A stretch of 64,000 nucleotides of DNA from Leifsonia shinshuensis (GTDB taxonomy: Bacteria > Actinomycetota > Actinomycetes > Actinomycetales > Microbacteriaceae), in the NCBI RefSeq assembly GCF_013410375.1, contig NZ_JACCFL010000001.1:3038001-3102000 (forward strand), written 5' to 3'. Below, piece after piece: positions 1-64,000 of the stretch; within the stretch, counting starts at the first letter, position 1, and each line of letters opens with the position of its first letter. The notes beneath the pieces are model-generated. The model was not told the DNA's origin and searched no databases. It saw nothing but the letters and a program-made list of their open reading frames with translations. The translations under genes were made by a program, and so were the position numbers.

Positions 1-230
1 TCGCGCGGGATGGCGGGCAGGCCCTCCGCCGGCATGCAGTAGGTGCAGCGCAGCGAGCACTTCTCGGTCACCGACACCCGCAGGTCGCGCGCGATCCGGC
101 CGAACCGGTCGACGAGGCCGGGGACATCGGGGCGGCCGTCGAGGCCGGGCGCAGCGGGACCGGGCGCGGCAGAGCCGGGCTCAGCCCGCAGCGACGCGCT
201 GCGCGGGAGTCCGAGATTCACCGCGGTCAT
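1..230 (-). CDS. moaA: GTP 3',8-cyclase MoaA, N-terminal part (cut by window edge)
   Basis: Radical-SAM enzyme that rearranges GTP in the first step of molybdenum cofactor synthesis. Only the first 76 residues are inside the window. After a Pro/Ala-rich extension of about 35 residues comes the [19 protein letters not shown] segment, then TYCMP: the CxxxCxxC cluster motif is at Cys58, Cys62 and Cys65, as in MoaA. The ATG at 228-230 is preceded by a TAGGGT -10 box 6 nt away, so the mRNA is probably leaderless. It diverges from a molybdopterin oxidoreductase, which fits a cofactor/enzyme pair. The C-terminal half with the second cluster cannot be seen. Confidence 0.9.
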
Positions 231-236
231 GTCCTC

Positions 237-285
237 ACCCTAGACCGGCCGGGCGTAGACCGCCGCACGGCGACGGTAATAAGCT
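237..285. promoter_or_regulatory. Divergent leaderless promoters of moaA and the molybdopterin oxidoreductase
   Basis: Minus-strand TAGGGT (237-242) lies 6 nt before the moaA ATG. Plus-strand TAAGCT (280-285) lies 6 nt before the ATG at 292. Both fit the TAnnnT -10 box of leaderless actinobacterial transcripts. Start sites are inferred, not measured. Confidence 0.6.
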
Positions 286-291
286 CCGCGC

Positions 292-885
292 ATGGGAATC
301 ATCTCCTCCGGCTTCCTCGGCCGGCGCCGAACCGACGACCCTCGCCTCCCACCGGGCCAGTACGTCACAGAGGGCTTCCCGGTCCTGTCCGCAGGACCGA
401 CTCCGCGGATCGCGAAGGACGACTGGGCGTTCACCATCACGACCGAGAAGGGCGTGGTGCACCGCTGGAGCTGGGACGAGTTCCTGGCGCTCCCGCAGGC
501 CGACGTCGACACGGACATCCACTGCGTGACGAGCTGGTCCAAGCTCGGGACGTCGTGGCGCGGCGTGGCGCTCGACACACTGTTCGAGAACGTGGACACC
601 GACTACGAGTACACGATGGCGCACTCGTACGGCGGCTACACCACGAACGTCCCGCTGAAGGACCTGCTCGACGGCAAGGCCTGGGTGGCGCACACCTTCG
701 ACGGCGCCGACCTCCCGCCCGAGCACGGCGGCCCGGCCCGGCTGCTGGTGCCGCACCTCTACTTCTGGAAGAGCGCCAAGTGGGTGAGCGGGCTGGAGAT
801 GCTGCCCCAGGACCAGCCCGGCTTCTGGGAGCAGAACGGCTACAACATGTACGGAGACCCCTGGAAGGAAGAGCGCTACTGGTGA
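292..885 (+). CDS. Sulfite-oxidase-like molybdopterin-dependent oxidoreductase (YedY/MsrP-like)
   Basis: A 197-residue soluble member of the oxidoreductase molybdopterin-binding superfamily. The conserved core DIHCVTSWSKLGTSWRGV (about residues 79-96) supplies the cysteine that ligates molybdenum; SYGGYTTNVPL and the aromatic C-terminal WEQNGYNMYGDPW region are typical. There is no signal peptide, twin-arginine motif or membrane segment, unlike periplasmic MsrP, so a cytoplasmic enzyme is expected. The stop overlaps the GTG of a flavin reductase gene (GTGA), suggesting that the next protein is its electron donor. Substrate unknown. Start ATG is supported by TAAGCT 6 nt upstream. Confidence 0.85.
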   Translation: MGIISSGFLGRRRTDDPRLPPGQYVTEGFPVLSAGPTPRIAKDDWAFTITTEKGVVHRWSWDEFLALPQADVDTDIHCVTSWSKLGTSWRGVALDTLFENVDTDYEYTMAHSYGGYTTNVPLKDLLDGKAWVAHTFDGADLPPEHGGPARLLVPHLYFWKSAKWVSGLEMLPQDQPGFWEQNGYNMYGDPWKEERYW

Positions 886-1634
886 GCACGGCGTGGCGGG
901 CGGCCGAGGTGGTGGCCGCCCACGAGGAGACCGCGACGGCCCGCACGATCCGGCTGCGCATCCCCGGGCTCACCGGGCACCTGGCGGGGCAGCACGTGGA
1001 CGTCCGGCTCACCGCGCCGGACGGGTACCAGGCGGTGCGGTCGTACTCGATTGCGTCGGCCTCCGGGGCGGGCGGCCTGGCGCCGGACGAGCTGGAGCTG
1101 ACCGTGGAGGAGCTGCCCGACGGCGAGGTGTCGCCGTATCTGGTGCACGGCCTGTCGGTCGGCGACCAGCTGGAGGTCCGCGGCCCGGTCGGCGGGTGGT
1201 TCGTCTGGCGCGACGGCGACGAGGGCCCCGTGCAGCTGATCGCGGGCGGCTCCGGGGTCGTGCCGCTGATGTCGATGGCCCGCGCGCACGCCGCGGCAGG
1301 CAGCAGCGCCCCGTTCCGGCTGCTGTACTCCGCGCGCACGCCGATGTCCGTCTACTACCGCGACGAGCTGATGGCGCTGGGCGAGGCCGCCGCGCCGCTG
1401 CGCGTCGACTACGTGTACACGCGGGAGGCGCCGGCCGGGTGGCCGGTCGCCGCCGGACGGCTGACGCAGGAGGGGCTGGGCGCGCTCGTCCTGCCCGCGG
1501 CGGAATCCCCCGCGTTCTTCCTGTGCGGCTCGACACCGTTCGTCGAGACGGTGTCGGGCTGGCTGGTGGACGCCGGGCACGACCCGGCGCGGATCCGCAC
1601 CGAACGCTACGGCGGGATCGGAGGCGCCGCGTGA
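882..1634 (+). CDS. FAD/NAD(P)-binding ferredoxin-reductase-type oxidoreductase
   Basis: A 250-residue flavoprotein reductase. The N-terminal barrel carries RSYSIAS (FAD binding, RxYS), followed by an NAD(P)-binding half with IAGGSGVVPLMSMARA and a FFLCGSTPFV segment near the C-terminus. No 2Fe-2S domain follows, so it resembles single-component ferredoxin/flavohaemoprotein reductases. The GTG start overlaps the preceding stop by 4 nt and the gene ends in another GTGA overlap, so the three genes are translationally coupled. It probably passes electrons from NAD(P)H to the molybdopterin enzyme upstream; that role is inferred from position. A longer open frame runs upstream inside the previous gene but has no separate support. 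Confidence 0.85.
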   Translation: MSTAWRAAEVVAAHEETATARTIRLRIPGLTGHLAGQHVDVRLTAPDGYQAVRSYSIASASGAGGLAPDELELTVEELPDGEVSPYLVHGLSVGDQLEVRGPVGGWFVWRDGDEGPVQLIAGGSGVVPLMSMARAHAAAGSSAPFRLLYSARTPMSVYYRDELMALGEAAAPLRVDYVYTREAPAGWPVAAGRLTQEGLGALVLPAAESPAFFLCGSTPFVETVSGWLVDAGHDPARIRTERYGGIGGAA

Positions 1635-1894
1635 GCGACATGGACTACCTCGACGGCAATGCGGCGGCCGGGCTCCTCTCCGAGGTGTTCGCCGCCGACG
1701 TGACCTCGGCGCACGGCAAGTGCGCGCACTGCGGCGACGTGTCGGTGATCGCCCAGGCGCACCTGTGGCCGGACGACCACGGGATGGTGCTGCACTGCCG
1801 GATCTGCGGCGACGTCATCGCGAAGGCGACGGAGCGCGAGGGGCGGCTGTGCCTGGACCTGCGCGGGCTGGACTGGCTCGAACTGGAGGTCTGA
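1631..1894 (+). CDS. DUF6510-type small zinc-ribbon protein
   Basis: An 87-residue protein with two CxxC knuckles, CAHC (about residue 34) and CRIC (about residue 58), which should bind one zinc. It resembles the DUF6510 family that travels with sulfite-oxidase-like and flavin-reductase genes in actinobacteria. Function unknown; the coupling suggests a maturation or regulatory partner. Start is either the GTG that overlaps the previous stop or the in-frame ATG at 1640; the overlap favours GTG. Confidence 0.75.
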   Translation: MSDMDYLDGNAAAGLLSEVFAADVTSAHGKCAHCGDVSVIAQAHLWPDDHGMVLHCRICGDVIAKATEREGRLCLDLRGLDWLELEV

Positions 1895-1948
1895 GCCGTC
1901 TCTCGGGAGAGGTCGGCTGCCCTCAGCCGACGGTCATCCGCTCCCCAG

Positions 1949-1954
1949 TACAAT
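1949..1954 (+). promoter_or_regulatory. -10 box TACAAT of the zinc-finger SDR gene
   Basis: TACAAT ends 6 nt before the GTG at 1961. This is the leaderless arrangement and also the best -10 match among those seen here. Confidence 0.6.
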
Positions 1955-1960
1955 CGTCCG

Positions 1961-3457
1961 GTGCCAGCCGAAACCCCCGCGAGCATCGATCCGGACGACC
2001 TCGCGACCACCCTCCGCGTCCTCGCTCAGCTCCACGAGCTCGACCAGGAGCACCCCGACTTCGTCTCCGTCCGCCGCGCGACCGCGCACATGTTCAAGGC
2101 CGTCAAGCAGGCCAGGCGGCGCGAGCTGCGGGAGGCCGAGCTCGCCGCCGACCGCGCGGTGATCGCGGCGACCGCCACCGGCGCCCCCGACCGCATCGAC
2201 GACGAGACCCGCGGCCGCGACCTGACCTCCCCCACCACCGGCTCCACGACGGCCGGCACGCTGATCAACTCGCAGGCCTGCTACATCTGCAAGCAGCACT
2301 ACACCGAGGTCGACTGGTTCTACCACCAGCTCTGCCCGTCCTGCGCCGCGTTCAGCCACGCCAAGCGCACCGCCCGCACCGACCTGACCGGCAAGCGGGC
2401 GCTGCTCACCGGCGGCCGCGCCAAGATCGGCATGCACATCGCGCTGCGCCTGCTCCGCGACGGCGCCGACCTCACCATCACCACGCGGTTCCCGCGCGAC
2501 GCCGTGCGCCGGTTCTCCCAGCTCCCCGACGCGAAGGACTGGCTGCACCGCCTGCGCGTGGTCGGCATCGACCTGCGCGACCCGGCCCAGGTGATCGGCC
2601 TCGCCGACTCCGTCGCCTCCCGCGGGCCGCTGCACGTGCTGATCAACAACGCCGCCCAGACCGTCCGCCGCTCCCCCGGCGCCTACTCGCTGCTGGCCGA
2701 GGCCGAGTCGCACCCGCTGCCGGACGGCCCGCTCCCCGAGCTGGAGACCTTCGGCCACACGGCGGACCCGCACCCGCAGGCCCTGGAGGCCTCCGTCGCC
2801 GCGCACCCGCTGCTGTCGTCGGCGAACGTCCGCGGCACCGTCGCGGAGCTGGTCGGCGCCGCCGCGCTGACCGCGAACGACCTGGCCTCCGCTGCGATGG
2901 CCGCCGGGTCGTCGTCGCTGGAGCGCCACCACGACGGCACCGCGATCGACGCGGGCGGCCTCGTGCCCGACGTGCAGCGCGTCAACACCTGGACGCAGGC
3001 CGTCGGCGGCATCGACCCGCTCGAGCTGCTGGAGGTGCAGCTCTGCAACACGACGGCGCCGTTCATCCTGATCGACCGGCTCCGGCCGTCGCTCGCCGCC
3101 GCGGGCCGCGCCTACGTGGTGAACGTGTCGGCGATGGAGGGCGTCTTCGGCCGCCGCTACAAGGGCGCGGGCCACCCGCACACCAACATGGCGAAGGCCG
3201 CCCTCAACATGCTCACCCGGACCAGCTCGCTGGAGCTGTTCGAGACGGACAACATCCTGATGACCAGCGTCGACACCGGCTGGATCACCGACGAGCGCCC
3301 GCACTACACGAAGGTCCGCCTCGCCGAGGAGGGCTTCCACGCCCCGCTCGACCTCGTGGACGGCGCGGCGCGGGTCTACGACCCGATCGTGCGCGGCGAG
3401 GCCGGCGAGGACCTGCACGGGGTGTTCCTGAAGGATTACAGATCGTCCGCGTGGTGA
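1961..3457 (+). CDS. SDR-fold protein with N-terminal zinc knuckle, atypical active site
   Basis: A 498-residue protein. Residues 1-100 are helical and charged. A CYIC...CPSC pair (Cx2C-x14-Cx2C, about residues 107-128) looks like a zinc finger. A Rossmann-type SDR domain follows: LLTGGRAKIG (nucleotide binding), INNAAQT (NNAG-like) and VVNVSAMEG (catalytic Ser position). In the YxxxK position the sequence reads HTNMAKAAL, so the lysine is kept but a Thr stands where the catalytic Tyr should be; the glycine motif is also TGxxxKIG rather than TGxxxGIG. An insert of about 110 residues separates the NNAA motif from the core. Classical dehydrogenase activity is therefore doubtful. Stands alone as a leaderless unit. 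Confidence 0.75.
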   Translation: MPAETPASIDPDDLATTLRVLAQLHELDQEHPDFVSVRRATAHMFKAVKQARRRELREAELAADRAVIAATATGAPDRIDDETRGRDLTSPTTGSTTAGTLINSQACYICKQHYTEVDWFYHQLCPSCAAFSHAKRTARTDLTGKRALLTGGRAKIGMHIALRLLRDGADLTITTRFPRDAVRRFSQLPDAKDWLHRLRVVGIDLRDPAQVIGLADSVASRGPLHVLINNAAQTVRRSPGAYSLLAEAESHPLPDGPLPELETFGHTADPHPQALEASVAAHPLLSSANVRGTVAELVGAAALTANDLASAAMAAGSSSLERHHDGTAIDAGGLVPDVQRVNTWTQAVGGIDPLELLEVQLCNTTAPFILIDRLRPSLAAAGRAYVVNVSAMEGVFGRRYKGAGHPHTNMAKAALNMLTRTSSLELFETDNILMTSVDTGWITDERPHYTKVRLAEEGFHAPLDLVDGAARVYDPIVRGEAGEDLHGVFLKDYRSSAW

Positions 3458-3472
3458 GCCCGTCCGCCTGAC

Positions 3473-3583
3473 TATACTTTCCGAGGCATCGCGGGGAGGC
3501 CGCTGGCGGGTCCTTCCCGAAGGTCTTCCGGCGGTCCGTGCGATGAACGTACAGTGAGCACGAAGGCGAACGAAGGGCAGCCG
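3473..3583 (+). promoter_or_regulatory. Promoter and structured 5' leader of the APC permease gene
   Basis: TATACT at 3473-3478 is a strong -10 box. The following transcript of about 100 nt contains nested helices: CATCGC 3487-3492 with GCGATG 3540-3545, CCGCTGG 3500-3506 with CCGGCGG 3528-3534 (one G-U pair), and CCTT/AAGG around a CCCG loop (3512-3523). The helices are seen in the sequence; a regulatory role is inferred. It is too short and lacks the sequence features I know of a ydaO/c-di-AMP riboswitch. Confidence 0.45.
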
Positions 3584-5698
3584 ATGTCGAGCACCTCCCC
3601 GTCCGGGGACAAGACGCAGGGCACCGCATCTGCGGCACCGGACGAACCGACCTCAGGCGGCTCCGCCTCCGCCCCGACGCCGGCCGAGCTCACCGGGGCC
3701 GTCCCGCCCCGGGTGAGGCCTAAGGAGCCGATCCCGATCCCCGGGCAGGCCCACCCGCTCGCTCCGGCCGACGTGCACGGCAGCCGGTTCAAGCACTGGC
3801 TGCTGCGCGGCATGGTCGACGAGCACGGCACCCAGCAGGGCCCGCACGGCCAGACCCCCGAGCACCAGCACTCCTGGTGGCGGGTCATGTGCCTCACCGG
3901 CCTCGACTACTTCTCCACCCTCGGCTACCAGCCCGCCATCGCGGCGCTCGCGGCCGGCCTGATCTCGCCGTTCGCGACGCTCGTGCTGGTCGCGCTGACG
4001 CTGCTCGGCGCCCTCCCGGTCTACCGCCGGGTCGCGCGGGAGAGCTTCCGCGGCTCCGGCTCGATCGCGATGCTGGAGCGCTTCCTGCCCTGGTGGGCCG
4101 GCAAGCTGTTCGTGCTGGTCCTGCTCGGCTTCGCCGCGACGGACTTCATGATCACGATCACGCTGTCCGCGGCCGACGCCACGGCGCACGCGATCGAGAA
4201 CCCGTTCGCGCCGTCCTGGTTCCACGGTAACAACGTCATCATCACGCTGGTGCTCATCACGCTGCTCGGCGCGGTCTTCCTCAAGGGCTTCCGTGAGGCG
4301 ATCGGCATCGCCGTCGTGCTCGTCGGCGTGTACCTCGCGCTCAACGTCGTCGTGGTGTCGGCGTCCATCGTGCAGGTGTTCCAGCACCCGACCGCGATCG
4401 ACGACTGGTGGAGCGCGCTGTTCGCCTCGCACGGGAATCCGCTGCTCATCGTCGGCGTCGCGCTGCTGGTGTTCCCGAAGCTCGCGCTGGGCCTCTCCGG
4501 CTTCGAGACCGGCGTCGCCGTCATGCCGCAGATCAAGGGCAAGCCGGACGACAACCCGAACGAGCCCGAGGGCCGGATCCGCGGCGCGCACAAGCTGCTC
4601 ACCACCGCAGCGATCATCATGAGCGTCTTCCTCATCACGTCGAGCTTCACCACCACCCTGCTCATCCCGCAGAAGGAGTTCCAGCAGGGCGGCGCCGCCA
4701 ACGGCCGCGCGCTCGCCTACCTGGCGCACGAGTACCTCGGCAACGGCTTCGGCACGGTCTACGACATCAGCACCATCCTGATCCTGTGGTTCGCCGGCGC
4801 CTCCGCGATGGCCGGCCTGCTCAACCTGGTGCCGCGCTACCTCCCCCGCTACGGGATGGCGCCGCAGTGGGCGCGCGCGGTGCGGCCGCTCGTGCTCGTC
4901 TTCACCGCGATCGCCTTCCTCATCACGCTGGTCTTCGACGCGAACGTGGACGCCCAGGGCGGCGCGTACGCGACCGGCGTGCTGGTGCTGATCACCTCCG
5001 CGTCGCTCGCGGTGAGCCTGTCCGCCTGGCGCAAGAAGCAGCCGAAGCGCACCCTCGTGTTCGCCATCATCACCGCGATCTTCGTCTACACGACGATCGA
5101 CAACATCATCGAGCGTCCCGACGGACTCCGGATCGCGACGCTGTTCATCATCGGCATCCTGATCGTGTCGATCGTTTCCCGCATCGGCCGGTCGTTCCAG
5201 GTGCGCGCCACCAGCGTCACCTTCGACGTGACGGCGCTCGACTTCATCCTGGAGGACGCGGAAGAGGGCGAGATCCGCATCATCTCGCACGAGCCCGACG
5301 TCGACACGACGAAGGAGTACGAGGAGAAGAACAAGGACGAGCGTCGCTTCAGCCACATCCCGCAGCGGTCGCGGACCATCTTCCTCGAGGTCATCAAGTC
5401 CGACTCCTCCGACTTCGAGGAGGACCTGGTCGTGCACGGTGTCGTCAAGTACGGCTACCGCGTGCTGCAGGTGAAGAGCGGCAACGTGCCGAACACCATC
5501 GCGGCGGTCCTGCTGGAGATCCGCGACATCACGGGCGTCGTACCGACGATTTACTTCGAGTGGACCGAGGGCAACCCGATCTCGAACATGTTCCGGTACC
5601 TCATCACCGGCGTCGGCGAAGTGGCCCCGGTCACCCGCGAGGTGCTGCGCGAGGCCGAGAAGGACGTGAAGCGGAGGCCCGCCGTCCACGTGGCCTGA
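3584..5698 (+). CDS. APC-family amino acid/cation permease with long cytoplasmic C-terminus
   Basis: About 704 residues. A disordered Pro/Ser/Thr-rich N-terminus of about 90 residues is followed by an APC-type core ([20 protein letters not shown], then roughly 12 hydrophobic segments to about residue 550). A soluble tail of about 160 residues is rich in Asp/Glu/Lys and contains a [14 protein letters not shown] stretch. The substrate is not obvious; amino acids or K+ are both plausible for this architecture. The ATG at 3584 is chosen because GAAGGGC lies about 9 nt upstream. A GTG at 3554 would add 10 residues but has no ribosome binding site and falls next to the leader hairpin. Confidence 0.8.
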
Positions 5699-5745
5699 GC
5701 TGCGCGCCTCTCTCCACGGCGGGCGCGGTGTGGCACCATGTGCGC

Positions 5746-6177
5746 ATGGACACCCACGCGTTCTTCGAGGCGGTCGGGGTCGCCTTCGAGTTCGCGGGCG
5801 TCGTCGCACTGGCGATCGGCTTCGTCGTGGCGCTCGCGATCGCGCTGGCGGTGTGGGTGCGCACGCGCAGCGGGGCGGACGCCTTCCGCACCCTGCGGGA
5901 GGCCTTCGGCGGCGTCATCCTGCTCGGCCTGGAGCTGCTGGTCGCTGCCGACCTGGTGAAGACCGTGACGTCGAACCCGACGCTCACCGACGCGCTCGTG
6001 CTCGGGATCATCGTGCTCATCCGCACCATCCTGAGCTTCTCGCTGCAGGTGGAGATCGACGGCGTCGCGCCCTGGCGCCGCGCGTTCGTCACCGGGCCGG
6101 AGGTGCTGGCGCACGCGGTCAAGAAGGCCGGGGCCGCCGGGACGCCGGGGACCTCAGCGACGCCGGACCGGCCGTAG
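5746..6177 (+). CDS. DUF1622 integral membrane protein
   Basis: A 143-residue protein with three predicted membrane helices (about residues 12-36, 52-72 and 78-100). The conserved RTRSGADAFRTLREAFGGVILLG-like loop is split between the first two helices, as in DUF1622. The C-terminal 30 residues are cytoplasmic and Ala/Gly/Pro rich. Function unknown. A weak CACCAT box sits 6 nt before the ATG. It follows the permease by 47 bp and could be read with it. Confidence 0.75.
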   Translation: MDTHAFFEAVGVAFEFAGVVALAIGFVVALAIALAVWVRTRSGADAFRTLREAFGGVILLGLELLVAADLVKTVTSNPTLTDALVLGIIVLIRTILSFSLQVEIDGVAPWRRAFVTGPEVLAHAVKKAGAAGTPGTSATPDRP

Positions 6178-6180
6178 GAG

Positions 6181-6558
6181 TCAGTCCCGCGCCGCGCGCT
6201 CCGCGTTGCGCTGCTTGACCCGCGCGTTCTCGGCGTGCACCTGCGCCTGCGTCGCGCGCTCGGCGACCAGCCACTCCGGCTTCTCCTCCAGCAGCGCCTT
6301 GATCTCGGCCGTGGTGAGCGGCTCGGTCACGCCGGCGCGGGCCAGCCCCGAGTTGCTCACGCCGAGCTTGTGCGCGACCACGTCGCGCGGGTGCGGTCCG
6401 TCGGCTCGGAGGGTGACCAGCCAGGCGGGCGGGTTCGCGTTCAGCTCGTCGAGCTCGGTGCGGCTGATCTCGCGGTCGCGGAACTCCTCCGGGGCCGCCG
6501 CCAGCAGGATGCCGAGCTTCTTGGCCGCGGTGGCCGCCTTCATGGTCTGGGGCTTCAT
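6181..6558 (-). CDS. DUF5997 family protein
   Basis: A 125-residue soluble basic protein. The first 25 residues (MKPQTMKAATAAKKLGILL) are amphipathic. LNANPPAWLVTLRADGPHPRDVV and an Arg/Glu-rich C-terminal helix follow; this matches DUF5997, found only in actinobacteria. Function unknown. It diverges from a LysR-effector-like gene over 54 bp, an arrangement I recall as recurring in Microbacteriaceae. TACCCT sits 7 nt before the ATG, so the mRNA is probably leaderless. Confidence 0.75.
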   Translation of the reverse strand: MKPQTMKAATAAKKLGILLAAAPEEFRDREISRTELDELNANPPAWLVTLRADGPHPRDVVAHKLGVSNSGLARAGVTEPLTTAEIKALLEEKPEWLVAERATQAQVHAENARVKQRNAERAARD

Positions 6559-6565
6559 GGATTCA

Positions 6566-6605
6566 AGGGTATCGTCCGCGGCCGGTCCCGGCCGTTCGGT
6601 AGCCT
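6566..6605. promoter_or_regulatory. Divergent leaderless promoters, DUF5997 / LysR-effector-like gene
   Basis: TACCCT on the minus strand (6566-6571) and TAGCCT on the plus strand (6600-6605) each lie 7 nt before their ATG within a 54-bp gap. Confidence 0.6.
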
Positions 6606-6612
6606 GGCCTGC

Positions 6613-7287
6613 ATGGCCCTCCGCTTCGCCCTCGCCTTCCCGCTCGGTGTCACGATCGGCAAGTGGACACGGGTCTTCGCCGAGCGGCAGCCCGGCGTGG
6701 AGCTGGTGGTGACGCCGTCCGCCGACCCGCTGGCCGCGCTGGCCGCGGGCGAGGCCGACATGGTGTTCGCGCGCGACGCCCGGGCGGACGACGCCCGCCA
6801 CCTCATCCCGCTCTACACGGAGGACGTCGTCGTGGTGATGCACCACGAGCACCTGCTCACGCTGGAGGAGAAGCTGCACCTGGCCGACCTCGAGGGCGAG
6901 CCGCGCCTGACCGCAGAGCCGTCCGACGCGCTGATGCGCAGCGTGGCGGCGGGCGACGGCATCGCGCTGCTGCCCGCCTCGGTCGCCAAGGCGCTCCGCC
7001 GCAAGGACGTCACAGCGATGCGGCTGGAGGACGGACCGACCTCGCAGGTCGGCCTCACCTGGTCGCGGGAGGGGCAGCATCCCCTCGTGGACGAGTTCAT
7101 CGGCATCGTCCGCGGCCGCACCGCGAACAGCTCGCGCAACCCGGAGGTCGCGGCCACGCAATCGGCGCAGGCCGCGCAGTCCGCCAAGGCCGCGCAGTCC
7201 GCCAAATCTGCCAAGGCCGCCAAGGGCCCCAAGACCGGCAAGTCCGGCCGGCCCGCGCAGGGCAAGCGCCCGCGCCCGAAGCGCTGA
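6613..7287 (+). CDS. LysR-type effector-binding domain protein without DNA-binding domain
   Basis: A 224-residue protein. Residues 1-170 match the periplasmic-binding-like effector domain of LysR regulators (LRFALAFPLGVTIGKW, GEADMVFARD, the VVVVMHHEHLL strand, AGDGIALLPASVAKAL). There is no N-terminal winged helix, and the strong start signal (TAGCCT, 7 nt before the ATG) argues against a missing upstream exon or frameshift. The last 45 residues are an Ala/Ser/Lys/Pro repeat (AQSAKAAQSAKSAKAAK) that looks like a histone-H1-type nucleic-acid-binding tail. It may act as a ligand sensor or partner protein; function is not known. Confidence 0.75.
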   Translation: MALRFALAFPLGVTIGKWTRVFAERQPGVELVVTPSADPLAALAAGEADMVFARDARADDARHLIPLYTEDVVVVMHHEHLLTLEEKLHLADLEGEPRLTAEPSDALMRSVAAGDGIALLPASVAKALRRKDVTAMRLEDGPTSQVGLTWSREGQHPLVDEFIGIVRGRTANSSRNPEVAATQSAQAAQSAKAAQSAKSAKAAKGPKTGKSGRPAQGKRPRPKR

Positions 7288-7295
7288 CGCGATCC

Positions 7296-7349
7296 GCCTG
7301 ACAGAACACGCCGTCCCGGCGCCGCGCGAGACGGCCCTTTCTGCCAGGC
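7296..7349. repeat. REP-like imperfect hairpin, copy 1
   Basis: GCCTGACAGAA at the left end pairs with TCTGCCAGGC at the right end, with GCCGTC/GACGGC inside. The left arm CAGAACACGCCGTC recurs exactly in the hairpin at 32211-32261. It lies after the stop of one gene and just before the promoter of the next. Confidence 0.6.
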
Positions 7350-7368
7350 CGATCGGCAGAATGGGGGC

Positions 7369-8685
7369 ATGACGACGACGACGCTGGCGAACAGCATCGG
7401 ACGGGCCGCGCAGAGCGCCGTCTACCGCGCGGGCGTGAGCGGGCGCCGCCCGGCCCTCCCCGTCGCGTTCCCCGAGCTGGAGCGCGCCGCGCGCAGGCGG
7501 ATGTCGCGCGCGGCCTTCGCCTACATCGCGGGCTCGGCCGGGCTGGAGCGCACCGACCGGGCGGACACCGACGCGTTCGGGCGGCGCCGGATCGTCCCGC
7601 GGGTGCTGCGCGACGTCTCGCAGCGGGACCTGTCGATCGAGCTGTTCGGGCGGCGGCTGCCGACGCCGCTCCTGCTGGCCCCGATCGGCGTGCTCGACCT
7701 CGCCCGGCGCGACGGGGACGCCGCGGCGGCGCGCGCCGCCGCGGCCCACGGCGTCCCCGCCGTGCTCTCCAATCAGGCCTCCGCACCGATGGAGACCGTC
7801 GCCGCCGCGATGGAGGCCGTCCGACCGGGCGCCGCGCGCTGGTTCCAGCTCTACTGGAGCTCGTCGCGCGACCTCGTCGAGAGCCTGGTCGCACGGGCCG
7901 AGGCCTGCGGCTGCGAGGCGATCGTCGTCACCCTGGACACGCATGTCCTCGGCTGGCGGCCGCGCGACCTCGCCCTCGGCTACCTCCCGTTCAGCCGCGG
8001 GCTGGGCATCGCCCAGTACACCAGCGACCCGGTCTTCCACCGCCTGGTGCGCGATCGGCTGGCGACGGCGGGACCGCGCGAGCGCACGGCCGTCACCCCG
8101 GCGGCGGTCGCGTCGTTCGCGAGCATCCTCCGGCACCATCCCGGCGACCTGCGCGAGAACCTGCGCTCCGGCGAGCCCCTGGCGGCGGTCGAGACCTTCC
8201 TCGACGTGTTCGCCGACCCGTCGCTCGGCTGGGACGACCTGGCCTTCCTGCGCGAGCACACCCGGCTGCCGATCGTGCTGAAGGGCGTCCTGCATCCGGA
8301 CGACGCGCGCCGCGCCGTCGACGCGGGCGTGGACGCCGTGCAGGTGTCCACGCACGGCGGCCGCCAGCTCGACGGGGAGATCGCGGCGCTGGACGCGCTG
8401 CCCGGCGTCGTCGACGCCGTCGACGGCCGGCTGCCCGTCCTGTTCGACAGCGGGATCCGCGGCGGCGCCGACGCGGTGATCGCGCTGGCGCTCGGCGCCA
8501 GGGCCGTCGCGGTCGGGAGGCCGTACGCCTACGCCCTCGCCGTGGCCGGCGAGCGCGGCGTGAGCGAGCTGCTGCGCAACCTCCTGGCCGAGCTCGACAT
8601 CACCCTCGGGCTGAGCGGCGTCGCCCGCGTCGCCGACCTCGACCGGTCGGTGCTCGCGACGGCTACGCCACCGACGCCGCGATGA
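7369..8685 (+). CDS. FMN-dependent alpha-hydroxy-acid oxidase, lactate 2-monooxygenase-like
   Basis: A 438-residue TIM-barrel flavoprotein that should oxidise an L-2-hydroxy acid such as lactate. Diagnostic segments: FAYIAGSAGLERTDRAD near residue 50, PTPLLLAPIGVL (FMN loop), WFQLYWSSSRDLV, VVTLDTHVLGWRPRDL, PIVLKGVLHPDDARRA (Lys on the FMN), STHGGRQLDG (catalytic His and substrate Arg) and FDSGIRGGADAV (FMN phosphate). The length and the insert before the catalytic His resemble lactate 2-monooxygenase more than lactate dehydrogenase. CAGAAT lies 6 nt before the ATG. Its last 23 bp overlap the tail of the convergent next gene. Confidence 0.85.
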   Translation: MTTTTLANSIGRAAQSAVYRAGVSGRRPALPVAFPELERAARRRMSRAAFAYIAGSAGLERTDRADTDAFGRRRIVPRVLRDVSQRDLSIELFGRRLPTPLLLAPIGVLDLARRDGDAAAARAAAAHGVPAVLSNQASAPMETVAAAMEAVRPGAARWFQLYWSSSRDLVESLVARAEACGCEAIVVTLDTHVLGWRPRDLALGYLPFSRGLGIAQYTSDPVFHRLVRDRLATAGPRERTAVTPAAVASFASILRHHPGDLRENLRSGEPLAAVETFLDVFADPSLGWDDLAFLREHTRLPIVLKGVLHPDDARRAVDAGVDAVQVSTHGGRQLDGEIAALDALPGVVDAVDGRLPVLFDSGIRGGADAVIALALGARAVAVGRPYAYALAVAGERGVSELLRNLLAELDITLGLSGVARVADLDRSVLATATPPTPR

Positions 8686-9070
8686 GCGAGAGCAGCGCGT
8701 GCGCGTACGCCGACGCGGCGTCCTCCTCCTCGAAGTAGCGCTCGGCGCCGTCGAGCTCCAGCGTGACCCGGTAGCCGTCCGGCGTGCGGGCGAGGTGGCG
8801 GAACGAGCCGCCGAGGAGCTCCCGCAGCTGGTCCTCCCGCGGGATCCAGAGCGCGTCCTCGACCGCGAGCGAGTCGAGCGCCCACTCCGTCGTGCCGTTG
8901 AAGCCGAGGATCGTGCCGGTGTCGAAGTGGTGCGGCTCGATCGTCATCTCGCTGACCGTGAAGTGCTCCCCGGCCATGCCCGGCCGGTCGATCGCGAACG
9001 TGTCCCCGGACGCCGGCTGCCAGCGCAGGCCGGCGGCGCGCAGCAGGCGCGCGGTGTCCTCGTCGATCAT
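8663..9070 (-). CDS. Conserved hypothetical actinobacterial protein
   Basis: A 135-residue soluble acidic protein. Recognisable pieces are SGDTFAIDRPGM, LGFNGTTEWALDSL and LWIPREDQLRELLGGSFR, which recur in small uncharacterised Microbacteriaceae proteins. No catalytic motif, signal peptide or membrane segment. A GGAG ribosome binding site precedes the ATG, so this gene has a normal leader. It overlaps the 3' end of the convergent FMN oxidase gene by 23 bp. Function unknown. Confidence 0.7.
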   Translation of the reverse strand: MIDEDTARLLRAAGLRWQPASGDTFAIDRPGMAGEHFTVSEMTIEPHHFDTGTILGFNGTTEWALDSLAVEDALWIPREDQLRELLGGSFRHLARTPDGYRVTLELDGAERYFEEEDAASAYAHALLSLIAASVA

Positions 9071-9188
9071 GGCTACTCCTCACCACCGGGCTCGCGATGC
9101 CCCCAATTCGGGGGAGAATCCGGAGGATACACCCCGGCTCGCGCTCCGCGTTCACCTTTTGTTCGATTCTCGGCCATAGATTGCTCCC

Positions 9189-9218
9189 ATGGGAATCCCG
9201 ACCCCGCGTCATGTTTGA
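9189..9218 (+). CDS. Possible leaderless leader peptide (9 codons) ahead of the esterase gene
   Basis: TAGATT at 9177-9182 is a -10 box 6 nt before an ATG that opens MGIPTPRHV and stops with TGA at 9216-9218. That stop lies inside the first codons of the esterase frame (ATG 9211, other frame). The main ATG has no ribosome binding site, so ribosomes finishing the short frame could reinitiate there. Peptide production is inferred. Confidence 0.4.
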   Translation: MGIPTPRHV

Positions 9219-10503
9219 CGCCCTCCTCTCCATCGACGTGCTCGACGGGCCCATCCCCTTCACGGTGTTCGGTCTCGCGAGCGCGCTCGTCGTCGTGCTC
9301 CTGGCGCGCCGCCCCTCGCTCGGCTGGCTGCGCCGGCTCGGCCTCGCCGTCGCCTGCGGGCTGCTCGCCGCGGTGGTCACCTGGCTGGTCTGCGTGCGCT
9401 GGCTCAACCTGTTCGGGGAGTCCCTCGGGATGGGCAACTACCTCTGGGTGGCCGCCGCGTTCTGCGGGCTCGCCCTGTGCGTGGTCAGCATCGGGCGGAC
9501 GCCGCGCTGGCGGACCGCCGTGGCGATCGTCGGAATCCCGGTCTTCCTGGTGGCCGCGACGCTCGGCATCAACCTGAACTACGGCCTGGACCGCACGCTC
9601 GGCAACCTGATGGCGATCACGGTGCCCAACCCGATCACCGTGCGGCCGCCGATCCAGCAGAGCGCCGGGTACGACGACGCGCTCTGGAAGCACTGGAAGG
9701 CGCCGGCGGGCATGCCGCTGCGCGGGAAGACCGGAACGGTCACCATCCCCGCGACGATCAGCGGCTTCAAGGCCCGGGAGGCCGGCGTCTACCTGCCGCC
9801 GGCGGCGCTCGTGCCGAAGCCCCCTGCGCTCCCCCTCGTCATCATGATGATGGGACAGCCGGGCAATCCCGACCCGGAGCCGATCGCCGAGGTGCTGAAC
9901 GGCCTCGCCGCCCGGCACAACGGCCTCGCCCCCGTCGTGGTGGTGGCCGACCAGCTCGGCAGCCCGTGGCACGACACGCTCTGCCGTGACACGTCGATCT
10001 TCGGCAAGGCGGAGACCTACATCACGCAAGACGTCAGCTCGTGGGCGCTCAAGACCCTGCCGGTCACGCACGACCACCGGTTCTGGACGGTCGCGGGATA
10101 CTCCAACGGCGGACTCTGCGGGCTGTCGTTCGGGCTCGACCACCCCGAGCTGTACTCGAACATCCTCGACATCTCGGGCGAGGAGTACCCGGGCGCCGAG
10201 CATCCGGCGGCGACGCTGAGCATCGTCTTCCACGGCGACCAGGCCGCGTACGACCAGGCGAAGCCGTTCAACAAGATGATCCGGGGCTCGTTCCCCGGCT
10301 CGATGATCTTCACGGCGTGCCGCGACGACCCCGCCTTCCACCACGTGGCCGAGCTCGCCCTGCGCACCGCCCAGCGCGCCGGGATCGCCAGCACGTTCGT
10401 CGACATCCCGACCGGCGGCCACGGCATCGGTGCGCTGATGGGCGGCCTCAACGGCGGCCTCCCGCTGCTGTACACGGCGCTGGGGCTGCAGAAGCCCGGC
10501 TAG
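9211..10503 (+). CDS. Membrane-anchored alpha/beta-hydrolase (esterase family)
   Basis: About 430 residues. Four hydrophobic helices (residues about 13-30, 38-65, 72-92 and 100-118) precede a secreted catalytic domain of the putative esterase (esterase D/antigen 85-like) superfamily. That domain has LVIMMMGQPGNPDPEP (oxyanion region), VAGYSNGGLCGLSFGL (nucleophile Ser in GYSNGG), an acidic loop and PTGGHGIGALMGG (catalytic His). This layout is common in actinobacterial cell-envelope esterases. The ATG at 9211 is the first good start; a TTG at 9181 would extend the frame by 10 residues. Confidence 0.8.
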   Translation: MFDALLSIDVLDGPIPFTVFGLASALVVVLLARRPSLGWLRRLGLAVACGLLAAVVTWLVCVRWLNLFGESLGMGNYLWVAAAFCGLALCVVSIGRTPRWRTAVAIVGIPVFLVAATLGINLNYGLDRTLGNLMAITVPNPITVRPPIQQSAGYDDALWKHWKAPAGMPLRGKTGTVTIPATISGFKAREAGVYLPPAALVPKPPALPLVIMMMGQPGNPDPEPIAEVLNGLAARHNGLAPVVVVADQLGSPWHDTLCRDTSIFGKAETYITQDVSSWALKTLPVTHDHRFWTVAGYSNGGLCGLSFGLDHPELYSNILDISGEEYPGAEHPAATLSIVFHGDQAAYDQAKPFNKMIRGSFPGSMIFTACRDDPAFHHVAELALRTAQRAGIASTFVDIPTGGHGIGALMGGLNGGLPLLYTALGLQKPG

Positions 10504-10520
10504 CCCGCCGGAGCGCGCCG

Positions 10521-11468
10521 TCAGTCGGTGACGATCACGATCTTGCCGCGCACGTGCCCGGCCTCCAGCCGGCCGTAGGCGTCGGCCGTACGCTCGATCG
10601 GGAAGATCGAGTCGATCGGCAACATGAGCTCGTTCCGCGCCAGCAGGTCGGCGAGCTCCGCCAGCTCGGCGTTGCCCGCCGTGCGTCCGCCGACCGTCCG
10701 CGCACCGCGGGCGGCCGGGCCGAACGCGGCGATCGTGTTGATCCGCTCCGGCGGCACGCCGAGCTCGATCGCGGCGTCGATGGTGTCCGGTCCGTGGTTG
10801 TCGAGGACCGCCGTCACCCGCGCTCCGTCGTCCAGGACCTCCCGCACCCGGTCCGCCAGACCGTCCCCGTAGGCGACCGGGATGATCCCCAGCGTCTCCA
10901 GGAACTCGTGGTTCTCCTCGCTCGCCGTGCCGACGACCGTGGCGCCGCAGCGGATCGCCAGCTGCGCGGCGAGCACGCCGACGCCGCCCGCCGCCGCGCT
11001 CACCAGCACGGTGTCGCTCTCGCCGAGGTCGAGGGAGGCCGCGGTCGCCATCGCGGTGCGGCCGACCACGCCGAGCGAGCCGGCCACCTCGAACGTGAGC
11101 GGATCCGGCTTCTCGATGATCTGGCCGTCCTCCGGCACGACCACGAAGTCCGCGAGCGCCGCGAACGGGGCCGTGCCGAGCACGGCCTGGCCGAGCCCGA
11201 AGCGCTGCGCGCCCTCGCCGCGCTCCTCGACGAAGCCGGCGAAGTCTTGGCCCATCCCGCTCGGCAGCGTCACGCCCATCCGCGCGGCGGCCTGCTCGCT
11301 CCGGTAGGCCTTGTAGTCCATCGGGTTGAGGCCGGCGGCCATCACCCGGACCAGCACCTGCCCTGGCCCCGGCCACGGCCGCTCCCGCTCGACGAGGTGG
11401 AGGAAGTCCCGCGAGCCGAACTCCTCGAGCTGGACGAATCTGGGCACCTGCGGGCTCCTTCCGCTCAT
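10521..11468 (-). CDS. NADP-dependent quinone-oxidoreductase-type alcohol dehydrogenase
   Basis: A 315-residue zinc-independent MDR-family enzyme. GroES-like N-terminus (VLVRVMAAGLNPMDYKAYR, GMGQDFAGFV), then a Rossmann domain with VSAAAGGVGVLAAQLAIRCGA (AxxGGVG, NADP) and the C-terminal GHVRGKIVIV. No catalytic zinc cysteines are present. Substrate unknown; quinones or enones are typical. TAGGCT at 11476-11481 lies 7 nt before the ATG. Confidence 0.85.
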   Translation of the reverse strand: MSGRSPQVPRFVQLEEFGSRDFLHLVERERPWPGPGQVLVRVMAAGLNPMDYKAYRSEQAAARMGVTLPSGMGQDFAGFVEERGEGAQRFGLGQAVLGTAPFAALADFVVVPEDGQIIEKPDPLTFEVAGSLGVVGRTAMATAASLDLGESDTVLVSAAAGGVGVLAAQLAIRCGATVVGTASEENHEFLETLGIIPVAYGDGLADRVREVLDDGARVTAVLDNHGPDTIDAAIELGVPPERINTIAAFGPAARGARTVGGRTAGNAELAELADLLARNELMLPIDSIFPIERTADAYGRLEAGHVRGKIVIVTD

Positions 11469-11475
11469 ACGGTGG

Positions 11476-11481
11476 AGCCTA
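11476..11481 (-). promoter_or_regulatory. -10 box TAGGCT of the MDR oxidoreductase gene
   Basis: Minus-strand TAGGCT is 7 nt from the ATG; leaderless mRNA is likely. Confidence 0.55.
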
Positions 11482-11523
11482 TCCCCGCCCGCGGCCGCGA
11501 GGGAGTGCGCCCGCGAGGGAGGG

Positions 11524-12552
11524 TCAGCCGAAGAGCAGCGCCGCCTCGTCGTAGCGGGCCTGCGGGACCGTCTTGAGGCCGCCGGTCGCGTCCGCGATCG
11601 ACACGTTCACGACGTCGGTGCCGCGCAGCGACACCATCGAGCCCCAGCGGCCCTCGTACGCCGCGTCCACCGCCGCGAGGCCCAGACGCGTGGCGAGCAC
11701 GCGGTCGTAGGCGCTCGGGACGCCGCCGCGCTGCATGTGGCCGAGGACGGTCGCCCGCGACTCGATGCCGGTGCGCTCCTCGATCATCGGGGCCAGCATC
11801 TCGCCGATCCCGCCGAGGCGCGGACGGTTGAACGCGTCGAGGCCCTTGTGCGAGTGCGCCTCCTCCATCGTGTCGAGGTGGAAGCCCTCGGAGACGACGA
11901 TGACCGGCGCGCGGCCGCGGTCGCGCACCGACTCGACCCACTCGCAGATCTGCTCGATGGACTGCGGCTGCTCCGGGATGAGGATGGCGTGCGCGCCGCC
12001 GGCCATGCCGGAGTGCAGCGCGATCCAGCCGACGTGGCGGCCCATGACCTCCACCACCATGCAGCGCTGGTGCGACTCGGCCGTGGTGCGGAGGCGGTCG
12101 ATGGCCTCGGTCGCGATCTCGACCGCGGTGTCGAAGCCGAACGAGTAGTCGGTCGCCGCGAGGTCGTTGTCGATGGTCTTCGGGACGCCGACGATCCGCA
12201 GGCCCGCGTCGGTGAGCCGGCGGGCCGCGGTGAGCGTGCCCTCGCCGCCGATCGCGATGATCGCGTCGATGCCGTGCTCGTCCATCATCCGCTGGATGTT
12301 CTCCGGGCCGCCCTTGTCGCCCTCGAACGGGTTGGTGCGGCTGGAGCCGAGGATGGTGCCGCCCTGGCGGGAGAGGCCGCGGACGCTGTGCCGGTCGAGC
12401 GGCATGATGTCGCCCTCGACCACGCCGCGCCAGCCGTAGCGGAAGCCGGCGAACTCGGACCCGTACACACGGTCGCCCTTGAGGACCGCGCCGCGGATGA
12501 CCGCGTTCAGTCCGGGACAGTCGCCGCCACTGGTCAGGATGCCGATCTTCAT
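11524..12552 (-). CDS. pfkA: ATP-dependent 6-phosphofructokinase
   Basis: A 342-residue glycolytic enzyme (fructose 6-phosphate to fructose 1,6-bisphosphate). N-terminal ILTSGGDCPGLNAVIRG binds nucleotide; IIAIGGEGTLTAARRL carries Gly rather than Asp after GGE, as in ATP-using rather than diphosphate-using enzymes of the mixed-substrate group; GVPKTIDNDLAATD holds the catalytic Asp; VVEVMGRHVGW and GHMQRGGVPSAYDR bind fructose phosphate. A GGAGCAGC ribosome binding site precedes the ATG. Monocistronic by context. Confidence 0.95.
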   Translation of the reverse strand: MKIGILTSGGDCPGLNAVIRGAVLKGDRVYGSEFAGFRYGWRGVVEGDIMPLDRHSVRGLSRQGGTILGSSRTNPFEGDKGGPENIQRMMDEHGIDAIIAIGGEGTLTAARRLTDAGLRIVGVPKTIDNDLAATDYSFGFDTAVEIATEAIDRLRTTAESHQRCMVVEVMGRHVGWIALHSGMAGGAHAILIPEQPQSIEQICEWVESVRDRGRAPVIVVSEGFHLDTMEEAHSHKGLDAFNRPRLGGIGEMLAPMIEERTGIESRATVLGHMQRGGVPSAYDRVLATRLGLAAVDAAYEGRWGSMVSLRGTDVVNVSIADATGGLKTVPQARYDEAALLFG

Positions 12553-12627
12553 GCTGCTCCGTTTCTCATTGCGCCCCTGAGCATCATGCCCGACGCATAC
12601 CGGCGCACCAAAATCCCGGGCGGTCGC

Positions 12628-13248
12628 TCAGAGGCCGAGCGCCCGCTGGAGCTTCGACGAGCTGGCGGACGGCCGGGCGCCGGCCGCCAGCAGCTCGGCC
12701 TCGATGCCGTCCAGCAGCGCGGTGCGCCGCTCGCGCGAGTCGGGGGCGCCGCTCAGCAGCTCGACCTCCCACTCCCGCCAGGCGTCCGACGCGCCGGTGC
12801 GGAGGTTCTCGCTGCGGACGTGGTCGTCGCAGAGCTCGGCGAGTTCGAAGCCGGCCGCGTCCTTCAGCAGCGTGGTGTCCCGGCGGTTGGTCACGCGCGC
12901 CACCGGGACGAGCACACCGTCGCCGAGCTCCTCCCGGATCGTCTCCAGCAGCTCCGCCGGGGGCTTCTCGCCGTCGCCGAGCGGCCAGTGCAGCTCGGGG
13001 CGTCCCTCGTCGGTCGGCGGCAGCTTGACGTGCCAGCCCTCGTCGGAGCCGCCGCGCCGCGCGCGCACGGCCACGCGCTGCCGCGCCAGCCTCAGGTCCG
13101 CGGTGTCGTAGTAGACGGCGACGAGCTCGGCGGACTCCGGCTCGCCCTCGACGGCGATCGCCCCGACGCCGACGAGCTGGGGTGGGCGGAGGTCGCCGTC
13201 CACGTCGTACTTGCGCTCGATCTCGAGCTGGGTATGGTGCTGCGCCAT
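12628..13248 (-). CDS. CYTH domain protein (triphosphate tunnel metalloenzyme)
   Basis: 206 residues. The N-terminal QLEIERKYDVD holds the ExExK signature; RLARQRVAVRARRGG, WHVKLPP and the C-terminal SKLQRALGL complete a CYTH tunnel. These enzymes hydrolyse inorganic triphosphate, thiamine triphosphate or polyphosphate; no CHAD domain is fused, so the substrate is open. GGGGAC before the ATG serves as ribosome binding site. Confidence 0.85.
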   Translation of the reverse strand: MAQHHTQLEIERKYDVDGDLRPPQLVGVGAIAVEGEPESAELVAVYYDTADLRLARQRVAVRARRGGSDEGWHVKLPPTDEGRPELHWPLGDGEKPPAELLETIREELGDGVLVPVARVTNRRDTTLLKDAAGFELAELCDDHVRSENLRTGASDAWREWEVELLSGAPDSRERRTALLDGIEAELLAAGARPSASSSKLQRALGL

Positions 13249-13311
13249 GTCCCCTGTCTAGTCCACTTCTGCGCTGTCGCGAAATTGCAAGCTGTGCGCG
13301 GGCGCACTCGT

Positions 13312-13317
13312 TAGGCT
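13312..13317 (+). promoter_or_regulatory. -10 box TAGGCT of the DUF3224 gene
   Basis: TAGGCT ends 6 nt before the ATG at 13324, within a 75-bp divergent gap shared with the CYTH gene. Confidence 0.55.
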
Positions 13318-13323
13318 CCCGGC

Positions 13324-13719
13324 ATGGACAACGCGACCATCGTCACCGCCCGCTTCGACGTCACCGGCTGGGACCCGGAGGAGCTGCCCGGCATCCCGGG
13401 CGACTGGCTCGGCGCGGTGGTGATGCGCAAGACGTACACGGAGGGCCTGGTCGGCGAGTCGATCGCGCACTTCGTGTCGTCGGGCACGGAGGAGGGCGGC
13501 CGCGGCTACCTCGCGGCCGAACGGATCACCGGGACGCTGCCGGACGGCCGCTCCGGCTCGTTCACGGTCCACCACGGCGCGCTGCAGCACCCGGACGACC
13601 CGTCGGCGTTCGGCTACATCGTGCCCGGCACGGGCACGGACGACTTCGCGGGCGCCGCCGGCCCGGCCCGCATCCGCCACGACGACCGCGGCGCCTACTT
13701 CGAGTTCGACCTGGGCTGA
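13324..13719 (+). CDS. DUF3224 domain protein
   Basis: A 131-residue soluble protein matching DUF3224: ATIVTARFDVTGWDPEE at the start, the central YLAAERITGTLPDGRSGSF and GYIVPGTGTDDFAG near the end. DUF3224 is an allene-oxide-cyclase-like beta-barrel. No function is established. Leaderless start by TAGGCT 6 nt upstream. Confidence 0.8.
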   Translation: MDNATIVTARFDVTGWDPEELPGIPGDWLGAVVMRKTYTEGLVGESIAHFVSSGTEEGGRGYLAAERITGTLPDGRSGSFTVHHGALQHPDDPSAFGYIVPGTGTDDFAGAAGPARIRHDDRGAYFEFDLG

Positions 13720-13730
13720 GCGCGCGACAC

Positions 13731-13853
13731 ATTCGGCACGAATCGTCGCTTTCGCCGCGCCAGAGCCGCGATTCGTCACGAATCGCGATTTGGCGATTCG
13801 GCACGAATCGTCGCTTTCACCGCGCCGGAGCCGCGATTCGGCACGAATCGCGT
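13731..13853. repeat. Intergenic ATTCGGCACGAAT palindrome cluster, four copies
   Basis: ATTCG-N3-CGAAT palindromes at 13731, 13771, 13796 and 13836. They form two tandem 58-bp units (13731-13788 and 13796-13853, period 65 bp) that differ at about three positions. The same palindrome recurs at 40793-40845 and 62389-62475. Lies after a stop codon and before the promoter of the acidic protein gene. Confidence 0.75.
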
Positions 13854-13882
13854 GCACTCTCGTGCGGGGTCGGTCCGCGCGG

Positions 13883-13888
13883 TACCCT
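13883..13888 (+). promoter_or_regulatory. -10 box TACCCT of the small acidic protein gene
   Basis: TACCCT ends 6 nt before the ATG at 13895. Confidence 0.5.
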
Positions 13889-13894
13889 CGTGGC

Positions 13895-14086
13895 ATGAGC
13901 GAGACGGACCGCAGCCGGGAGGACGACGACGACTTCCTCGAGGCGCAGGAGGGCGACTACGAGCCGGCCCCCGTCATCCGCGACGAGGACGACCTGCCCG
14001 TCGACGAGGACGAGGACGACGACCGCCTCCTCCCGGACGACGACCGCCCGGTGCCGCTCGACCCCGACGACGCGGAGATCGCCTGA
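13895..14086 (+). CDS. Small highly acidic hypothetical protein
   Basis: A 63-residue protein that is roughly half Asp and Glu, with runs such as REDDDDFLE and VDEDEDDDRLLPDDDRP and no hydrophobic segment. It is predicted to be disordered. The leaderless TACCCT box and codon pattern support a real gene. It may be a charge-mimic or metal-binding protein, but nothing in the sequence decides this. Convergent with the helicase gene, 24 bp away. Confidence 0.6.
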   Translation: MSETDRSREDDDDFLEAQEGDYEPAPVIRDEDDLPVDEDEDDDRLLPDDDRPVPLDPDDAEIA

Positions 14087-14110
14087 CGCTGTTCTCGCCC
14101 GCGGGCGCCG

Positions 14111-16312
14111 CTACCCCTCCAGCGCGTCCTCCAGCAGGTGGATGAGCGCGTCCAGCTGCACCGAGTCCGCCGAGCCGATCTCCACGTCGCTGCCGTCGAG
14201 CGCGCGGGCCGCGAGGCCCTGCTTCGAGTCGATCAGCTCCGCGATCTTGGCGTCGATGGTCTGGGCGGCGATGATCCGCCATGCCGTCACCGGCTCGTCC
14301 TGGCCGATGCGGTGCACGCGGTCGATCGCCTGCGTCTGCTCGGCGGCCGTCCAGGACAGCTCGGCGAGCACCACGTTGGAGGCGGCCTGGAGGTTGAGCC
14401 CGACGCCGGCGGCGGTGAGCGAGCAGACGGCGACGGCGACCTCCGGGTCGTTGTTGAACGCGTCGATCTCCTTCTGCCTGGCCAGCGCGGACTGGTCGCC
14501 GCGGATCGAGATCGTCTTCAGGTCGCGGGCGGCGAAGGCCTCCTCCGCGGCGTCCATGACGTCGATGTGCTTGGCGAAGAACACCACCTTGCCGACCGAG
14601 CGGGCCAGCTGCGCGGTGTAGTCGGAGGCGAGCCCGGCCTTCGCCTGGCCGATCTTGCGGACCATGGTGAAGACGTTGTCGCCGGTCTTGGCCGACTTCG
14701 ACTCCTCCAGCTCGGACTGCGCCACGAGCCGGATGAGGTGCTTCCGGTGCGCCTCGTCGTCGCCGTCGAACGAGTCGGGTCGTCCGGCCGCTGCCGCGCG
14801 GTGGAAGCGGGCCACCAGGCGGGCGGCGAGCTCCTTCTCGGCCTGCTTGATCGAGCGGCCGAGGTCGTCGTCCAGCTCCACCGGCAGGTCGACCACACGG
14901 CGGCTGGGGAGGTCGGCCGCCACGTCCACCTTGCGGCGGCGGACGATGCCGAGGTCGATGACGGACTCCCGGGCGGCGGCGTAGAAGCCGAAGTCGGCGG
15001 GGGTGAGCCCGGTCTCCTCCAGGCTCTCCATCAGCTCGGCCGTCGGCTTGTTGCCGTCGATCCAGCCGAGGAACTGCCAGATCGCCTTGAAGTCGTCGAT
15101 GTCGTTGATCAGCGGTGTTCCGGTGAGCGCGATCAGGAGCGGGTCGGCCGCCTTCTCGCGGATCGCCTCGGCCAGTCCCAGCACGAGCCGGGAGCGCTGC
15201 GAGTGCAGGTTCTTGATGAAATGCGCCTCGTCGACCACCATGCCCTGGAAGCCGAGCGTGCGCAGCCAGGACAGGTGCCGGTCGAGCACCTCGTAGTTGA
15301 CGATGACGACGTCGGCGAAGGCGTCCAGTCCCTCGCCGTCGCCGTGGATGACGGTGGCGCGGCGGTGCGGCGTCCAGCGCTCGACCTCGCGCGCCCAGTT
15401 CATCTTGACGACGTTCGGCACGACCGCGAGCAGCGGGTAGGCGCCGGCGACCGAGGCCGCGAGGACGGACTGCGCGGTCTTGCCGAGGCCGGGCTCGTCG
15501 GCGAGCAGGAAGCGGCGGTGGCCTTGGCGGACGCTCTCGATGAACCGGGACTGGTGGTGCATCAGCTCGAGGCCGGGAGGCGAGTAGCGGTCGATCTTCG
15601 GCGCGTCGGGGAGCTCCATGCTCGCGGCCTGGCCGCCCGCGCCGTACTCGAACGACTTGAACAGCGGGCCGAGCAGCTCCCACGAGTCGAGGCGGCGGCG
15701 CGGTGCGGGCGCCGCGGCGGTCGCCTTGCTGAAGTCGGGGGCGAGGAACGGGTTGGAGAGCTGCCGCGACTTGACCGAGGCCGGGACGACCTGCTTCTCG
15801 GCCAGCTCGGGCGGGATGACGCTCTCGGGCGGGACCACGCGCTCCACCGTGATGATGAGGTCGTCGGGGCTGAGCTCGGTGCCGGACTCCAGCAGCCAGT
15901 CGCGGCGGATCTTCTGCGCCGTCGCGGTGGGCGGCGCCTCGCTCTCCAGCAGCGAGATGAGCGAGGTGTCGCGGGCCGCGGTCTTGGCCAGGATCGTGGC
16001 GATGCCGTCCAGCCGCTTGAGCTGCTCGGCGCGCGCGGCGTCGCTCAGCTCGGGGTCGGCCTTGGCTCGTGCGCGCTCCTCGCGCATGAGGAACGCGATG
16101 ACCTGGAACTTGGTCCGGTTGGTCGGGCCGAGCTTCTTGCCGTCGGCGGCCTTGGCCTCCACCTCGCGCACCTTGCGCGCGAGCACGGGGATGAGCCCGT
16201 CGTTGTTGGCGTGACGGTTGCGGCGCTGCTGCTGCGGTCGCGACGAGGCGCGCTGCGAGGCGCCTTGACCAGACATGCGCTGACCGGACATGCGCTGACC
16301 CGAACGAGACAT
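14111..16312 (-). CDS. SNF2-family DEAD/DEAH helicase (SMARCAL1/HARP-like)
   Basis: 733 residues. An Arg/Gln-rich N-terminus of about 35 residues with three copies of a 5-residue SGQRM/SGQGA unit, then a charged coiled region to about residue 240. The SNF2 motor follows: LADEPGLGKTAQSVLAA (motif I), VVDEAHFIKN (DEAH, motif II), ALTGTPLIND (III), VVFFAKHIDVM (IV), SLTAAGVGLNL (V) and QAIDRVHRIGQ (VI). It probably translocates on double-stranded DNA in repair or restart. TGGAGGACC directly before the first ATG fixes the start despite three alternative Mets in the repeat. Confidence 0.85.
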   Translation of the reverse strand: MSRSGQRMSGQRMSGQGASQRASSRPQQQRRNRHANNDGLIPVLARKVREVEAKAADGKKLGPTNRTKFQVIAFLMREERARAKADPELSDAARAEQLKRLDGIATILAKTAARDTSLISLLESEAPPTATAQKIRRDWLLESGTELSPDDLIITVERVVPPESVIPPELAEKQVVPASVKSRQLSNPFLAPDFSKATAAAPAPRRRLDSWELLGPLFKSFEYGAGGQAASMELPDAPKIDRYSPPGLELMHHQSRFIESVRQGHRRFLLADEPGLGKTAQSVLAASVAGAYPLLAVVPNVVKMNWAREVERWTPHRRATVIHGDGEGLDAFADVVIVNYEVLDRHLSWLRTLGFQGMVVDEAHFIKNLHSQRSRLVLGLAEAIREKAADPLLIALTGTPLINDIDDFKAIWQFLGWIDGNKPTAELMESLEETGLTPADFGFYAAARESVIDLGIVRRRKVDVAADLPSRRVVDLPVELDDDLGRSIKQAEKELAARLVARFHRAAAAGRPDSFDGDDEAHRKHLIRLVAQSELEESKSAKTGDNVFTMVRKIGQAKAGLASDYTAQLARSVGKVVFFAKHIDVMDAAEEAFAARDLKTISIRGDQSALARQKEIDAFNNDPEVAVAVCSLTAAGVGLNLQAASNVVLAELSWTAAEQTQAIDRVHRIGQDEPVTAWRIIAAQTIDAKIAELIDSKQGLAARALDGSDVEIGSADSVQLDALIHLLEDALEG

Positions 16313-16480
16313 GGTCCTCCAGTGGATGCGCCGCGCGCTGACAGAGGACGCGACGCCGTAGGGCGTGAGGGCCGGCGCGGCGGCGGGGACGGATCCGAGT
16401 GGTCCGACCGAGCATCGCAGAACGCCGGGCGCACGGCGCAGGACGGCCGTGCAACCGTCATTTTACCGTATCGGGAGGGC
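16313..16480 (-). promoter_or_regulatory. Long leader of the helicase gene
   Basis: The gap holds a minus-strand TAAAAT box (16461-16466), which would give a 5' leader of about 140 nt ending in GGAGG. No convincing -35 or recognised RNA element was seen. Confidence 0.35.
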
Positions 16481-16816
16481 TCAGCGGCGCGTGTCGGCCG
16501 GAATCTTGATAGTGAGTCCCGCGACGACGAAGACGGCGGCCGCCGCGAGGCTCAGCAGCGGCAGTACGGGGGTGAGCCCGGGGAGCGGCCAGATCGGGTT
16601 CCAGAGCACGGCGATCGGGACCAGGCCGGCCAGCCACCACCGGCTCTTCGCCTGCCAGGCGAACACGCAGAGGATGAGCGCCAGGATGCTCACCGCGTAC
16701 TGCACGTAGGTGTACCAGTCCGCGAACGCCAGCCCGAACAGCAGCACCAGCGCGCCCAGGATGCCCGGGGCGAGCGCGGCGCGGTTGTAGGCGGGAGGCT
16801 GCGGGGTGTAGGGCAC
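16481..16816 (-). CDS. DUF6804-type small membrane protein
   Basis: A 111-residue protein with four hydrophobic helices (about residues 14-32, 36-52, 60-76 and 82-102) and short polar ends. WYTYVQYAVSILALILCVFAW and LVPIAVLWNPIWPL overlap segments that match the DUF6804 family as I recall it. Function unknown. GTG start with TAGAGT 6 nt upstream. Confidence 0.65.
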   Translation of the reverse strand: MPYTPQPPAYNRAALAPGILGALVLLFGLAFADWYTYVQYAVSILALILCVFAWQAKSRWWLAGLVPIAVLWNPIWPLPGLTPVLPLLSLAAAAVFVVAGLTIKIPADTRR

Positions 16817-16822
16817 CCGTCA

Positions 16823-16828
16823 ACTCTA
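16823..16828 (-). promoter_or_regulatory. -10 box TAGAGT of the DUF6804 gene
   Basis: Minus-strand TAGAGT ends 6 nt from the GTG at 16816. Confidence 0.5.
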
Positions 16829-16910
16829 GTGAACCGTCAGCGGCCCGAACGGCCCGCGCCCCTGGGACAAGACCTCTCCCCGGGGCGCGGACGGCTGTGA
16901 GCGGATGGAT

Positions 16911-17339
16911 TCAGAGTGCGCCTCTGCGGAACAGGAACGCGCACGGCGGCGCGTCCGATCCCACGCGGACGATGACGGCGGAACGCTGGGCCAGCGCGAC
17001 GAACGGCTCGAGGTCGAGCCGGGTCATCGGGATGCGGCGCAGCTCCGCGTCCGAGGCGATGCCGTTCACCGCGAACGCGACGTCGGGGACCTCGTAGGGC
17101 TCTGCTGCGAGGTCCAGGAACACGATCGGCGACGGGTCTGCGGTGTCGAGCGGGAACACGCTGAGGATGGCCTCGGCGGCGGCCTCGGTGGTGACGTCCT
17201 CCCCCAGGTGGACGATGGGCGATGTGAGTGCTTCTTCGGGATAGCCGCTGCCGACGAGGGTAAGTGTGTCGCCATCTTGCATCGCGTCCAGGGCGCTCAA
17301 AAGCGCACCGGACAGCAGCGGGCTGAGGTTCTTCAGCAA
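16911..17339 (-). CDS. RbsD/FucU-like protein (sugar mutarotase fold), TTG start
   Basis: 142 residues if translation starts at TTG 17339, where AGGAAAGG lies about 8 nt upstream and the protein begins LKNLSPLLSGALLSALDAM as RbsD/FucU proteins do. The longer frame (168 residues) starts in the operator region and adds no family sequence. RbsD and FucU interconvert anomers of ribose or fucose using a His in a GHGD/GHTD motif; here the segment reads MQDGDTL, so that His is missing. SGYPEE stands where ANFP is usual. Enzymatic activity is doubtful. Two CsoR-like boxes lie in its promoter. Confidence 0.6.
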   Translation of the reverse strand: MLKNLSPLLSGALLSALDAMQDGDTLTLVGSGYPEEALTSPIVHLGEDVTTEAAAEAILSVFPLDTADPSPIVFLDLAAEPYEVPDVAFAVNGIASDAELRRIPMTRLDLEPFVALAQRSAVIVRVGSDAPPCAFLFRRGAL

Positions 17340-17373
17340 AGTCGGGCCTTTCCTGTAAAACGAATATTTCTCA

Positions 17374-17433
17374 ACCCCTGTTAGGGAGGATAGACCAGCC
17401 GGTATGTCCTCCCACACCCCCCGTTAGGGGGTG
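17374..17433. promoter_or_regulatory. Two GC-tract operators upstream of the RbsD/FucU-like gene
   Basis: ACCCCTGTTAGGGAGG (17374-17389) and CACCCCCCGTTAGGGGGTG (17415-17433, a 7-bp inverted repeat around CGTTA) share C4-6-N-GTTAGGG. C-tract/G-tract operators are typical of CsoR repressors, and a csoR-like gene is divergent 200 bp away. Binding is inferred. Confidence 0.45.
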
Positions 17434-17577
17434 CCAACGCGCCGCGCCGTGTCGCGTGTCGCGCCTTCCCGTCCCGAATCTGATACAGACGCATGGACCT
17501 GGCGGCATATGTCCCCGCGCGCGTCATGCATACACCCGGATACATCGGGCGCACGAGGGGCGGTTCGCCGCGGGCGG
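17434..17577. other. Gene-free stretch upstream of the csoR-like gene
   Basis: Part of the 281-bp divergent gap 17340-17620. Apart from the boxes listed separately, I see only short weak AT-rich spots (ATACAG, GGATAC) and no supported gene or RNA. Confidence 0.4.
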
Positions 17578-17613
17578 ATACCTGGCCGGGGTATGGGGTT
17601 TCCGCGGTATCCT
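17578..17613 (+). promoter_or_regulatory. CsoR-type operator and leaderless promoter of the csoR-like gene
   Basis: ATACCTGGCCGGGGTAT (17578-17594) is a perfect ATACC-N7-GGTAT inverted repeat with a G tract, as in known CsoR operators. TATCCT (17608-17613) is the -10 box, 7 nt before the GTG. The operator covers the -35 zone, so autorepression is likely. Confidence 0.6.
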
Positions 17614-17620
17614 GGGACGC

Positions 17621-17899
17621 GTGATCGCAGACATCAAGAAGAGAGCGCTGCACCGCACGCGCATCCTCGAGGGGCAGTTGCGCGGCCTCGAGAAGATGAT
17701 CGAGAACGAGGACTACTGCGTCGACATCATCACCCAGTCGCTGGCCATCCAGAAGTCGCTCGGGTCGCTCAACAAGCTGCTCGTCGAGAACCACCTCAAG
17801 ACCCACGTCTCGGCGATGTTCGAGGAGGGCGGGGACCAGCGCGACGACGCCATCCTCGAGCTCCTGAAGGTGTACGAGCTGTCGAACAACCGGGGCTGA
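17621..17899 (+). CDS. CsoR/RcnR-family metal-sensing repressor, C-H-H variant
   Basis: A 92-residue all-helical repressor. LHRTRILEGQLRGLEKMI is the conserved helix 1. EDYCVDIITQSLAIQKSL holds the first ligand Cys. ENHLKTHV holds the second-position His, but the residue that is Cys in Cu(I)-sensing CsoR (four residues on) is His here, giving a C-H-H set. Copper is therefore not certain; another metal or a reactive species is possible. GTG start is set by TATCCT 7 nt upstream. The macro-domain gene begins 1 bp after its stop. Confidence 0.85.
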   Translation: MIADIKKRALHRTRILEGQLRGLEKMIENEDYCVDIITQSLAIQKSLGSLNKLLVENHLKTHVSAMFEEGGDQRDDAILELLKVYELSNNRG

Positions 17900-17900
17900 G

Positions 17901-18428
17901 ATGGCGGACCCCATCGAGATCGTCCGCGGCGACATCACCGAGCAGGCCGTGGACGCCGTCGTCAACGCCGCCAACAGCTCCCTGCTTGGCGGCGGCGGCG
18001 TCGACGGCGCCATCCACCGGCGGGGCGGCCCCGCCATCCTCGCCGCGTGCCGCGAACTGCGGGCGACCACCCTGCCGGACGGCCTGCCGACCGGGCAGGC
18101 CGTCGCGACGACCGCGGGCGACCTGCCGGCGCAGTGGGTGATCCACACCGTCGGGCCGGTCTGGGCCCGTTCGGAGGACCGCACGCCCGACCTCCAGAAC
18201 GCCTACCGCTCGTCGCTGCGGGTGGCGCGCGAGCTGGGCGCCGCGACGGTGGCGTTCCCTGCCGTGTCCGCCGGCGTCTACGGCTGGCCGCTGGACGACG
18301 CGGCCCGGATCGCGGTGAGCACGGTGCGCGCCGTCCTCTCCTCCGGCGTCGGCTCGGTCGAGCTCGTGCGCTTCGTGCTGTTCAACGACGACGCGCTCTC
18401 CGCGTTCCGCCGGGCGGCCGGCGAGTGA
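17901..18428 (+). CDS. Macro-domain protein, O-acetyl-ADP-ribose deacetylase type
   Basis: A 175-residue MacroD/YmdB-like domain. GDITEQAVDAVVNAANSSL (Asn of the active loop), GGGGVDGAIHRRGG (diphosphate loop), VIHTVGPVW and FPAVSAGVYGWPLDDAA (ADP-ribose loop) are all intact, so hydrolysis of O-acetyl-ADP-ribose or removal of ADP-ribose from proteins is expected. It is co-transcribed with the metal repressor gene (1 bp gap) and its stop overlaps the next GTG. Confidence 0.9.
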   Translation: MADPIEIVRGDITEQAVDAVVNAANSSLLGGGGVDGAIHRRGGPAILAACRELRATTLPDGLPTGQAVATTAGDLPAQWVIHTVGPVWARSEDRTPDLQNAYRSSLRVARELGAATVAFPAVSAGVYGWPLDDAARIAVSTVRAVLSSGVGSVELVRFVLFNDDALSAFRRAAGE

Positions 18429-19801
18429 GCGCGACGGACGAGGTCGCCGCCGGGAGCGCCGCGCGCGACACCGAGGCGCTGGAGCGCTTCCGCACGCTCC
18501 TGCGTATCCCGACGATGTCCCGCAATGCGGTCGAGGAGACCGACTGGGCCGCGTTCGACGCGTTCGTGGACGCTCTCCCCCGGCTCTACCCCCGCGTCCA
18601 CGCCGAGCTCGAACGGGAGCGCCACGGCGACCGCGGGCACGCGCTGCTCTACCGCTGGCGCGGGCGCGACGCCGCCGGTGCGCCCACGGTGCTGATGGCG
18701 CACTACGACGTGGTGCCCGCCACCGAGGAGGGCTGGGACCACCCGCCGTTTGCGGCCGAGCTGACCGGCCGGGGCGACGACCGGCTGCTCTGGGCCCGCG
18801 GCACGCTGGACGACAAGGGCGCGGCCGTCGCGATCCTGGAGGCCGTGGAGGCCCTGCTCGCGGACGGCGTGGTCCCCGCGCACGACGTCTACCTGTCGTT
18901 CGGCAACGACGAGGAGACGTTCGGCTCCGGCGCGCGCGGCATCGTGGAGGTGCTGCGCTCGCGCGGCGTCCGCCCCGCCCTCGTCCTCGACGAGGGCGGC
19001 GCCGTGATCGAGGGCGTCTTCCCGGGCATCCGAAAGCCCATCGCGGTGGTCGGCGTGAGCGAGAAGGGCATCACCACCGTCCGGCTCACCGTTGAGCAGC
19101 ACGGCGGCCACGCCTCCACCCCGCCCCGGACGACGGCGACGGTGCGGCTGGCCCGGGCGATCACCCGCCTGAACGCGCGCCCGTTCCCCGCGCGCCTGAC
19201 CGAGACGAACCTGCTGATGGTGGAGACCCTCGGCGCGCACGCCACCGGACCGCTCCGGGCCGTGTTCACCCGCGCCCGGCGGCTCCAGCCGCTGCTGCGC
19301 TGGGTGTTCACCCGGCTCGGCGACGAGACCCGCGCGATCGTGCGGACCACGACCGCCGTGACGCAGCTCCACGGCAGCCTGGCGGCGAACGCGCTGCCGG
19401 AGACGGCGGAGGCGGTCGTCAACGTCCGCATCGCGGTCGGCTCCACCGTCGCCGAAACCCTCCAGCACCTGCGCCGCGCCATCCACGACCCCCACGTCCG
19501 CATCGAGGCGGTCGACGCGAACGAGCCCTCCCCGGTCTCCCCGACGTCGGGCCCGCAGTGGACGCGCGTGGCGTCGGCGATCTCCGCCGTACACCCGGAC
19601 GCGATCGCGACCCCGTACATCATGCTCGGCGCCAGCGACGGCCGCCACTTCACGGCGATCAGCGACGCCGTCTACCGCTTCACCCCGTTCGAGATGAGCG
19701 CGGAGGAGCGCGGGACGCTGCACGCGCGGAACGAGCGGATCGGCGTGGCCACGTGGCTGCGCGGGATCCGGTTCTACGAGGAGATGCTGCGGGGGGCGTG
19801 A
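18425..19801 (+). CDS. M20-family metallopeptidase
   Basis: A 458-residue zinc peptidase of the M20/M25/M40 type. VLMAHYDVVPA carries the first zinc His and Asp, WARGTLDDKGA the bridging Asp, FGNDEETFGS the catalytic Glu pair, and VEQHGGHASTPP the His of the dimerisation domain that reaches into the partner active site. The C-terminal YIMLGASDGRHFT supplies the last ligands. Probably a cytoplasmic dipeptidase or carboxypeptidase. GTG start overlaps the macro-domain stop (GTGA); third gene of the csoR-like operon. Confidence 0.85.
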   Translation: MSATDEVAAGSAARDTEALERFRTLLRIPTMSRNAVEETDWAAFDAFVDALPRLYPRVHAELERERHGDRGHALLYRWRGRDAAGAPTVLMAHYDVVPATEEGWDHPPFAAELTGRGDDRLLWARGTLDDKGAAVAILEAVEALLADGVVPAHDVYLSFGNDEETFGSGARGIVEVLRSRGVRPALVLDEGGAVIEGVFPGIRKPIAVVGVSEKGITTVRLTVEQHGGHASTPPRTTATVRLARAITRLNARPFPARLTETNLLMVETLGAHATGPLRAVFTRARRLQPLLRWVFTRLGDETRAIVRTTTAVTQLHGSLAANALPETAEAVVNVRIAVGSTVAETLQHLRRAIHDPHVRIEAVDANEPSPVSPTSGPQWTRVASAISAVHPDAIATPYIMLGASDGRHFTAISDAVYRFTPFEMSAEERGTLHARNERIGVATWLRGIRFYEEMLRGA

Positions 19802-19805
19802 CCCC

Positions 19806-20399
19806 CTACGCCGCCCCGCCCAGATCCGGCAGCTGGATCGCCCGGCTGTTCGGCGGCAGCTGCCGCGCCCGCTCCAGTCCCGGCACGAGCTCGCTCAGCC
19901 AGACCCGGTAGCCCTCCTCGTTGAGGTGGAGGCGGTCGTCGGTGTAGGCGGGGTTGAGCTCGCCGCCCTCGAGCGCCATCGCCGGCCACAGGTCGAGCCA
20001 CGCCGCGTGGACGGTGGGTGCGAACTGCCACAAGTGGCGGTTGATGTCGCGGATCTGGTCGGCGAACTCGCGGCCGCGGGGCAGCACCGACTGGACCAGG
20101 ATGCGCGCCTCCGGGAGCTCCTTGCGGAGCGTGACCAGGATCGTCTCGACGTTCCGCACCACGTGCTCGACCGAGCGGCGCCAGGCGAGGTCGTTCGTGC
20201 CGATCAGCAGGGCGACCGTCGCCGGGCGCGCCTCCACGATCTGGCCGAGGCGCGCGAGCACGTCGTCGGACGTGTCGCCCGCGACGCCGAGGTTGAGGAC
20301 GTCCTCCCCCGGCAGCCAGGCCGCCCAGTCGCCGCCCTGGGTCAGGCTGTCGCCGACCAGGGCGAGTGTTCCGTGCCCAGAACCCCACCCGTCGCTCAT
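19806..20399 (-). CDS. SGNH/GDSL hydrolase
   Basis: A 197-residue esterase-fold protein. Block I ALVGDSLTQGG has the nucleophile Ser, block II the Gly in LNLGVAGDT, block III IGTNDLAW the oxyanion Asn, and block V DDRLHLNEEGYRVW the catalytic Asp and His. No signal peptide, so an intracellular lipase, esterase or acyl hydrolase. GGGAGG lies just before the ATG. Convergent with the M20 peptidase gene (4 bp gap). Confidence 0.85.
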   Translation of the reverse strand: MSDGWGSGHGTLALVGDSLTQGGDWAAWLPGEDVLNLGVAGDTSDDVLARLGQIVEARPATVALLIGTNDLAWRRSVEHVVRNVETILVTLRKELPEARILVQSVLPRGREFADQIRDINRHLWQFAPTVHAAWLDLWPAMALEGGELNPAYTDDRLHLNEEGYRVWLSELVPGLERARQLPPNSRAIQLPDLGGAA

Positions 20400-20457
20400 C
20401 CTCCCATCCTCCCTCAGAACGAGGGAGGTCGGAAGGGTGCCCGCGGCGACCCGACGG

Positions 20458-21318
20458 CTACAGCAGCGACTTGGTGTGCCAGACCGTCTTGGTCTCCGTG
20501 AAGAATGCGATGCGGTCCAGCGACGGTGCAGCGGCGTCCGGGCCGTTCTCCGGCGTCAGCACGCGCTTCAGCGTGTCCGCCGCGGCGATCTGCAGGTCCA
20601 CCCACTCCAGCGCTCCCGCGCCGACCAGGTCGAGCGCGTTGACATCGGCGTGCGAGGCCAGCCACGGGGCGATCTCCGCGGGCGACCCGGTGAGGATGTT
20701 GACCACGCCGCCCGGGACGTCGCTCGTCGCGAGCACCTCGCTGAGGCTGATCGCCGACAGCGGGAAGCGCTCGCTCGCCACGACAACGACGGTGTTGCCG
20801 GCGACCAGGGCCGGCGCTATGGCGCTGACGAAGCCCAGCAGGCTGGAGTCCTGCGGCGCGACGATCGCGACGACGCCGGTCGGCTCCGGCACCGAGATGT
20901 TGAAGTACGGGCCGGCGACCGGGTTGGCGTTACCGGCGACCTGGGCGAACTTGTCGGCCCAGCCGGCGTACCAGACCCAGCGGTCGATCGCCTCGTCCAC
21001 CTGGGCGCCCGCGACGGCGGCGGAGACGCCCTCCGCGGACACGATCTCGTCCACGAACTGGGCCCGGCGGCCCTCCATCAGCTCGGCGATCCGGTAGAGC
21101 ACCTGGCCGCGGTTGTACGCCGTCGCGCCGGCCCAGCCGGACAGCGCGCCGCGCGCGGCCACGACGGCGTCACGGGCGTCCTTACGGGAGGCCTTGGCGG
21201 CGTTCGCCAGGAACGCGCCCTTCGCCGAGACGACCTCGTACGTGCGGCCGGACTCCGAGCGCGGGAACTTCCCGCCGATGTAGAGCTTGTAGGTCTTCGG
21301 CACGGCCAGGCGGCTCAT
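20458..21318 (-). CDS. Short aldehyde-dehydrogenase-like protein lacking the catalytic half
   Basis: 286 residues against about 480 for a complete ALDH. It carries the N-terminal region (YIGGKFPRSESGRTYEV, WAGATAYNRGQVLYRIAEL, WVWYAGWADKFAQV) and the NAD-binding segment (PTGVVAIVAPQDSSLLGFV, VAGNTVVVVASE), but ends before any GxxC active-site loop; the usual catalytic Glu region reads LDLVGAGALEWVD. The frame is open and overlaps the full-length ALDH gene by 4 bp, so it looks like a maintained protein rather than a fresh pseudogene. It may be a structural or regulatory subunit of the neighbouring enzyme. Confidence 0.75.
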   Translation of the reverse strand: MSRLAVPKTYKLYIGGKFPRSESGRTYEVVSAKGAFLANAAKASRKDARDAVVAARGALSGWAGATAYNRGQVLYRIAELMEGRRAQFVDEIVSAEGVSAAVAGAQVDEAIDRWVWYAGWADKFAQVAGNANPVAGPYFNISVPEPTGVVAIVAPQDSSLLGFVSAIAPALVAGNTVVVVASERFPLSAISLSEVLATSDVPGGVVNILTGSPAEIAPWLASHADVNALDLVGAGALEWVDLQIAAADTLKRVLTPENGPDAAAPSLDRIAFFTETKTVWHTKSLL

Positions 21319-22832
21319 TTCGTCGCTCCCTTGCGGGTCGTGGTGCGGGTGGAGGTGCGGGAGGCCGTCACAGCGGGACGTGCAGCGGGCAGCGAGCGGC
21401 CGGGCACCAGGTAGGCGCCGAGGCCGTGCCTGCCGCCCTCGCGGCCGTAGCCGGACTCCTTGTAGCCGCCGAACGGGCTGGCCGGGTCGAACCGGTTGAA
21501 AGTGTTCGCCCAGACGACGCCGGCGCGGAGCTTGTCGGCGACGGCCAGGATGCGGCTGCCCTTGTCGGTCCAGATGCCGGCCGAGAGGCCGTACGGCGTG
21601 TTGTTCGCCTTGGCGATGGCCTCCGCCGGGGTGCGGAACGTCAGCACCGACAGCACCGGGCCGAAGATCTCCTCGCGGGCGATCCGGTGGCTGGTCGAGA
21701 CGTTGTCGAAGATCGTCGGCGCGAACCAGAAGCCGTTCTCCGGGATGGCGCACTCGGCCGTCCAGCGCTCGGCGCCCTCGGCCTCGCCGATGTCGGAGAG
21801 CTCGCGGATGCGCTGCAGCTGCTCGGCGCTGTTGATCGCGCCGATGTCGGTGTTCTTGTCCAGCGGGTCGCCGAGGCGGAGCGTCGAGAGGCGGCGCTTC
21901 AGGCGCTCCACGACCTCGTCGTGCACGCTCTCCTGCACCAGCAGTCGGCTGCCGGCGCAGCAGACGTGGCCCTGATTGAAGAAGATGCCGTTGACGATGC
22001 CCTCGATGGCCTGGTCGATCGGCGCGTCGTCGAAGACGATGTTCGCGGCCTTGCCGCCGAGCTCCAGCGTGAGCTTCTTCTCGGTGCCGGCCACCGAGCG
22101 GGCGATCTCCCGGCCGACGGCGGTGGACCCGGTGAACGCCACCTTGTTGACGTCCGGGTGGGCGACCAGCTCGCGGCCGGTCTCCCCGGCGCCGGTGACG
22201 ATGTTGACGACGCCGGCGGGGAGGTCGGCCTGCTGGACGATCTCCGCGAACAGCAGTGCGGTCAGCGGGGTGGTCTCGGCCGGCTTCAGGACGACGGTGT
22301 TGCCCGCCGCGAGGGCCGGGGCGATCTTCCACGCCAGCATGAGCAGCGGGAAGTTCCACGGGATGACCTGGGCGGCGACGCCGAGGGCGCGCGGCGCGGG
22401 GCCGAGGCCGGCGTGCTCCAGCTTGTCGGCCCAGCCTGCGTAGTAGAAGAACCAGGCGGCGACCAGGGGCACATCGACGTCGCGGCTCTCCTTGATCGGC
22501 TTGCCGTTGTCGAGGCTCTCGGCGACGGCCAGCTCGCGGGCGCGCTCCTGGATCAGGCGCGCGATGCGGAACAGGTACTTGCCGCGGTCGCTGCCGCTCA
22601 TCCGCGACCAGACCCGGTCGTAGGCGCGGCGGGCGGCGGCCACCGCGCGGTCGACGTCGGCGGAGTCCGCGGTCGCGATGGTCGCGATGCGCTCCTCCGT
22701 GGCCGGGGAGATGGTCTGGAACGGCGTGCCGTGGCCGTCGACGAACTCGCCGTCGATGAAGAGGCCGTACTGGTCGCGCAGGTTGAGGATCGCGCGCGAC
22801 TCGGGGGCCGGGGCGTACTCGAGGAAGCTCAT
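21315..22832 (-). CDS. Aldehyde dehydrogenase, full length
   Basis: A 505-residue NAD(P)-dependent enzyme. PWNFPLLMLAWKIAPALAAG (NAD loop), AFTGSTAVGREI, LELGGKAANIVFDD (catalytic Glu) and NQGHVCCAGSRLLVQ (catalytic Cys) are all present, with the C-terminal FGGYKESGYGREGG. Placed directly after deoC, it probably oxidises the acetaldehyde released by DeoC to acetate or acetyl-CoA. The start is 17 bp after the deoC stop. Confidence 0.9.
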   Translation of the reverse strand: MSFLEYAPAPESRAILNLRDQYGLFIDGEFVDGHGTPFQTISPATEERIATIATADSADVDRAVAAARRAYDRVWSRMSGSDRGKYLFRIARLIQERARELAVAESLDNGKPIKESRDVDVPLVAAWFFYYAGWADKLEHAGLGPAPRALGVAAQVIPWNFPLLMLAWKIAPALAAGNTVVLKPAETTPLTALLFAEIVQQADLPAGVVNIVTGAGETGRELVAHPDVNKVAFTGSTAVGREIARSVAGTEKKLTLELGGKAANIVFDDAPIDQAIEGIVNGIFFNQGHVCCAGSRLLVQESVHDEVVERLKRRLSTLRLGDPLDKNTDIGAINSAEQLQRIRELSDIGEAEGAERWTAECAIPENGFWFAPTIFDNVSTSHRIAREEIFGPVLSVLTFRTPAEAIAKANNTPYGLSAGIWTDKGSRILAVADKLRAGVVWANTFNRFDPASPFGGYKESGYGREGGRHGLGAYLVPGRSLPAARPAVTASRTSTRTTTRKGATK

Positions 22833-22849
22833 GGTGTTGTCGTCCCGTC

Positions 22850-23890
22850 TCAGTCGATCGTCACGTAGTCGGCGCCGGAGTAGTGCCCGGTGTGCAGCTT
22901 CTGGCGCTGCAGCAGCACGTCGTTGAGGAGGCTGGAGGCGCCGAACCGGAACAGGTGCGGCTGCAGCCAGTGCTCGCCCACGGTCTCGGCGACCGTCACG
23001 AGGTACTTGATGGCGTCCTTCGACGAGCGGATGCCGCCCGCCGGCTTCACGCCGATCTCCTCCCCGGTCAGCCGGTGCCAGTCGCGCACGACCTCCAGCA
23101 TCAGCAGCGTCACCGGGAGGGTCGCCGCCGGCGAGACCTTGCCGGTGGAGGTCTTGATGAAGTCGGCGCCGGCGAGGATGCTCAGCCAGGACGCGCGGCG
23201 CACGTTGTCGTAGGTGTTCAGCTCGCCGGTCTCCAGGATCACCTTGAGGTGGGCGTAGCTGCCGTCGTCGCGGCGGCAGGCCTCCTTGACGGCCACGATC
23301 TCGTCGAAGACGAGCCCGTAGCGGCCGGAGAGGAAGGCGCCGCGGTCGATGACCATGTCGATCTCGTCGGCGCCGGCCGCGACCGCGTCGGCGGTGTCGG
23401 CGAGCTTGACCGGGAGGGAGGCGCGGCCGCTCGGGAACGCGGTGGCGACGGCGGCGACGTTGATGCCGCCGGCCTGGCCGGTCTCGCGGGCGACGCGGCC
23501 CGCGTGGGACGCGCCGAGCGCCTGGACCGCGTAGGGCACCATGTCGCCGTACACGCAGACCGCGGCGGGCCGCGGCGCGGTGAGGTCGCTCGGGTCGGGC
23601 GTCAGCGCCTTGGCGACGAGCGAGCGCACTTTGCCCGGCGTGTCGGCGCCCTCCAGCGTGGTCAGGTCGATGAGCTCGATGATCTTGTCGAGCGCCCAGG
23701 CCTTGCTGGTGGTCTTGATGGAACGGGTGCCGAGGCCGGCGGCGCGCTGCTCCAGCCCGACGGCGTCCACCCCGGGGATGCCGCCCAGGTAGCGGCGGAG
23801 CGAGCCCTCGGTGAGGTCGCCGCCCAGCACCTCGACGGCGCGGGCCGCCGGCGCGAGGGTGCGCACGGGCGGTGTCGTTTCGATGGTCAT
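22850..23890 (-). CDS. deoC: Deoxyribose-phosphate aldolase
   Basis: 346 residues, longer than the 220-260 of the E. coli type because of an N-terminal extension of about 70 residues. It splits 2-deoxyribose 5-phosphate into glyceraldehyde 3-phosphate and acetaldehyde. VAAVATAFPSG, DEIDMVIDRGAFLSG (proton-relay Asp), HLKVILETGEL (second Lys), GADFIKTSTGKVSP (Schiff-base Lys) and VKPAGGIRSSKDA are all intact. The ATG overlaps the stop of the SorC/DeoR regulator gene by 4 bp, so the operon is regulator-deoC-ALDH-short ALDH. Confidence 0.93.
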   Translation of the reverse strand: MTIETTPPVRTLAPAARAVEVLGGDLTEGSLRRYLGGIPGVDAVGLEQRAAGLGTRSIKTTSKAWALDKIIELIDLTTLEGADTPGKVRSLVAKALTPDPSDLTAPRPAAVCVYGDMVPYAVQALGASHAGRVARETGQAGGINVAAVATAFPSGRASLPVKLADTADAVAAGADEIDMVIDRGAFLSGRYGLVFDEIVAVKEACRRDDGSYAHLKVILETGELNTYDNVRRASWLSILAGADFIKTSTGKVSPAATLPVTLLMLEVVRDWHRLTGEEIGVKPAGGIRSSKDAIKYLVTVAETVGEHWLQPHLFRFGASSLLNDVLLQRQKLHTGHYSGADYVTID

Positions 23891-24858
23891 GACATCTGCT
23901 TTCTCATGTTCGGCGCGCGGCCGAGGAGGTCGTTGGCTGTCGACTCGTCGGTGATCAGGGTTGTGCACAGCCCGCTGGCGACGACCGCGTGGGCGATGCC
24001 GTGCTTGGCCTCCCCAGCGATGACCGCGATGGACGTGCCCGCGTTGCGGAGCTCGTCCAGGCTGAGGCCAAGGGTGCGGCTGTCGAGCTCGGGGTCGGCG
24101 ACCTGGCCCGTGTCGTCGATGAAGCGCCCGACGACGTCGCCGACGGCGCCCTTGGCAGCCAGCGCGAGCACGTCCTCCGCCGACAGGTAGCCGGAGTCGA
24201 CGTGCACCGAGCTGGGGTCGACCGTGCCGGCGCTGAACAGGTAGGCGTTCGCGTTGCGGGCGAGCTCCAGCACGGACTGGACGGAGCGGTCGGACTCGAT
24301 CGCGCGACGGGTGGCGGCGTGCTCGAAGATCGCCGGGCTGGGCAGCAGCGTCGCCGTGCCCTGGGCCTTGCGGGCCATGACGACGGCCGTGTCGGCCGCC
24401 GCGGTGGCCTGGCGCGTGCTGGAGACGCTCCCGTTGATCTGGACCGGGTTCACGCCGACGGCCCAGCCCGGGCGGAGCCGGGCGGCGACGGCGTGGAGGG
24501 TGCGGCCCCAGCTCACCCCGAGGGTGCGCGGGACGGGTCGCAGGGTGGTGAGGTAGTCGGCGGCGGCCTGCGCGACGCGGGCCTGCACGTCGGAGTCGGA
24601 CTCGGCCGCGGGGACGACCACGGCGTCCTCCAGGCCGTAGAAGGAGCACAGCTCGCGCTCCAGCGAGAACTTCCTGGCGCTCGGGTGCACGATCTCGATG
24701 CGCACGAAACCGTGCTCGCGCGCCGCGACCAGCAGCCGGCCGACCTTCCAGCGGGAGACGTTGAGGGCGACGCCGATCTCGTCCTGGGTCTTGCCCGCCT
24801 CGTAGTACAGCTCTGCGGCTTTGACGGCGAGGATCTCGTCGGAATCGTTCAGGGCCAC
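23887..24858 (-). CDS. SorC/DeoR-type sugar-binding transcriptional regulator
   Basis: 323 residues. Helix-turn-helix at about 20-50 (ELYYEAGKTQDEIGVALNVS), then a SorC-type effector domain (GVSWGRTLHAVAARL, ASGLCTTLITDESTA). B. subtilis DeoR of this family senses deoxyribose 5-phosphate; the adjacent deoC makes the same ligand likely here. The GTG start follows TAAGCT by 6 nt. It probably represses its own operon through the palindrome at 24898-24913. Confidence 0.85.
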   Translation of the reverse strand: MALNDSDEILAVKAAELYYEAGKTQDEIGVALNVSRWKVGRLLVAAREHGFVRIEIVHPSARKFSLERELCSFYGLEDAVVVPAAESDSDVQARVAQAAADYLTTLRPVPRTLGVSWGRTLHAVAARLRPGWAVGVNPVQINGSVSSTRQATAAADTAVVMARKAQGTATLLPSPAIFEHAATRRAIESDRSVQSVLELARNANAYLFSAGTVDPSSVHVDSGYLSAEDVLALAAKGAVGDVVGRFIDDTGQVADPELDSRTLGLSLDELRNAGTSIAVIAGEAKHGIAHAVVASGLCTTLITDESTANDLLGRAPNMRKQMS

Positions 24859-24864
24859 GCGTCC

Positions 24865-24932
24865 AGCTTAGGACGGTGTGCAACGATTGCGCGTTGACTG
24901 CTCAAATGAGCAGGGACAGTTTCGTTTATCGT
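24865..24932. promoter_or_regulatory. Divergent promoters and palindromic operator, deo operon / ROK kinase
   Basis: Minus-strand -10 TAAGCT (24865-24870) and plus-strand -10 TATCGT (24927-24932) flank CTGCTCAAATGAGCAG (24898-24913), a perfect 7-2-7 palindrome. It covers the -35 zones of both promoters, so one SorC-type repressor could control both directions. Confidence 0.6.
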
Positions 24933-24938
24933 TGGCTC

Positions 24939-25898
24939 GTGTCTGCCACTCCCCTCGCACTCGCCGTCGACTTCGGCGGAACCAAGGTCGAAGCCGCCCT
25001 CGTCGACGCGGACGGCGTCCTCCTCCCCGGCTCCCGCCACCGCCTCCCGACCGGCCGCACGGCGACGGTCGCCGACCTGGAGGCCTCGGTGGGCGGCGTC
25101 GTCCGCGACGCGTTGGCCGCGCTTCCGGAGGGCGCGACCGTCGTCGGCGTCGGCATCGGCTGCGCCGGCCCGATCGACCGCAGGCGCGGCCTGGTCTCGC
25201 CGCTGAACGTGCCGGACTGGCGCGACTACCCGCTGCGCGACTTCATCGCCTCGGTGGCGGCCTCCCTCAGCCTCGACGTGCCGGTGACGCTGGAGATGGA
25301 CGGCGTCGCGATCACGATGGCCGAGCACTGGGTGGGCGCGGCGCAGGGCGTCGACAACGTGATGGGCATGGTGATCTCGACCGGCATCGGCGGCGGCCTG
25401 ATCGTGGACGGCCGGGTCATCACCGGACCCACGGGGAACGCCGGGCACATCGGGCACGTCGAGGTGGGCGCCACCCGGGGTGAGGACACCTTCGGTGCCC
25501 CCTACGCTCTGGAGGCCATCGCCTCCGGCCCGCACACCGTCGCCTGGGCGCGCGGCGAGGGCTTCACCGGCACCACCGGAGAGGAGCTCGCCGCCGCCTA
25601 CGCCGCGGGCGACGAGGTCGCGGTCGCCGCGATCACCCGCACCGGCCGCGCCGTGGGCCACGCCATCGCCTCCGCGACCGCGCTGCTCGACCTGGAGCTG
25701 GTCGCGATCGGCGGCGGCTTCTCGCACTCCACGCCCGACCTGTTCACCCACATGCGCGAGGTCATCGAGGCGCACTACTTCCCGTTCGTCCGCAAGGTGC
25801 GAATCGTCCCGAGCGCGCTGTCCTCCGAGGGCCCGCTCATCGGCGCGGCCGCCCTGATCCACCGCAGCGCGCTCCTCCCTGCCAACCCCCGCGACTAG
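24939..25898 (+). CDS. ROK-family sugar kinase, zinc motif lost
   Basis: 319 residues. ALAVDFGGTKVEAALVD is the phosphate-1 motif (DxGGTK), VGVGIGCAGPID and MDGVAITMAEHWVG hold the substrate-binding region, and STGIGGGLIVDG is phosphate-2. GHIGHVEVG retains the His of the ROK signature, but the following CxCGxxGC zinc motif is replaced by a TRGEDTFGAPYALEAIASG-like loop with no Cys. Sharing a control region with deoC suggests a deoxyribose or related sugar as substrate; this is inference. GTG 24939 chosen from TATCGT 6 nt upstream. Confidence 0.8.
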   Translation: MSATPLALAVDFGGTKVEAALVDADGVLLPGSRHRLPTGRTATVADLEASVGGVVRDALAALPEGATVVGVGIGCAGPIDRRRGLVSPLNVPDWRDYPLRDFIASVAASLSLDVPVTLEMDGVAITMAEHWVGAAQGVDNVMGMVISTGIGGGLIVDGRVITGPTGNAGHIGHVEVGATRGEDTFGAPYALEAIASGPHTVAWARGEGFTGTTGEELAAAYAAGDEVAVAAITRTGRAVGHAIASATALLDLELVAIGGGFSHSTPDLFTHMREVIEAHYFPFVRKVRIVPSALSSEGPLIGAAALIHRSALLPANPRD

Positions 25899-25903
25899 CC
25901 CGC

Positions 25904-25960
25904 GAGCACAGGAATTTCGTCGCTCTTGGGGCTGAATCCGAGCGTTTTTCCTGTGCTCGG
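25904..25960. terminator. Bidirectional hairpin between the ROK kinase and MFS genes
   Basis: CGAGCACAGGAA (25904-25915) and TTCCTGTGCTCG (25949-25960) are perfect 12-bp inverted repeats; inside, CGCTC pairs with GAGCG. A T tract precedes the right arm. The position between convergent stops fits a shared terminator. Confidence 0.6.
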
Positions 25961-25973
25961 CGGCCAGCGCAGG

Positions 25974-27212
25974 TCAGCGGTCTTCTAGGGGGACCGGGCG
26001 GGCGACGACGGCGCCGGCCGCGGCAGCGGCCAGCGCGGTTGCGGTGAGCACCACGAGCGGCACGGTCCAGCCGCCGGTTGCCTGGTGGAGGATGCCGACG
26101 GCCAGCGGCCCGAGCGCTCCGAGGGTGTAGCCGAGGCCCTGCGTGAAGCCGCTCAGCGCCACCGAGCCCGCGTGCGTCCGCGTGCGCACGTTGATGAGCA
26201 CCAGGCTCAGCGGGAACAGCAGCGGCCCGAGGCCGGCGAACGCCACCCACAGCCAGGTCGCCACGCCCGGCAGGAAGATCAGCCCCGCGTAGCCCGCCAC
26301 GAAGAACGCGACCCCCGCGTAGATCAGCGCCGTGACGTTCCGCATCCGCGCGGCCAGCAGCGGCACCAGCAGTCCGGCGGGGATGCCCATCCCGGCGTAG
26401 ATCGACAGCAGCGCGCCCGCCTCCGCCGGCGGCGTCCCCGCGACGTCATGGACGAGCTGCGGCAGCCACGCGAACATGGCGTAGGCGTTGAGGCTCGACA
26501 CCGCGAACACCACCGCCATCGCCCAGGCCAGCCCGGAGCGCCAGATCCGCCGGATCAGCGAGCGGTCGGCCTCCTCCAGTTCTACATCGTGCTCGGGGTG
26601 CGCCGGCCGGTGGGTGACCAGGATGCGCAGCCACGGCAGGATCGCCAGCACGCTGACCAGCGCCCACATCCCGACCGACACGTGCCAGCCCGCCGCGTCG
26701 GCGACCGGGACCGCGACGAGCGGCGGCAGCAGGGTGCTCACCGACATCACCGTCGCGTACAGCGCCGTCACGAGCCCGATCCGGTCGGGGAAGTACCGCT
26801 TCACCAGCGGGGGCAGCAGGACGTTCCCGACCCCCATCCCGGCGAAGGTCACGGCCGAGCCGATGGCGAGCATCGCGAACGATCCCGCCGTCGCCCGGAG
26901 GACGTGCCCGGCCAGCATGACGCCGAGCGCGCAGAGCAGCACCGCCTCCAGCGCCAGGCGCCGGGTGAAGACCGGCGCGAGCAGCCCGAACAGGGCGAAG
27001 CACACCGGCGGCAGCATCCCCAGCAGTCCGACGCCGACGCTGGAGACCGGGAACTCGCCGCGGATCTCGGTGAAGATCGGCGAGAGCGCGGCGACGGCGG
27101 TGCGCAGGTTGGCCGCGACCAGCAGGATGCCGAGCAGGGCCACCGCGCGGCCCTGCCAGAGCGGCCGCGGCGGGCGGGCGGAGGCCGCCGCGTCGCGCGT
27201 GGCCTCGGTCAC
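25974..27212 (-). CDS. MFS transporter, CynX/NimT type
   Basis: 412 residues with 12 predicted membrane helices. The N-terminal LLVAANLRTAVAALSPIF is typical of the CynX/NimT (cyanate/nitroimidazole) group; MLPPVCFALFGLLAPVFTRR and GVGNVLLPPLVKRYFP are the helix 2-3 and 4-5 loops. Substrate unknown. Its ATG overlaps the ribF stop by 4 bp, so it ends the truB-ribF transcript. Confidence 0.85.
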   Translation of the reverse strand: MTEATRDAAASARPPRPLWQGRAVALLGILLVAANLRTAVAALSPIFTEIRGEFPVSSVGVGLLGMLPPVCFALFGLLAPVFTRRLALEAVLLCALGVMLAGHVLRATAGSFAMLAIGSAVTFAGMGVGNVLLPPLVKRYFPDRIGLVTALYATVMSVSTLLPPLVAVPVADAAGWHVSVGMWALVSVLAILPWLRILVTHRPAHPEHDVELEEADRSLIRRIWRSGLAWAMAVVFAVSSLNAYAMFAWLPQLVHDVAGTPPAEAGALLSIYAGMGIPAGLLVPLLAARMRNVTALIYAGVAFFVAGYAGLIFLPGVATWLWVAFAGLGPLLFPLSLVLINVRTRTHAGSVALSGFTQGLGYTLGALGPLAVGILHQATGGWTVPLVVLTATALAAAAAGAVVARPVPLEDR

Positions 27213-28153
27213 GCGCGCTCGGCGGTCAGGATGCGCCTGGCCTGCTCGACGTCCGCGGCGATCTGCGCGATCAGCGGCTCGATCCCGGAGTAGGCGACCA
27301 TGCCGCGGATGCGCTCCGAGAAGGCCACGTCGACCGTGTGGCCGTAGAGGTCGAGCTCGCGGTCGAGGACGTAGGCCTCCACCTGCTTCTGCGGCACCCC
27401 TTCGAATGTCGGGTTGTTGCCCACCGAGATCGCCGCGGGGTACCGGGTGCCGTCGTCGTCGGTCAGCCAGCCGGCGTAGACGCCGTCGGCGGGGATCAGG
27501 CCCTCGGACTCCGGCGACAGGTTCGCGGTCGGGTAGCCGAGCTCACGGCCGCGGGCCGCGCCGTGGACGACGACCCCGCGCACGGTGGGCACGGTGCCGA
27601 GCAGCTCCGCCGCGTGTCCCACGTCGCCGGCCGCCAGCAGTTCCCGGATCCAGGTGGAGGACACCCGCCGGCCGTGCTCGGGCCGCACGTCGTCGATGAG
27701 CTCGACGGTGAAGCCGTAGCGCTCCCCCAGCTCCCGCAGCAGGTCGATGTCCCCCGCCCCGCGCGCGCCGAAGCGGAAGTCGCTGCCCACCAGCACGGAC
27801 GCGGCGTGCAGCCGGTCGACCAGGATGCGGTGGACGAACTCCTCCGGCGGCAGGTCCGCGAGCGGACGGTCGAACGCGACCATGAGCGTCGCGTCGATCC
27901 CGGTCTCGGCCAGGAGCTCCAGCTTCTGCCGGTTGCTCACCAGCGAGGCCGGGCACTTCTCCGGCGCCAGCAGCTCGAGCGGGTTCCGGTCGAAGGTGAT
28001 GACCGCCGCGGTCAGCCCGCGCTCGGCGGCGACGGCGCGCAGCCGCTCGATCACCGCGCGGTGTCCGGTGTGGACACCGTCGAACTTGCCGATGGTGACC
28101 GCGCTCGGCCCGAAGCCGTCCGGGATCTCCTCGACGGAGCCGAAGACCTTCAC
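27209..28153 (-). CDS. ribF: Bifunctional riboflavin kinase/FMN adenylyltransferase
   Basis: 314 residues making FMN and FAD. The N-terminal adenylyltransferase has VTIGKFDGVHTGHRAVI (GxFDGxHxGH), VLVGSDFRFGARGAGD and RRVSSTWIRELLAAGD. The C-terminal riboflavin kinase (from about residue 180) has GRELGYPTANL and the VGNNPTF motif. GTG start overlaps the stop of the upstream membrane protein gene (GTGA). A longer frame upstream is only the overlap with that gene. Confidence 0.95.
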   Translation of the reverse strand: MKVFGSVEEIPDGFGPSAVTIGKFDGVHTGHRAVIERLRAVAAERGLTAAVITFDRNPLELLAPEKCPASLVSNRQKLELLAETGIDATLMVAFDRPLADLPPEEFVHRILVDRLHAASVLVGSDFRFGARGAGDIDLLRELGERYGFTVELIDDVRPEHGRRVSSTWIRELLAAGDVGHAAELLGTVPTVRGVVVHGAARGRELGYPTANLSPESEGLIPADGVYAGWLTDDDGTRYPAAISVGNNPTFEGVPQKQVEAYVLDRELDLYGHTVDVAFSERIRGMVAYSGIEPLIAQIAADVEQARRILTAERA

Positions 28154-28629
28154 GAACGCGCCCCGTCGCTCGGCTTGTGCTTGGACAGATAAAGCAGCCC
28201 GAGGACCGGCAGCACCAGCGGGATGAACAGGTAGCCCATGCCGTAGACCGACCACACGGTCGCGTCGCGGCCGAACGGGTCGATGTCATGCAGGCCGAGC
28301 GTCGCGGGCGCGAACAGGCTGAGCGTGCCGATCACGAGGACGCCGACCAGCTCGAAGGTGATGGTGATCCACGCCACCCGGTACCAGACCCGGCCGGGCG
28401 CGATGAGCGCGACGGTCGCGACGATGTAGACGACCGCGGAGAGCCCGGACAGCGTGAACGCGACCGGCGCCTCGTGGAACCGGTCGATGATCTGGAAGAC
28501 GCTGCGGCCGGTCGCGGCCAGCGCGAGCACGCCGTAGACGAACACGAGGACGCGGCCGACGCCGGAGATGCGGCGCCGGGGCGTCTCGCCCCCGCCCTGC
28601 TCGCGTGCGGACATGGTGTGGTGGGACAT
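28150..28629 (-). CDS. Four-helix integral membrane protein, conserved hypothetical
   Basis: About 159 residues. After a polar N-terminus come four helices (about residues 25-45, 57-80, 88-112 and 126-148); the loops carry GRSVFQIIDRFHEAP and PFGRDATVWSVYGMGYLFIP. No known motif. The ATG at 28629 is preferred to the TTG at 28638, since TAGAAT (28638-28643) ends 8 nt before it and overlaps the TTG. Lies in the truB-ribF run with a 4-bp overlap to ribF; its role there is unknown. Confidence 0.7.
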   Translation of the reverse strand: MSHHTMSAREQGGGETPRRRISGVGRVLVFVYGVLALAATGRSVFQIIDRFHEAPVAFTLSGLSAVVYIVATVALIAPGRVWYRVAWITITFELVGVLVIGTLSLFAPATLGLHDIDPFGRDATVWSVYGMGYLFIPLVLPVLGLLYLSKHKPSDGARS

Positions 28630-28637
28630 CGTCGACA

Positions 28638-28643
28638 ATTCTA
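28638..28643 (-). promoter_or_regulatory. -10 box TAGAAT, internal promoter before the membrane protein-ribF genes
   Basis: Minus-strand TAGAAT ends 8 nt before the ATG at 28629. Confidence 0.5.
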
Positions 28644-28660
28644 TTCGGGCGCCCGCGTGG

Positions 28661-29029
28661 TCAGGCGCCCTGGACGAACCAGATCTGCCCCATGCGGTAG
28701 ACCATGACCGCGATCGCCAGGCAGACGCCGCCGAGGATGACCGTGCTCCACCGGTTGCGCTCGATGAGCGCCCAGAACCCGCCGGCGAGCGGCAGGATGA
28801 GCGCCGAGATCAGGTAGATGTAGAACTCGGCGAGGCTGCCGGTGGGCGAGTTGCCGACCAGCGGCCCCACGATCGCCATCACGAGCTGCACGATCAGCAG
28901 CAGCTCCACGAGCGCGACCGCTCCCATCGTCAGGTCGTTCGGGACCCGTCCGGCGAGCCCGAGCACCAGGCAGAGCACGCCGGCCACCAGGGCGACGCCG
29001 ACCTGCAGCGCCACGAACCATTCGATCAT
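28661..29029 (-). CDS. Small four-helix membrane protein, conserved hypothetical
   Basis: 122 residues with four hydrophobic helices (about 6-26, 36-58, 70-86 and 92-112). SPTGSLAEFYIYLISALILP is the most distinctive part and recurs in actinobacterial genes near truB/ribF as I recall. Its ATG overlaps the truB stop by 4 bp. Function unknown. Confidence 0.7.
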   Translation of the reverse strand: MIEWFVALQVGVALVAGVLCLVLGLAGRVPNDLTMGAVALVELLLIVQLVMAIVGPLVGNSPTGSLAEFYIYLISALILPLAGGFWALIERNRWSTVILGGVCLAIAVMVYRMGQIWFVQGA

Positions 29030-29949
29030 GCGGAGGCGATCTCGTCGGTCGGGAAGTTCACGAGCGTCCTGGCTTCCTTTCCGCGGAACTCGATGAGCCC
29101 CACGAGGTGGCCACCGGGGGCGATGGCCGCGACGGGGCCGCCTCCCGCGCCCTCCCGGTCGGCGACATGGATCCGGCGACCGTGCGTCAGGTCGATCGCC
29201 TGCTGCTCGGTCAGCTCGAGCGTCTCGAAGAGCTCCGAGGCTGCTCGCGCGGCGGGGATGAGGGCGGCCGCGGCATCGAGCGTATCGAGTTCGTGGGCCT
29301 CCCGCACATCGAACGGCCCGACGCGCGTCCGGCGCAGCGCCGTGAGGTGGCCGCCGACGCCGAGATCGGCGCCGAGGTCGCGCGCGAGCGAGCGGATGTA
29401 GGTGCCGGAGGAGCAGACGACGCGCACATCCAGCTCGACGGCCACCGGAGCCGTGGCGTCCGGCAGCCGGCGCGCCGCCAGCAGCTCGAACTCGGCGATC
29501 GTCACCGCCCGCGGCGGGAGGGCGACCTCCTCGCCGGCCCGGACGCGCGCGTACGCACGCTTGCCGTCCACCTTGATCGCGCTCACCGAGCTCGGCACCT
29601 GCTCGATCTCCCCGGTCAGCGCGCGGATGCCGCGCGCGATCGCGTCGTCGGTGACGGCCGCGACGTCGGCCGGGTCGGCCTCCGCGGTGATGTCGCCCTC
29701 GGCGTCGTCGGTGGTCGTGGTGGCGCCGAGCCGGATGGTCGCCAGGTACTCCTTGTCCGCGCCGACGATGTAGGTCAGCAACCGGGTGGAGGAGTTCACC
29801 CCGAGGATGAGCAGGCCGGTGGCCATCGGGTCGAGCGTGCCCGCGTGCCCCACCTTGCGGGTGCCGGCCAGCCGGCGGACGCGCGCGACGACGTCATGGC
29901 TCGTCCAGTCCCCCGGCTTGTCGACCAGGATCAGACCGCTACCCGTCAT
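29026..29949 (-). CDS. truB: tRNA pseudouridine(55) synthase
   Basis: 307 residues. Makes pseudouridine at position 55 of tRNA. GLILVDKPGDWTSHDVV at the N-terminus, RKVGHAGTLDPMATGLL with the catalytic Asp, KEYLATIRLG, VPSSVSAIKVDGKRAYA and CSSGTYIRSLARDLG are all in place. In most actinobacteria truB follows rbfA; here about 5 kb of other genes lies between them. ATG overlaps the stop of a tetR gene by 4 bp. Confidence 0.95.
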   Translation of the reverse strand: MTGSGLILVDKPGDWTSHDVVARVRRLAGTRKVGHAGTLDPMATGLLILGVNSSTRLLTYIVGADKEYLATIRLGATTTTDDAEGDITAEADPADVAAVTDDAIARGIRALTGEIEQVPSSVSAIKVDGKRAYARVRAGEEVALPPRAVTIAEFELLAARRLPDATAPVAVELDVRVVCSSGTYIRSLARDLGADLGVGGHLTALRRTRVGPFDVREAHELDTLDAAAALIPAARAASELFETLELTEQQAIDLTHGRRIHVADREGAGGGPVAAIAPGGHLVGLIEFRGKEARTLVNFPTDEIASA

Positions 29950-30578
29950 GCGTTCTCGCCCGCGACGTCGAGGACCAGCTGCAGCTTGGTGCGGAAGGTG
30001 GACTCGATGATCTCGGTGGCGCACACGTCTTTACCGTACTCGGCCGGCAGCTTGAGCCCGAGCAGGGTGTTGAGCAGCATGCCCTCGGCGAGGAAGCTGC
30101 GCGCCTCGTCCGGCGAGAAGCCGACCTGGTCGCGGACCATCTTGTAGATCCCGAGGAAGCCGTCGCGGGCGCGCTGGCCGATGACGGGATCGTTGCCCAT
30201 CGCGAAGGCCTGCATGAGCGAGAGCAGGATGCCGCGGTCCTCAAGGAGGTTGACGTAGGCCAGCCCGAGCCTGCGGGCGATCTCGTGGAGGTCTCCGCCG
30301 TCCTCGCCCACGGGCGAGCCCTCGGCCTTCCAGTCGTCGATCGTGGACTGGAAGCTCACCATCAGCTTGTCGAGCGCGCGCTGCAGGACCTCCACGAAGA
30401 GGTTCTCCTTGCTGCCAAACATCCGCACGACGTAGGGCTGGCTGATCCCCGCCGCCCTGGCGATCTGGTCGGTGGTCGCGCCGAAGTAGCCGCGCTCCCC
30501 GAACACGAGGCTCGCCGCGCCGAGGATCTGCTCGCGCCGCTCGCCCGAAGGGATCCGTTCACTGATCGCCGAAGTCAT
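29946..30578 (-). CDS. TetR/AcrR-family repressor, likely of the divergent efflux pump
   Basis: 210 residues. Helix-turn-helix at about 15-55 (REQILGAASLVFGERGYFG, TDQIARAAGISQPYVVRMF). The C-terminal domain is a generic TetR ligand domain. The ATG at 30578 is chosen because TAACAT (30586-30591) lies 7 nt upstream; a second ATG at 30587 overlaps that box. Divergent from a DHA2 efflux gene, with a palindrome between them, so it probably represses the pump. It is also read into truB (4-bp overlap), which is unusual for an efflux regulator. Confidence 0.85.
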   Translation of the reverse strand: MTSAISERIPSGERREQILGAASLVFGERGYFGATTDQIARAAGISQPYVVRMFGSKENLFVEVLQRALDKLMVSFQSTIDDWKAEGSPVGEDGGDLHEIARRLGLAYVNLLEDRGILLSLMQAFAMGNDPVIGQRARDGFLGIYKMVRDQVGFSPDEARSFLAEGMLLNTLLGLKLPAEYGKDVCATEIIESTFRTKLQLVLDVAGENA

Positions 30579-30585
30579 GCTTGAC

Positions 30586-30630
30586 ATGTTATCAGTCGAT
30601 TACTACAGTTCGTTGTAATCATTCGATTAC
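30586..30630. promoter_or_regulatory. TetR promoter and GTAATC-N4-GATTAC operator, efflux control region
   Basis: GTAATCATTCGATTAC (30615-30630) is a perfect 6-4-6 palindrome. An extra half site CGATTAC lies at 30597-30603, next to the repressor -10 box TAACAT (30586-30591). Confidence 0.6.
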
Positions 30631-30682
30631 TTCCAACTCCACTCCCGATTCACCCGTCATCGACCCAGGAAGCGAAAGTCCC

Positions 30683-32200
30683 ATGACTTCTCTCCGCACC
30701 GACAACCCGGCTCGCGCCCGCTCCGCAGCGCGCCGCGTCCCCGTCTGGCTCGCGATCGTCGCGGTCTCCCTCCCGATGTTCATGGCGACCCTCGACAACC
30801 TGGTCGTCACCAGCGCCCTCCCCGTCATCGCCCGCGACCTCAGCGCCTCCATCGAGCAGCTGCAGTGGGTGGTCAACGCCTACACGCTCAGCTTCGCGAC
30901 GCTCATGCTGATGGCCGTCGGGATGGGCGACCGCCTCGGCCGCCGCTCGGTCTTCCTCGGCGGCATCGTCGTGTTCACCCTGGCCAGCGCGGCGAGTGCG
31001 CTCGCCACTGAGCCGTGGATGCTGATCGCCGCCCGCGCCGTCCAGGGCGCCGGCGCCGCCGCACTGCTCCCGCTGTCGCTCACGCTGCTCGCTGGCAGCG
31101 TCAGTCAGCGCCTGCGTCCCGCCGCGATCGGCATCTGGGGAGGCATCTCCGGCCTCGGCGTCGCCCTCGGCCCGCTGATCGGCGGCGCGGTCGTCCAGGG
31201 CTGGAACTGGCAGGCCATCTTCTGGCTGAACGTCCCGCTCGGCGTCATCGCCGTCCCGCTCGTGCTGCTGGCCATCCCGAACAGCTTCGGCGACCGGGTG
31301 CGCGCCGACATCGTCGGCCTGCTGCTGGCAGCGCCCGGCGTGCTCGGGCTGGTCTACGGCATCGTCCGCGGCAACGACGCGGGCTGGGGCAGCGCGGAGG
31401 TGCTGTTCTCGCTCATCGCCGGAGGCGCGCTGCTGGTCGCGTTCGTCTTCTGGGAGTCGCGCACGTCCGCTCCCCTGCTGCCGCTGCGGCTGTTCCGCGA
31501 CCGCAGCTTCACCGTCGCGAACCTCGTCGGCGTGACGTTCAGCTTCGGGATCTTCGGGGCGATCTTCATTCTCATCCAGTTCCTCCAGGTCGTGCAGGGG
31601 CACACCCCGCTGGAGGCCGGCGTGATGACCATGCCGTGGACGCTGGCGCCGATGGTTGTCGCGCCGCTGACCGGTCTGGTGTCCGGGCGCACGGGCACCC
31701 GCCTGCCGATCGTCGTGGGCCTGGTCTTCCTGGCCGGGGCGATGGCGTGGATCGCCGGGACGCTGTCCGCCGACCTGCCGTACTCGCAGATGTGGCCGCC
31801 GTTCCTGCTGGCGGGCGTCGGGATGGGCCTGGTGTTCGCGCCCAGCTCGACCGCGGTGCTGGCGAACATGCGCGCCGCCGACCACGCGAAGGCCTCCGGC
31901 ACCAACTCCACGCTGCGGGAGATCGGCGTCGCCCTCGGCGTCGCCGTGCTGACCGCCGTGTTCACCGGCGCCGGCGGCACGCTGACCCCGACCGGCTATG
32001 TGAGCGCCGCCATCCCGGCCGTCTGGGTGGGCGCGGGAGCGCTCGCCGTCGCCGCGGTCATCTCGCTCGCCCTGCCGAGCCGGCGCCGGGCCGCGGAGCT
32101 CGCGGCGGCCGCGCACACCGCGGACGCCGAGCCCGGCGCGCTCGGCGCGGCGGCCGAGGCCGAGGCCACCGCCGAGCCGACCCCGGTCCTCGCGGAGTAG
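30683..32200 (+). CDS. DHA2-type (14-helix) MFS drug efflux pump
   Basis: 505 residues with 14 predicted membrane helices. Motif A after helix 2 reads GMGDRLGRRSVFLGG; motif C in helix 5 is GISGLGVALGPLIGG; TLDNLVVTSALPVIARDL is the helix 1 DHA2 signature. It ends in an Ala/Glu-rich cytoplasmic tail of about 50 residues. AGGAAGCG before the ATG at 30683 sets the start. Likely exports a cationic or hydrophobic toxic compound under the divergent TetR. Confidence 0.9.
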   Translation: MTSLRTDNPARARSAARRVPVWLAIVAVSLPMFMATLDNLVVTSALPVIARDLSASIEQLQWVVNAYTLSFATLMLMAVGMGDRLGRRSVFLGGIVVFTLASAASALATEPWMLIAARAVQGAGAAALLPLSLTLLAGSVSQRLRPAAIGIWGGISGLGVALGPLIGGAVVQGWNWQAIFWLNVPLGVIAVPLVLLAIPNSFGDRVRADIVGLLLAAPGVLGLVYGIVRGNDAGWGSAEVLFSLIAGGALLVAFVFWESRTSAPLLPLRLFRDRSFTVANLVGVTFSFGIFGAIFILIQFLQVVQGHTPLEAGVMTMPWTLAPMVVAPLTGLVSGRTGTRLPIVVGLVFLAGAMAWIAGTLSADLPYSQMWPPFLLAGVGMGLVFAPSSTAVLANMRAADHAKASGTNSTLREIGVALGVAVLTAVFTGAGGTLTPTGYVSAAIPAVWVGAGALAVAAVISLALPSRRRAAELAAAAHTADAEPGALGAAAEAEATAEPTPVLAE

Positions 32201-32210
32201 CCGACCATCC

Positions 32211-32261
32211 GTCTGGCAGAACACGCCGTCTCGCACCCGCGCGAGGCGGCGTGTCCTGCCT
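32211..32261. repeat. REP-like hairpin, copy 2
   Basis: GGCAGAACACGCCGTCTCGC (32215-32234) and GCGAGGCGGCGTGTCCTGCC (32241-32260) pair at 18 of 20 positions around a 6-nt loop. Same family as 7296-7349. May terminate the efflux gene. Confidence 0.6.
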
Positions 32262-32276
32262 GTTCGCTCCCTCACC

Positions 32277-32282
32277 TAGGCT
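32277..32282 (+). promoter_or_regulatory. -10 box TAGGCT of the PanE-like gene
   Basis: TAGGCT ends 7 nt before GTG 32290. GGAGGG in the spacer is too close to the start to be a good ribosome binding site. Confidence 0.5.
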
Positions 32283-32289
32283 GGAGGGC

Positions 32290-33297
32290 GTGCGAATCGG
32301 CGTGATCGGAGCAGGGGCCATCGGCGGCACGATCGCGGCGCTCCTCGACCGGGTCGGCCACCTCGTGGAGGTCACCGCGCGCGGCGAGCAGCTCGCCGCC
32401 ATCCGGGCCGACGGCCTGCGCCTCGACGGCGGCTGGGGCGTTCACACCGCGCGGGTCGCCGCCGCCGAGCGGCTGCAGACCCGGCCCGAGCTGGTGTTCG
32501 TCTGCACCAAGGCGCAGGACGCCGAGGCCGCCATCCGCGACAACGCGGCGCTCCTCGACGGCATCACCGTCGTGGTCGTCCAGAACGGCCTCGCCGGGCT
32601 CCGGGTCGCGACCGAGCTCCTGCCCGGCTCCGACTGCGTCGGCGCGCTCGCGCTCTACGCCGCCAGCTACCTCTCCCCCGGCCGCGTCTCCGTGACGACG
32701 ACGGCGAACACCTACCTCGGAGCCGGCGACGGCGAGCCGCCGGCGAGCGCGGTGGAGGCCGCGCGCATCCTCGACGCCGCCATGCCGAGCTTCGCGGTCG
32801 AGAACTTCACCGGCTGCCAGTGGACGAAGCTGATCGTCAACCAGGTCAACGCCATGCCGGCGATCACCGGGCTGAGCGCGCAGGCGACGCTGGGCGGCCG
32901 CGAACTGCGGCCGATCATCACAGCGAGCCTCCAGGAGGCCGTCCGCATCGGGATCGCGCGCGGCGTGCGCTTCGGCAGCATCCAGGGCCTGGACGACCGG
33001 ATCCTGCGCTTCGTCGCCTCCTCGCCGCGCTGGCTGGCCCAGGTCGTCCCGCTGCTGATGCGGCGCAGGATGGGCGCGACGCCCAACCCCGGCTCGACGC
33101 TGCAGAGCATCCGCCGCGGCCAGCTCAGCGAGATCGACTACCTGAACGGCGCGGTCGTCGCCGAAGCGCGGGCGATCGGGCGCGAGGCGCCGGTCAACGC
33201 GGCGCTGACCGGCCTCGTGCACGAGGTGGAGGCCACGAAGGCGTTCATCCCGCCGGCCGAGGTCGCCCGCCGGCTCGCGCCCCTGCTGGCTCGCTAG
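32290..33297 (+). CDS. Ketopantoate reductase-family NADP oxidoreductase (PanE/ApbA-like)
   Basis: 335 residues. N-terminal Rossmann fold RIGVIGAGAIGGTIAALL, then VFVCTKAQD and VVVQNGLAGL; the C-terminal helical domain holds CQWTKLIVNQVNAMPAITG, the Lys/Asn region of PanE. Segments STLQSIRRGQLSEIDYLNGAV and EARAIGREAPVNAAL are characteristic. It may make pantoate or reduce another 2-keto acid, since many paralogues are not PanE proper. No pantothenate genes are adjacent. Confidence 0.85.
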   Translation: MRIGVIGAGAIGGTIAALLDRVGHLVEVTARGEQLAAIRADGLRLDGGWGVHTARVAAAERLQTRPELVFVCTKAQDAEAAIRDNAALLDGITVVVVQNGLAGLRVATELLPGSDCVGALALYAASYLSPGRVSVTTTANTYLGAGDGEPPASAVEAARILDAAMPSFAVENFTGCQWTKLIVNQVNAMPAITGLSAQATLGGRELRPIITASLQEAVRIGIARGVRFGSIQGLDDRILRFVASSPRWLAQVVPLLMRRRMGATPNPGSTLQSIRRGQLSEIDYLNGAVVAEARAIGREAPVNAALTGLVHEVEATKAFIPPAEVARRLAPLLAR

Positions 33298-33306
33298 GCC
33301 GGCTCG

Positions 33307-33897
33307 CTAGGCCGGCTCGTTCCGCGGCACCCGCACCGGCACGAGCGGGTCCGAGGCGTCCACCAGGATGGTCGCGAACGCCCGCGGCCGCGCCTCCTCC
33401 TCGTAGACGGCGCGTTCCGGCGCGTTCACCAGCAGGATGGACGCGTTCCACTCCCGCCGCAGCTCCGGCCGCAGCAGGAACTCGCCGTCGATGACCAACA
33501 CGGCGTCGGGACCCGAGGTCTCCCACCGGCTCGTGAGCGGCGCATCCCGCACCTCGTCGAACGCCGCCGTCTGGAACCCGGTGCTGCCTCCCATCCGGAA
33601 CGGGTCGAGCAGCACCCGCTGGAGCGTCGAGTAGTCGAACGCGTCGCGGTAGTAGCGCTCCGGCGTCTCCGGGCCGAAGAACGTCCGGTCGGCGCGGGGC
33701 CGGTGGAAGTCGCTCACGGAGGCCCGGTGCGTGTCGACGCCGGACTCCCGGAAGACCACGGCGAGGTCGTCCGCGAAGTCCGCGGTGCCACCGCCGCCGT
33801 CGACCGCGACGATCACCCGGCCGCCCGGCGCGAGCGCACGCACCTCCGCCACGATCTCGCGGAGGGCGAGCACGCGCGGAGTCGGCGGCAGCATCAT
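33307..33897 (-). CDS. Uridine kinase-like protein with degenerate P-loop
   Basis: 196 residues. The fold and downstream features match actinobacterial uridine kinases (SVSDFHRPRADR, YYRDAFDYSTLQRVLLDPF, VLVIDGEFLLRPELR). The expected DGxxGxGKT nucleotide loop reads VAVDGGGGTADFADDLA: the GKT part is missing, as though about two residues were deleted. ATP binding by the usual mechanism is therefore doubtful. Start ATG 33897 (or 33894) is supported by TATGCT 6 nt upstream. Divergent from mutY. Confidence 0.7.
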   Translation of the reverse strand: MMLPPTPRVLALREIVAEVRALAPGGRVIVAVDGGGGTADFADDLAVVFRESGVDTHRASVSDFHRPRADRTFFGPETPERYYRDAFDYSTLQRVLLDPFRMGGSTGFQTAAFDEVRDAPLTSRWETSGPDAVLVIDGEFLLRPELRREWNASILLVNAPERAVYEEEARPRAFATILVDASDPLVPVRVPRNEPA

Positions 33898-33903
33898 GGG
33901 ACG

Positions 33904-33930
33904 AGCATATGCCGCCGCACCGGGTAGCCT
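33904..33930. promoter_or_regulatory. Back-to-back leaderless promoters in a 39-bp gap
   Basis: Minus-strand TATGCT (33904-33909) and plus-strand TAGCCT (33925-33930), each 6 nt from its ATG. Their -35 zones must overlap the opposite promoter. Confidence 0.6.
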
Positions 33931-33936
33931 CGATGC

Positions 33937-34821
33937 ATGCCCCACCCGGACGGACCCGACGCGTTCGCCACGGCGGTGGTGGACTGGTACCACGCCAACC
34001 GCCGCGACCTCCCCTGGCGCCGGGACGGCTTCACCCCGTGGGGCACCCTGGTCAGCGAGTTCATGCTGCAGCAGACCCCGGTCGCCCGCGTCATCCCGCG
34101 GCTCGAGGAGTGGCTGACCCGCTGGCCCACGCCCGCCGACCTGGCCGCCGTCCCGCCCGGGGAGGCCGTGCGCGCCTGGCAGTCGCTCGGCTACCCGCGC
34201 CGGGCGCTCTGGCTGCACGCCGCGGCCGTCGCGATCACCGAGCGCCACGGCGGCGTGGTGCCGGACGACGTGGAGGCGCTGCTCGCCCTGCCGGGGATCG
34301 GCGACTACACCGCGCGCGCGGTCGCGGTGTTCGCGTACGGGGCGCACCATCCGGTCGTGGACACCAATGTGCGGCGGGTCATCGCCCGCGCCGTGGACGG
34401 CCAGGGCGAGCCGGGTCCGCCCAGCTCCCGGCGCGACCTCGCCGCGATGACGGCGCTGCTCCCCCACGACCGTCCGGCCGCGGCCGCGTTCAACGCCGGG
34501 ATGATGGAGCTCGGCGCGATCGTCTGCGTCGCCCGCTCGCCGCGCTGCGACGACTGCCCGTTGGCGGCGACCTGCGCGTGGCGCGCCGCCGGGTATCCCG
34601 CCTACGCGGGCCCGCGCAAGGCCGTGCAGAAGAAGTACGAGGGCAGCGACCGGCAGGTGCGCGGCCGCATCCTCGCCGAGCTGCGCGGCTCGCACATCCC
34701 GGTCACGCCCGCCGAGCTGGAGGACGTCTGGCCGGACGCGGAGCAGCGCGACCGCGCGCTCCGCGGGCTGGTCGCCGACGGGCTCGCGGTCGCGGAGGGC
34801 GACGGCTACACGCTCCCCTGA
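33937..34821 (+). CDS. mutY: A/G-specific adenine DNA glycosylase
   Basis: 294 residues. Removes adenine opposite 8-oxoguanine. SEFMLQQTPVARVIPR holds the catalytic Glu, LPGIGDYTARAVAVFAYG is the helix-hairpin-helix, VDTNVRRVIAR has the catalytic Asp, and CVARSPRCDDCPLAATC is the Cx6Cx2Cx5C 4Fe-4S site. Shorter than E. coli MutY (350) because the C-terminal 8-oxoG-recognition domain is reduced, as in other actinobacteria. Leaderless start from TAGCCT. Confidence 0.93.
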   Translation: MPHPDGPDAFATAVVDWYHANRRDLPWRRDGFTPWGTLVSEFMLQQTPVARVIPRLEEWLTRWPTPADLAAVPPGEAVRAWQSLGYPRRALWLHAAAVAITERHGGVVPDDVEALLALPGIGDYTARAVAVFAYGAHHPVVDTNVRRVIARAVDGQGEPGPPSSRRDLAAMTALLPHDRPAAAAFNAGMMELGAIVCVARSPRCDDCPLAATCAWRAAGYPAYAGPRKAVQKKYEGSDRQVRGRILAELRGSHIPVTPAELEDVWPDAEQRDRALRGLVADGLAVAEGDGYTLP

Positions 34822-34833
34822 GGACGCGCGGGC

Positions 34834-35127
34834 TCAGGACTCCGCGAAGACGATCGGATCCCAGTCCAGGATCCGCGACCGGTAGACCAGCCCCTCGGTG
34901 AAGAACGGGTCGCTGTCGCGGAACCGCTCGGCGGCCTCCCGCGACCGGAACACCGCCATCGACCCCTGCGTGCCGGGGTCGCCGAACGTGCCGATCATCA
35001 GCACGTCGCCGGTCTCGGCCGCGAAGGCGTCCAGGTAGGCCTTGTGGCGCGGGTACGCCTCCACGATGCGCTGGAAGCGCTCCGGGGTGGTGTCGGGGTC
35101 GGGATCGTAGAACGAGACGGCGTACAC
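34834..35127 (-). CDS. YciI-like protein
   Basis: A 97-residue ferredoxin-like-fold protein. AVSFYDPDPDTTPERFQRI, ETGDVLMIGTFGDPG and RFRDSDPFFTEGLVYRSRI match the YCII domain, including the His/Asp region (RHKAYLDAF). YciI-like proteins are small dehydrochlorinase-fold proteins, mostly of unknown role. GTG start 2 bp after the rbfA stop, so it is co-transcribed with infB-rbfA. Confidence 0.8.
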   Translation of the reverse strand: MYAVSFYDPDPDTTPERFQRIVEAYPRHKAYLDAFAAETGDVLMIGTFGDPGTQGSMAVFRSREAAERFRDSDPFFTEGLVYRSRILDWDPIVFAES

Positions 35128-35129
35128 GG

Positions 35130-35570
35130 TCAGTCCTCGTCCTCGTCGGCCTCGCGCGGCTTCACATACGGGTCCTCGTCGCCGGCGTAGCTCGCGCCCG
35201 CCGCGAGTCCCGCCACCTCGGTGTCGCGCTCGTGCGCCTGCCGCAGCAGGTCCTCGATGTGCGCCGCGTTCTCGGGGATGGCGTCGAGCTGGAACGTCAG
35301 CGTCGGCGTCAGCCGGGCGGTGATGTTCTTGCCGACCTCGCTCCGCAGCAGCCCGGTGGCCGCCTGCAGGGCCGCGGCCGTGTCGGCGCGCTCCTGGTCG
35401 GTGCCGTACACCGTGTAGAACACGGTCGCGTGCTGGAGGTCGCCCGTCACCTGCACGTCGGTGATCGTCACGAAGCCGAGCCGCGGGTCGCGGAGGCCGC
35501 GATCCAGCCGCTTGGCGATGATGACCTGGATTCTGTCGGCGAGCTTCCTCGCGCGTGCCGGGTCGGCCAT
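35130..35570 (-). CDS. rbfA: 30S ribosome-binding factor
   Basis: 146 residues. Acts late in 30S assembly at helix 1 of 16S rRNA. ADRIQVIIAKRLDRGLRDPR, FVTITDVQVTGDLQHATVF and VGKNITARLTPTLTFQLD are the KH-like core; the C-terminal 25 residues are acidic and probably disordered. It follows infB after 75 bp that hold a strong hairpin, so its expression may be attenuated. Confidence 0.93.
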   Translation of the reverse strand: MADPARARKLADRIQVIIAKRLDRGLRDPRLGFVTITDVQVTGDLQHATVFYTVYGTDQERADTAAALQAATGLLRSEVGKNITARLTPTLTFQLDAIPENAAHIEDLLRQAHERDTEVAGLAAGASYAGDEDPYVKPREADEDED

Positions 35571-35605
35571 GGGGTCCTCCTTGGATGGTTCGGTGCGGAA
35601 GCCGA

Positions 35606-35631
35606 AGGCCCGGCGGTCTCCCGCCGGGCCT
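35606..35631 (-). terminator. Hairpin between infB and rbfA
   Basis: AGGCCCGGCGG (35606-35616) and CCGCCGGGCCT (35621-35631) form a perfect 11-bp stem with a 4-nt loop. No U tract follows, which is common in actinobacteria. It could end or attenuate the nusA-infB transcript before rbfA. Confidence 0.55.
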
Positions 35632-35645
35632 CACATGCTACCGAT

Positions 35646-38414
35646 TCAGGCGCGGGGCTTCTCCCGCAGCTCGGTGGTCTCGATCTCGTCGCCGACCTGG
35701 ATGTCGTTGTACTTGCCGAGGCCGATACCGGCTTCGAAGTCCGTACGCACCTCGGTGACGTCGTCCTTGAACCGGCGCAGCGACTCGATGGTGAGGTTGT
35801 CGCCCACCACGACGCCGTCGCGGATGACGCGCGCCTTGGCGTTGCGCGTGATGGTTCCGGACCGGACGATGACACCGGCGATGTTGCCGAACTTGGAGGA
35901 GCGGAACACCTCGCGGATCTCGGCCACACCGGACTGGACCTCTTCGAACTCGGGCTTGAGCATGCCCTTGAGCGAGTTCTCGATGTCCTCGATGGCGTTG
36001 TAGATGACCGAGTAGAAGCGGACGTCCACACCCTCGCGGGCCGCACGCTCGCGCGCCTTCACGTCCGGGCGGACGTTGAAGCCGATCACGATCGCGTTGT
36101 CGATGGTCGCCAGGTCGATGTCCGACTCGGTGATCGCGCCGACGCCGCGGTGCAGGATGCGCAGGCTGACCGACTCGTCGACCTCGATCTTCATGAGCGA
36201 CTCCTCCAGCGCCTCCACGGCACCGGACACGTCTCCCTTGATGATGAGGTTGAGCGCCTCGACCTTGCCCTCTTCCAGAGCACGGGTGAAGTCCTCGAGC
36301 GAGATGCGCTTGCGGGCCTTCGCCAGCTGCGCGTTGCGCTCGGCGGCCTCGCGCTTCTCGGCGATCTGCCGGGCGGTGCGGTCCTCCTCGGTGACGATGA
36401 AGGTGTCACCGGCGCGCGGGACGCTGGAGAGACCCTGCACCTGGACCGGACGCGACGGAGCCGCCTCGAAGACCGGCTCGCCGTTCTCGTCCGCCATCGC
36501 ACGGACGCGGCCATAGGCCGTTCCCGCGACGATCGCGTCGCCGACGCGCAGCGTTCCGGACTGGATGAGCACGGTCGCCACGGCGCCGCGGCCCTTGTCG
36601 AGCTTCGCCTCGATCGCGACACCGCGCGCGTCCTTGTTCGGGTTCGCGCGGAGGTCGAGACCCGCGTCGGCGGTCAGCAGGACCGCGTCGAGCAGGGAGT
36701 CGATGCCGATGTTGTTGCGGGCCGACACGTCGACGAACATGACGTCGCCGCCGTACTCCTCGGCGACCAGGCCGAACTCGGTGAGCTGCTGGCGCACCTT
36801 GGCCGGGTTGGCCTCCGGCTTGTCGATCTTGTTGACCGCGACCACGATCGGCACGTTCGCCGCCTGGGCGTGGTTCAGCGCCTCGATCGTCTGCGGCATG
36901 ATTCCGTCGTCGGCCGCGACCACGAGGATCGCGATGTCGGTGACCTGCGCACCGCGGGCACGCATGGCGGTGAACGCCTCGTGACCCGGGGTGTCGATGA
37001 AGGTGATGGCACGCTCGATGCCCTCGTGCTCCGTCCACACCTGGTAGGCGCCGATGTGCTGGGTGATGCCGCCGGCCTCGCCCGCGACGACGTTCGCGTT
37101 GCGGATGGCGTCGAGGAGGCGCGTCTTACCGTGGTCGACGTGGCCCATGACGGTGACGACCGGCGGACGGATCTCGAGGTCCTCGTCGGACTCGCCCTCG
37201 AGCTCGGCGTCGAGGTCGATGTCGAAGCCCTCGAGGAGCTCGCGGTCCTCGTCCTCGGGCGAGACGACCTGGATCTTGTAGCCCAGCTCCTCACCGAGGA
37301 TCTGGAAGGTCGCCTCGTCGAGCGACTCGGTCGCGGTCGCCATCTCGCCCAGGTGGAAGAGGACGGTGACCAGCGACGCGGGGTTCGCGTCGATCTTGTC
37401 GGCGAAGTCCGAGATCGAGGAGCCGCGGCGCAGGCGCACGACCGTGCCGCCGTCACCGCGGGGAACGCTCACGCCGCCAAGCGACGGAGCTTCCCTCATC
37501 TCGAATTCCTGGCGCTTCGCGCGCTTCGACTTGCGGGCCTTGGACTTGCCGCCGCCACGGCCGAACGCGCCGGCCGTGCCGCCGCCGGGACCACGGCCGC
37601 GGCCACCCCCGCCGGCCGGGCGCGGGGCGCCGAAGCCGGTGCCCGTGCCGCCGCCGGGACGCTGGAAGCCGCCGCCCGCTCCGCCGCCAGCTCCGCCCGG
37701 GCGCTGCTGGAAGCCGGGACGTCCGCCGCCGCCCTGACGCGGGCCGGGACGGTTTCCGCCGCCCTGGCCGGGCGCGCCGATGCGCGGCGAGCCGGGACGC
37801 GGCGGGGCCGGACGCGGGATGTTGCCCGGGCTCGGGCGCGAGCCCATGCCCTGCGAGCTGGAGAACGGGTTGTTCCCCGGCCGCGGGGTGCTGGGCCGCT
37901 GGCCCATGCCCTGGCTGGACGAGAACGGGTTGTTGCCGGGACGCGGGGCGCCCGGGCGCGGGATGCTGCTGCCGGAGCCGGAGCCGCCGCCCGCACCGGG
38001 GCGCGGGGAGGCCGGCTTGGCCGTGTCGGTCGTCGCGGCGGCAGCGGGAGCGGCCTGCGCGGCCTTCTCCGCTGCTGCCTTCTCCGCCGCGGCCTTCTCG
38101 GCGGCGGCCTTCTCGGCCGCGGCCTGACGCTCGGCGACCGAGAGCGGCGCCTGCGGCTTGGGCGCGGCGGACTCGCCGGACGCCTGCGGGCGCGGCGCGG
38201 CGGGGCGCGGGGCCTCCGCCTTGGGGGCCGACGCCTTGTCGGCCGTGAAGCCTTCAGCCTCGAGCGCGGCGCGCAGCTTGCGCGCTACCGGCGGCTCGAT
38301 GCTCGAGGACGGTCCCTTGACGAACTCGCCCATCTCCTTGAGTTTCGCGAGCGCGACTTTGCTGTCGACGCCGAGCTCGCTCGCGACCTCGTGTACGCGT
38401 GGTTTTGCAGCCAC
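35646..38414 (-). CDS. infB: Translation initiation factor IF-2
   Basis: 922 residues. IF2_N helix at the N-terminus ([20 protein letters not shown]), then about 270 residues of Ala/Lys and Gly/Pro/Arg-rich linker with repeated [12 protein letters not shown] units, a second IF2_N-like segment near residue 330, and the GTPase: [16 protein letters not shown] (G1), [14 protein letters not shown] (G3), [11 protein letters not shown] (G4). Domains II-IV follow to the C-terminus. The GTG start has CAGGAG 6 nt upstream. Confidence 0.96.
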
Positions 38415-38494
38415 AATTCTCCTGTCTGGGGCCCACCCCGGACAGGGCAGGCGTTAGTTGCGGACGGCACTCATTTCGAGCCGCTCATTTGTTG

Positions 38495-38788
38495 TCACTC
38501 ATGTGAAGTCACTGCTTCTTCAGCCTGTTCTCTCAATGCCACCCGGGATCGCAGTGCGGCCCGGACGGCCGTCGGGTCGAGCGTCCCCTCCGCCCTCAGC
38601 GCACGCCCGAAGGCCTTGCGCTGGAGTGCGAGATCGAGACACTCGTCGACCGGATGCAGCCACGCGCCCCGTCCGGGGAGAGTGGCGGACGGGTCCGCCA
38701 CGATTTCCGAATTCCGGAGGACGACCCTCAGAAGAGAGGATCGGGGAGCGCGAGAACGGCATCCGACGCACGTTCTGACGGCTTCCAT
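38495..38788 (-). CDS. YlxR-family protein (RNase P modulator RnpM type)
   Basis: 97 residues. VRTCVGCRSRAPRSSLLRVV holds the CxGC motif, GRGAWLHP and the C-terminal AFGRALRAEG are the DUF448 signature. It binds RNA; in B. subtilis the homologue binds the RNase P RNA. ATG 38788 is chosen because GAGGGG lies upstream. Between nusA and infB, the usual position. Confidence 0.9.
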   Translation of the reverse strand: MEAVRTCVGCRSRAPRSSLLRVVLRNSEIVADPSATLPGRGAWLHPVDECLDLALQRKAFGRALRAEGTLDPTAVRAALRSRVALREQAEEAVTSHE

Positions 38789-38881
38789 CTTACCCCTCAC
38801 GCATCTCTGCGCCGAATCAGGACGGAGCGCCGCACACTAGTTCAACGCTCCGTCACCGCTTCGCATTCCTTCTGCGGGCTG

Positions 38882-39889
38882 TTACTTCTCGTCCAGGATC
38901 GAGTCGGGCTGGATGTCGATCTTCGCGCCGGTCAGCTTCGCCGCCAGGCGCGCGTTCTGACCTTCCTTGCCGATCGCGAGCGAGAGCTGGTAGTCGGGCA
39001 CGAGCGCGCGGACGGCCTTGAGCGACTCGTCGATCACGAACGCGCTGGTCACCTTGGCCGGCGAGAGCGCGCTCGAGACGAACGTCGCGAGGTCGGGCGA
39101 GTAGTCGACGATGTCGATCTTCTCGTTGTTCAGCTCCGCGGTCACCGCGCGCACGCGCTGGCCGAGCTCGCCGATGCAGGCGCCCTTGGCGTTCACGCCC
39201 GGCTCGGTCGCGCGCACCGCGATCTTGGTGCGGTGCCCGGCCTCGCGCGCCAGCGAGACGATCTCGACGATGCCGCTGGCGATCTCCGGGACCTCGAGCG
39301 CGAACAGCTTGCGCACCAGCGCTGGGTGCGTGCGCGAGACCGTGATCGACGGGCCCTTGGCGCCCTTGGCCACGCTCGTGACGTAGACGCGGATGCGGGA
39401 GCCGTGCGTGTACTCCTCGCCCGGCACCTGCTCCTCCGGCGGGAGGATGGCCTCCACGCTGCCCAGGTCGATGTGCACCATGCGCGGGTTCGGCCCCTGC
39501 TGGATGACCCCGGCGACGATGTCGCCCTCCCGACCGCGGAACTCGCCGAGCACCGCGTCGTCCGCGATGTCGCGCAACCGCTGGTTGATCACCTGCTTGG
39601 CGGCGAACGCCGCGATGCGGCCGAAGTCGCTCGGGCTGTCCTCGGCCTCGCCGATGACATTGCCCTCCTCGTCGCGCTCCGGGACGTAGACGGTGACATG
39701 CCCCGTCTTGCGGTCCAGGTGGACGCGCGCGGCGGGCGGCTGGTCGCTGTGCCCGTGGCGGTGGTCGGCCTGGTTGGTGTGCTTGAGATACGCGGTCAGG
39801 ATCGCCTGCTCGATGATCTGGACCAGCTCATCGAACGGGATCTCCTTCTCGCGCTCCATGAGACGCAAGACGCTGAGGTCGATGTCCAT
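38882..39889 (-). CDS. nusA: Transcription termination/antitermination factor NusA
   Basis: 335 residues. N-terminal RNA-polymerase-binding domain ([20 protein letters not shown]), an S1 domain around residues 115-180 ([14 protein letters not shown]), then two KH domains ([29 protein letters not shown] region and [20 protein letters not shown]). First gene of the nusA-ylxR-infB-rbfA run; no rimP precedes it. GAGGAGG before the ATG; a GC hairpin of about 30 nt (39911-39940) lies in the short leader. Confidence 0.95.
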
Positions 39890-39985
39890 GCCGGCCTCCT
39901 CTATTCAGATCTTCGCCGCCGCGCGACGGCGCGGCGGACCCAGCTATCTACGGTACCCGAGATTCCGAGCGACCGGGACCCCGCG

Positions 39986-39991
39986 TACCGT
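39986..39991 (+). promoter_or_regulatory. -10 box TACCGT of the DUF1206 gene
   Basis: TACCGT ends 7 nt before the ATG at 39999. Read on the other strand, the same stretch lies in the nusA promoter zone (TAGATA near 39950). Confidence 0.45.
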
Positions 39992-39998
39992 GCACGGT

Positions 39999-40784
39999 AT
40001 GAGCGGCGCACCTACCCGAACGGCCTCCCGGCTGGAGCACAGCACCTTCGTGCGGGTCCTCACCCGCGTGGGACTGGCCTCCATCGGCCTCCTGCACATC
40101 CTGATCGGCGTGATCGCGCTGGCCGTCGCCTTCGGCGCGGGCGGCACGGCCGACCAGTCCGGCGCCCTGCAGGCCGTCGCCGCGGTGCCCGGAGGCGTGT
40201 TCGTGCTCTGGCTGATCGTCATCGGACTGATCGTGCTCGCGCTCTGGCAGCTTCTGGTGGCGGTCACCGCGCACGGGGCCGCGACGAAGGTCGTGGAGGT
40301 CGCCAAGGCGGTCATCTACGGAGCACTGGCGTTCATCACCGTCTCGGTCTCCCTGGGCGGAGGCCAGAACTCCACAGGCAAGCAGAAGTCGGGCAGCGCG
40401 CACCTGCTCGCACTGCCCGGCGGCGTCTTCGTCCTCGGCCTGATCGGCCTGATCGTCGTCGCCGTCGGCGTCGAGTTCTTCCGCAACGGCGTGACGAGCC
40501 GGTTCGAGCGCGACCTGAAGCTGCCCCCGGACCGCTGGGCGGAGGCGATCACCGTCCTCGGCCGCGTCGGCTACATCGCCAAGGGCGTCGCCCTGGTGCT
40601 GGTCGGCGGCCTGGTCGTCCTGGGCGCGGTCACCTACGACCCCTCGAAGGCGACCGGCCTCGACGGCAGCCTCAAGACGCTGGCCAGCGTGCCGTTCGGC
40701 GTCGTCGCGCTGGTCGTGATCGCCCTCGGCCTCATCGCCTACGGCCTCTTCTGGTGCGTGCGCTCCGTCAAGGCACGCCTCTGA
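39999..40784 (+). CDS. DUF1206 membrane protein
   Basis: 261 residues with six predicted helices in three pairs, matching three tandem DUF1206 repeats; each repeat starts with a GRVGYIAKGVALVLVGGLVV-like segment (VLTRVGLASIGLLHILIGVIAL, then VEVAKAVIYGALAFITVSV, then the last). Function unknown; common in actinobacteria. Leaderless by TACCGT. Convergent with the ABC exporter pair. Confidence 0.85.
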   Translation: MSGAPTRTASRLEHSTFVRVLTRVGLASIGLLHILIGVIALAVAFGAGGTADQSGALQAVAAVPGGVFVLWLIVIGLIVLALWQLLVAVTAHGAATKVVEVAKAVIYGALAFITVSVSLGGGQNSTGKQKSGSAHLLALPGGVFVLGLIGLIVVAVGVEFFRNGVTSRFERDLKLPPDRWAEAITVLGRVGYIAKGVALVLVGGLVVLGAVTYDPSKATGLDGSLKTLASVPFGVVALVVIALGLIAYGLFWCVRSVKARL

Positions 40785-40792
40785 CCCCGCAC

Positions 40793-40845
40793 ATTCGTGC
40801 CGAATGTCGCCTGTGGAGTCGCGTGAATCGACATTCGGCACGAAT
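40793..40845. repeat. Long hairpin built from two ATTCGGCACGAAT repeats
   Basis: ATTCGTGCCGAATGTCG (40793-40809) and CGACATTCGGCACGAAT (40829-40845) are perfect 17-bp inverted repeats with a 19-nt loop, between convergent stops. Belongs to the repeat family at 13731-13853 and 62389-62475 and may serve as terminator. Confidence 0.75.
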
Positions 40846-40857
40846 CGCAAGGGGCGC

Positions 40858-42855
40858 CTAGGCCTCCTCCTCGGCGGGGGCGGCGAACTGGGCGTTGTAG
40901 AGGGTGTAGTAGGCGCCGCCACGGGCGAGCAGCTCGGCGTGCGTGCCCTGTTCCACGATCCGGCCGGCCTCCATCACGAGGATGAGCCCGGCGTCGCGGA
41001 TGGTGGAGAGCCGGTGCGCGATCACGAACGACGTGCGGTCGGCGCGCAGCGCGCTCATCGCCTTCTGCACCAGCAGCTCGGTGCGGGTGTCCACCGAGGA
41101 GGTCGCCTCGTCGAGGATCAGCACGCTCGGCCGCGCCAGGAACGCCCGGGCGATCGTCAGCAGCTGCTTCTCCCCCGCCGAGACGTTGGAGCCCTCGTCG
41201 TCCAGCACCGTGTCGTAGCCGTCCGGGAGCGAGTGCACGAAGCGGTCGACGTAGGTGGCGCGGGCGGCATCCAGGATCTCCTCCTCCGTCGCGTCCGGGC
41301 GGCCGTAGGCGATGTTCTCGCGGATCGTGCCCTTGAACAGCCAGGTGTCCTGCAGCACCATCCCCATCCGGTCGCGGAGGTCGTGCCGGGTCATCGACGC
41401 GATGTCCACGCCGTCGAGGGTGATCCGGCCGGAGTCCAGGTCGTAGAAACGCATCATCAGGTTGACCAGCGTGGTCTTGCCCGCGCCGGTCGGGCCGACG
41501 ATCGCGACGGTCTGGCCGGGCTCGGCCACCAGCGAGAGGTCCTCGATGAGCGGCGTGTCCGCCACGTAGCGGAACGAGACGTCCTCGAACGCCAGCCGGC
41601 CGCGGGTGCCCTGCGGGCTCACCGGCCGCTCCGGGTCGGGGCTCTGCTCCTCCGCGTCCAGCAGCTCGAAGACCCGCTCGGAACTGGCCACGCCGGACTG
41701 CAGCAGGTTGGCCATCGACCCGAGCTGCGTGAGCGGCTGGGTGAACTGGCGCGAGTACTGGATGAACGCGGTCACGTCGCCGAGCTGCATCGCGCCGCTC
41801 GCCACCTGGAGGCCGCCGACCACCGCGATGGCGACGTACATCAGGTTCCCGACGAACATCATCGACGGCATGATCAGGCCGGAGATGAACTGCGCGCCGA
41901 AGCTCGCCTGGTACATCTCCTGGTTCTTGGAGCGGAAGCGCTCCTCCACTTCGCGGTGCCGGCCGAAGACCTTCACCAGCGAGTGGCCGGTGAAGGCCTC
42001 CTCGATCTGCCCGTTCAGCTCGCCGGTGTTGCGCCACTGCGCCACGAACATCCGCTGGGAGCGCTTGGCGATCAGCATCGTCACGACGAGGGTCAGCGGG
42101 ATCGTGACGAGCGCGATCACCGCCAGCAGCGGCGACACCACGAACATCATCACCGTCACGCCGATCACCGTCAGCAGCGAGGTGAGCAGCTGACTCATCG
42201 TCTGCTGCAGGGTCTGCGAGATGTTGTCGATGTCGTTCGTGACCCGGCTCAGCAGCTCGCCGCGCTGCATCCGGTCGAAGTAGGTCAGCGGGAGGCGGTG
42301 GATCTTGGCCTCGACGTCCTGGCGCAGCCGGTAGACCGTGCGCTGGGTGATCCCGTTGAGCACGTAGCCCTGGAGGTAGGCGAACAGCGACGACGCGATG
42401 TAGAGCGCGAGCACCCACATCAGCACGTGGCCGACCGCGGTGAAGTCGATCCCCTCGCCCGGCGTCAGCGTCATCCCCGAGATCAGGTCGGCGAGCTGGC
42501 CCTGGCCGTGGGCGCGGAGGCCGGCGATCGCCTCCGCCTGCGTGATGCCCTTCGGCAGCTGGGCCGAGATCGCCCCGGCGAAGACCAGGTTGATCGCGTT
42601 GCCGAGCAGCTTCGGGCCGAGTACGGCGAAGACGACGCTGACGACCGCGAGCAGCGTGACGAGCACGATCCCGATCCACTCCGGCCGCAGGCGCGCGGCG
42701 AGCCGCTTGGCGGACGGGCCGAAGTTGAGCGACTTGTCGCCGGGCATCGTCATCCCGCCGAAGGGGCCGCCGCCGCCCGGGCCGCGGCGGACCGGCGTGC
42801 GGACCGGGGTCTGCTCGGCGGCCGGCGTGCGCTGCGCGCTGTCCTCGCGGGTCAT
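40858..42855 (-). CDS. ABC exporter half-transporter (permease-ATPase), second of a pair
   Basis: 665 residues. A Gly/Pro-rich N-terminus of about 50 residues, six membrane helices (about 60-370), then an ATPase with IVGPTGAGKTTLVNLMMR (Walker A), ENIAYGRPDA, NVSAGEKQLLTIARAFLARP (signature, VSAGE instead of LSGGQ) and VLILDEATSSVDTRT (Walker B). An extra loop (about 125-160) separates helices 1 and 2. It likely forms a heterodimer with the next gene, whose stop overlaps its ATG (4 bp). Exports an unknown compound. Confidence 0.88.
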   Translation of the reverse strand: MTREDSAQRTPAAEQTPVRTPVRRGPGGGGPFGGMTMPGDKSLNFGPSAKRLAARLRPEWIGIVLVTLLAVVSVVFAVLGPKLLGNAINLVFAGAISAQLPKGITQAEAIAGLRAHGQGQLADLISGMTLTPGEGIDFTAVGHVLMWVLALYIASSLFAYLQGYVLNGITQRTVYRLRQDVEAKIHRLPLTYFDRMQRGELLSRVTNDIDNISQTLQQTMSQLLTSLLTVIGVTVMMFVVSPLLAVIALVTIPLTLVVTMLIAKRSQRMFVAQWRNTGELNGQIEEAFTGHSLVKVFGRHREVEERFRSKNQEMYQASFGAQFISGLIMPSMMFVGNLMYVAIAVVGGLQVASGAMQLGDVTAFIQYSRQFTQPLTQLGSMANLLQSGVASSERVFELLDAEEQSPDPERPVSPQGTRGRLAFEDVSFRYVADTPLIEDLSLVAEPGQTVAIVGPTGAGKTTLVNLMMRFYDLDSGRITLDGVDIASMTRHDLRDRMGMVLQDTWLFKGTIRENIAYGRPDATEEEILDAARATYVDRFVHSLPDGYDTVLDDEGSNVSAGEKQLLTIARAFLARPSVLILDEATSSVDTRTELLVQKAMSALRADRTSFVIAHRLSTIRDAGLILVMEAGRIVEQGTHAELLARGGAYYTLYNAQFAAPAEEEA

Positions 42856-44585
42856 GCCGCCTCCTCCGCGGTCAGCTGCGACGAGACGATCTCGGCGTAG
42901 GTGGGATTGGTCTCCACGAGCTCGGCGTGGGTGCCGCGGCCGACGACTCGGCCGTCCTCGAGCACGACGATCTGGTCGGCGTCGACGATGGTCGACACCC
43001 GCTGGGCCACGACGATCATCGTGGCGTCCGACTCGCTGCGGGCCAGCGCGCTGCGCAGGCGGGCGTCGGTGGCGGTGTCGAGGGCCGAGAACGAGTCGTC
43101 GAAGACGTAGATCTCCGGCCGCCGGACGAGCGCGCGGGCGATCGCGAGGCGCTGCCGCTGGCCGCCCGAGACGTTGGTGCCGCCCTGGGCGATCGGGGCG
43201 TCCAGCTTGTCCGGCATCTCCTCGACGAAGCCCTTCGCCTGCGCGATCTCCAGCGCCCGCCAGAGCTCGTCGTCGGACGCGTCCGGGTTGCCGTAGCGCA
43301 GGTTGCTGGCGACGGTCCCGGAGAACAGGTACGGCTTCTGCGGCACCAGGCCGATGCGGGACCAGAGCAGCTCGGGGTCGAGCTCGGCGACGTCCACGCC
43401 GTCGACCAGGACGATGCCGCTCGTGGCGTCGAACAGCCGCGGGATGAGGTTGACCAGCGTGGTCTTGCCCGCGCCGGTGCTGCCGATCACGGCGGTCGTC
43501 TTGCCGGCCTCGGCGAAGAAGGTCACGTCGCTGAGCACCGGCTGCTCGGCGCCGGGGTAGGAGAAGCCGACGCCGACGAACTCCACGGTCCCGCGCGCGG
43601 TGACCTCGGTGACCGGGTTCTCGATCGCGGCCACCGACGGCTCGGTGTTCAGCACCTCGCCGATCCGGTCGGCGCAGACGGCGGCGCGCGGCACCAGCAC
43701 GGCCATCATCGTGGACATCATGACGCCCATCAGGATCTGGGCGAGATACTGCAGGAACGCGGTCAGCGTGCCGATCTGCATCGACCCGTCCGCGACGCGG
43801 TAGGCGCCGAACCAGATGACGGCGACGCTGGAGACGTTGAGCACGAGCATCACGATCGGGAACATCAGCGCGAACAGCCGGCCGGCCTTGATGGCGGTGT
43901 CGGTGACCTCGTCGTTGGCGACGGTGAACCGGGCGGTCTCGACGTCCTCCCGCACGAACGCCCGCACCACCCGGATGCCGGTCAGCTGCTCACGCAGCAC
44001 CCGGTTGACCCGGTCGATCCGCTCCTGCATCTTCCGGAACAGCGGGACCATCCGGACGATGATGAGGCTCACGGCGATCAGCAGCACGGGGACGCTGACC
44101 GCGATCAGCCAGGAGAGCTGGATGTCCTGCCGCATCGCGAGGATGATGCCGCCGATCGCGAGGATCGGGGCGGACACCAGCAGCGTGCAGGTCATCAGCA
44201 CGAGCATCTGCACCTGCTGGACGTCGTTGGTGTTCCTGGTGATGAGCGACGGCGCGCCGAACCGGGTCACCTCGCGCTCGGAGAACTCGCCGACCCGGTG
44301 GAAGATCGCGCCACGGAGGTCGCGGCCGACCAGCATGGCGACCTTGGCGCCGAAGTAGACCGCGGTGATCGCGCAGGCGATCTGCACGATCGTCACCCCG
44401 AGCATCTCGGCGCCGGTCGAGAGGATGTAGCCGGTGTCGCCCTTGGCGATGCCGTTGTCGACGATGTCCGCGTTCAGGGTCGGCAGCCAGAGCGACAGCA
44501 GCGACTGCGCGAGCTGGAAGACCACCACCCCGATGAGCAGCGGCCAGTGCGGCCGGAGGAACCGGCCGAGGAGTTTCAGGAGCAT
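42852..44585 (-). CDS. ABC exporter half-transporter (permease-ATPase), first of a pair
   Basis: 577 residues. Six helices (about 15-300) and an ATPase with VIGSTGAGKTTLVNLIPRLF (Walker A), GTNVSGGQRQRLAIARALVRRP (canonical signature) and IYVFDDSFSALDTATD (Walker B, with Asp where the catalytic Glu is usual). The degenerate Walker-B site paired with the partner's altered signature fits a heterodimeric exporter with one active site, as in BmrCD or TM287/288. The ATG overlaps the stop of a tetR gene. Confidence 0.88.
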   Translation of the reverse strand: MLLKLLGRFLRPHWPLLIGVVVFQLAQSLLSLWLPTLNADIVDNGIAKGDTGYILSTGAEMLGVTIVQIACAITAVYFGAKVAMLVGRDLRGAIFHRVGEFSEREVTRFGAPSLITRNTNDVQQVQMLVLMTCTLLVSAPILAIGGIILAMRQDIQLSWLIAVSVPVLLIAVSLIIVRMVPLFRKMQERIDRVNRVLREQLTGIRVVRAFVREDVETARFTVANDEVTDTAIKAGRLFALMFPIVMLVLNVSSVAVIWFGAYRVADGSMQIGTLTAFLQYLAQILMGVMMSTMMAVLVPRAAVCADRIGEVLNTEPSVAAIENPVTEVTARGTVEFVGVGFSYPGAEQPVLSDVTFFAEAGKTTAVIGSTGAGKTTLVNLIPRLFDATSGIVLVDGVDVAELDPELLWSRIGLVPQKPYLFSGTVASNLRYGNPDASDDELWRALEIAQAKGFVEEMPDKLDAPIAQGGTNVSGGQRQRLAIARALVRRPEIYVFDDSFSALDTATDARLRSALARSESDATMIVVAQRVSTIVDADQIVVLEDGRVVGRGTHAELVETNPTYAEIVSSQLTAEEAA

Positions 44586-45274
44586 CCGGGCTCTCCCTGC
44601 TCCGCCGCGTCCGCGGCGGTCGTGACGGGTGTGATGGGTGTATAGATGGCGAACGGCCGCCCCGCGACGCCCACGAGGGCGATCCGGGCGAGGTCGTCGA
44701 CGCTGAACTCGATCCCGTCGTTGAGGGCCGGGAACGCGGACGAGAAGCTGATCAGGCGCAGGATGTGGGCGACGCGGTCGGGAGGCCAGTTCAGCTCGTC
44801 CGCCTCCGGGGCCAGGATGCGGGCGATGATCTCCGCGAGCTCGGTGCGCTCCTGCGGGATGGGCGGCCGCTGGTGGCCGACCACGGTCACGATGCGCATG
44901 ACGCTCTGGAACCGCTCGCGCAGCAGGAAGACGATCGCGCGGAGCTTGTGCTCCAGCGGCAGGCCGGGGTCGATCGCGCGCAGCGCCTCGCGGAGCGGCT
45001 CGGGGTCGAGGAACTTCTCGACCGCGGCCTGGATGAGCGTCTCCTTGTCGCCGAACGCCCGGAAGATCGTCCCCTCGGCGATCCCGGCGGCGTCGGCGAT
45101 CTGCCGCGACGTCACGCCGCGGCCGTGCTCGATCAGCAGCGGAATGACCGCGTCGATGATCATCGCTTTGCGATCCTCGGGCGGCAGCGGCTGGGCGCGG
45201 TTGCGCGCCGGCTGCTCGCCCCGCAGCGCGCCGGCGAGCTCGGCCTCCAGCTCGGCCTCCACCTCGGTGTCCAC
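44576..45274 (-). CDS. TetR/AcrR-family repressor of the ABC exporter pair
   Basis: 232 residues. Charged N-terminus, HTH at about 48-80 (VTSRQIADAAGIAEGTIFRAFG), generic C-terminal domain. The GTG at 45274 is preferred: TATGAT (45281-45286) lies 6 nt upstream, and a perfect palindrome sits in the -35 zone. The longer frame from 45304 would start inside that palindrome. Its 3' end overlaps the first ABC gene by 10 bp, so regulator and pump are one transcript. Confidence 0.85.
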   Translation of the reverse strand: MDTEVEAELEAELAGALRGEQPARNRAQPLPPEDRKAMIIDAVIPLLIEHGRGVTSRQIADAAGIAEGTIFRAFGDKETLIQAAVEKFLDPEPLREALRAIDPGLPLEHKLRAIVFLLRERFQSVMRIVTVVGHQRPPIPQERTELAEIIARILAPEADELNWPPDRVAHILRLISFSSAFPALNDGIEFSVDDLARIALVGVAGRPFAIYTPITPVTTAADAAEQGEPGCS

Positions 45275-45280
45275 GCAGAG

Positions 45281-45308
45281 ATCATAGGCGGAGTGAGTGC
45301 TCACTCAC
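45281..45308 (-). promoter_or_regulatory. TetR autoregulatory promoter, operator GTGAGTG-CT-CACTCAC
   Basis: -10 TATGAT (45281-45286, minus strand) and a perfect 7-2-7 palindrome GTGAGTGCTCACTCAC (45293-45308) directly upstream. Repressor binding would block the promoter of tetR and both ABC genes. Confidence 0.7.
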
Positions 45309-45351
45309 AACGAGAAAACCGTTCGCCCTGAGCGAACGAGCCCGGGCGCGG

Positions 45352-46323
45352 TCAGCGATCGAGCGGGAAGAAGCCCGAGATCGTCGCCACGTCCTCCGCC
45401 GTCGGCGTCCACGCCGTCGCCGCCTCGGCGTTCGCGACGATCTGCTCCGGGCGGGTCGCGCCCGCGATCACGCTGGTGAGCCCCGGCTGGGCGAGCAGCC
45501 AGGCGAAGGTCGCCTCGAGCATGCTGACGCCGCGCTCGTCGCAGAACGCCTGGTAGCGCTCGATGGCGTCCCACGGCGCGTCGTCGAGCAGATGCTTGCG
45601 GATCATCATGATCCGGCTGTCGGCCGGGCCGCCCGAGCGGCTGAACTTGCCCGTGAACAGGCCGTTGTAGAGCGGGAAGAACGGCAGGAAGCCGAGACCG
45701 TAGGCGTTGACGGCCGGCAGCACCTCCCGCTCGGCGCCGCGGACGAGCAGGCTGTACTCGTTCTGCGCGGAGATGAAGCGGGGGTGGCCGGCGAGCCGCG
45801 CAGTGAACTCCGCCTCGGCGATCTGCCAGCCGGCGAGGTTCGAGTGGCCGATGTAGCGGATCTTGCCCTCCGCGATCAGGTCGTCCAGCGTCTCCAGCGT
45901 CTCCTCGATCGGCGTCGCCGGGTCGGGCTGGTGGAGCTGGTACAGGTCGATCCAGTCGGTCCGCAGCCGGCGCAGCGACGACTCCACGGCGAGGCGGATG
46001 TAGCGGCGGGAGCCGCGCACGCCCCAGTCGGGGCCGTTGACCCCGGCCATGTCCATCCCGAACTTGGTGGCGAGCACGACGCGGTCGCGCTTGCCCTGCA
46101 GCGAGACGCCCATCAGGGTCTCGGACAGGCCGCGCTCCTTGCCGTAGATGTCGGCGGTGTCGAAGAAGGTCACCCCCGCGTCGATGGCGGCGCCGATGAC
46201 CGCGTCGGTGCCCTCCTGCGTCTCGGTCGCGGTGCCCGCGCGGCCGAAGTTGTTGCAGCCGAGGCCGATGGTCGAGACGATCAGGCCGGAGTCGCCGAGG
46301 GTGCGGTATTCGATGTTCGCCAT
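45352..46323 (-). CDS. Aldo/keto reductase
   Basis: 323 residues. TIGLGCNNFG at strand 1, FFDTADIYGKERGLSETLMG with the catalytic Asp and Tyr, VVLATKFGMDMAG (Lys), LYQLHQPDPATPIEETL (His), HSNLAGWQI and SVIAGATRPEQIVANAEA (NADPH). Belongs to the YhdN/AKR12-like group of general aldehyde reductases. TAGACT 7 nt before the ATG. Confidence 0.88.
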   Translation of the reverse strand: MANIEYRTLGDSGLIVSTIGLGCNNFGRAGTATETQEGTDAVIGAAIDAGVTFFDTADIYGKERGLSETLMGVSLQGKRDRVVLATKFGMDMAGVNGPDWGVRGSRRYIRLAVESSLRRLRTDWIDLYQLHQPDPATPIEETLETLDDLIAEGKIRYIGHSNLAGWQIAEAEFTARLAGHPRFISAQNEYSLLVRGAEREVLPAVNAYGLGFLPFFPLYNGLFTGKFSRSGGPADSRIMMIRKHLLDDAPWDAIERYQAFCDERGVSMLEATFAWLLAQPGLTSVIAGATRPEQIVANAEAATAWTPTAEDVATISGFFPLDR

Positions 46324-46330
46324 GCCGTCG

Positions 46331-46336
46331 AGTCTA
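46331..46336 (-). promoter_or_regulatory. -10 box TAGACT of the aldo/keto reductase gene
   Basis: Minus-strand TAGACT ends 7 nt from the ATG at 46323. Confidence 0.55.
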
Positions 46337-46442
46337 GGCAGCGCGGGGTGCCGCGACGAATCGAGAAGTCCTCCACAGAAGGCCCGGCAGACGGCTTATC
46401 CCCCATGTCCGATTTCCGCGAGTGGCTGTCGGTGGCCGGCCC

Positions 46443-46448
46443 TAGAGT
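46443..46448 (+). promoter_or_regulatory. -10 box TAGAGT of the ogt-tag operon
   Basis: TAGAGT ends 6 nt before the ATG at 46455. Confidence 0.6.
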
Positions 46449-46454
46449 CGAGTC

Positions 46455-46952
46455 ATGAGCAGTTCCACGACCTTCCTCCTCCGGATGCCGAGCCCCATCG
46501 GCCGCATCGAGCTGACCGGCGACGGCGACGCCGTCACGTCCCTCTCGATCGCACGCGACGACGTGCTCCCCCACGACGACTTCCCCGAGAACCGCGACGC
46601 CGTGCTCGAGAACGCGGCCGCGCAGCTGGACGAGTACTTCGCGGGCACCCGGCGGGCGTTCGACGTCCCGGTCCGCCTGCACGGGACCGCGTTCCGCACG
46701 GCGGTCTGGGAGCGCCTCACCGCCCTGGAGTACGGCACGCTCACCACCTACGGCGAGCTCGGGCTGGCGCTCGGCCACCCCGGCTACGGTCGCGCGATCG
46801 GCGGCGCCGTCGGGGCGAACCCGGTCCCGATCATCATCGGCTGCCACCGGGTCCTCTCCTCCACCGGCAAGATCACCGGCTACAGCGGGGGCGAGGGCAT
46901 CCCGACCAAGCTGTGGCTCCTGGAGCACGAGGGGATCACCCTGGCCGCATGA
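46455..46952 (+). CDS. ogt: Methylated-DNA-protein-cysteine S-methyltransferase
   Basis: 165 residues. Suicide repair of O6-methylguanine. The C-terminal domain has TAFRTAVWERLTALEYGTLTTYGELG (HTH, Arg finger) and IGGAVGANPVPIIIGCHRVLSS. The acceptor motif reads GCHRV rather than the common PCHRV. No Ada regulatory domain. First gene of a two-gene alkylation repair operon; its stop overlaps the ATG of tag. Confidence 0.9.
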   Translation: MSSSTTFLLRMPSPIGRIELTGDGDAVTSLSIARDDVLPHDDFPENRDAVLENAAAQLDEYFAGTRRAFDVPVRLHGTAFRTAVWERLTALEYGTLTTYGELGLALGHPGYGRAIGGAVGANPVPIIIGCHRVLSSTGKITGYSGGEGIPTKLWLLEHEGITLAA

Positions 46953-47572
46953 CGACCGAGACCGAGAACCCCGCCGCCCTCCCGGCCGAGGCCGTCACCC
47001 GCGTCGCCCTCGTGGTCGGCGACGACGGCCGGGCCCGCTGCTCCTGGTCGGCCAATGACGCCGAGTACCGGCGCTACCACGACGAGGAGTGGGGCACGCC
47101 GCAGCACGATCCCCGCGCGCTCTATGAGAAGCTCTGCCTGGAGGGGTTCCAGGCCGGGCTGTCCTGGATCACCATCCTGCGGCGCCGGCCGGCGTTCCGG
47201 GAGGCCTTCGACGGCTTCGTCCCGGAGCGCGTCGCCGCCATGACGGAAGCGGACGTCCAGCGGCTGCTCGGCGACGAGCGGATCATCCGGCACCGCGGCA
47301 AGATCGAGGCCACCATCTCGAACGCACGGGCGACCCTCGCGCTCGACGTTCCGCTCGAGGAGCTGATGTGGGGCTTCGCGCCGACGAGCCCGCGCGCACG
47401 GCCGCAAGCCTGGGGCGACATCCCGGCCGTCACCGCCGAGTCGACGGCCATGAGCAAGGAGCTGCGCCGCCGCGGGTTCCGCTTCGTCGGGCCGACCACC
47501 ATGTACGCGCTCATGCAGGCCACCGGGATGGTGGACGATCACTTCGACGGGTGCTTCCGCGCCGGCGCGTGA
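46949..47572 (+). CDS. tag: DNA-3-methyladenine glycosylase I
   Basis: 207 residues. Removes 3-methyladenine. YHDEEWGTPQHDPRALYEKL holds the Trp/Glu pocket, EGFQAGLSWITILRRRPAF the HhH start, and FRFVGPTTMYALMQATGMVDDH the C-terminal zinc-binding region; the zinc Cys of the N-terminus is in RCSWS. N-terminal extension of about 30 residues. Translationally coupled to ogt (ATGA), so both alkylation repair proteins are made together. Confidence 0.92.
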   Translation: MTTETENPAALPAEAVTRVALVVGDDGRARCSWSANDAEYRRYHDEEWGTPQHDPRALYEKLCLEGFQAGLSWITILRRRPAFREAFDGFVPERVAAMTEADVQRLLGDERIIRHRGKIEATISNARATLALDVPLEELMWGFAPTSPRARPQAWGDIPAVTAESTAMSKELRRRGFRFVGPTTMYALMQATGMVDDHFDGCFRAGA

Positions 47573-47594
47573 GGCGGGCGGCGGGCCCTGGACG

Positions 47595-47836
47595 AGAGCC
47601 GTGGCTCTGAACGAGAGAGTCGGGCCGACGAGGACGCTCTACGGAACCGTTCTCGCTGGTGGCGACGCGTCCGCTCGTGCCCGACCGCAGGCGGAATCTA
47701 CTGTGCTGCCGCCACACCGGTTCCGGGCTCGGCACATCGTGTGATGCGACCGCGATCAGCGCGTCGGCCCGACTGGTATGTGGGGTCCCTCGGCGTCACG
47801 GCGCCGGGACCTGACGGGATGTCCCTTCTCTCGTTG
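47595..47836 (-). ncRNA. Candidate structured small RNA, 6S/Ms1-like rod
   Basis: Only gene-free gap above 300 bp (47573-47898). On the minus strand, TATGCT (47842-47847) would start RNA at about 47836. Helices: 47828-47835 with 47610-47617 (8 bp); 47762-47774 with 47618-47630 (13 bp, perfect); 47718-47724 with 47643-47649 (7 bp); 47708-47715 with 47659-47666 (8 bp, including a G-U possible only in the minus-strand RNA); 47691-47695 with 47670-47674. A side hairpin (47785-47810, GGTCCC/GGGACC plus GGCG/CGCC) sits between the first two. The stem-loop AGAGC-CGTG-GCTCT (47595-47608) may end it. Paired ends and a long rod recall 6S or Ms1 RNA; no family sequence was recognised. Confidence 0.45.
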
Positions 47837-47898
47837 AGGTGAGCATATCTCACTTACTGGCGCAGCACCAGGCTCTGTCGGTCTCCGCGGGAAAATCG

Positions 47899-48699
47899 TC
47901 AGCCTGCTGAGCGCAGGACCGCGCTCAGCTTGCCGGGCACGCCGATGATCTCCGGGACGACCAGGTCGAGCTCCCCCGGCCGCAACGTCGAGCGGGTCAG
48001 CTCATAGCCCTCGGCTGCCGCCCACGCCAGCAGCGCGTCGACCGACCCGAAGTCCTCGCCGTGCTCGATGAGCGCGCGCGCGAAGAGGCCCTTCGCCTGC
48101 TTGTTGAAGTGGTTGAGCGCGCGGACCGTGCCGTTCTCGTCCCGGGCGAGCACGCGCAGATAGTGCGCGTGGTCCCGGGCCGGCAGCGGCCCCAGGGCCG
48201 CGTAGCCCTCCGAGCGGAGGTCCAGGATCACGCCCTCCACGGCTGCGAGCTGCACTGCGCACGCCGCAGCCCAGCGCTTCTTGAGCGTCGGGGTCAGCCG
48301 CGAGTCGAACGAGAGGCGATACGCCGGGATCGGGTCGTCCGCACGGACCAGCCCGAGGAGGGCCGACTGCACTGCGACCGTCCGCGAGGCGAACCGCCAC
48401 TGCTCCGGGGTCAGCGACTGCGCGTCGAGCGCGTCGTAGAGGACGCCGGTGTAGCGCAGCAGGGCCGGCATCGTCGCCGCACTCCGCAGTGCGCGGTTGC
48501 GCTCGATCTCGTGCGCCTGCTTCGGTCCCAGCTTGAGCGCACGGGAGGCGGCCTCCGGAGAGGCCGAGAGCGCGACCGCATCGGCTACCACCCCGTCGCG
48601 CGTCGCCGTCAGCGCGGGGAAGCCCAGCGTCTCCAGGGCGAGCGGGACTCCGTCTCCCCCGTCGCGCTTGGTCTCGGACGGGGGCAGCAGAACGAGCAC
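47899..48699 (-). CDS. yaaA: YaaA-family peroxide-stress protein
   Basis: 266 residues. MLVLLPPSETKRDGGDG, TGVLYDALDAQSLT, PIPAYRLSFDSRLTP and NHFNKQAKGLFARALIEHG are the YaaA (DUF328) signature. In E. coli YaaA limits free iron during peroxide stress and has a DNA-binding fold. GTG start directly follows the stop of the P-loop kinase-like gene, placing it at the end of the ATP synthase transcript. Confidence 0.88.
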   Translation of the reverse strand: MLVLLPPSETKRDGGDGVPLALETLGFPALTATRDGVVADAVALSASPEAASRALKLGPKQAHEIERNRALRSAATMPALLRYTGVLYDALDAQSLTPEQWRFASRTVAVQSALLGLVRADDPIPAYRLSFDSRLTPTLKKRWAAACAVQLAAVEGVILDLRSEGYAALGPLPARDHAHYLRVLARDENGTVRALNHFNKQAKGLFARALIEHGEDFGSVDALLAWAAAEGYELTRSTLRPGELDLVVPEIIGVPGKLSAVLRSAG

Positions 48700-49257
48700 T
48701 CAGCCCACCAGGAATGCGAGCGCGGCGTCGATGTTCTCGCCGAGCGGCCGTGAGGTGTCGAGGGTCACCCGCGGGAGCGACGCCGCGGCGCCCTTCCACT
48801 CGGCGTAGTCCTCGATGCTCTGCTCCACCGCGTATGCGGCGATCAGGCCGGTGCGCTTGGCCAGGCGCTCTTCGTGCAGCTCCGGGTCGGAGCAGACCGT
48901 CTCGACGACCCGCAGCTTGACGCCGCAGCGCTCGGCCAGGTCGCGCCACTGCAGGCGCGCAGGCTCGACGGCGTTGACCGCGTCCACGACGACCGAGTGC
49001 CCGCTGACGAGCACCTGCTCGGCCATGCGCTCCGCCACCAGGTAGGCGGCGAGGCCGGTGGGCTGGTCGGAGTCGATGCCGGCCTTGAGGATCGCGGCCT
49101 CGATCGGGTCCACCGAGATCGCGGTCGCGCCGAGGCGGCCGGCGATGATCTCCGCGATGGTGGACTTGCCCGAACCGGGAAGCCCCGCCGTCACGACCAG
49201 GACGGGGACGCGGACGTCACCGAACTGCCGTTCGAGCGGGGCTTTCTGGTCGGTCAT
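48700..49257 (-). CDS. P-loop AAA/zeta-toxin-like kinase
   Basis: 185 residues. VVTAGLPGSGKSTIAEIIAG (Walker A), VSVDPIEAA-like loop, VVVDAVNAVEPARLQWRDLAE, and ERLAKRTGLIA (lid) resemble small gluconate/chloramphenicol/zeta-type kinases. Substrate unknown. The ATG is 2 bp after the atpC stop; sharing a transcript with the ATP synthase does not by itself suggest function. Confidence 0.75.
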   Translation of the reverse strand: MTDQKAPLERQFGDVRVPVLVVTAGLPGSGKSTIAEIIAGRLGATAISVDPIEAAILKAGIDSDQPTGLAAYLVAERMAEQVLVSGHSVVVDAVNAVEPARLQWRDLAERCGVKLRVVETVCSDPELHEERLAKRTGLIAAYAVEQSIEDYAEWKGAAASLPRVTLDTSRPLGENIDAALAFLVG

Positions 49258-49259
49258 GT

Positions 49260-49520
49260 TCAGACCAGCTCGGCCTGACGGGCCACGATCGTGACCGTGT
49301 TGTTCTCCACGGAGAGGAAGCCGTCGTCGGCCTGCGCCGCGATGGACTCCCCACCGTTCAGGGTCACGCGCACCTCGCCCTGGGCGAGGATGGCGAGCAG
49401 CGGCTCGTGGCCGGGCAGGATACCGATCTGCCCTTCCACGGTCCGCGCGACGACCATCTTCGCCTCGCCCGACCACACCTCGTGGTCGGCCGCGACGACG
49501 CTCACGTTGAGGACAGCCAT
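49260..49520 (-). CDS. atpC: ATP synthase epsilon subunit, short form
   Basis: 86 residues. NVSVVAADHEVWSGEAKMVV, GQIGILPGHEPLLAIL and GFLSVENNTVTIVA are the N-terminal beta-sandwich that links gamma to the c-ring. The C-terminal helical hairpin (about 45 residues in E. coli) that inhibits ATP hydrolysis is absent. The frame is intact with the next gene 2 bp away, so this is the natural end. Confidence 0.93.
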   Translation of the reverse strand: MAVLNVSVVAADHEVWSGEAKMVVARTVEGQIGILPGHEPLLAILAQGEVRVTLNGGESIAAQADDGFLSVENNTVTIVARQAELV

Positions 49521-49521
49521 G

Positions 49522-51910
<2,389 letters not shown>

Positions 51911-51936
51911 GTGTCTTCCTCAGTACCTATCCGTGC

Positions 51937-53574
51937 TCAGCGCTTCGCCTTGACGATGCGCTCCTGGTTGACGTCCTCCGTGGAGCTCGCCTCGAACTCC
52001 TCGCGTCCGACCGAGGCGAGCGGCTTGCCCTCGCCGGTCTGGAACTCGAGCTTGAACTTGTCGACCTCCTCGCCGAGCTTCGCCACGGTGTCGTCGTCGA
52101 GGACGTTCGTGTCGCGCAGGGTGGTGAGGATGTCGGTGTTGCGGCGCAGGTGGTCCAGCAGCTCGGACTCGAAGCGGAGGATGTCCTCCACCGCGACCTC
52201 GTCCAGCTTGCCGTTGGTGCCGGCCCAGATCGAGACGACCTGCTCCTCCACCGGGAACGGCGAGTACTGCGGCTGCTTGAGCAGCTCGGTGAGGCGCGCG
52301 CCGCGGGCGAGCTGGCGGCGGCTGGCCGCGTCGAGGTCGGACGCGAACATCGCGAACGCCTCGAGGGAGCGGTACTGCGCCAGCTCGAGCTTGAGCGTGC
52401 CGGAGACCTTCTTGATCGACTTGACCTGCGCGTCGCCGCCGACGCGGGAGACCGAGATGCCGACGTCGACAGCGGGACGCTGGTTGGCGTTGAACAGGTC
52501 GGACTGCAGGAAGATCTGGCCGTCGGTGATCGAGATCACGTTGGTCGGGATGTACGCCGAGACGTCGTTCGCCTTCGTCTCGATGATCGGCAGACCGGTC
52601 ATCGAGCCGGCGCCCAGCTCGTCGGAGAGCTTGGCGCAACGCTCCAGCAGGCGGGAGTGCAGGTAGAAGACGTCGCCCGGGTAGGCCTCGCGTCCCGGCG
52701 GACGGCGCAGGAGGAGGGAGACGGCGCGGTAGGCCTCGGCCTGCTTCGACAGGTCGTCGAAGATGATGAGGACGTGCTTGCCGCCGTACATCCAGTGCTG
52801 GCCGATGGCCGAGCCCGTGTAGGGGGCGAGGTACTTGAAGCCGGCCGGGTCGGAGGCCGGGGCCGCGACGATGGTGGTGTACTCCATCGCGCCGGCGTCC
52901 TCGAGCGCGCCCTTCACCGAGGCGATGGTCGAGCCCTTCTGGCCGATCGCGACGTAGATGCAGCGTACCTGCTTGTTGACGTCGCCGGACTCCCAGTTGG
53001 CCTTCTGGTTGATGATCGTGTCGATCGCGATGGCCGTCTTGCCGGTCTGACGGTCGCCGATGATGAGCTGGCGCTGACCGCGGCCGACGGGGATCATGGC
53101 GTCGATCGCCTTGATGCCGGTCTGGAGCGGCTCGTGCACCGACTTGCGCTGCATGACGCCGGGGGCCTGGAGCTCGAGCTCGCGGCGGCCCTCGGTGGCG
53201 ATCTCGCCGAGACCGTCGATCGGGTTGCCGAGCGGGTCGACCACGCGGCCGAGGTAGCCGTCGCCGACGGGGACGGAGAGGACCTCGCCGGTGCGGGTCA
53301 CCTCCATGCCCTCGACGATGTCGTCGAACTCGCCGAGGACCACGACGCCGACCTCGTTCTCGTCGAGGTTCTGCGCCAGGCCGAGGGTGCCGTCCGCGAA
53401 GCGGATGAGCTCGTTCGCCATCACGCCGGGGAGGCCCTCGACGTGCGCGATGCCGTCGGAGGCGTCGAGGACGTGTCCGACCTCGGTGGTCTCGGCCTTG
53501 GCCGGCTCGTACTTCGAGACGAAGTCCTTGAGCGCGTCCCGGATCTCATCGGGGCTGATCTGGATGTCTGCCAT
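51937..53574 (-). CDS. atpA: ATP synthase alpha subunit
   Basis: 545 residues. Non-catalytic nucleotide-binding F1 subunit. [19 protein letters not shown] (P-loop), [14 protein letters not shown] (Walker B) and [25 protein letters not shown] [19 protein letters not shown] are intact. The C-terminal 30 residues are an acidic-basic tail. Confidence 0.97.
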
Positions 53575-53608
53575 CGTTGTTCCCTATCTGGGTTTCTCTG
53601 TCGGGCGA

Positions 53609-54400
53609 TCAGCCCGCGAGCTGAAGTCGGAGTTCGGTGAGGCGCGACGCGACGCTTCCGTCGATGACGTCGTCGCCGACCTGCACGCGCAGGCCGCCGA
53701 GGATCGCCGGGTCGACGACCTCGTTGAGCTTGAGCTCGCCGTACTTCGCGGCGAGGCTCGCGCGGAGGCGCTCGGCCTGCTCGGCCGGGAGCGGCGTGGC
53801 GGTGACGACCGTGGCGATCGTCTGGCCGTACTGGGCGGCGACGATGCGCGCGGCGTCGCGGAGCGACTCGCGGATGCTGCGGCCGCGCGGCTGCAGCACG
53901 AGCTGGCGCGCGATCGCGACCGTCTGCTTCGAGGCCTTGCCCGCGAGCAGGCGCTCGGCGAGGGCCGCCTTCGCCTCGGGGTCCGCGAGCTTGCTGCGGA
54001 GCGCGAGCTCGAGCTCCGCGTCGGAGGTCACGGCGCCTCCGAACGCGAAGAGCTCGCCCGGGATGTCCACGTTGCGCGGAGCGGAGGCGGCGATCGAGCG
54101 GATGCCGAGCTCCTCGATCGCGGCGAGGACGTCGTCCTGGTCGGACCAGCGCTGGCCGGCGACGACGGTCAGCAGCTCGACGGCGGGCGCCGAGAGCGAA
54201 CCGAAGACGCGCTGCACGAGCGCGGCCTTGCCCTCGGCCGGCGCCGACGGGTCGCTGAGGACCGAACGGAGCTGGGCGGAGTCGGCGACGACTCGTCCTG
54301 CGGCGAACAGGTCTTCAGCCGTCGCCAGATCGGCCTTGGACCCGAGCCCGGCGAGCGCCTGGACGGATCGGGCCAGTGCTTCTCTGGAGGCGCTTCCCAT
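53609..54400 (-). CDS. atpH: ATP synthase delta subunit
   Basis: 263 residues, longer than the 175-180 of E. coli, as usual in actinobacteria. Peripheral stalk connector between b and alpha. ARSVQALAGLG and the C-terminal VVDPAILGGLRVQVGDDVIDGSV (last strand-helix, GGxxVxxGDxVxDGS) identify it. The start overlaps the atpF stop by 1 nt (TGATG). Confidence 0.95.
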   Translation of the reverse strand: MGSASREALARSVQALAGLGSKADLATAEDLFAAGRVVADSAQLRSVLSDPSAPAEGKAALVQRVFGSLSAPAVELLTVVAGQRWSDQDDVLAAIEELGIRSIAASAPRNVDIPGELFAFGGAVTSDAELELALRSKLADPEAKAALAERLLAGKASKQTVAIARQLVLQPRGRSIRESLRDAARIVAAQYGQTIATVVTATPLPAEQAERLRASLAAKYGELKLNEVVDPAILGGLRVQVGDDVIDGSVASRLTELRLQLAG

Positions 54401-54975
54401 CAGTTGCTCGACCCTGCCTTCTGGGCCGCGGCCTGCTGGGCGTCGCTGGACTCGAGGTCGGCCAGGAACCGGTCGACGATCGCCTGGGCCTTCTTGTCGT
54501 CCGTGAGCACCTCACCGACCACGCCGGAGGCGAGGTCGATCGCGAGCGAGCCCACCTCGCCGCGGAGCGAGACGAGCGCGCTCTGGCGCTCCGCCTCGAT
54601 CTGGGCCTGGGCGGTCGCGGTGACGCGGGCGGCCTCGGCCGTCGCGGTCTCCTTGGCCTCGGCGACGATCTTCTGACCGTCGTTGCGCGCCGTCTCGCGG
54701 ATGCGGCCGGCCTCGGCACGCGCCTCTGCGAGCTGGGCGGTGTACTCCTCCAGCAGCGCCTCGGCCTTGTGCTGAGCCTCGTCGGCCTTCGCGATGTTGC
54801 CCTCGATGGCCTCGGCACGCTCATCCAGGAGCTTCCGCATGCGCGGAAGGACCAGCCTCCAGAAGAAGAACAGGATGATGACGAAGCAGATCACCGAGCC
54901 GATGATGTCCGGCCACGCGGGGATCAGCGGGTTGTGCGTCTCCTCCGTCGCGGCGATCACGACACTGTTGAGCAT
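54400..54975 (-). CDS. atpF: ATP synthase subunit b
   Basis: 191 residues. One membrane helix (about 22-45, DIIGSVICFVIILFFFWRLVLP), then a long Ala/Glu/Arg/Lys coiled coil that forms the peripheral stalk (LLDERAEAIEGNIAKADEAQ). ATG with SD about 8 nt upstream. Coupled to atpH. Confidence 0.95.
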   Translation of the reverse strand: MLNSVVIAATEETHNPLIPAWPDIIGSVICFVIILFFFWRLVLPRMRKLLDERAEAIEGNIAKADEAQHKAEALLEEYTAQLAEARAEAGRIRETARNDGQKIVAEAKETATAEAARVTATAQAQIEAERQSALVSLRGEVGSLAIDLASGVVGEVLTDDKKAQAIVDRFLADLESSDAQQAAAQKAGSSN

Positions 54976-55010
54976 CGTTCCTCCTTACGGGAATGGATAA
55001 AGAGGACGGA

Positions 55011-55283
<273 letters not shown>

Positions 55284-56096
55284 TTAGTGTTCCTCGGCGA
55301 CTGCGAGCTGGATGTAGACACCCGTGAGCAGTGCGAAGACGTATGCCTGGAGGACGGCCACCAGGATCTCGAACAGGGAGAATGCGAACCCGAAGGCGAA
55401 GGTCACCACACCGAACAGCGACCAGAGCCCGCCCAGGGTGAAGACGAAGAACGCGGTGCCGGTGAAGAACAGCACGAGCAGCAGGTGCCCGACGACCATG
55501 TTCATCAGAAGTCGGAGCGTCAGGGTGATCGGCCGCAGGATGAACGTCGAAATGAACTCGATCGGCGTCACCAGGATGTAGAGGAACCACGGCACACCGG
55601 GCGGGAACAGCGCGTTCCGGAAGAAGTTGCCCGGGCTCTTCTTGATGCCCGCGTAGATGAACGCGATGTAGGCCGCGATCGCCAGGACGATGGGCGTCCC
55701 GATGATCGCCGTGCCCGCGATGTTCAGGAACGGGATGATGCCGGTGATGTTGAAGAACAGCACCATGAAGAAGATCGTGGTGAGCAGCGGCAGGAAGCGC
55801 CGGCCGTCCTTGCGGCCGAGCAGGTCCTCCGCGATGTTGACGCGGACGAAGTCCAGGCCCATCTCGACGACCGACTGGAACCGGCCCGGAATGAGCTTCA
55901 TCTTGCGCGTGCCGAGCCAGAAGACGAGGATCAGCGCGACGGTGGAGATGATGCGAACCAGCGTGATGCGGTTGAACTCGAGTCCGCCGATGGTGAACAG
56001 GGTGGGTGGGAAGAACTCGTTGATCGACGGGCCTTGGAAGCTTCCTCCATCGGAGCTTGCGGCCTGGACCAGCAGGTTCACAGCGTTAGCTAACAG
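55284..56096 (-). CDS. atpB: ATP synthase subunit a, probable CTG start
   Basis: 265 residues from GTG 56081, or 270 from CTG 56096. Membrane channel subunit: the essential Arg is in the helix with PITLTLRLLMNMVVGHLLL, and WFLYILVTPIEFISTFIL and ILVAVLQAYVFALLTGVYIQLA are conserved helices. AGGAG is 6 nt before the CTG but more than 20 nt before the GTG, so CTG is the better initiation site and gives an MLANAV N-terminus. No ATG, GTG or TTG fits that spacing. Confidence 0.9.
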   Translation of the reverse strand: MLANAVNLLVQAASSDGGSFQGPSINEFFPPTLFTIGGLEFNRITLVRIISTVALILVFWLGTRKMKLIPGRFQSVVEMGLDFVRVNIAEDLLGRKDGRRFLPLLTTIFFMVLFFNITGIIPFLNIAGTAIIGTPIVLAIAAYIAFIYAGIKKSPGNFFRNALFPPGVPWFLYILVTPIEFISTFILRPITLTLRLLMNMVVGHLLLVLFFTGTAFFVFTLGGLWSLFGVVTFAFGFAFSLFEILVAVLQAYVFALLTGVYIQLAVAEEH

Positions 56097-56251
56097 CGCT
56101 ATCTCCTGTTTCGGGGCGTCGAGCTGATGCTCTCGCGACGACGAACGGTGGACACCCGCGTTCGCGCGACCGGTGGTGCGTGGGCGCGTACGGGTGGGGG
56201 ATCACTGACAACTCTACAAGAGTTTTCAAGCGGTAACGAATCGGATACAGG
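56097..56251 (-). promoter_or_regulatory. Upstream region of atpB
   Basis: 155 bp between the AtpI-like gene and atpB. AACTCTACAAGAGTT (56209-56224) forms a 6-bp hairpin followed by TT on the plus strand and contains TAGAGT on the minus strand, with TTCGTT about 18 bp further up. It may be an internal promoter for the atp genes. Low certainty. Confidence 0.3.
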
Positions 56252-56746
56252 TCAGCGCTTGTCCCCCGGCAGCCGGACGTCGCTGGCGTAGGGGATGCGG
56301 GATCGGAAGACCACGATCATGTCGACCACGAGCGACCCGATCACGCCCGCGATCAGGCTCAGGAACAGCACGACGGGGTTGATCCAGGGCTGGTCGCGCA
56401 GCAGCAGCGCGAGCACGATGAAGAGCACGAACTTGACGATCCAGCCACCCAGCACGATGCCGAAGAACAGCCCGACGAACAGGTCGGAGCCGATGAAGCG
56501 GTTGGCGATCAGGATGCTGAGCGCCGTGATGCTGAGGAACACCGCAGCCATCACGGTGCCGATCAGCGCGCTCGTGACGCCGACCCAGCCGGCGAAGATT
56601 CCGCCGAGCACCATCCCGACGATCGCGATCGCCCCGGAGAGGATGAAACCGTACTTGAGCACGTCCTTCAGCACGGGCGTCGAGGTGGGCTGCTGCGGGG
56701 GCTGGTCCGGCCGCGGGGCGGGGCTTCCGTCCTGGTGGTCGGTCAT
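56252..56746 (-). CDS. AtpI-like small membrane protein of the ATP synthase operon
   Basis: 164 residues. A Pro/Gln-rich N-terminus of 30 residues, then four membrane helices (about 36-60, 64-84, 92-116 and 124-146); the third contains FVGLFFGIVLGGWIVKFVLF. The position between the mraY-like gene and atpB matches the AtpI/DUF-type protein that helps c-ring assembly or Mg2+ supply, although sequence similarity to AtpI is weak. The ATG overlaps the upstream stop by 4 bp. Confidence 0.75.
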   Translation of the reverse strand: MTDHQDGSPAPRPDQPPQQPTSTPVLKDVLKYGFILSGAIAIVGMVLGGIFAGWVGVTSALIGTVMAAVFLSITALSILIANRFIGSDLFVGLFFGIVLGGWIVKFVLFIVLALLLRDQPWINPVVLFLSLIAGVIGSLVVDMIVVFRSRIPYASDVRLPGDKR

Positions 56747-58026
56747 CGGGTCTCCTTGCTGGTGGGGTCGGCGGGGTCGTCCGGCGCCGCGTCGTCGCGG
56801 GGGCCGGGCGGGGTGGTGACGCGGAGCTGCTCGCTCGCGATGTCGAGCTGGTCGTACCGCGCCGTCTCCTCGGCCTCCTTGCTGCCGGCGGGGGCGAGCT
56901 CGGCGGCGGCCTCGTTGGCCTTGCGGCGGCTGAGCGGCGCGAGGGTGATCGCGGTGCAGATCACCAGGCCGATCGCGACGAACACGATGGCCATCCAGTA
57001 CGGGTCGAAGAAGAACAGCAGGCAGCCGATCGACAGCACAGCGGTCCACGCGTAGAAGATGAGCACGGCGTGCAGGTGGGAGTGGCCCATGTCGAGCAGC
57101 CGGTGGTGCAGGTGCTTGCGGTCGGCGCTGAACGGCGACTTCCCGGCCCGCAGGCGGCGCACCACCGCAAGGCCGAAGTCGAGCAGCGGGATGACCAGCA
57201 CGGCGAACGGGATGGTGACCGGGATGAACGCGGGCACCAGCGAGGACTTGCCCAGGGTCTGCAGCGCCTCCGGGTTGATCGTGCCGGTGACCGAGATGGC
57301 CGAGGTGGCCATCAGCAGGCCGATCAGCAGTGCGCCCGCGTCGCCCATGAACATCTTCGCCGGATGCCAGTTGAGCGGGAGGAAGCCCGCGCAGGCGCCG
57401 ACCAGGATGGCCGCGATGACGCCGGCGAGGCTGAAGTAGTTCTGCGGGCTGATGTCGCGCTGGAGCAGGTACGTGTAGACGAGGAACGTGCCGTTGGCGA
57501 TGAGCGCGACGCCGGCGACGAGGCCGTCCAGGCCGTCGATGAAGTTGATCGCGTTCATCACCAGGACGATTGCGAACAGGGTGATCACGATGCTCATCAC
57601 CGGTGAGCCGATGGTGAGGCCGCCGATCGGCAGGGAGTAGATCTGCACGCCCAGCCAGGCGACGATCCCGGCCGCGACGAACTGCCCGGCGAGCTTGGTC
57701 ATCCAGTCGAGGTCCCACAGGTCGTCGGCGACGCCGAGCACGACGATGAGGAGCGAGGCGCCGAGGATCGCGAGGATGGGACCCGCGTCGGAGAAGATCA
57801 AGGACAGCACGCCGAACTGGCTGGACAGCAGCCAGGACACCGCGAACGCCACCAGGATGCCGAGGAACATGGCGACGCCGCCGAGCCGCGGGGTCGGCCG
57901 GGTGTGCACGTCCCGCTCGCGGATCTTCGGGTAGAGCTTGAACCGCATCGCGACCCGGTAGACCACCAGGGACATCCCGAACGTGATGACGGCCGAGATG
58001 ACAGCGAGGGCGAGGAAGAGGGTCAC
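56743..58026 (-). CDS. MraY/WecA-family undecaprenyl-phosphate sugar-1-phosphate transferase
   Basis: 427 residues with 10-11 membrane helices. RDVHTRPTPRLGGVAMFLG at the start, VLGVADDLWDLDWMTKLAGQ with the Mg2+-binding DD, NAINFIDGLDGLVAGVA (NxxNxxDGxDG) and the DRKHLHHRLLDMGHSH loop (HxHHR) put it in the WecA/TagO group. It probably transfers GlcNAc-1-phosphate to decaprenyl phosphate for linkage-unit or arabinogalactan/teichoic polymer synthesis. The C-terminal 60 residues are hydrophilic. Confidence 0.88.
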   Translation of the reverse strand: MTLFLALAVISAVITFGMSLVVYRVAMRFKLYPKIRERDVHTRPTPRLGGVAMFLGILVAFAVSWLLSSQFGVLSLIFSDAGPILAILGASLLIVVLGVADDLWDLDWMTKLAGQFVAAGIVAWLGVQIYSLPIGGLTIGSPVMSIVITLFAIVLVMNAINFIDGLDGLVAGVALIANGTFLVYTYLLQRDISPQNYFSLAGVIAAILVGACAGFLPLNWHPAKMFMGDAGALLIGLLMATSAISVTGTINPEALQTLGKSSLVPAFIPVTIPFAVLVIPLLDFGLAVVRRLRAGKSPFSADRKHLHHRLLDMGHSHLHAVLIFYAWTAVLSIGCLLFFFDPYWMAIVFVAIGLVICTAITLAPLSRRKANEAAAELAPAGSKEAEETARYDQLDIASEQLRVTTPPGPRDDAAPDDPADPTSKETR

Positions 58027-58029
58027 GGC

Positions 58030-58818
58030 TCAGGTGTCCGCGGCGGCGTCGGCGCGGGCCTGGTCATCGGTCTCCGCCGCGGCGGCGGAGCCGGCGGTGT
58101 CGTCGGTGGTGTCGTCGGTGTCGGTGTCGGTGCGCTCCTCTTCCAGTGCGTCGCCGACGACGGCGCGCAGCTGCTCGGCGCTGATGACGCCGTGGCGGAG
58201 GATGCGGAGCTTGCCGGCGCCGGAGGCGAGCGCGGTCGCGTCGACGATCGTGGACGAGGAGTCCTTGCCCTCGACGCGCTCGTAGGCGGTGCCGGCCTCT
58301 CCCCCGTCGAGGTAGACCGAGACGGAGTCGCCGAGCATCGCCTCGGCCTCCGCCGCCGTGCGGGCGGCCGGGCGGCCGGTGAGGTTGGCGGAGGACACGG
58401 CGAGCGGGCCGGTCTCCGAGAGGATCTCGAGGGCGATGCGGTCCTGCGGCATGCGCAGGGCGACGGTGCCGCGGGTCTCGCCGAGGTCCCAGACCAGGGA
58501 GGGCGCGGCCGGCAGCACGATCGTGAGGCCGCCCGGCCAGAACTCCTTCACCAGGGCGTCCACCTCGGCAGGCACGTGCTCGGCCAGGGCCGCGAGGGTG
58601 GGGATGCCGGGGACGAGGACGGGCGGCGGCGACTGCCGGCCGCGCCCCTTCGCGTCCAGGAGGCGCTGCACCGCGGCCGGGCTGAAGGCGTCGGCGGCGA
58701 CCCCGTAGACGGTGTCGGTGGGGATCACGACGAGCTCGCCGCGGCCGATCGCCCCGCGGGCGAGGCGCATGCCGGTGAGCAGTTCGGAGTCGACGGAGCA
58801 GTCGTAGATGGGAGCCAT
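58030..58818 (-). CDS. L-threonylcarbamoyladenylate synthase (Sua5/YrdC family)
   Basis: 262 residues. Makes the intermediate for t6A37 on tRNA. GELVVIPTDTVYGVAADAF, LDAKGRGRQSPPPVLV (KxR motif), WPGGLTIVLPAAPSLVWDL, TVALRMPQD and LAVSSANLTGRPAA are conserved. The last 60 residues are an acidic Asp/Thr-rich tail, not a Sua5 C-terminal domain. ATG 58818 chosen: TATCAT ends about 10 nt upstream, overlapping the alternative ATG at 58830. Three bp before the mraY-like gene. Confidence 0.9.
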   Translation of the reverse strand: MAPIYDCSVDSELLTGMRLARGAIGRGELVVIPTDTVYGVAADAFSPAAVQRLLDAKGRGRQSPPPVLVPGIPTLAALAEHVPAEVDALVKEFWPGGLTIVLPAAPSLVWDLGETRGTVALRMPQDRIALEILSETGPLAVSSANLTGRPAARTAAEAEAMLGDSVSVYLDGGEAGTAYERVEGKDSSSTIVDATALASGAGKLRILRHGVISAEQLRAVVGDALEEERTDTDTDDTTDDTAGSAAAAETDDQARADAAADT

Positions 58819-58889
58819 GACGGCACCCATGATAGTTGAGCGACCGCAAGGTTCTCTGCGACCGCGCCCCGGGCGGGATACTGGTGGCG

Positions 58890-59516
58890 ATGGACGTCTA
58901 CTTCTTCGACTGCGACAAGACCCTCTACGACTACGACTTCCACAAGCGCCTCCCCCGCCTCGCCGAGCTGAGCGGCGTCAGCCAGTACCGGCTCGCCTCC
59001 GGCTGGTGGGCGGGCGGCCACGAGCGCGCGGCCGAGATCGGCGAGTACGCGACCAGCGAGGAGTACCTGGCGGCGTTCGCCGAGGTGACCGGCGCGCACC
59101 TCACGCTGGAGCAGTGGCAGGACGCCAGAAAGGCCGCGATGACCCCGATCGACGGCTCGATCGAGGCCCTCCGCGTCGCCGCGACGCTCGGGACGGTGTC
59201 CCTGCTGTCGAACAACCCGATCCCGTTCAAGGACTCCCTGCCGGTCCTGATGCCGGAGTCGTACCCGATCCTCGGCACCAACGACCTCGTCTCGGCGGTC
59301 CTCGGCGCCCGCAAGCCGGAGCGCCGCATCTACACCCGTGCCCTCGGCCGCTTCGGCGTCCGCCCGGAGGACGCCATCCTGTTCGACGACTCCCTCCCCA
59401 ACGTCGAAGGCGCCAGGGAGGCGGGTATGCACGCGTTCCACTTCACCCGGCGCGACGACGGGACCTTCGACACCGACGGGCTGCTCGCGGCGGTCAGGGC
59501 GTTCGCGGAGCGGTGA
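58890..59516 (+). CDS. HAD-superfamily hydrolase, pyrimidine 5'-nucleotidase-like
   Basis: 208 residues. VYFFDCDKTLYDYDFHKRLPR is motif I (DxDxT) shown in pieces: FFDCDKTLYD. SLLSNNPIPFKDSL (motif II), RKPERRIYTRALGRFGV (motif III Lys) and AILFDDSLPNVEGAREAGM (motif IV) follow. The helical cap resembles SDT1/YjjG-type nucleotidases. GATACT lies 7 nt before the ATG. Its product probably removes phosphate from nucleotides or similar small molecules. Confidence 0.8.
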   Translation: MDVYFFDCDKTLYDYDFHKRLPRLAELSGVSQYRLASGWWAGGHERAAEIGEYATSEEYLAAFAEVTGAHLTLEQWQDARKAAMTPIDGSIEALRVAATLGTVSLLSNNPIPFKDSLPVLMPESYPILGTNDLVSAVLGARKPERRIYTRALGRFGVRPEDAILFDDSLPNVEGAREAGMHAFHFTRRDDGTFDTDGLLAAVRAFAER

Positions 59517-59532
59517 CGACGAGCGCTGAGAA

Positions 59533-59560
59533 GCCGGGGCCGACATCGGTCGGCCCCGGC
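59533..59560. terminator. Bidirectional hairpin between the HAD and ABC permease genes
   Basis: GCCGGGGCCGA (59533-59543) and TCGGCCCCGGC (59550-59560) form a perfect 11-bp stem with loop CATCGG between convergent stops. Confidence 0.7.
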
Positions 59561-59573
59561 CTCGCACAGCAGC

Positions 59574-60386
59574 TCAGCGCCGCCCGGCCTTCCGCCGGAA
59601 CAGCCACGCCGCCCACAGGTACGCGCCCACGATGATCACCGCGCACCAGCCCAGCGCCCACCAGAGCTCGCTGCCGGGGTCGCGCCCGAACAGGAGCGCC
59701 CGGATCGTCTCGATGATCGGCGTGATCGGCTGGTTCTGCGCGATCCACTGCAGCCACGTCGGCATGGTGTCCGTGGGGACGAACGCGCTCGACAGGTAGG
59801 GCAGGAACAGCAGCGCGAAGCCGTAGCCGCTCGCCGCCGTCGGGTTCGCCGCGGCCAGGCCGATCGCCGCGTAGAGCCAGGTGATGGCGAGGATGAAGAG
59901 GGCCACCATTCCGAGCGCGCCCAGCCATTCCAGCGGGTTCGCCGTCGGCCGGAAGCCGACCGCGAGGGCGACGCCGATCACGACGCCGGTGGCGACCAGG
60001 TTGCGCAGCAGGCTCGCCACCACGTGCCCGGTCACCACAACGCCGGCCCGCAGCGGCATCGTGCGGAAGCGGTCGACGATCCCGTTGCTCAGGTCCTCGG
60101 CCACATCCACCGCGGTGCTGGACGCGCCGAAGCCGGCGCAGAGCAGGATGATGCCGGGTACGACGTAGTCGACGTAGCCGCCCTCCTTGTCCAAGGCGCC
60201 GCCGAAGACGAAGGTGAACAGCAGCATGAGCATGACGGGGAGGACGATCGCCATGGTCAGGGCCTCGACGTTGCGGAGCGAGTGACGGACGCTGCGGCCG
60301 ATGAAGACCGCCGTGGCGGTGGCGCCGCTCACGCGGCGGGCGGGTGCGCCCGGGGTCGGGACGGCGGGGACGGTGAGCGCGGTCAT
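59574..60386 (-). CDS. ABC-2 type permease (DrrB-like)
   Basis: 270 residues with six membrane helices. GRSVRHSLRNVEALTMAIVLPVML starts the first helix; VDVAEDLSNGIVDRFRTMPL is the conserved EAA-like loop of DrrB proteins; FLPYLSSAFVPTDTMPTWLQWIAQNQPITP closes the channel region. Works with the ATPase gene whose stop overlaps its ATG (4 bp). Likely drug or lipid export. Confidence 0.88.
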   Translation of the reverse strand: MTALTVPAVPTPGAPARRVSGATATAVFIGRSVRHSLRNVEALTMAIVLPVMLMLLFTFVFGGALDKEGGYVDYVVPGIILLCAGFGASSTAVDVAEDLSNGIVDRFRTMPLRAGVVVTGHVVASLLRNLVATGVVIGVALAVGFRPTANPLEWLGALGMVALFILAITWLYAAIGLAAANPTAASGYGFALLFLPYLSSAFVPTDTMPTWLQWIAQNQPITPIIETIRALLFGRDPGSELWWALGWCAVIIVGAYLWAAWLFRRKAGRR

Positions 60387-61306
60387 CGGATGGCCTCCTT
60401 CTGGAGCGTGGAGCGGGGATCGGCGGGCGCAGGACCGGGGGCGCCGCCGGTGAGCGCGAGGAACGCGTCGTCGAGGCTCGGCTTGCGCAGGGCGATCGAC
60501 GCGCCGGCCACGCCGAGGCCGTCGAGCAGGTCGATGGCGGCGCGGAGCCCGTCGACGGTCCCGTCGGTGGGCAGCTCGCGCACGACCTCGTCGTTCGCGT
60601 CGCGGAGCTCCACGACCTCGCCGCCGACGCGCGCCTTCAGCTCGGGGGCGGTGCCCTCGGCGACGATCCTGCCGTGGTCGAGGACCGCGATCCGGTCGGC
60701 GAGCCGGTCGGCCTCCTCCAGGTACTGCGTGGTGAGCAGGATCGTCACGCCGCGCTCGGCGAGGCTCCGGATGATCGCCCAGAGCGCCTGCCTGCTGCGC
60801 GTGTCGAGCCCGGTGGTCGGCTCGTCGAGGAAGATCACCGGCGGTGTGGCGACGAGGCTCAGCGCGAGGTCGAGCCGGCGGCGCATGCCGCCGGAGTAGG
60901 TCTTGACGCGCTTGCGGGCGGCGTCGCGGAGGTCGAAGCCGTCGATCAGCTCCCGGGCGCGTGCGGCGGCCTCCGCGCGGCCGAAGCCGGAGAGCCGCGC
61001 CATCATGCGCAGGTTCTCGTCGGCGGTGAGCACGTCGTCCACCGCGGCGGACTGGCCGGTGAGGCTGATCGACCGCTTGACCCCCTCCGGGTCGCTTGAC
61101 ACGTCGTGGCCGCAGACCACCGCGGTCCCGCCGTCCGGCAGCACGAGGGTGCTGAGGATGTTGATGACGGTCGTCTTGCCGGCCCCGTTCGGGCCGAGGA
61201 GGGCGAAGACGCTCCCCCGTTCGACCCGCAGGTCGACCCCGTCGAGGACGGTCTGCGAGCCGAAGGACTTGCGCAGTCCGGCCACCTCGATCGCTGGTGC
61301 TGTCAT
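60383..61306 (-). CDS. ABC transporter ATPase (DrrA-like)
   Basis: 307 residues. LLGPNGAGKTTVINILSTLV (Walker A), TYSGGMRRRLDLALSLVATP (signature), VIFLDEPTTGLDTRSRQ (Walker B) and LLTTQYLEEADRLADRIAVL (switch His replaced by Gln in TTQY, as in DrrA). The C-terminal 80 residues are the DrrA-type regulatory tail. AGGAAGG before the ATG at 61306. Divergent from a TetR gene. Confidence 0.9.
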   Translation of the reverse strand: MTAPAIEVAGLRKSFGSQTVLDGVDLRVERGSVFALLGPNGAGKTTVINILSTLVLPDGGTAVVCGHDVSSDPEGVKRSISLTGQSAAVDDVLTADENLRMMARLSGFGRAEAAARARELIDGFDLRDAARKRVKTYSGGMRRRLDLALSLVATPPVIFLDEPTTGLDTRSRQALWAIIRSLAERGVTILLTTQYLEEADRLADRIAVLDHGRIVAEGTAPELKARVGGEVVELRDANDEVVRELPTDGTVDGLRAAIDLLDGLGVAGASIALRKPSLDDAFLALTGGAPGPAPADPRSTLQKEAIR

Positions 61307-61326
61307 GATCCGTTTCCTTCCTGATT

Positions 61327-61391
61327 CTGTGTATCGAGCAAACTGTTTATGGCGCACACCATTTCGTTTAAGTGATACACAGTTCTAGGAT
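61327..61391. promoter_or_regulatory. Control region between the DrrAB-like operon and its TetR
   Basis: CTGTGTATC (61327-61335) and GATACACAG (61374-61382) are perfect 9-bp inverted repeats 38 bp apart. TAGGAT (61386-61391) is a likely -10 box for the tetR gene, giving a leader of about 27 nt with GGAGAGG. Confidence 0.5.
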
Positions 61392-61424
61392 GGGTGTCAA
61401 CACCGAACCGGAGAGGCGTGCGGA

Positions 61425-62363
61425 ATGGCCGACGAAGTCGAACAGGCGCTGCCGCGCGCCGTCGCGCTGAGCTGGGGCATCGCCGAGCGCCCGCAGCGCG
61501 GACCGAAACGCGAGCTCAGCATCGAGCGCATCGTGGACGCGGCGATCGGCGTCGCCGACGCGGAAGGCCTCTCCGCGGTCTCGATGAGCCGGATCGCGAC
61601 CGAGCTCGGCTTCACCACGATGTCCCTCTACCGCTACGTGACCGGCAAGGACGACGTCCTCGCGCTCATGCAGGACGCGGTCTGCGACGTCCCGATCCCA
61701 CCGGAGGAGGCCGCCGGGTCCGACTGGCGCGGAGGCCTGCGCCGCTGGTCGATGGCGACCATCGAGGTGATCCAGGCGCACCCGTGGTTCCCGGACATCC
61801 CGATCTCCGGCATCCCGCTCATGCCGAACAACCTCGCCGTGCTGGACTGGGGCCTGCGCGAGATGCGGGGGCTGCCGCTGACCGACGCGGAGAAGATGTC
61901 CACCGCGCTGCTGCTGTCGTCGTACGCGCGCGCGGTCGGCGTGGTGGAGCGCGATGTGCGGCAGTCCCGCGAGAAGGGCGCCACGCCGCCGCAGAGCGGG
62001 GAGGCGTTCGCCGCCGCGCTCGCCGAGCTCGTCACGCCGGAGCGCTTCCCCGACCTGGCACCGCTGGTGGCCTCCGGCGGCTACTCGGACGGGGAGGACG
62101 AGCAGGACGACTTCGCGTTCGGGCTGGAGCGCATCCTGGACGGGATCGAGCGCTACGTGACCGCCCGCGCCGCGGGCGAGCCCATCGTCGCGTACGAGCC
62201 GCGGCCGGAGCCCGTGCCGCACGACAAGGCGGTCCGGGAGGCCGCGAAGGCGCGCCGCGAGGCGGAGAAGGCGCTGCGCGAGGCCCGCAAGCGGGAGCGC
62301 GAGGCGATCGCCCGCGCCCGCGAGCGCGCCGCGCGCGACGCGGACCGCGGGGCGCGCCGCTGA
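61425..62363 (+). CDS. TetR/AcrR-family repressor with charged coiled-coil tail
   Basis: 312 residues. Arg/Lys-rich N-terminus, HTH at about 32-75 (ERIVDAAIGVADAEGLSAVS, FTTMSLYRYVTGKDDVL), a TetR_C-type ligand domain with HPWFPDIPISGIPLMPNNL, and a C-terminal helix of about 45 residues of Glu/Arg/Lys/Ala that should form a coiled coil or bind nucleic acid. GGAGAGG about 9 nt before the ATG. Probably controls the divergent DrrAB-like pump. Confidence 0.87.
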   Translation: MADEVEQALPRAVALSWGIAERPQRGPKRELSIERIVDAAIGVADAEGLSAVSMSRIATELGFTTMSLYRYVTGKDDVLALMQDAVCDVPIPPEEAAGSDWRGGLRRWSMATIEVIQAHPWFPDIPISGIPLMPNNLAVLDWGLREMRGLPLTDAEKMSTALLLSSYARAVGVVERDVRQSREKGATPPQSGEAFAAALAELVTPERFPDLAPLVASGGYSDGEDEQDDFAFGLERILDGIERYVTARAAGEPIVAYEPRPEPVPHDKAVREAAKARREAEKALREARKREREAIARARERAARDADRGARR

Positions 62364-62388
62364 CACTCGTCACGCCCAACAAGCGCAC

Positions 62389-62475
62389 ATTCAGCACGAA
62401 TCGCGCCGCCCAACGAGCGCACATTCAGCACGAATGTCGCGAATGGCGCCGCCATACCCCACATTCGGCACGAGT
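62389..62475. repeat. Intergenic ATTCRGCACGAAT repeats, three copies
   Basis: ATTCAGCACGAAT at 62389 and 62423 (within a 34-bp direct repeat that also shares the preceding CGCAC) and ATTCGGCACGAGT at 62463. Between convergent tetR and prmC stops. Same family as 13731-13853 and 40793-40845. Confidence 0.75.
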
Positions 62476-62485
62476 CGCGGCGCGG

Positions 62486-63361
62486 TTATTTCAGCGCGGT
62501 GGTCGCCCGGTCCCGGGTGGTGAGGTCGCGGTGGGTGGCGGCCGCGCGCCAGCCGTCGGCGGTCAGGAGGTCGCGGATCTGCGCGCCCTGGAGCTCGCCG
62601 TGCTCCAGCACCAGCGTGCCGCCCGGCCGCAGCAGCCGGCGGGCGACGCCGGAGATGACGCGCACGACGTCCAGGCCGTCGGCGCCGCCGTAGAGCGCCG
62701 CCGCCGGGTCGAACAGCCGCACCTCCGGGTCGCGCGGAATCGCGTCGTCCGGCACGTACGGCGGGTTGGAGATGACGACGTCCACGGTGCCGTCGAGCTC
62801 GGGGAGGGCGTCGGCGAGGTCGCCGAGCACGGCCTGGAGGTTCGCGGCTCCCACCGCCTCGACGTTGCGGCGGGTCCACGCGAACGCCTCCGGCGACTTC
62901 TCCACCGCGTAGACGCGCGCGTGCGGGACCTCCGTCGCCATGGCGAGCGCGATCGCCCCGCTGCCCGTGCCGAGGTCGACGCCGACCGGCTCGGCCGACG
63001 GCACCGCCCGGAGCGCGTCGATCGCGAACTGGACCACCTGCTCGGTCTCCGGGCGCGGCACGAAGACGCCGGGGCCGACGGCGAGCTCCAGCGCGCGGAA
63101 CGGCGCCGTGCCGGTGATGTGCTGCAGCGGCTCGCGCGTCGCGCGGCGAGCGGTGAGCTCGCGGACGCGCTCCGCGTCCTCGCCGTCGATCGTCGAATCC
63201 ATCACCACGAGCGCCTGGACGCGGCCGCGGCCGACGCCGAGGACGAACCCGACGAGCAGGTCGGCGTCCACCTCGGGGTCGGGGACCCCCGCCTGGGCGA
63301 GCGCGGCGACCGTCTCCTCGCGGACGGAGCGGACGGTGGCGGGGGCTGCGGTGTCGGACAT
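62486..63361 (-). CDS. prmC: Release factor glutamine methyltransferase
   Basis: 291 residues. Methylates the GGQ glutamine of RF1/RF2. [20 protein letters not shown] is the N-terminal helical domain end, [36 protein letters not shown] (SAM motif I) and [11 protein letters not shown] (NPPY) are intact. In relatives prmC lies next to the Sua5-type gene; here about 4 kb of other genes intervenes. TAAGCT lies 9 nt before the ATG. Confidence 0.93.
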
Positions 63362-63410
63362 GGCCCGACGAGCTTACCGTCACAGGCCTTCACCGAGGCT
63401 CCGGGCGGAA

Positions 63411-63416
63411 TAGAGT
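63411..63416 (+). promoter_or_regulatory. -10 box TAGAGT of cysK
   Basis: TAGAGT ends 7 nt before the ATG at 63424. Confidence 0.55.
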
Positions 63417-63423
63417 GAGCACC

Positions 63424-64000
63424 ATGCCCGCGAAGATCTACGAGAACATCACCGAAACCGTCGGACGCACTCCGCTCGTCAAGCTGAACCGGCTCGCCGC
63501 CGACACCGGCGCGACCGTGCTGGCGAAGCTGGAGTTCTTCAACCCCGCCGCCAGCGTCAAGGACCGGATCGGCGTCTCGATCATCGACGCCGCCGAGAAG
63601 GCCGGCGCCCTCCGCCCGGGCGGGATCATCGTGGAGGGCACCAGCGGCAACACCGGCATCGCCCTGGCGATGGTCGGCGCCGCCCGCGGCTACAAGGTCA
63701 TCCTGACCATGCCGGAGACCATGAGCAAGGAGCGGCGCGTGCTCCTGCGCGCGTTCGGCGCCGAGATCGTCCTCACCCCCGGCCCCGAGGGCATGCGCGG
63801 CGCGGTCGAGGCCGCCAAGAAGATCGTCGCCGAGAACGACAACGCCATCTGGGCGCAGCAGTTCGCCAACGAGGCCAACCCCGCCATCCACCGCGCCACC
63901 ACCGCCGAGGAGATCTGGGCGGACACCGACGGCGGCGTCGACATCTTCATCTCCGGCGTCGGCACCGGCGGCACGATCACCGGCGTCGGCCAGGTGCTCA
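63424..64000 (+). CDS. cysK: Cysteine synthase A, N-terminal part (cut by window edge)
   Basis: The first 192 residues of a PLP enzyme that makes cysteine from O-acetylserine and sulfide. [36 protein letters not shown] with the PLP Lys, [20 protein letters not shown] (substrate loop TSGNTG), [19 protein letters not shown] and [16 protein letters not shown] (phosphate loop) are typical of the O-acetylserine sulfhydrylase group. The C-terminus lies outside the window. Leaderless start. Confidence 0.95.

Follow-up and report, generated by a model that had tools for sequence, protein, structure and literature searches.

A structured noncoding RNA is almost certainly encoded on the minus strand of the 326-bp interval (positions 47573–47898) that separates the stop codons of the convergent genes tag and yaaA in Leifsonia shinshuensis. 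On comparative sequence grounds, the preferred reading, given a probability of roughly 0.8, is that this RNA represents a new family: an independently transcribed, trans-acting structured RNA that probably binds protein. All positions refer to the window, the 64,000-nucleotide stretch of DNA that was analysed. The predicted gene, of ~226 nt, occupies 47610–47835 on the minus strand; its start is taken from a −10 box and its end from the outer helix. The family core consists of helices P4, P6 and P7, to which most members add a side hairpin, P5.

Locus and promoter

The tag stop codon ends at 47572 on the plus strand, and the yaaA stop codon lies at 47899 on the minus strand. A repeat search of the interval recovered the nested inverted repeats from which a first-pass annotation had proposed a rod-shaped small RNA: a 12-nt repeat (92%; 47607–47618/47827–47838) that contains the outer helix, a perfect 13-nt repeat (47618–47630/47762–47774) and a 15-nt inner repeat (80%; 47642–47656/47711–47725). 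Two further features lie at the outer-helix end of the RNA, namely a hairpin, AGAGCCGTGGCTCT, immediately outside the outer helix (47595–47608) and a 15-nt direct repeat at 47584 and 47603.

The minus-strand TATGCT box of the first-pass annotation is real. It lies at 47842–47847, which predicts a first transcribed base at about 47835, at the outer helix. Motif comparison across loci shows that it belongs to a longer promoter motif, AAGTGAGATATGCTCA (47840–47855, minus strand), which is found upstream of the RNA in 33/33 loci outside genus g57 with 0–4 mismatches to the consensus AA-N-TGAG-N-TA-W-R-CTCA. Loci L163 and L172 carry it as well, bringing the total to 35/39; at the four g57 loci the full motif is missing, and only TGAGNTANNAT can be read there. 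A weak −35-like element, TGGTGC, may lie 17 nt upstream of the −10 box (47865–47870, minus strand), and resembles TTGCAT in L019 and neighbouring loci. Transcription would start from a housekeeping-type promoter. The alternative that the motif is a regulon operator was rejected, as a scan of the own genome at ≤2 mismatches finds it a single time, compared with three times for the backwards control. In six loci (L018, L021, L023, L026, L035 and L049), an additional 5′ domain of ~50 nt (GGTGAAGC..GCTTCG) lies between the promoter and P4.

Predicted fold and conserved parts

All elements of the fold are read on the minus strand. The 5′ strand of the outer 8-bp helix, P1 (47828–47835), pairs with 47610–47617 and is recognised as a repeat, without covariation support. 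It is followed in the predicted fold by a small hairpin, P2 (GGGACATCCC; 47816–47825), and by a 10-bp side hairpin, P3 (47784–47811). The latter, built from GGTCCC/GGGACC and GGCG/CGCC, is probably the 10-bp side hairpin described in the first-pass annotation. The 5′ strand of P4, AGTCGGGCCGACG (47762–47774), is supported by double changes, tree parsimony and strand swaps, and its 3′ strand, CGTCGGCCCGACT (47618–47630), by alignment and covariation; a pyrimidine-rich stretch follows the latter. Hairpin P5 (47730–47752) shows double changes in 8/8 model pairs. The same holds for 7/7 model pairs of P6a (5′ strand 47718–47725, partner 47642–47649) and for 6/6 model pairs (helices 4 and 5) of P6b (5′ strand 47710–47714, partner 47660–47664). 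The rod is capped by the apical hairpin P7 (TCCGC-C-TGC-GGTCGG-GCA-CGA-GCGGA; 47670–47695), the most conserved part of the RNA, in which two pairs carry double changes from CG to UA. An internal loop conserved by identity, CAGCGAGAA (47650–47658), separates the 3′ strands of P6b and P6a.

Conservation across the structure-fitted alignment, A5, peaks in the apical hairpin GCCUGCGGUCGGGCA and not in a central bubble. Mean identity is 0.95 in P7 (24 columns), 0.91 in P4 and 0.85 in the AGCGAGAA internal loop, and falls to its lowest values, 0.47–0.52, in junctions J4/5, J5/6, J6b/7 and J6/4. The motif GCGGTCGGGC is present in 37/37 loci, and its loop is exposed in the model. The invariance of P7 extends beyond what pairing requires, and a partner may therefore recognise its sequence. 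A switch in which the P7 loop, GGUCGGGC, competes with the 5′ strand of P4 for GCCCGAC was also considered; the sequence permits it, and the variation is too small to decide.

The smallest members are the two g54 forms, L163 and L172, in which P4 follows the promoter almost directly and there is no space for P3. Their predicted rods of ~135 nt have z-scores of −4.3 and −5.3, and the predicted +1 lies no more than one or two bases from where the closing helix begins. In L163, P4 pairs GTCAGGCCGAGG with CCTCGGCCTGAC, and its differences from the Leifsonia form are compensatory. The model gives the two forms modest scores of 22.8 and 32.0 bits, and membership is accepted because the promoter, the locus and the invariant hairpin are shared. 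The rod with paired ends envisaged in the first-pass annotation fits these predicted g54 forms best; the Leifsonia form is a rod to which a 5′ domain (P1–P3) and hairpin P5 are added.

Strand assignment

Folding energies were compared with those of dinucleotide shuffles. For the sequence of this locus in the window, the minus strand folds at −119.5 kcal/mol (z −3.5; 1/200 shuffles equally good) and the plus strand at −132 (z −4.6; 0/200). Since the plus strand of this one sequence folds better, folding energy is not enough to assign the strand. Across 39 cores with 60 shuffles each, z was below −2 in 37 on the minus-type strand and in 32 on the opposite strand; the minus-type strand had the lower z in 25/39 cores and the lower energy in 26/39. 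When the fitted alignment A5 is read in the minus-type orientation, 94 cells hold G-U and 16 hold A-C. Together with the promoter motif in 35/39 loci, this count bears out the earlier claim that promoter and fold agree on the minus strand. Weak model matches on the opposite strand occur at three loci (E 0.06–0.1) and in the window (E 0.037). A helix at columns 43–47/71–76 in the first RNAalifold fold of the structure-free alignment, A1, was held to be spurious because MAFFT had misplaced P5.

Compensatory change

A covariance model, R2, was built from eight Leifsonia sequences and comprises P4, P5, P6a, P6b and P7. It recovers 37/37 loci, 29 of them outside the building set, on the yaaA strand with E-values from 1.9e-32 to 3.8e-4. 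In A5, 96.5% of 1449 cells are paired and 28/41 pairs show double changes. The covariation measure is 0.480, against 0.165 in shuffles and ≤0.060 when partners are slid; slid partners pair 29–36% of cells, and all measures lie above those of 500/500 shuffles. As A5 was fitted to the structure, these pair counts are biased towards it, and three checks were therefore made: strand swaps, tree parsimony and the structure-free alignment A1.

In the strand-swap test, a locus's own partner strand paired better than the mean of swapped strands in 34/37 loci for P4, 33/36 for P5, 36/37 for P6a, 31/37 for P6b and 28/37 for P7a; the strands were cut at A5 columns, so that the P5 and P6 results are not wholly independent of the structure fit. 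On a tree of the Tag and YaaA proteins, parsimony with ties broken towards paired states counted 100 pair-keeping double changes, 75 pair-keeping single changes and 29 breaks; partners slid by 1–2 columns gave 2–9 double changes. The structure-free alignment, which covers P4 and P7 only, has 99.2% paired cells versus 98.4% in shuffles. Two of its pairs show a double change, a number reached by 59/500 shuffles, and six of its cells do so, against 1.4 in shuffles (0/500 reach six). Alignment A1 lends P4 no more than modest support.

The first-pass annotation had made its case depend on compensatory changes that keep the pairing in relatives. Such changes are seen, with 100 double changes against 29 breaks and strand-swap results in the same direction from P4 to P7. 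Its picture of nested helices with paired ends holds in part: P4, P5, P6 and P7 covary, but the outer 8-bp helix, P1, paired better with its own strand than with swapped ones in only 11/22 short-form and 5/12 long-form loci, and has no covariation support.

Distribution in Microbacteriaceae

A search with the interval found matches in 26/28 Leifsonia genomes, including the own genome, and each of the 26 main matches is flanked by tag and yaaA in convergent orientation. There is a single match per genome in 24/26, and the other two have an extra match of 27–29 nt. The covariance-model search of other Microbacteriaceae proposed in the first-pass annotation extended the RNA to further genera: it occurs in Leifsonia and six other Microbacteriaceae genera, at 39 loci in total (26 in g1, two each in g9, g29, g54 and g55, four in g57 and one in g69). 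The gene yaaA adjoins the RNA in 39/39 loci and tag is seen in 38/39. Genus g29 has the RNA in 2/2 genomes and g57 in 4/5; in the fifth g57 genome, which gave no match, the locus measures 29 nt. A search of 199 Microbacteriaceae genomes with model R1 hit 14 genomes, from 6/85 genera; its filters were strict, and the two g54 members, identified afterwards, escaped it. From a separate search with 14 hits, five (L036–L040) were dropped, as neither tag nor yaaA was seen beside them. At the level of the order, the own genome was the only match among 396 genomes.

The exact core motif occurs in 20 stretches from named genomes. Thirteen belong to Leifsonia species, to Microbacterium sp. STN6 (as filed) and to Microbacteriaceae MAGs, and in these yaaA is adjacent in 13/13 and tag in 11/13. 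The remaining seven, and three viral stretches, were read as chance. Of these ten, five match only those model positions that make up the short motif, and L065, L173 and L175 have no model match at E up to 1. The alignment spans the whole model in two stretches, L062 from Nonomuraea (26.7 bits, E 0.025) and L174 (20.0 bits, E 0.26); because the motif had picked these stretches, both matches are read as chance, with less confidence for L062.

The RNA is absent from some relatives. The two Leifsonia genomes without a match measure 2.6–2.7 Mb; their yaaA and tag stop codons lie 19 nt apart, and a model search of these genomes gives nothing better than E 2.7. Beyond these, 76 stretches downstream of yaaA were collected from 62 genera, of which the 47 with tag (35 genera) inform on the locus. 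One of the 76, L094, comes from the end of a contig of G081, where yaaA was matched a second time; that genome has the RNA elsewhere. The gap between aligned ends is below 250 in 31/47 tag-bearing stretches (22 genera). Only L163 among the 76 has both the core motif and the promoter motif, and weak model matches in the others were read as chance. In the other 46 tag-bearing stretches, from 34 other genera, short gaps or other material occupy the locus, and the genomes were otherwise searched with strict filters. The long yaaA–tag gaps of L096, L098, L099, L100 and L104 hold repeats or ORFs, and the core motif was not found in them. By eye, the interval in L099 and L100 contains a small membrane-protein-like ORF, and that in L096 and L098 contains repeats with GTCCCTGAGCTTGTCGAAGGGAC-like units.

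Comparison with known RNAs

No Rfam 15 family was matched by the window at gathering thresholds, by positions 47400–48000 at E up to 5 or by eight relatives at E up to 1. This agrees with the first-pass annotation, which had recognised no 6S, tmRNA, SRP or RNase P sequence and had called for such a search. A conserved reading frame is likewise absent, with segment lengths falling in all three residues modulo 3 and stop codons in 16, 26 and 19 of 34 cores in frames one to three. Among the open-licence papers listed by term searches, no description of the RNA was seen, and no paper in that literature pairs Microbacteriaceae with '6S RNA'; the main texts of two structured-RNA surveys (PMC8632094, PMC11109978) contain none of the taxon and gene terms looked for.

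Ms1 is known by its HAD-hydrolase neighbourhood and its binding of the polymerase core (PMC9130861, PMC4191392). The Leifsonia RNA resembles it as a stand-alone actinobacterial RNA in the range of ~200–300 nt, with a paired-end rod and side hairpins, and in being missing from some reduced genomes; Ms1 is reported to have been lost in small-genome actinobacteria (PMC9130861). It differs in its flanking genes, tag and yaaA, where no HAD-IB hydrolase synteny of the Ms1 type was seen. The own genome has three TIGR01490 matches, all below cut-off, and the neighbourhoods of the two strongest have no long adjacent interval. The pattern of conservation differs too: the bubble and adjacent helices are the most conserved parts of Ms1 (PMC4191392), whereas here it is the apical hairpin. 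Finally, the host family, Microbacteriaceae, is outside the published Ms1 family list, which derives from a synteny search and can miss members (PMC9130861).

6S RNA (RF00013) binds sigma–RNA polymerase and serves as template for a product RNA. With it, the Leifsonia RNA shares a closing helix, internal loops, a terminal stem-loop and paired ends. Unlike 6S RNA, it has no Rfam match, and its predicted fold shows no clear large conserved central bubble; there are junctions, in which conservation is lowest, and the g54 forms are predicted to be rods with small asymmetric loops. CoRP of Corynebacterium offers a further likeness: it too is actinobacterial, restricted to one clade and outside the 6S and Ms1 families. 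However, CoRP is ~500 nt long and lies among tRNA genes (PMC11077062), in a tRNA-Gln/tRNA-Glu neighbourhood, whereas the Leifsonia RNA is ~226 nt long, lies between yaaA and tag, and has no tRNA gene anywhere in the 64-kb window. Because Rfam results, synteny, length and neighbourhood differ, the RNA is not filed under 6S, Ms1 or CoRP. Membership of the 6S/Ms1 class, which the first-pass annotation had raised from the plan of the fold, is thus not borne out, and the comparison stays an analogy.

Possible functions

Two explanations would tie the element to its locus or to mobility. A bidirectional terminator or antisense brake acting in cis between tag and yaaA would account for the constant neighbours described above and for the pyrimidine-rich stretch after P4. 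Against it, no intrinsic-terminator-like site was found: the number of short G+C-rich hairpins leading into a run of T in 47400–48100 is 0, with 0.1 expected. The tag–yaaA pair needs no such element, as gaps are below 250 in 31/47 stretches, and termination requires neither a dedicated promoter nor an invariant loop. Since the gene pair occurs without the RNA, synteny alone does not link the RNA to tag or yaaA, and a role in cis is considered quite improbable. A mobile-element relic or repeat, suggested by the nested inverted repeats, is scarcely credible. The own genome has a single match and no second copy, most Leifsonia genomes have one each, and relatives carry the RNA at the same locus; plasmids and phages gave no match at E 1e-5, and the absence from two genomes is clean. 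The terminator array and mobile relic that the first-pass annotation had listed as alternatives are accordingly disfavoured. The 11-mer GTCGGGCCGAC occurs four times in the window against 0.39 expected, and two of these copies are the P4 arms. The others lie at 41489–41499 and within the tag codons for FVGPT (47486–47496). Pairing of P4 with these tag codons was rejected: the two do not coevolve, the locus's own combination exceeding swapped ones in 16/38 and 20/38 loci (in L049, one of the 38, another site was chosen). In the absence of coevolution, the shared 11-mer is read as a coincidence of codon use.

That lack of coevolution also weighs against a base-pairing regulator, in which the G-rich loop GGUCGG would pair with mRNAs carrying CCGACC-type sites. 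The presence of GCGGTCGGGC in 37/37 loci, with its loop exposed in the model, fits such a role; however, the invariance extends into the helix and the internal loop, which would better suit a protein site, and on this sequence evidence base-pairing is thought unlikely. Similarly doubtful is a role equivalent to that of 6S, Ms1 or CoRP, as an abundant RNA that would bind RNA polymerase and tune it with growth phase. The analogy draws on the paired-end rod predicted to start at its closing helix, which L163 and L172 show most clearly, on a host family absent from the published Ms1 list (PMC9130861), on the proposal that each species has one abundant RNAP-associating RNA, some of them of unknown type (PMC11077062), and on the absence at the locus in two reduced Leifsonia genomes, which recalls the loss of Ms1 (PMC9130861). 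It is opposed by conservation that peaks in P7 (0.95) and P4 (0.91) and not in the bubble as in Ms1 (PMC4191392), and by the 46 tag-bearing stretches from 34 other genera in which the RNA was not seen at the locus, in genomes otherwise searched with strict filters.

The preferred reading remains an independently transcribed RNA of a new family that acts in trans. Its ends are proposed to be closed through base pairing, and its sites of action would be the invariant apical hairpin, with the loop GGUCGG, and the conserved internal loop AGCGAGAA. The RNA would most likely dock a protein, sequestering or modulating it; that it works in trans by protein binding is rated, from the sequence, at about even odds. 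RNA polymerase is the favoured first candidate partner, because the Ms1 list (PMC9130861) does not include Microbacteriaceae and no 6S report for the family was found in the literature searched; by analogy, its being the bound protein is nevertheless a tentative suggestion. Slightly less probable again is the fuller version, in which the RNA would form a fourth class of abundant polymerase-associated RNA beside 6S, Ms1 and CoRP, docking via its apical hairpin and not via a bubble.

Significance

The promoter motif, fold and invariant hairpin together give a computational definition of a structured RNA family that had no name. Its hosts are members of a large actinobacterial family not listed among the published carriers of Ms1 (PMC9130861). 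If the RNA binds polymerase, it would test the proposal that each species has one such RNA (PMC11077062); if it does not, the invariant hairpin points to some other partner.
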